NCBI GenBank assembly: GCA_030523505.1 | Contig: JAUNIK010000056.1 | Span: forward strand, 1-10,802 | Origin: Prevotellaceae bacterium | GTDB taxonomy: Bacteria; Bacteroidota; Bacteroidia; Bacteroidales; Bacteroidaceae | Length of the DNA stretch: 10,802 nucleotides | Direction of reading: 5' to 3' | In this document: one piece after another, positions 1-10,802 of the stretch | How positions within the stretch are numbered: the stretch's first letter is position 1 | How the letters are laid out: each line of letters opens with the position of its first letter | Notes under the pieces: generated by a model | Database searches by the model: none | What the model was told of the DNA's origin: nothing | The model's input: the letters and a program-made list of their open reading frames with translations, nothing else | Made by a program: the position numbers and the translations under genes

Positions 1-24
1 CATCGTTATCGTCATCGTTATCGT
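1..24. repeat. Two tandem copies of a 12-bp unit (CATCGTTATCGT)
   Basis: Bases 1-12 and 13-24 are identical. Each unit is two hexamers of the form nnTCGT. The repeat overlaps the stop codon (18-20) and the last codons of the sialidase-like gene, and it may continue beyond the window edge. It has the same structure as the repeat at 2704-2727. Confidence 0.8.
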
Positions 25-1193
25 TTAACGATTTCCTCCAGCTTCAGGTTCTTATACACCATCTGGTAGTTCAGCGGTTCTTCCTCGTAGTAGAATCCAA
101 TAGTACCATCTTTCTGGAGAGTCATTGTCGAGTAAGCCGAACCTTTATCGCTCACTTGATACTCGCCATCCCATTCTGATGCAAAGGCGAGTGGGGTAGA
201 GTAGTCCGCTTCGCTCTCAAGGAATTTGTAGTAGATGGTCACATTCGAACGCTTTGGTCCTGCCGGGATGCTCTGCAGTGCCACATGACATTTCTTACCA
301 TCCTTTTTCCAAGGCAGAATCATAATCTCACCGTCGGTAGGCGTTCCGCTATTGCTGATGCCACCAGGGCATTCGCGTGAGTCCACGCATTTGTCCCACT
401 GACCGTTGGCAGTCTTCTTGTTTGTGTAGTGGAAGATATTGAAATATCGTCCTCCGTCCTTACGCGAACTAATCAGCACATCTCCGTTAGGCAGTTCCTC
501 GCATTTCGGTTCGTCGCCCTTAGGCACACATACATTATATGAATCGCCGAGCACATTCCAGTTGCGTCCGAAGTCATCGCTGTAAAGCACGAAGTTACCC
601 TCGTGTGTGCAGAGAGCACCGTAGATACGGTAGTATTTGCCCACCTTCACTCTCGAACTCTGACAGATTCGTCCTGATCCCATGAACAACGCTCTCACCT
701 TGTCGTGCAACAGAGTATGATAGATATGCAACGTATGGTCCTTGAACTGTTTGTCCCACACCCATTCGCCGGTTTTCTTGTCGAGATAGGCGTGAATGGT
801 CACAAGGTGCTGTGGGTTTGCCAGCGACGAAGCCCAGTATGTCATGTTGCCTGCCACACAAGCCAACAGCAGTTCGTTGCTGTTTCTGTCGGCCACAAGA
901 CAAGCATCACCGAAACCTGTTGTCAGTCCTTCGCCAGTGCCGGTGAGCACTTCCGTCATCTCGCCCCATGTCTTACCATTGTCCTTGCTCACTCGCTGTT
1001 TGATATCCACACGACCGTAGCCGATGTCATTGAAACATGGTCTATAGTCGCTCAAGGCAATCACATCTCCGTTCTTCGCTGTTGCTATTGCAGGAATACG
1101 ATACGGAGGCTGTCCTTCGACAGTCTCAAAGAGTGTCGTCTGTGCCATCGCCGGCATTGCGATGGTCATGAGTAGTAACAGAAATTGTTTCAT
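18..1193 (-). CDS. Exported sialidase-like glycoside hydrolase (GH33-type beta-propeller)
   Basis: This 391-aa protein looks like an exo-alpha-sialidase, which removes terminal sialic acid from glycans. Residues 1-17 form a type I signal peptide ending in AMA before Gln18, and there is no lipobox, so a periplasmic or secreted location is likely. The catalytic set can be placed: Arg32 in YRIP, Asp56 in the NDIG stretch as acid/base, Glu232 or Glu233 before NGDV, Arg244 or Arg249, Arg315, and Tyr354 in AYSTM as nucleophile. Two Asp-boxes, SKDNGKTW (69-76) and SDDFGRNW (205-212), mark propeller blades. It is shorter than the two-domain Bacteroides sialidases because it lacks the N-terminal binding domain. 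It starts 84 bp after the GH16 gene with no clear promoter of its own, so cotranscription is likely. The fold assignment is firm. Sialic acid specificity is inferred, since related propellers cleave other keto-acid sugars or remain uncharacterised. Confidence 0.85.
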   Translation of the reverse strand: MKQFLLLLMTIAMPAMAQTTLFETVEGQPPYRIPAIATAKNGDVIALSDYRPCFNDIGYGRVDIKQRVSKDNGKTWGEMTEVLTGTGEGLTTGFGDACLVADRNSNELLLACVAGNMTYWASSLANPQHLVTIHAYLDKKTGEWVWDKQFKDHTLHIYHTLLHDKVRALFMGSGRICQSSRVKVGKYYRIYGALCTHEGNFVLYSDDFGRNWNVLGDSYNVCVPKGDEPKCEELPNGDVLISSRKDGGRYFNIFHYTNKKTANGQWDKCVDSRECPGGISNSGTPTDGEIMILPWKKDGKKCHVALQSIPAGPKRSNVTIYYKFLESEADYSTPLAFASEWDGEYQVSDKGSAYSTMTLQKDGTIGFYYEEEPLNYQMVYKNLKLEEIVKR

Positions 1194-1232
1194 AGTTATA
1201 TGGATTTGAGGTTATTCGTTTGTTATAAACAG

Positions 1233-1267
1233 TTCCCCCTCGCCTATAGGGTGAGGGGGATAAGGGA
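1233..1267. repeat. G/C-run hairpin element between the GH16 and sialidase-like genes
   Basis: CCCCCTC (1235-1241) pairs with GAGGGGG (1253-1259), and the stem can extend inward through G-T, C-G and C-G pairs. The tail ATAAGGGA follows on the plus strand. It occupies much of the 84-bp gap at 1194-1277. On the minus strand it lacks a T-tract, so it is a weak terminator candidate. It could tune expression of the downstream sialidase-like gene. Its layout resembles the element at 5303-5336. Confidence 0.6.
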
Positions 1268-1277
1268 ATAGTGATTA

Positions 1278-2615
1278 TTATTTCTGGAACACGCGTACAT
1301 ATTCTACTTCCATTGTCACAGGAAGTTTCGACTCGTCAACGCCTTGTGAACCGCCCCAGTCGCCACCCCAAGCAAGGTTGAGGATGACATAGAATGGTGC
1401 ATCGTAAGGCCAGTCGCGAACACCAGTACCTGGGTTCTTGTAGTAGAGAGTCTTGTTGCCGTCAACATAGAACTGGAAATAGTCTGCTGTCCACTCCATA
1501 CCATATACATGGAACTCGCCCTCAGCGCCCTTGCAGTAAACCTCCTTGGTTACCTGAGTACCGTTAGAGTGTACATGACCGTCAGCGTGGAGTGATGATG
1601 ATACATAGTCCTTATGGTATCCTACCTCCTCCATGATGTCAATCTCACCGTCGTGTGGCCATGAGGTGAAGTGAACAGGCATCATCCAGAATGCAGGCCA
1701 TGTACCCTTGCCTGAAGGCAACTTGATCTTTGCTTCTACATAACCATACTGCCAGCCTGTGCCTACCTGAGCATATACACGACCAGAGTAAACCTTGTTG
1801 TCTTCCTTGAAGCAGTTAATCTTCAGTGTACCCTCTGTCACCTCTGTCACGCGTGCGCCCTTTGGCGACTTGGTGTTCACATAGTTCTGCAACTCGTGGT
1901 TCACCCAGCCTGAGTTCTTCACCTCGTGTGTCCAATCCTGACGGTTCAGGTCGATACCTTCCTGGCTGAACTCGTCGTTCCATACGAGATGGTAACCCTC
2001 AAGTGGGCATTGTATCTCTTCGTTGCCTTCCTGCTTTACCTCGATGGTCGCCTCTTCGTCGGCAGTCTTCACAGTAACCATACCTGTGCGGAAGTTGCCT
2101 TCATTGGCAGCAACAGTGATGACAACATCCTTGCCGCTCTTGCTGCATGTTATCCATGCCTCTGATGCAGTAGCCTCCCAGTTGCCGTTATACTCTACAG
2201 CAACATTCTTGTTGCCACCTTCTTTCTGGAAGTAGAGTGATGTCTCTGCTACCGAGAGTGGAGCAAGCTGCTTTACGCTCACCTCTTTGCGAGTCTGGCC
2301 GCTCTTGAATGTTACTGTTCCTGTGCGCTCAGCACTGGTGTTGGCTGTGAGCGCAACGGTTATTGTCGATGCAGAAGCATTTGGAGTAACCTTCATCCAG
2401 TCATCCGAACCGTAGGCTGTCCATTCCTTAGCGTCTGTTGTCACATTGATGGTGAATGTAGTAGCCTGAGCTGTTGCTGTGTAACTCTCTGGATTCAGTG
2501 TTACGTTTGTCTTGTCTGAATCTGGCTTTGGAGTAGGATCGTCGTTGTCTCCACTGCACGAAATCATAGGCAGTGCACATATGAGCAGAAGCATGAGATT
2601 AATAATCTTTTTCAT
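1278..2615 (-). CDS. GH16 endo-beta-glycanase lipoprotein with two BACON domains (laminarinase type)
   Basis: This 445-aa lipoprotein is a family GH16 endo-hydrolase. The signal peptide ends at a lipobox with Cys20, followed by acidic residues (SGDNDD), as in surface-exported Bacteroidetes lipoproteins. Two BACON beta-sandwich domains follow at about 37-117 and 119-197. The catalytic domain spans about 205-445 and carries GEIDIME at 323-329, with Glu324 as nucleophile, Asp326 as helper and Glu329 as acid/base. The ExDxxE spacing with the extra residue is the laminarinase/agarase type rather than the xyloglucanase type. GTWPAFW (304-310) and the C-terminal VEYVRVFQK strand are also typical. 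The likely substrate is a beta-1,3- or mixed-linkage glucan. However, GH16 subfamily 3 also contains the endo-O-glycanases of gut Bacteroidetes that cut mucin chains, and BACON domains have been proposed to bind mucin. The gene has its own promoter and leads a two-gene unit with the sialidase-like gene. Confidence 0.93.
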   Translation of the reverse strand: MKKIINLMLLLICALPMISCSGDNDDPTPKPDSDKTNVTLNPESYTATAQATTFTINVTTDAKEWTAYGSDDWMKVTPNASASTITVALTANTSAERTGTVTFKSGQTRKEVSVKQLAPLSVAETSLYFQKEGGNKNVAVEYNGNWEATASEAWITCSKSGKDVVITVAANEGNFRTGMVTVKTADEEATIEVKQEGNEEIQCPLEGYHLVWNDEFSQEGIDLNRQDWTHEVKNSGWVNHELQNYVNTKSPKGARVTEVTEGTLKINCFKEDNKVYSGRVYAQVGTGWQYGYVEAKIKLPSGKGTWPAFWMMPVHFTSWPHDGEIDIMEEVGYHKDYVSSSLHADGHVHSNGTQVTKEVYCKGAEGEFHVYGMEWTADYFQFYVDGNKTLYYKNPGTGVRDWPYDAPFYVILNLAWGGDWGGSQGVDESKLPVTMEVEYVRVFQK

Positions 2616-2645
2616 TTTGTCATTTTTTGGTTGTTATTCTATTTG

Positions 2646-2677
2646 CAAAGATACTGCTTTTTCACATAATATCCAAA
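2646..2677 (-). promoter_or_regulatory. Bacteroidetes-type promoter (-33 TTTG, -7 TATCTTTG) for the GH16 gene
   Basis: Reading the minus strand, TTTG at 2677-2674 is followed after exactly 20 bases by TATCTTTG at 2653-2646, a full match to the Bacteroidetes primary-sigma consensus TTTG / TAnnTTTG. The -7 box lies 30 bp before the GH16 ATG, leaving a short leader of roughly 20-25 nt that is A-rich (ACCAAAAAATGACAAA) and has no Shine-Dalgarno site, as is usual in this phylum. It sits just after the terminator at 2732-2765. Confidence 0.8.
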
Positions 2678-2703
2678 TCTTTTTGAATAACAGTTCCTAT
2701 TGC

Positions 2704-2727
2704 CTTCGTTTTCGTCTTCGTTTTCGT
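2704..2727. repeat. Two tandem copies of a 12-bp unit (CTTCGTTTTCGT)
   Basis: Bases 2704-2715 and 2716-2727 are identical, and each is two nnTCGT hexamers. The repeat fills the gap between the terminator at 2732-2765 and the promoter at 2646-2677, so it lies outside both signals. It is unlike the codons around it. Confidence 0.8.
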
Positions 2728-2731
2728 TACC

Positions 2732-2765
2732 AAAAAGGCCCAACCCTTTTTGGGGGTTGAGCCTT
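2732..2765 (-). terminator. Rho-independent terminator after the SGBP gene
   Basis: On the minus strand GGCTCAACCC (2763-2754) pairs with GGGTTGGGCC (2746-2737) with one mismatch, giving a ten-position GC-rich stem with a 7-nt A-rich loop. Flanking A/T pairs lengthen it. It is followed directly by five T residues (complement of 2732-2736). It lies about 50 bp past the SGBP stop codon and should end most transcripts from the susC/susD/SGBP unit. Confidence 0.85.
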
Positions 2766-2780
2766 GATATGTTACTATTC

Positions 2781-2798
2781 GCTAACCGTCAGGTTAGC
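2781..2798 (-). other. Perfect 7-bp hairpin just after the SGBP stop codon
   Basis: GCTAACC (2781-2787) and GGTTAGC (2792-2798) form a perfect inverted repeat with a 4-nt loop, 13 bp past the SGBP stop codon. No T-tract follows on the minus strand, so it is not an obvious terminator. It may protect the mRNA 3' end or be a processing site. Either role is inference. Confidence 0.55.
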
Positions 2799-2811
2799 AT
2801 TTATCAGCATC

Positions 2812-5268
2812 TTAGTTCTTCTTGAACACAATGTTCGAGATCTTCACATTTGTACCAGCAGGAGTACCACCAAAGTCGAAGAACAATGATAGTGCGTGAG
2901 CATTGTTCAAAGGCAACTTAACACCCTTCACAGTGTAAACATATGGAGTGTAAGCAGAAATCTTGTGCTGATCTGCGAAGAAGAAGTTGTTATCGTGCTT
3001 GTCAGCATCATCAGTCTCAGTGAGCTTGATGGTTACGCCAGGAGCGTCGTTGTCCATCTCAACAGTACATGAGAAGTTGTATGTATCATTCATATCAGCT
3101 GTCAGAGTTGTGTTGATAGGGAACTGGCCCTGCCACTGGCTGCCGCCCATACCCTCTGGGATAACGAGATCCCATGAGTTTCCTGAGTGGCTCCACTCTG
3201 GATCACCGATCTGGCCCCAGCCATTGTCAGCGAACCAAGGTGTTACAGAGATGAATGCGTCGCCTGCGTCAACAGCCTTCCAGAGGTTGTCAGCATCCTC
3301 ATAGTCCATGGAAACTGTCTCTTCGAAGTAGATCTTAGAAATCTTGACATTTGTGCCAGCAGGTGTACCACCGAAGTCGAAGAACAGTGACATAGCGTGA
3401 GCATCGTTCAATGGAAGCTCAACACCCTCTGCCTTGTAGATGAATGGCTCAAATGCCTTGATGTCATGACGATCTGCGAAGAAGAAGTTGTTGTCGTGCT
3501 TTTCAGCATCGTCAGTCTCAGTGAACTTGATTGTTACACCAGGACAGTCATTATCTGCCTCAACAACACAGTAGAAGTTGTACTTCTTACCCTTCTTTGC
3601 AGTAAGGGTTGTGTTGATAGGGAACTGGCCCTGCCACTGGCTGCCACCCATACCCTCAGGCATTGTTACAGACCATACACCATTCTCATGGCTCCACTCT
3701 GGATCACCGATCTGGCCCCAGCCATTGTCAGCAAACCAAGGAGTTACAGAGATGAATGCTGAACCGTCCTCAACAGCCTTCCAAAGGTTTGTGCCAGCGT
3801 TTGCATCCCAGTCCATTGTAGCATCCTCGCCACCAGCACCTGGTTCGTCAGAAGGAAGAACAGTACCGTCGTCATTAGCGTGATCCTTGATAACGATGTT
3901 CTTTACAGTAATAGTAGCGTCTGCTGGGTTACCACCGAAGTCGAAGAACAACTCACAGTCGCAGTCAGAAGAAAGCTCGTTAACGTCAGATACATAGAAT
4001 ACATAGTCCTCGTAAGCAGCAACTGGAACGCGCTCTACGAATACGAAGTTGTCGCCTGAGTTAACATCGGTCAACTTAACAGTTACGCCAGGGAGGTCAA
4101 CATTAGAAGAGATGATACATGACATATCGTACTTCTTGCTTGCTGAGAGGTGGAGAACACCATCGTTTGGCTTCAAAGGACACTGAGCCATCCACTGGTC
4201 AGTAGTTGCCTCTGGCAATGTGAATGTGTACTCGTTGCCGTTCTTAGCAAAACCTGGGTCAGCAATCTGGTTCCAATTAGGAGCATACCAGAAGTGTGTA
4301 GAGTAAGCGTCAGTGTCATCGACAGTCTTCCAGAGGTTGAACTCTGAATCATACTTGAATCCATTGAACTTAACAGCAGCAGCGCCAGAAGTAAGGATAT
4401 AGTGCCAAGCGATACCACCATTGTCAATAACGAGGTTGATCTCTGATGGAGTGATGCTCTCAACCTTATAGCGAGGCTCATTCCAGATATCATCGTTAGC
4501 GATGTATGGGAAGAAAGTATGCTCAGGGAATACGATGTAGAGATCATCGCCCTTTGTCTCGAACTTGTACTCAACTTCCTGCTCTGTTGCGTCAACGCAG
4601 AAGTCCTCGCCCTGAGGACCGCCGAGTGCTACAACGTCCTTGTTTACATAGATCTGACCAGATTCACCTGGGTGGAAATTGTACTTATAGTCAGAAGAGA
4701 ATGTCAGACGACAGTCGTAAACGCCGTAGCCTTCCTTCTCGTTAGCGCCTGCCGACCACCAGTTCAAACCGGTAGTAGCTGGCTCACCACAACCGAGGTG
4801 ACCTGCCTTGTCGTTGTCAATACGCCATTCCTTAGCAGCATTCTCCTTACCACCACAGAGCATTGTGAGATACTTGTCGTAGTTCACAATAGTGTTATCG
4901 ATAGTGAAAGTGCATGACTTGGTTCCATCGCTGAGACCATTGCGGTTCATAAGCTTGAACTCAACCTCATAGTCTCCCGCATTAGCAAAGATTCTCTGAA
5001 GGCCGTTAACAGTAGAGTAATTAACCTTCTCCTTCTCTGTTCCCTTGTTCTCATAGAAGATCCACACTGGCAGACAGCCCTTGCAGTCAGCTGGCAGAGT
5101 GAAGGTTACCTGATTGATGTTCTGATCAACAGTGATCACTGGTTCAATACCATCAAGTGTAGGAATGCCGTTAGGATCAGCACCTTCGAATGAATCAGGA
5201 GAACATGATGAAAGTATTGCCACAAAGGCCATCATCAGCACTCCGATATATGATTTAATTGATTTCAT
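2812..5268 (-). CDS. Multimodular surface glycan-binding lipoprotein (SusE/SGBP-like) with three CBM-like repeats
   Basis: This outer-membrane lipoprotein should hold glycan at the cell surface for the SusC/SusD pair. I chose the ATG at 5268 (818 aa), because the in-frame ATG at 5298 adds ten polar residues before a normal lysine-containing signal peptide. The lipobox LSSC places the acylated residue at Cys22. Next come a PKD-like beta-sandwich (about 42-125) and a domain with GHLGCG and NWWSAG motifs (about 131-300) that is common in SGBPs of this position. Three CBM4/9-like modules follow, starting with NLWK at 311, 494 and 661, and each ends in an LFFDFGG strand. Modules 2 and 3 are about 75% identical by hand count, while module 1 is diverged. 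There is no catalytic motif. The gene lies 79 bp after the susD-like gene and ends before a strong terminator. The binding role is secure from family and position, but the ligand is not known. Confidence 0.88.
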   Translation of the reverse strand: MKSIKSYIGVLMMAFVAILSSCSPDSFEGADPNGIPTLDGIEPVITVDQNINQVTFTLPADCKGCLPVWIFYENKGTEKEKVNYSTVNGLQRIFANAGDYEVEFKLMNRNGLSDGTKSCTFTIDNTIVNYDKYLTMLCGGKENAAKEWRIDNDKAGHLGCGEPATTGLNWWSAGANEKEGYGVYDCRLTFSSDYKYNFHPGESGQIYVNKDVVALGGPQGEDFCVDATEQEVEYKFETKGDDLYIVFPEHTFFPYIANDDIWNEPRYKVESITPSEINLVIDNGGIAWHYILTSGAAAVKFNGFKYDSEFNLWKTVDDTDAYSTHFWYAPNWNQIADPGFAKNGNEYTFTLPEATTDQWMAQCPLKPNDGVLHLSASKKYDMSCIISSNVDLPGVTVKLTDVNSGDNFVFVERVPVAAYEDYVFYVSDVNELSSDCDCELFFDFGGNPADATITVKNIVIKDHANDDGTVLPSDEPGAGGEDATMDWDANAGTNLWKAVEDGSAFISVTPWFADNGWGQIGDPEWSHENGVWSVTMPEGMGGSQWQGQFPINTTLTAKKGKKYNFYCVVEADNDCPGVTIKFTETDDAEKHDNNFFFADRHDIKAFEPFIYKAEGVELPLNDAHAMSLFFDFGGTPAGTNVKISKIYFEETVSMDYEDADNLWKAVDAGDAFISVTPWFADNGWGQIGDPEWSHSGNSWDLVIPEGMGGSQWQGQFPINTTLTADMNDTYNFSCTVEMDNDAPGVTIKLTETDDADKHDNNFFFADQHKISAYTPYVYTVKGVKLPLNNAHALSLFFDFGGTPAGTNVKISNIVFKKN
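2815..4338 (-). repeat. Three tandem CBM-like modules encoded in the SGBP gene
   Basis: Three module copies begin at nucleotides 4338, 3789 and 3288, reading down the minus strand, so the spacings are 549 and 501 bp. The second and third copies are nearly identical in DNA over long patches, for example around 3106-3160 against 3611-3660 and around 3188-3258 against 3689-3759. This points to a recent in-frame duplication. The first copy keeps the module's start (NLWK) and end (FFDFGG), but differs at the presumed binding face: WYAPNW instead of PWFADNGW. Confidence 0.9.
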
Positions 5269-5302
5269 ATTAATTAATTTATTATTATGAGTATTCACCT
5301 GG

Positions 5303-5336
5303 TCCCCATCTCTTTGAGAGAGAGGTTAGGGGTGAG
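5303..5336. repeat. G/C-run hairpin element between the susD-like and SGBP genes
   Basis: CCCC (5304-5307) can pair with GGGG (5329-5332), and inside them TCTC (5309-5312) pairs with GAGA (5316-5319). The plus-strand tail GGTTAGGGGTGAG resembles the tail of the 1233-1267 element and short palindromes I recall from other Bacteroidetes intergenic regions. It lies in the 79-bp gap before the chosen SGBP start and could act as an mRNA stem-loop within the operon. Confidence 0.55.
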
Positions 5337-5347
5337 TCTCCTTCTTA

Positions 5348-6889
5348 TTAATAGTTATTCTGTTTCAGAGCTGGGTCTGAGTCAAGCTCGGCCTGTGCGA
5401 TTGGTATGTATTTCTTGTTCTTAGTCCAGTTATTCTCACGATAACCTTCTGCAACGAGTTTGTTCTGTGCATTCACAGAAGACTCTGGAACGTCAACCAT
5501 ACGGACAAGATCCCAATAACGCTTACCCTCACCAACGAACTCAAGGTGACGCTCCTCGATAATATTATCGAGATTTGCAGTAATAGAACTAAGTCCTGCA
5601 CGTGAGCGTACTTCATCAAACCATGCCTGACCATTTCCAGAACCGGTACGTACAGCGAGTTCTGCAGCATAAAGCAGACATTCTGCGTAACGGTAGTAAC
5701 GATAGTTGTTGTTGAAGTTCAGGTTGTTGTCGTAAGCAGCGTCAGCATTGTTCTCAGCCTTTGGACGATACTTGTTGAGCCAGAGGTAGGTGTTCTCATA
5801 ACGTAGGTGATATGAGTTCTCTTCTGCAAGACCCTCAAGATGACGAAGATCCCAAACTGTAGCATCGCGGCGAACATCGCCTTCTGCATACATATCATAA
5901 GTTTCAACGCGCATTGGCAAGAAGCCCCAACCGTCACCCCATCTGTCAGAGAGAACGTAGTTGTTTGGCGAAATCAATGTTGGCATGATAGTACCACCGG
6001 TAGCAAGTGGAGAGTTCCAACCGCGGTCGTTACCACCATCCTCATAGTTGATTTCCCAGATAGACTCTGAACACCACTCACCAGACTCGTCCCAAAGATT
6101 AGCGAAATCTGGGTTGAGGGCATACTTACCACTGTTGATAATCTCTTTCATATAGTCAAGAGCCTTACCAAAGCGATCCTTGTCATTCTGGTATGTAACC
6201 ATTTCTGCATACATCATGTAAGCCATTGCCTGTGAAGCACGACCAGACTGAGAATCTTCCCAACGCATTGGGAGAACCTTTGAGTCAATGACAGCCTCAA
6301 GCTCACTGATGAGCTCTGCATAAACTTCGTCAGCAGTCTTCTGAGGTGCGCAGTAGTTTGTTGCAGCTGTAAGATTCTCAAGATAGAAAGGAATATTACC
6401 GAAATAATGCCACAACATATTATAATAGTACACGCGCATGCAACGTGCTTGCATCTCGTATGACTTCTTGTTCTCTGGAGTTACAGATGTGTCAACCCAT
6501 CCTAAGTAGCGAAGTAAGTCGTTGCAACGCTTGATACCAGAATAGTTTACAGTCCAGAGAGAAGAGAGGGTGTTGTTTTCGTCAGCTACGAAGTTTGACA
6601 ACATGTGCCAGTTCTTCATATCAGTCTTGGTTTCACCACCTACCCAGAAGTCATCGCCCATAATTTCAGCGTCGATATTGAGTGCATTATACTGGCCCAA
6701 TCCCCAGTCTGGCCAGTGGATTGGATCGTAGGCTGCATTAAGAGCCTCATTGATACGCTGGTCATTTACATAATATTCCTCGAGTGGATCACCGTCAGGT
6801 TTGGTAACCGTAAGGAAATCGTCACTACAAGAGGTTGTAAGCAACAGAGCTGCTGCAAACAAACCGAATGTCTTTATCGTTGTTTTCAT
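5348..6889 (-). CDS. SusD/RagB-family nutrient-binding outer membrane lipoprotein
   Basis: This 513-aa protein is the lid partner of the SusC transporter. It binds oligosaccharides at the cell surface and closes over the barrel during uptake. The signal peptide ends in a lipobox with Cys21, followed by SDDF, an acidic surface-export signal. The N-terminal part (about 22-220) is the helical SusD-like TPR region and includes the GIKRCNDLLRYL helix. The C-terminal part carries classic family blocks: YRYAECLLYAAELA, then ERHLEFVGEGKRYWDLVR, and an IPIAQAELDSDPALKQN ending. The length is normal for the family. It begins 116 bp after the susC-like gene, in a gap with a 30-bp tandem repeat and no clear promoter, so it is probably cotranscribed. 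It ends with two stop codons in a row. The family call is certain. The ligand cannot be read from the sequence. Confidence 0.97.
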   Translation of the reverse strand: MKTTIKTFGLFAAALLLTTSCSDDFLTVTKPDGDPLEEYYVNDQRINEALNAAYDPIHWPDWGLGQYNALNIDAEIMGDDFWVGGETKTDMKNWHMLSNFVADENNTLSSLWTVNYSGIKRCNDLLRYLGWVDTSVTPENKKSYEMQARCMRVYYYNMLWHYFGNIPFYLENLTAATNYCAPQKTADEVYAELISELEAVIDSKVLPMRWEDSQSGRASQAMAYMMYAEMVTYQNDKDRFGKALDYMKEIINSGKYALNPDFANLWDESGEWCSESIWEINYEDGGNDRGWNSPLATGGTIMPTLISPNNYVLSDRWGDGWGFLPMRVETYDMYAEGDVRRDATVWDLRHLEGLAEENSYHLRYENTYLWLNKYRPKAENNADAAYDNNLNFNNNYRYYRYAECLLYAAELAVRTGSGNGQAWFDEVRSRAGLSSITANLDNIIEERHLEFVGEGKRYWDLVRMVDVPESSVNAQNKLVAEGYRENNWTKNKKYIPIAQAELDSDPALKQNNY

Positions 6890-6934
6890 AAATTTCTTTT
6901 TATATTGTTCTGAACTTATTTGTTATTTCAATTT

Positions 6935-6994
6935 GTCCAACTGTCAATAGTCCAACTATATATTGTCTAATTGTCAATAGTCCAATTGCAAATA
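6935..6994. repeat. Two-copy 30-bp tandem repeat between the susC-like and susD-like genes
   Basis: The two 30-bp copies start at 6935 and 6965 and match at 23 of 30 positions by hand count. They share an exact 14-bp core, TGTCAATAGTCCAA, at 6942-6955 and 6972-6985. They fill most of the AT-rich 116-bp gap at 6890-7005. No terminator or convincing promoter was seen there. Confidence 0.7.
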
Positions 6995-7005
6995 AACAGA
7001 AGTCC

Positions 7006-10000
7006 TTACTTTACGGTTACAATTGCGATACGGTTAGCGTGGTCTGTGTTAGCACCCTTTGCCTCAACGCGGTTAACATTGACGCCACGAGACTTCAAGT
7101 ATTCAGCAACAGCGTCAGCACGCTTCTGTGAGAGTGCCTTGTTAGCCTCTGCCTTACCCTCTGGTGAAGCGTAAGCCACAACATCAACAGTTGCGCCCTT
7201 CTCAATACCGTTGAGCTCTGTTGCGTCAGCAATCTTAGCAGAGTTTACAGCGAATGTAGCAACATAAGTCTTCTCGACAGCCTTTGTTGTCTCAACTTCC
7301 TTAGTTACAACCTTCTCTACTGGCTTCTCAACAACGCGGTCAACATACTCTACCTTTGGTGCAGAATAAGTAACATCCTTAGCCTTCTTGCCGCCCTTAC
7401 CACTGCTGAGTGTTACGTTAACACCAACTGTGATTGTACGAGCCTGAGGATAGATACCACGGTCAATACCAAGTGACTTTCCGTTAGAAGAGATTTCAGG
7501 ATCGAAACCATGATACTTTGTGAAAGTAAAGAGGTTCTCTGCCATACCATAGATACGGAAACGCTCAATACCAGCCTTCATTGTCCACTTGCGAGGGAAT
7601 GTATAACCAAGAGAGATGTTCTTCAAACGGAGATAAGAGCCATCATAAACATAGAGGTCACTTACAACCCAGTTCTCAGAGTCTCCATCCTTAAGGATAG
7701 GATACTTGTTCGAAGTACCCTCACCAGTCCAGCGTCCGAGCATCCATGAAGGGAAGTTACCTGCAGCAACGTCTGAACGATAAGTAGCATCAAATACATC
7801 AGCACCTGCTACACCCTGCCAGAACATATTGAAGTCGAAGCCCTTCCATTCTGCATTTACTGTGAAACCGAAGTTCCAGTCTGGAGTACCCTTACCAATC
7901 TTTGTGCGGTCGTCAGGAGTAATCTGTCCGTCACCGTTAACATCTACGAAACGTACATAACCAGGGAGAGCGTTTGGCTGAATCATACCGCCTTCGCTAT
8001 TTGTGTAGTTGTGAACTTCCTCCATGTTCTGGAAGATACCGTCTGTCTTATAACCATAGTAGAATGGGAAAGGCATGCCGTTCTCACCACGAGAAACGTT
8101 ACCACCGCTGATACCCTGTACACCGTCGTACTCTACGAAGCCTGCGCTGTTACCGAGGTTCTTCAGAGTATTCTTAATGTAAGATGCGTTACCCTTGAAA
8201 GAGTAGCGGAAGTCACCGATGTGACCCTTGTAGCCGAGTTCAAACTCACTACCCTTGTTCTCCATGTCACCAACATTACCAGCAGGCTTGTTCTCGCCGA
8301 GGTAGCTTGGTACAGGCATATCGATAATCATACCATTGGTCTTCTTGATGAAGTAGTCAACGGTGAAAGTGAGTGCCTGGTTGAAGAAACCGAAATCAAA
8401 ACCGAGGTCTGTCTGTTCTGACTCCTCCCAACGAAGGTCTGGGTTAGCAGTTGTTGAAGCCTTCGAACCAACATACTTCTGAGGGCTCTTACCGAAGAGA
8501 ACATTGCTACCCATAGTCGTCATTACAGTGTATTTGAAGTCACCGATAGCGTCGCTACCGTTCTTACCCCAAGAAGCACGGAACTTCAAGTTAGAAAGCC
8601 AATCGTGTGTGCTGTCCATGAATTTCTCGTTCATGATGTTCCAACCGATAGAAGCTGAAGGGAATACACCATACTTGTTGTTGATACCGAAACGTGATGA
8701 ACCATCACGACGGAGAGTAGCCTGAAGCATGTACTTCTCGTCATAGTTGTAAGATACACGACCGAAGAGTGAAGAGAGGCGATGTTCTACATTGAGACCA
8801 CCCCAACCGTTGAACTCAGCCTGCGGATTACCTGCAAGGGTACCATCATCATTGAGCTTCCAGATTACCTCGCTGTTTGTGTAGTTGAGGTTTGGCTTCT
8901 CTGGATTAACAATGTTCCAGCGGTTTACGCCAAGATAGTCGCTCTTGTTCTTCATAGCAGACTGACCAAGAACAACACCGATGGTGTGCTTGCCGAACTG
9001 CTTGTCATATGTAAGGGTGTTTTCAATCTGCCAGTTCAAGCCCTTGTTTGTGCCAGACTCAACAGAAGTGTGCTCGTCCTTATTGTTACCAGAGAGATAG
9101 CTCTTATAGATATTGTTAGCGTCATATCCCCAGAACGACATGTCGGCGCTGTATGTGAAGTGATACTTCAAATTGTCCCAAAGCTGGAGATCGAGAGACA
9201 GTTTTGGTACAAACTTGTGCGACCAGTTCTTTGTAGGATTTTTAGCAAGCATACCGAGAGGGTTGTTCATCTCACCATATGAACCATAACGGCTAGGAAT
9301 GGTGTAGTAGTTGCCGTTCTCATCCTTAGCTGGCTGATAGACTGTTGTACCCTTCTTTACAGGATTGCCCATTTCATCGTATACAAGATTGTAGTTATTG
9401 TCATACTTGTATTCCGACTCATAAGTCTTCCAGTACATATCTGCCTGTGTTGGGTCAGTGATTGTAACAGGGAGGATAGGAGAGAGGTAAAGAGCAGAAC
9501 CGAGGATAGAACCAAACTCTGAGTTGGTAGTTACGCCAGTGTTCTTAACGTTTGTATATGCGAGGTTGACTGTTACATCGAGTTTGTTGAGGAAGCTACG
9601 CTCACTTGTTGCATCAAGCACATTGTACATGTTGTTAGAACGGAGAGTCAAACGATCATAATTTGAATGACCATAGTTACCACCAACAATACCATCCTGT
9701 GAGAAATAGTTAGCAGAGAGGTAATAGTTCAGCTTCTCTGAAGCACCACTGATAGAAACGTCGTGGTTTACAACAGGTGCATTGTCATTGAATACAAGTG
9801 ACTGCCAGTCTGTACCAAAACCATTAATGGCACCGCCGCCTGCAGCATATTTGAGATTATATGGATCGCTATACAATGGGGCCAAACCACCATTGATGCG
9901 GCGCTCATTCTGCAGTACGGCATAATCAGTAGCACTGGTTACAGCACGATGCTTCCATGCAGTCTGCCAACCATAAGAACCGTTGTAGCTGATTGAAGCT

Positions 10001-10692
10001 GCGCCTTCCTTACCCTTCTTTGTGGTAACAAGAACAACACCATTGGCAGCACGAGCACCATAGATAGCACCAGAAGCAGCATCCTTGAGGACTTCAATAG
10101 ACTCAATATCAGAAGGACTCACGAAATCAATTCCACCTTCAATTGGCATACCGTCCACAATGTAGAGAGGGTCAGAGTTGTTGATTGTACCATTACCACG
10201 GATACGAACGCGACCACCATCACCAGGCTGACCTGAATTTGATGTTACGTTTACACCGGCAGCAAGACCTTTAAGTGCATTATCTACACGAACAGGAGTC
10301 TTGCCAGCGAGATCCTCTGCACTTACCTTTGCAATAGCAGCGGTAACAACGGACTTCTTCTGAACACCATAACCGATAACGACAACGTCATTAAGAGTCT
10401 GGCTGTCATCCCTAAGGATGATGTTCATGTTGCTACCTGCCTTCATGGTTAATGTTTCATAACCGATGTAAGAGATCTGCAACTGTGATCCCTGAGGCAC
10501 AGAAAACTGGAAGTTTCCATCGATGTCGGTAACAGTACCGACGCCGGTGTTTCCAACCAGAACAACAGAAGCGCCGATGATTGGTTCGCCAGTTGCATCC
10601 TTGACGTTACCATTCACCACCACATTCTGCGCATGAATTGCCATTGACACCATCAGCATCAACAGCATTGCAAGAAGTTTACTTCTTTTCAT
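7006..10692 (-). CDS. SusC/RagA-family TonB-dependent transporter fused to a C-terminal OmpA-like domain
   Basis: This 1228-aa outer membrane protein imports oligosaccharides with TonB energy. The signal peptide ends in IHA before Gln22. A carboxypeptidase-regulatory-like beta-sandwich follows (about 23-94), then a TonB-box region around DVVVIGYG (102-109), a plug (about 110-225) with the SusC signature LKDAASGAIYGARAANG, and a 22-strand-type barrel ending near Leu1095 with TITVGVNVTL. Most SusC proteins stop there. This one continues with a charged Val/Glu/Lys linker (about 1096-1143) and an OmpA-like domain (about 1144-1228) containing AYASPEGK and ALSQKRAD. The tail should lie in the periplasm, perhaps touching peptidoglycan or the linker region of partners. 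There is no N-terminal STN/sigma-signalling domain, so control by an HTCS or SusR-type regulator outside the window is more likely than an ECF/anti-sigma loop. The reading frame is unbroken across the fusion. Confidence 0.96.
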   Translation of the reverse strand: MKRSKLLAMLLMLMVSMAIHAQNVVVNGNVKDATGEPIIGASVVLVGNTGVGTVTDIDGNFQFSVPQGSQLQISYIGYETLTMKAGSNMNIILRDDSQTLNDVVVIGYGVQKKSVVTAAIAKVSAEDLAGKTPVRVDNALKGLAAGVNVTSNSGQPGDGGRVRIRGNGTINNSDPLYIVDGMPIEGGIDFVSPSDIESIEVLKDAASGAIYGARAANGVVLVTTKKGKEGAASISYNGSYGWQTAWKHRAVTSATDYAVLQNERRINGGLAPLYSDPYNLKYAAGGGAINGFGTDWQSLVFNDNAPVVNHDVSISGASEKLNYYLSANYFSQDGIVGGNYGHSNYDRLTLRSNNMYNVLDATSERSFLNKLDVTVNLAYTNVKNTGVTTNSEFGSILGSALYLSPILPVTITDPTQADMYWKTYESEYKYDNNYNLVYDEMGNPVKKGTTVYQPAKDENGNYYTIPSRYGSYGEMNNPLGMLAKNPTKNWSHKFVPKLSLDLQLWDNLKYHFTYSADMSFWGYDANNIYKSYLSGNNKDEHTSVESGTNKGLNWQIENTLTYDKQFGKHTIGVVLGQSAMKNKSDYLGVNRWNIVNPEKPNLNYTNSEVIWKLNDDGTLAGNPQAEFNGWGGLNVEHRLSSLFGRVSYNYDEKYMLQATLRRDGSSRFGINNKYGVFPSASIGWNIMNEKFMDSTHDWLSNLKFRASWGKNGSDAIGDFKYTVMTTMGSNVLFGKSPQKYVGSKASTTANPDLRWEESEQTDLGFDFGFFNQALTFTVDYFIKKTNGMIIDMPVPSYLGENKPAGNVGDMENKGSEFELGYKGHIGDFRYSFKGNASYIKNTLKNLGNSAGFVEYDGVQGISGGNVSRGENGMPFPFYYGYKTDGIFQNMEEVHNYTNSEGGMIQPNALPGYVRFVDVNGDGQITPDDRTKIGKGTPDWNFGFTVNAEWKGFDFNMFWQGVAGADVFDATYRSDVAAGNFPSWMLGRWTGEGTSNKYPILKDGDSENWVVSDLYVYDGSYLRLKNISLGYTFPRKWTMKAGIERFRIYGMAENLFTFTKYHGFDPEISSNGKSLGIDRGIYPQARTITVGVNVTLSSGKGGKKAKDVTYSAPKVEYVDRVVEKPVEKVVTKEVETTKAVEKTYVATFAVNSAKIADATELNGIEKGATVDVVAYASPEGKAEANKALSQKRADAVAEYLKSRGVNVNRVEAKGANTDHANRIAIVTVK

Positions 10693-10802
10693 AATTGGGT
10701 TTTGAATTAGTTAATATGTAATAATCCTTAATTCCGCAACACTATAGTTTAGTAATCGTTAAAAAATAACTTGGTACAATTTCCGCTCAGTTGATGCGGT
10801 AT
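10693..10802 (-). promoter_or_regulatory. Upstream leader of the PUL operon (no consensus promoter seen)
   Basis: These 110 bp precede the susC-like start codon and presumably hold at least part of the operon promoter. No TTTG / TAnnTTTG pair is present on the minus strand, which fits an activator-dependent PUL promoter but does not prove it. The start codon is preceded by AAAACCCAATT and no Shine-Dalgarno site. The region is AT-rich and ends at the window edge, so a promoter further upstream cannot be excluded. Confidence 0.4.

What the first reader, a model, noticed from the sequence alone, without database searches (positions are those of the whole stretch)
7006..7410. SusC transporter carries an OmpA-like periplasmic domain after its barrel
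The barrel ends in the usual SusC way near residue 1095 (TVGVNVTL), but the frame continues for 133 residues: a charged Val/Glu/Lys linker, then an OmpA-like domain. SusC proteins normally end at the last strand. A tail on that strand would face the periplasm and could tether the transporter to the cell wall, fix its position in the membrane, or stabilise SusC/SusD complexes. The linker and domain also look like the C-terminus of a Prevotella-type OmpA, so the fusion may have arisen by recombination with an ompA gene. I do not know whether this exact fusion has been described.
Basis: partly seen in the sequence, partly recalled or inferred. Interest (0 to 1): 0.78.

Follow-up and report, generated by a model that had tools for sequence, protein, structure and literature searches.

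The report
Sugar transporter with swappable periplasmic tail
A gut-type Prevotella sugar transporter (SusC) carries an extra folded tail like the wall-binding end of the protein OmpA, and relatives show this tail being gained and lost on many unrelated SusC transporters, which may be a way of fixing these transporters inside the cell envelope.

Summary
Window 7006-10692 (minus strand) encodes a 1228-residue SusC. The SusC model ends at residue 1095 and 133 residues follow: a charged linker and an OmpA-like domain (PF00691, 35.5 bits, cut-off 27.2). It is neither unique nor routine: a tail-guided search found 1521 proteins (the 120 listed all carry TonB-receptor domains), yet only 17 of 299 genus genomes have it in a frame over 900 aa, and the 119 other barrel relatives listed lack it. 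The news is the pattern. On a tree of 91 barrels the tail switches at least 21 times. In 11 of 11 chosen comparisons (8 different tail-less proteins) the tail-less relative stops at the last strand. For 11 of 15 tails in multi-tail genomes the nearest tail on an unrelated barrel is from the same genome. So the tail behaves as a swappable module; tail omega is 0.05-0.15 in nine ortholog pairs, all of one SusC family. The fold matches wall-binding OmpA domains, but of three ligand side chains Asn and Arg are kept and Asp is Ser. My best reading is an in-cis RmpM. Binding is untested.

The parts
7408..10692 (-). SusC/RagA TonB-dependent transporter: N-terminal part, CarbopepD_reg_2, plug and barrel, residues 1-1095
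   Evidence: TIGR04056 910 bits to residue 1095; Plug 4.5e-19; CarbopepD_reg_2 1e-15
7270..7407 (-). charged Val/Glu/Lys/Pro linker, residues 1096-1141 (46 residues)
   Evidence: sequence; the part modelled (from residue 1115) is without regular structure and mostly of low confidence
7009..7269 (-). compact OmpA-like domain, residues 1142-1228, Ser1176/Asn1184/Arg1191 at the peptidoglycan-ligand positions
7006..7008 (-). stop codon
5348..6889 (-). SusD partner
   Evidence: PF07980 5.7e-25, PF14322 1.6e-14

Best explanation
The tail is a modular periplasmic cap: a linker of about 46 residues plus a compact OmpA-like domain placed directly after the last barrel strand of SusC. It spreads among unrelated susC genes by recombination, often within one genome, and is kept by selection. 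Most likely it works like RmpM in Neisseria, but in cis: it contacts the peptidoglycan (or a partner there) and so holds SusCD complexes within reach of TonB and of each other. Shown here: the fusion, the predicted fold, repeated change of tail state on the barrel tree, clustering of many tails by genome, purifying selection on the tail in one SusC family. Inferred: direction of movement, periplasmic placement, wall contact, any effect on transport.
For: Domain and fold. At least 21 changes of tail state on the barrel tree, 15 forced by starred branches. Tail-less relatives stop at the last strand in 11 of 11 chosen comparisons, 8 different tail-less proteins, up to 92% identity. For 11 of 15 tails in multi-tail genomes the nearest tail on an unrelated or unknown barrel is from the same genome (two of these tied or nearly so); label shuffles average 0.8, maximum 6 in 2000. 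Tail omega 0.052-0.153 in 9 of 9 ortholog pairs, all from the 1120-aa SusC family. Domain pS between paralogs 0.27-0.46 in six pairs of other genomes and 0.38 for window/C79, against 0.58-0.73 in their barrels. Two susC contigs of this genome share an exact 55-nt end inside the linker, as expected if an identical tail broke the assembly (inference). Ser, Asn and Arg at the ligand positions are invariant in 38 aligned rows. RmpM is reported in complexes with TonB-dependent transporters, and its mutation to reduce growth on lactoferrin iron (passages of PMC8497027).
Against: The ligand Asp is Ser in every tail seen; Asp and Arg were each critical for diaminopimelate binding in A. baumannii OmpA (passages of PMC6572160). 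In E. coli, removing the wall-binding domain of OmpA did not raise its mobility (abstract of PMC3637615). Mean tail identity within genomes equals that between genomes (69.9 and 69.9%, 16 and 333 pairs). The window's own tail is less clear-cut than others: C79 ties with a tail from another genome, window/C171 are only 58% alike with domain dS 1.00. 282 of 299 genus genomes showed no such frame, many of them incomplete.
Confidence: 0.55

Rival explanations
1. The tail is a docking or oligomerisation domain that does not bind peptidoglycan: the Asp-to-Ser change ended wall binding and the conserved face now binds another periplasmic protein, or a second SusC tail in the SusC2D2 dimer.
For: Ser in 120 of 120 listed proteins and in 7 of 7 genus porins examined (6 distinct sequences), while S-P-E-G, Asn and Arg are invariant in 38 rows.
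Against: Two of three ligand side chains and the fold are kept; in PorE part of the contacts are main-chain amides, which Ser could keep (passages of PMC7192894).
Confidence: 0.25
2. The tail is mainly a recombination handle or near-neutral passenger: a conserved 3' end that lets susC genes exchange barrels, with no own role in the envelope.
For: Many switches; near-identical tails on different barrels (P0001/P0002: barrel 64%, domain 98%).
Against: Omega 0.05-0.15 (one family) and 16 invariant columns over 38 rows imply selection on the protein. No recombinase was searched for.
Confidence: 0.1
3. Assembly or binning artefact joining a susC to an ompA end.
For: The genome is a 662-contig assembly, 80% complete; contigs C171, C100 and C169 begin or end inside a tail or linker.
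Against: 42 of 43 strong loci in public assemblies have barrel and tail in one frame, two strains among them; one protein cluster holds 1421 member sequences.
Confidence: 0.03

Closest known systems
SusC/RagA TonB-dependent transporters (TIGR04056)
   Same: Plug, barrel, CarbopepD_reg_2 and adjacent SusD
   Different: Tail-less members compared here stop at the last strand; this one has 133 extra residues
OmpA-type porins of the genus (frames of 355-436 aa) with the same C-terminal domain type
   Same: Compact domain at the very C-terminus, Ser in place of Asp; V/E/K-rich linker in the one read in full
   Different: A small protein instead of a SusC barrel; 36-49% identity to this tail
RmpM (class 4 protein) of Neisseria
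   Different: Separate protein acting in trans; here fused in cis, with a changed ligand site
PorE C-terminal domain, T9SS
   Same: OmpA-like fold; Asn and Arg ligands at the same +8/+7 spacing
   Different: Keeps Asp576; lipoprotein of the secretion system
Other TonB-receptor-like protein with an OmpA-like tail (C551 of this genome; L172), called Oar-like here
   Same: SPEG-type tail at the C-terminus
   Different: PF00691 is the only Pfam match in the C551 piece; coiled linker, divergent tail; the name Oar-like is recalled, from no call

Membership tests
SusC/RagA transporter | TIGR04056 above curated cut-off with plug and barrel | tested here: met
   910 bits against 368; PF07715 4.5e-19
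SusC/RagA transporter | adjacent susD | tested here: met
   5348-6889, PF07980
SusC/RagA transporter | ends at the last barrel strand | tested here: not met
   133 residues beyond the end of P0121; an addition, not a loss
SusC/RagA transporter | TonB-driven glycan import | not testable with these tools
   none
OmpA-like domain (PF00691) | profile above gathering score | tested here: met
   35.5 bits against 27.2; 38 of 38 rows (37 SusC tails, 1 porin piece) match PF00691 at E 1e-3 or better
OmpA-like domain (PF00691) | beta-alpha-beta-alpha-beta-beta fold | tested here: met
peptidoglycan-binding OmpA domain | Asp, Asn and Arg ligand side chains | tested here: not met
   Ser, Asn, Arg at the PorE positions in 38 of 38 rows; Ser in 120 of 120 listed proteins
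peptidoglycan-binding OmpA domain | binds peptidoglycan | not testable with these tools
   none
RmpM-like accessory protein | separate OmpA-like protein associated with TonB-dependent transporters | tested here: not met
   here the domain is fused in cis; similarity of role is inference

The most novel reading that the evidence does not exclude
Prevotellaceae use a transferable periplasmic cap that is copied between unrelated nutrient transporters within a genome, giving whichever SusC carries it a common anchoring or docking behaviour through a ligand site changed from the classical wall-binding one.
Probability: 0.4. Interest if true: 0.75.

Novelty: new variant of a known kind. Interest (0 to 1): 0.6.

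Why it matters
How SusCD complexes are placed relative to the wall and to TonB is, as far as I recall, little understood. Natural pairs of closely related SusC barrels with and without an OmpA-like domain (92%, 83% and 80% identical) make the question directly testable, and the tail appears as a mobile trait of glycan importers in rumen and gut Prevotella and in Segatella copri.

Tried and rejected
Gene conversion making all tails of one genome alike: not general. Window/C79 domain 74%, window/C171 58%, UBA1726 pairs 47-90%; within- and between-genome means are equal. A single fusion followed by vertical descent on the barrel: the tree needs at least 21 changes, but gains and losses cannot be told apart, tail-bearing rows were chosen by tail similarity, C100 was labelled tailed by its linker alone, and frames under 925 aa and C169 were dropped. 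A decayed tail downstream of tail-less genes: none convincing in 12 loci; weak hits in 4 of 12 (the hits printed: 11-33 residues, E 0.006-0.08), and for 4 of 12 only 100-190 nt could be examined. Domain identity above barrel identity in 656 of 666 pairs of 37 proteins is biased because hits were chosen by the tail, so I do not rest on it alone. Whether SusC tails are one clade against porin tails is unresolved: 2 changes, 1 not excluded; L071/C171 and L072 are divergent types. A solved structure of the Ser-type domain was not identified; the sequence of 9uu2 at that position was not seen. Alignment A2 was spoiled by a full-length row and dropped. Papers: ten searches; eight of them (all but 23 and 73) looked for the fusion, and none of the titles or abstract starts listed describes a SusC with an OmpA-like tail. 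The lists were capped (25 of 68, 15 of 196, 12 of 228, 15 of 72, 15 of 15, 12 of 135, 2 of 2, 15 of 51), and the term susc also matched words such as susceptibility. I saw passages of PMC7192894, PMC6572160, PMC8497027 and PMC2797634 and the abstract and outline of PMC3637615; otherwise listings only. Subscription papers and preprints are not held.

Full report

Not unique, not routine. A search guided by residues 1085-1228 found 1521 proteins at E 1e-3 or better among candidates of 0.55 to 1.75 times this length, so small porins could not appear. The 120 listed, the window's own included, all carry PF00691 together with TonB-receptor domains, and all end 56-58 residues after the start of an A-Y-A-S-P-E-G-type motif. 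A search guided by the barrel found 7728 proteins; the 119 others listed are 69-80% identical and none has PF00691. In 299 genomes of the genus, own included, 17 have a tail match (E 1e-18) in a frame over 900 aa, and one more (G109) in a 466-aa frame; most other matches are frames of about 350-440 aa, the OmpA-type porins. In 301 genomes of the family, 2 (own and G591) have it in a frame over 900 aa. In the window's own genome the tail or its linker is on C445, C79, C171, C100 and C169, plus a different TonB-receptor-like protein on C551. In five genomes chosen because they have the tail, there are 12 tailed SusC frames (one cut short) against 180 matches to the SusC model, fragments included. 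Record titles of the 43 strong loci name Prevotella, Prevotellaceae, Bacteroidaceae or Bacteroidales bins, many from rumen, omasum or faeces, and the strains Segatella copri iA622 and Hoylesella loescheii An865.

The tail switches on and off. A tree of 91 barrels with tails removed (45 tailed, 46 not; 89 different rows; quick method, LG+G4, several long branches flagged) needs at least 21 changes of state, 15 of them forced by starred branches; shuffled labels average 30.7. Tails are thus clustered on the barrel tree but far from a single origin. In 11 of 11 comparisons that I chose (8 different tail-less proteins) the tail-less protein ends at the last strand and the tailed one goes on for 129-138 residues; identities run from 48 to 92%, the closest pair being P0026/L144. 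Nothing convincing resembling a tail lies behind the stop of 12 tail-less genes, although only 100-190 nt were available for four.

Tails often follow genomes. Among 45 tails, 15 belong to genomes with several. For 11 of the 15 the most similar tail on an unrelated barrel (under 45% identity, or barrel unknown) is from the same genome; two of the 11, the window among them, are tied or nearly tied with a tail from another genome. C79, C171, L071 and L072 do not follow. Label shuffles average 0.8 and never exceed 6 in 2000. Examples are UBA1726 L030/L047 (barrels 25%, domains 90%), UBA1746 L042/L045 (25%, 89%) and UBA1716 L036/L051 (32%, 86%). The average does not show it: 69.9% within against 69.9% between genomes (16 and 333 pairs), because UBA1726 and the window's genome also hold divergent tail types. 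In the tail tree the three tails of Horse_feces95 group (97/95), as do window and P0002 (100/99, genome of P0002 unknown); UBA1726 L030/L047, UBA1746 L042/L045 and UBA1716 L036/L051 group at 92-95/72-77, while L064, L071, L072, C79 and C171 do not group with their genome mates; the tree rests on only 90 columns. Domain pS between paralogs is 0.27-0.46 in six pairs of other genomes, 0.38 for window/C79 and 0.55 for window/C171; the barrel ends of the first seven pairs have pS 0.58-0.73, on alignments of low identity. Contigs C100 and C169 of the window's genome carry two different susC genes and both stop inside the linker with an exact shared run of 55 nt; I read this as an assembly break at a tail identical in both (inference).

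Function. Nine ortholog pairs give tail omega 0.052-0.153, similar to their barrels (one barrel value is undefined because dS is saturated). All nine are from the 1120-aa SusC family that includes the Segatella copri gene, so selection is shown there and extended to the window's tail by inference from the invariant columns. In PorE the side chains of Asp576, Asn584 and Arg591 hold the peptidoglycan stem peptide, and main-chain amides also take part (passages of PMC7192894). At the same spacing the tail has Ser1176, Asn1184 and Arg1191; Ser, Asn and Arg are invariant in 38 rows, which are the window, 36 of the 43 strong loci and one porin. Asp and Arg changes were each reported as critical for diaminopimelate binding in A. 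baumannii OmpA (passages of PMC6572160). Wall binding is thus possible but altered. All 7 genus porins examined share the Ser (6 distinct sequences). Of 13 OmpA-domain loci of the own genome put to a motif pattern, 7 matched it: 2 with Asp (L001, L003) and 5 with Ser, among them the three SusC tails. The change therefore belongs to a domain type rather than to this fusion. [quoted passage not shown] In Caulobacter, Pal in the BAM complex was proposed to keep the membranes close (passages of PMC2797634). I therefore propose a cis version of such a holder: the linker, 46 residues, lets the domain reach the wall and keeps SusCD near TonB. This step is inference. Removing the wall-binding domain of E. 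coli OmpA did not change its mobility (abstract of PMC3637615), so immobilisation alone may not be the point.

Origin. Whether all SusC tails form one clade is unresolved.

Verdict. A real, modular fusion in Prevotellaceae, under selection where this could be measured, and not seen in the capped listings of eight paper searches of an open-access library. Both parts are known kinds; the combination and its mobility are the news.

Noticed in passing
G000 contigs C100 and C169 (L108, L124): Two susC paralogs whose contigs both end inside the linker with an exact shared 55-nt run, suggesting a collapsed identical tail.
   Followed up: partly
G000:C551 (L016), L172: TonB-receptor-like protein with a divergent OmpA-like SPEG tail and coiled linker, followed in both genomes by a lipoprotein-like gene.
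   Followed up: partly
window 2812-5298, minus strand: 828-aa lipoprotein-like protein after SusD with a tandem duplication (spacing 501 nt, 78-90% nucleotide identity in three blocks) and no Pfam match.
   Followed up: partly
window 1278-2615 and 18-1193, minus strand: GH16 enzyme with BACON domains, and a BNR/neuraminidase-like protein below the NCBIfam cut-off; a likely glycan-use locus.
   Followed up: no
L072 (UBA1726): A SusC whose linker start equals that of C100 over 28 residues but whose tail is divergent and partly porin-like, a possible separate fusion or tail replacement.
   Followed up: partly
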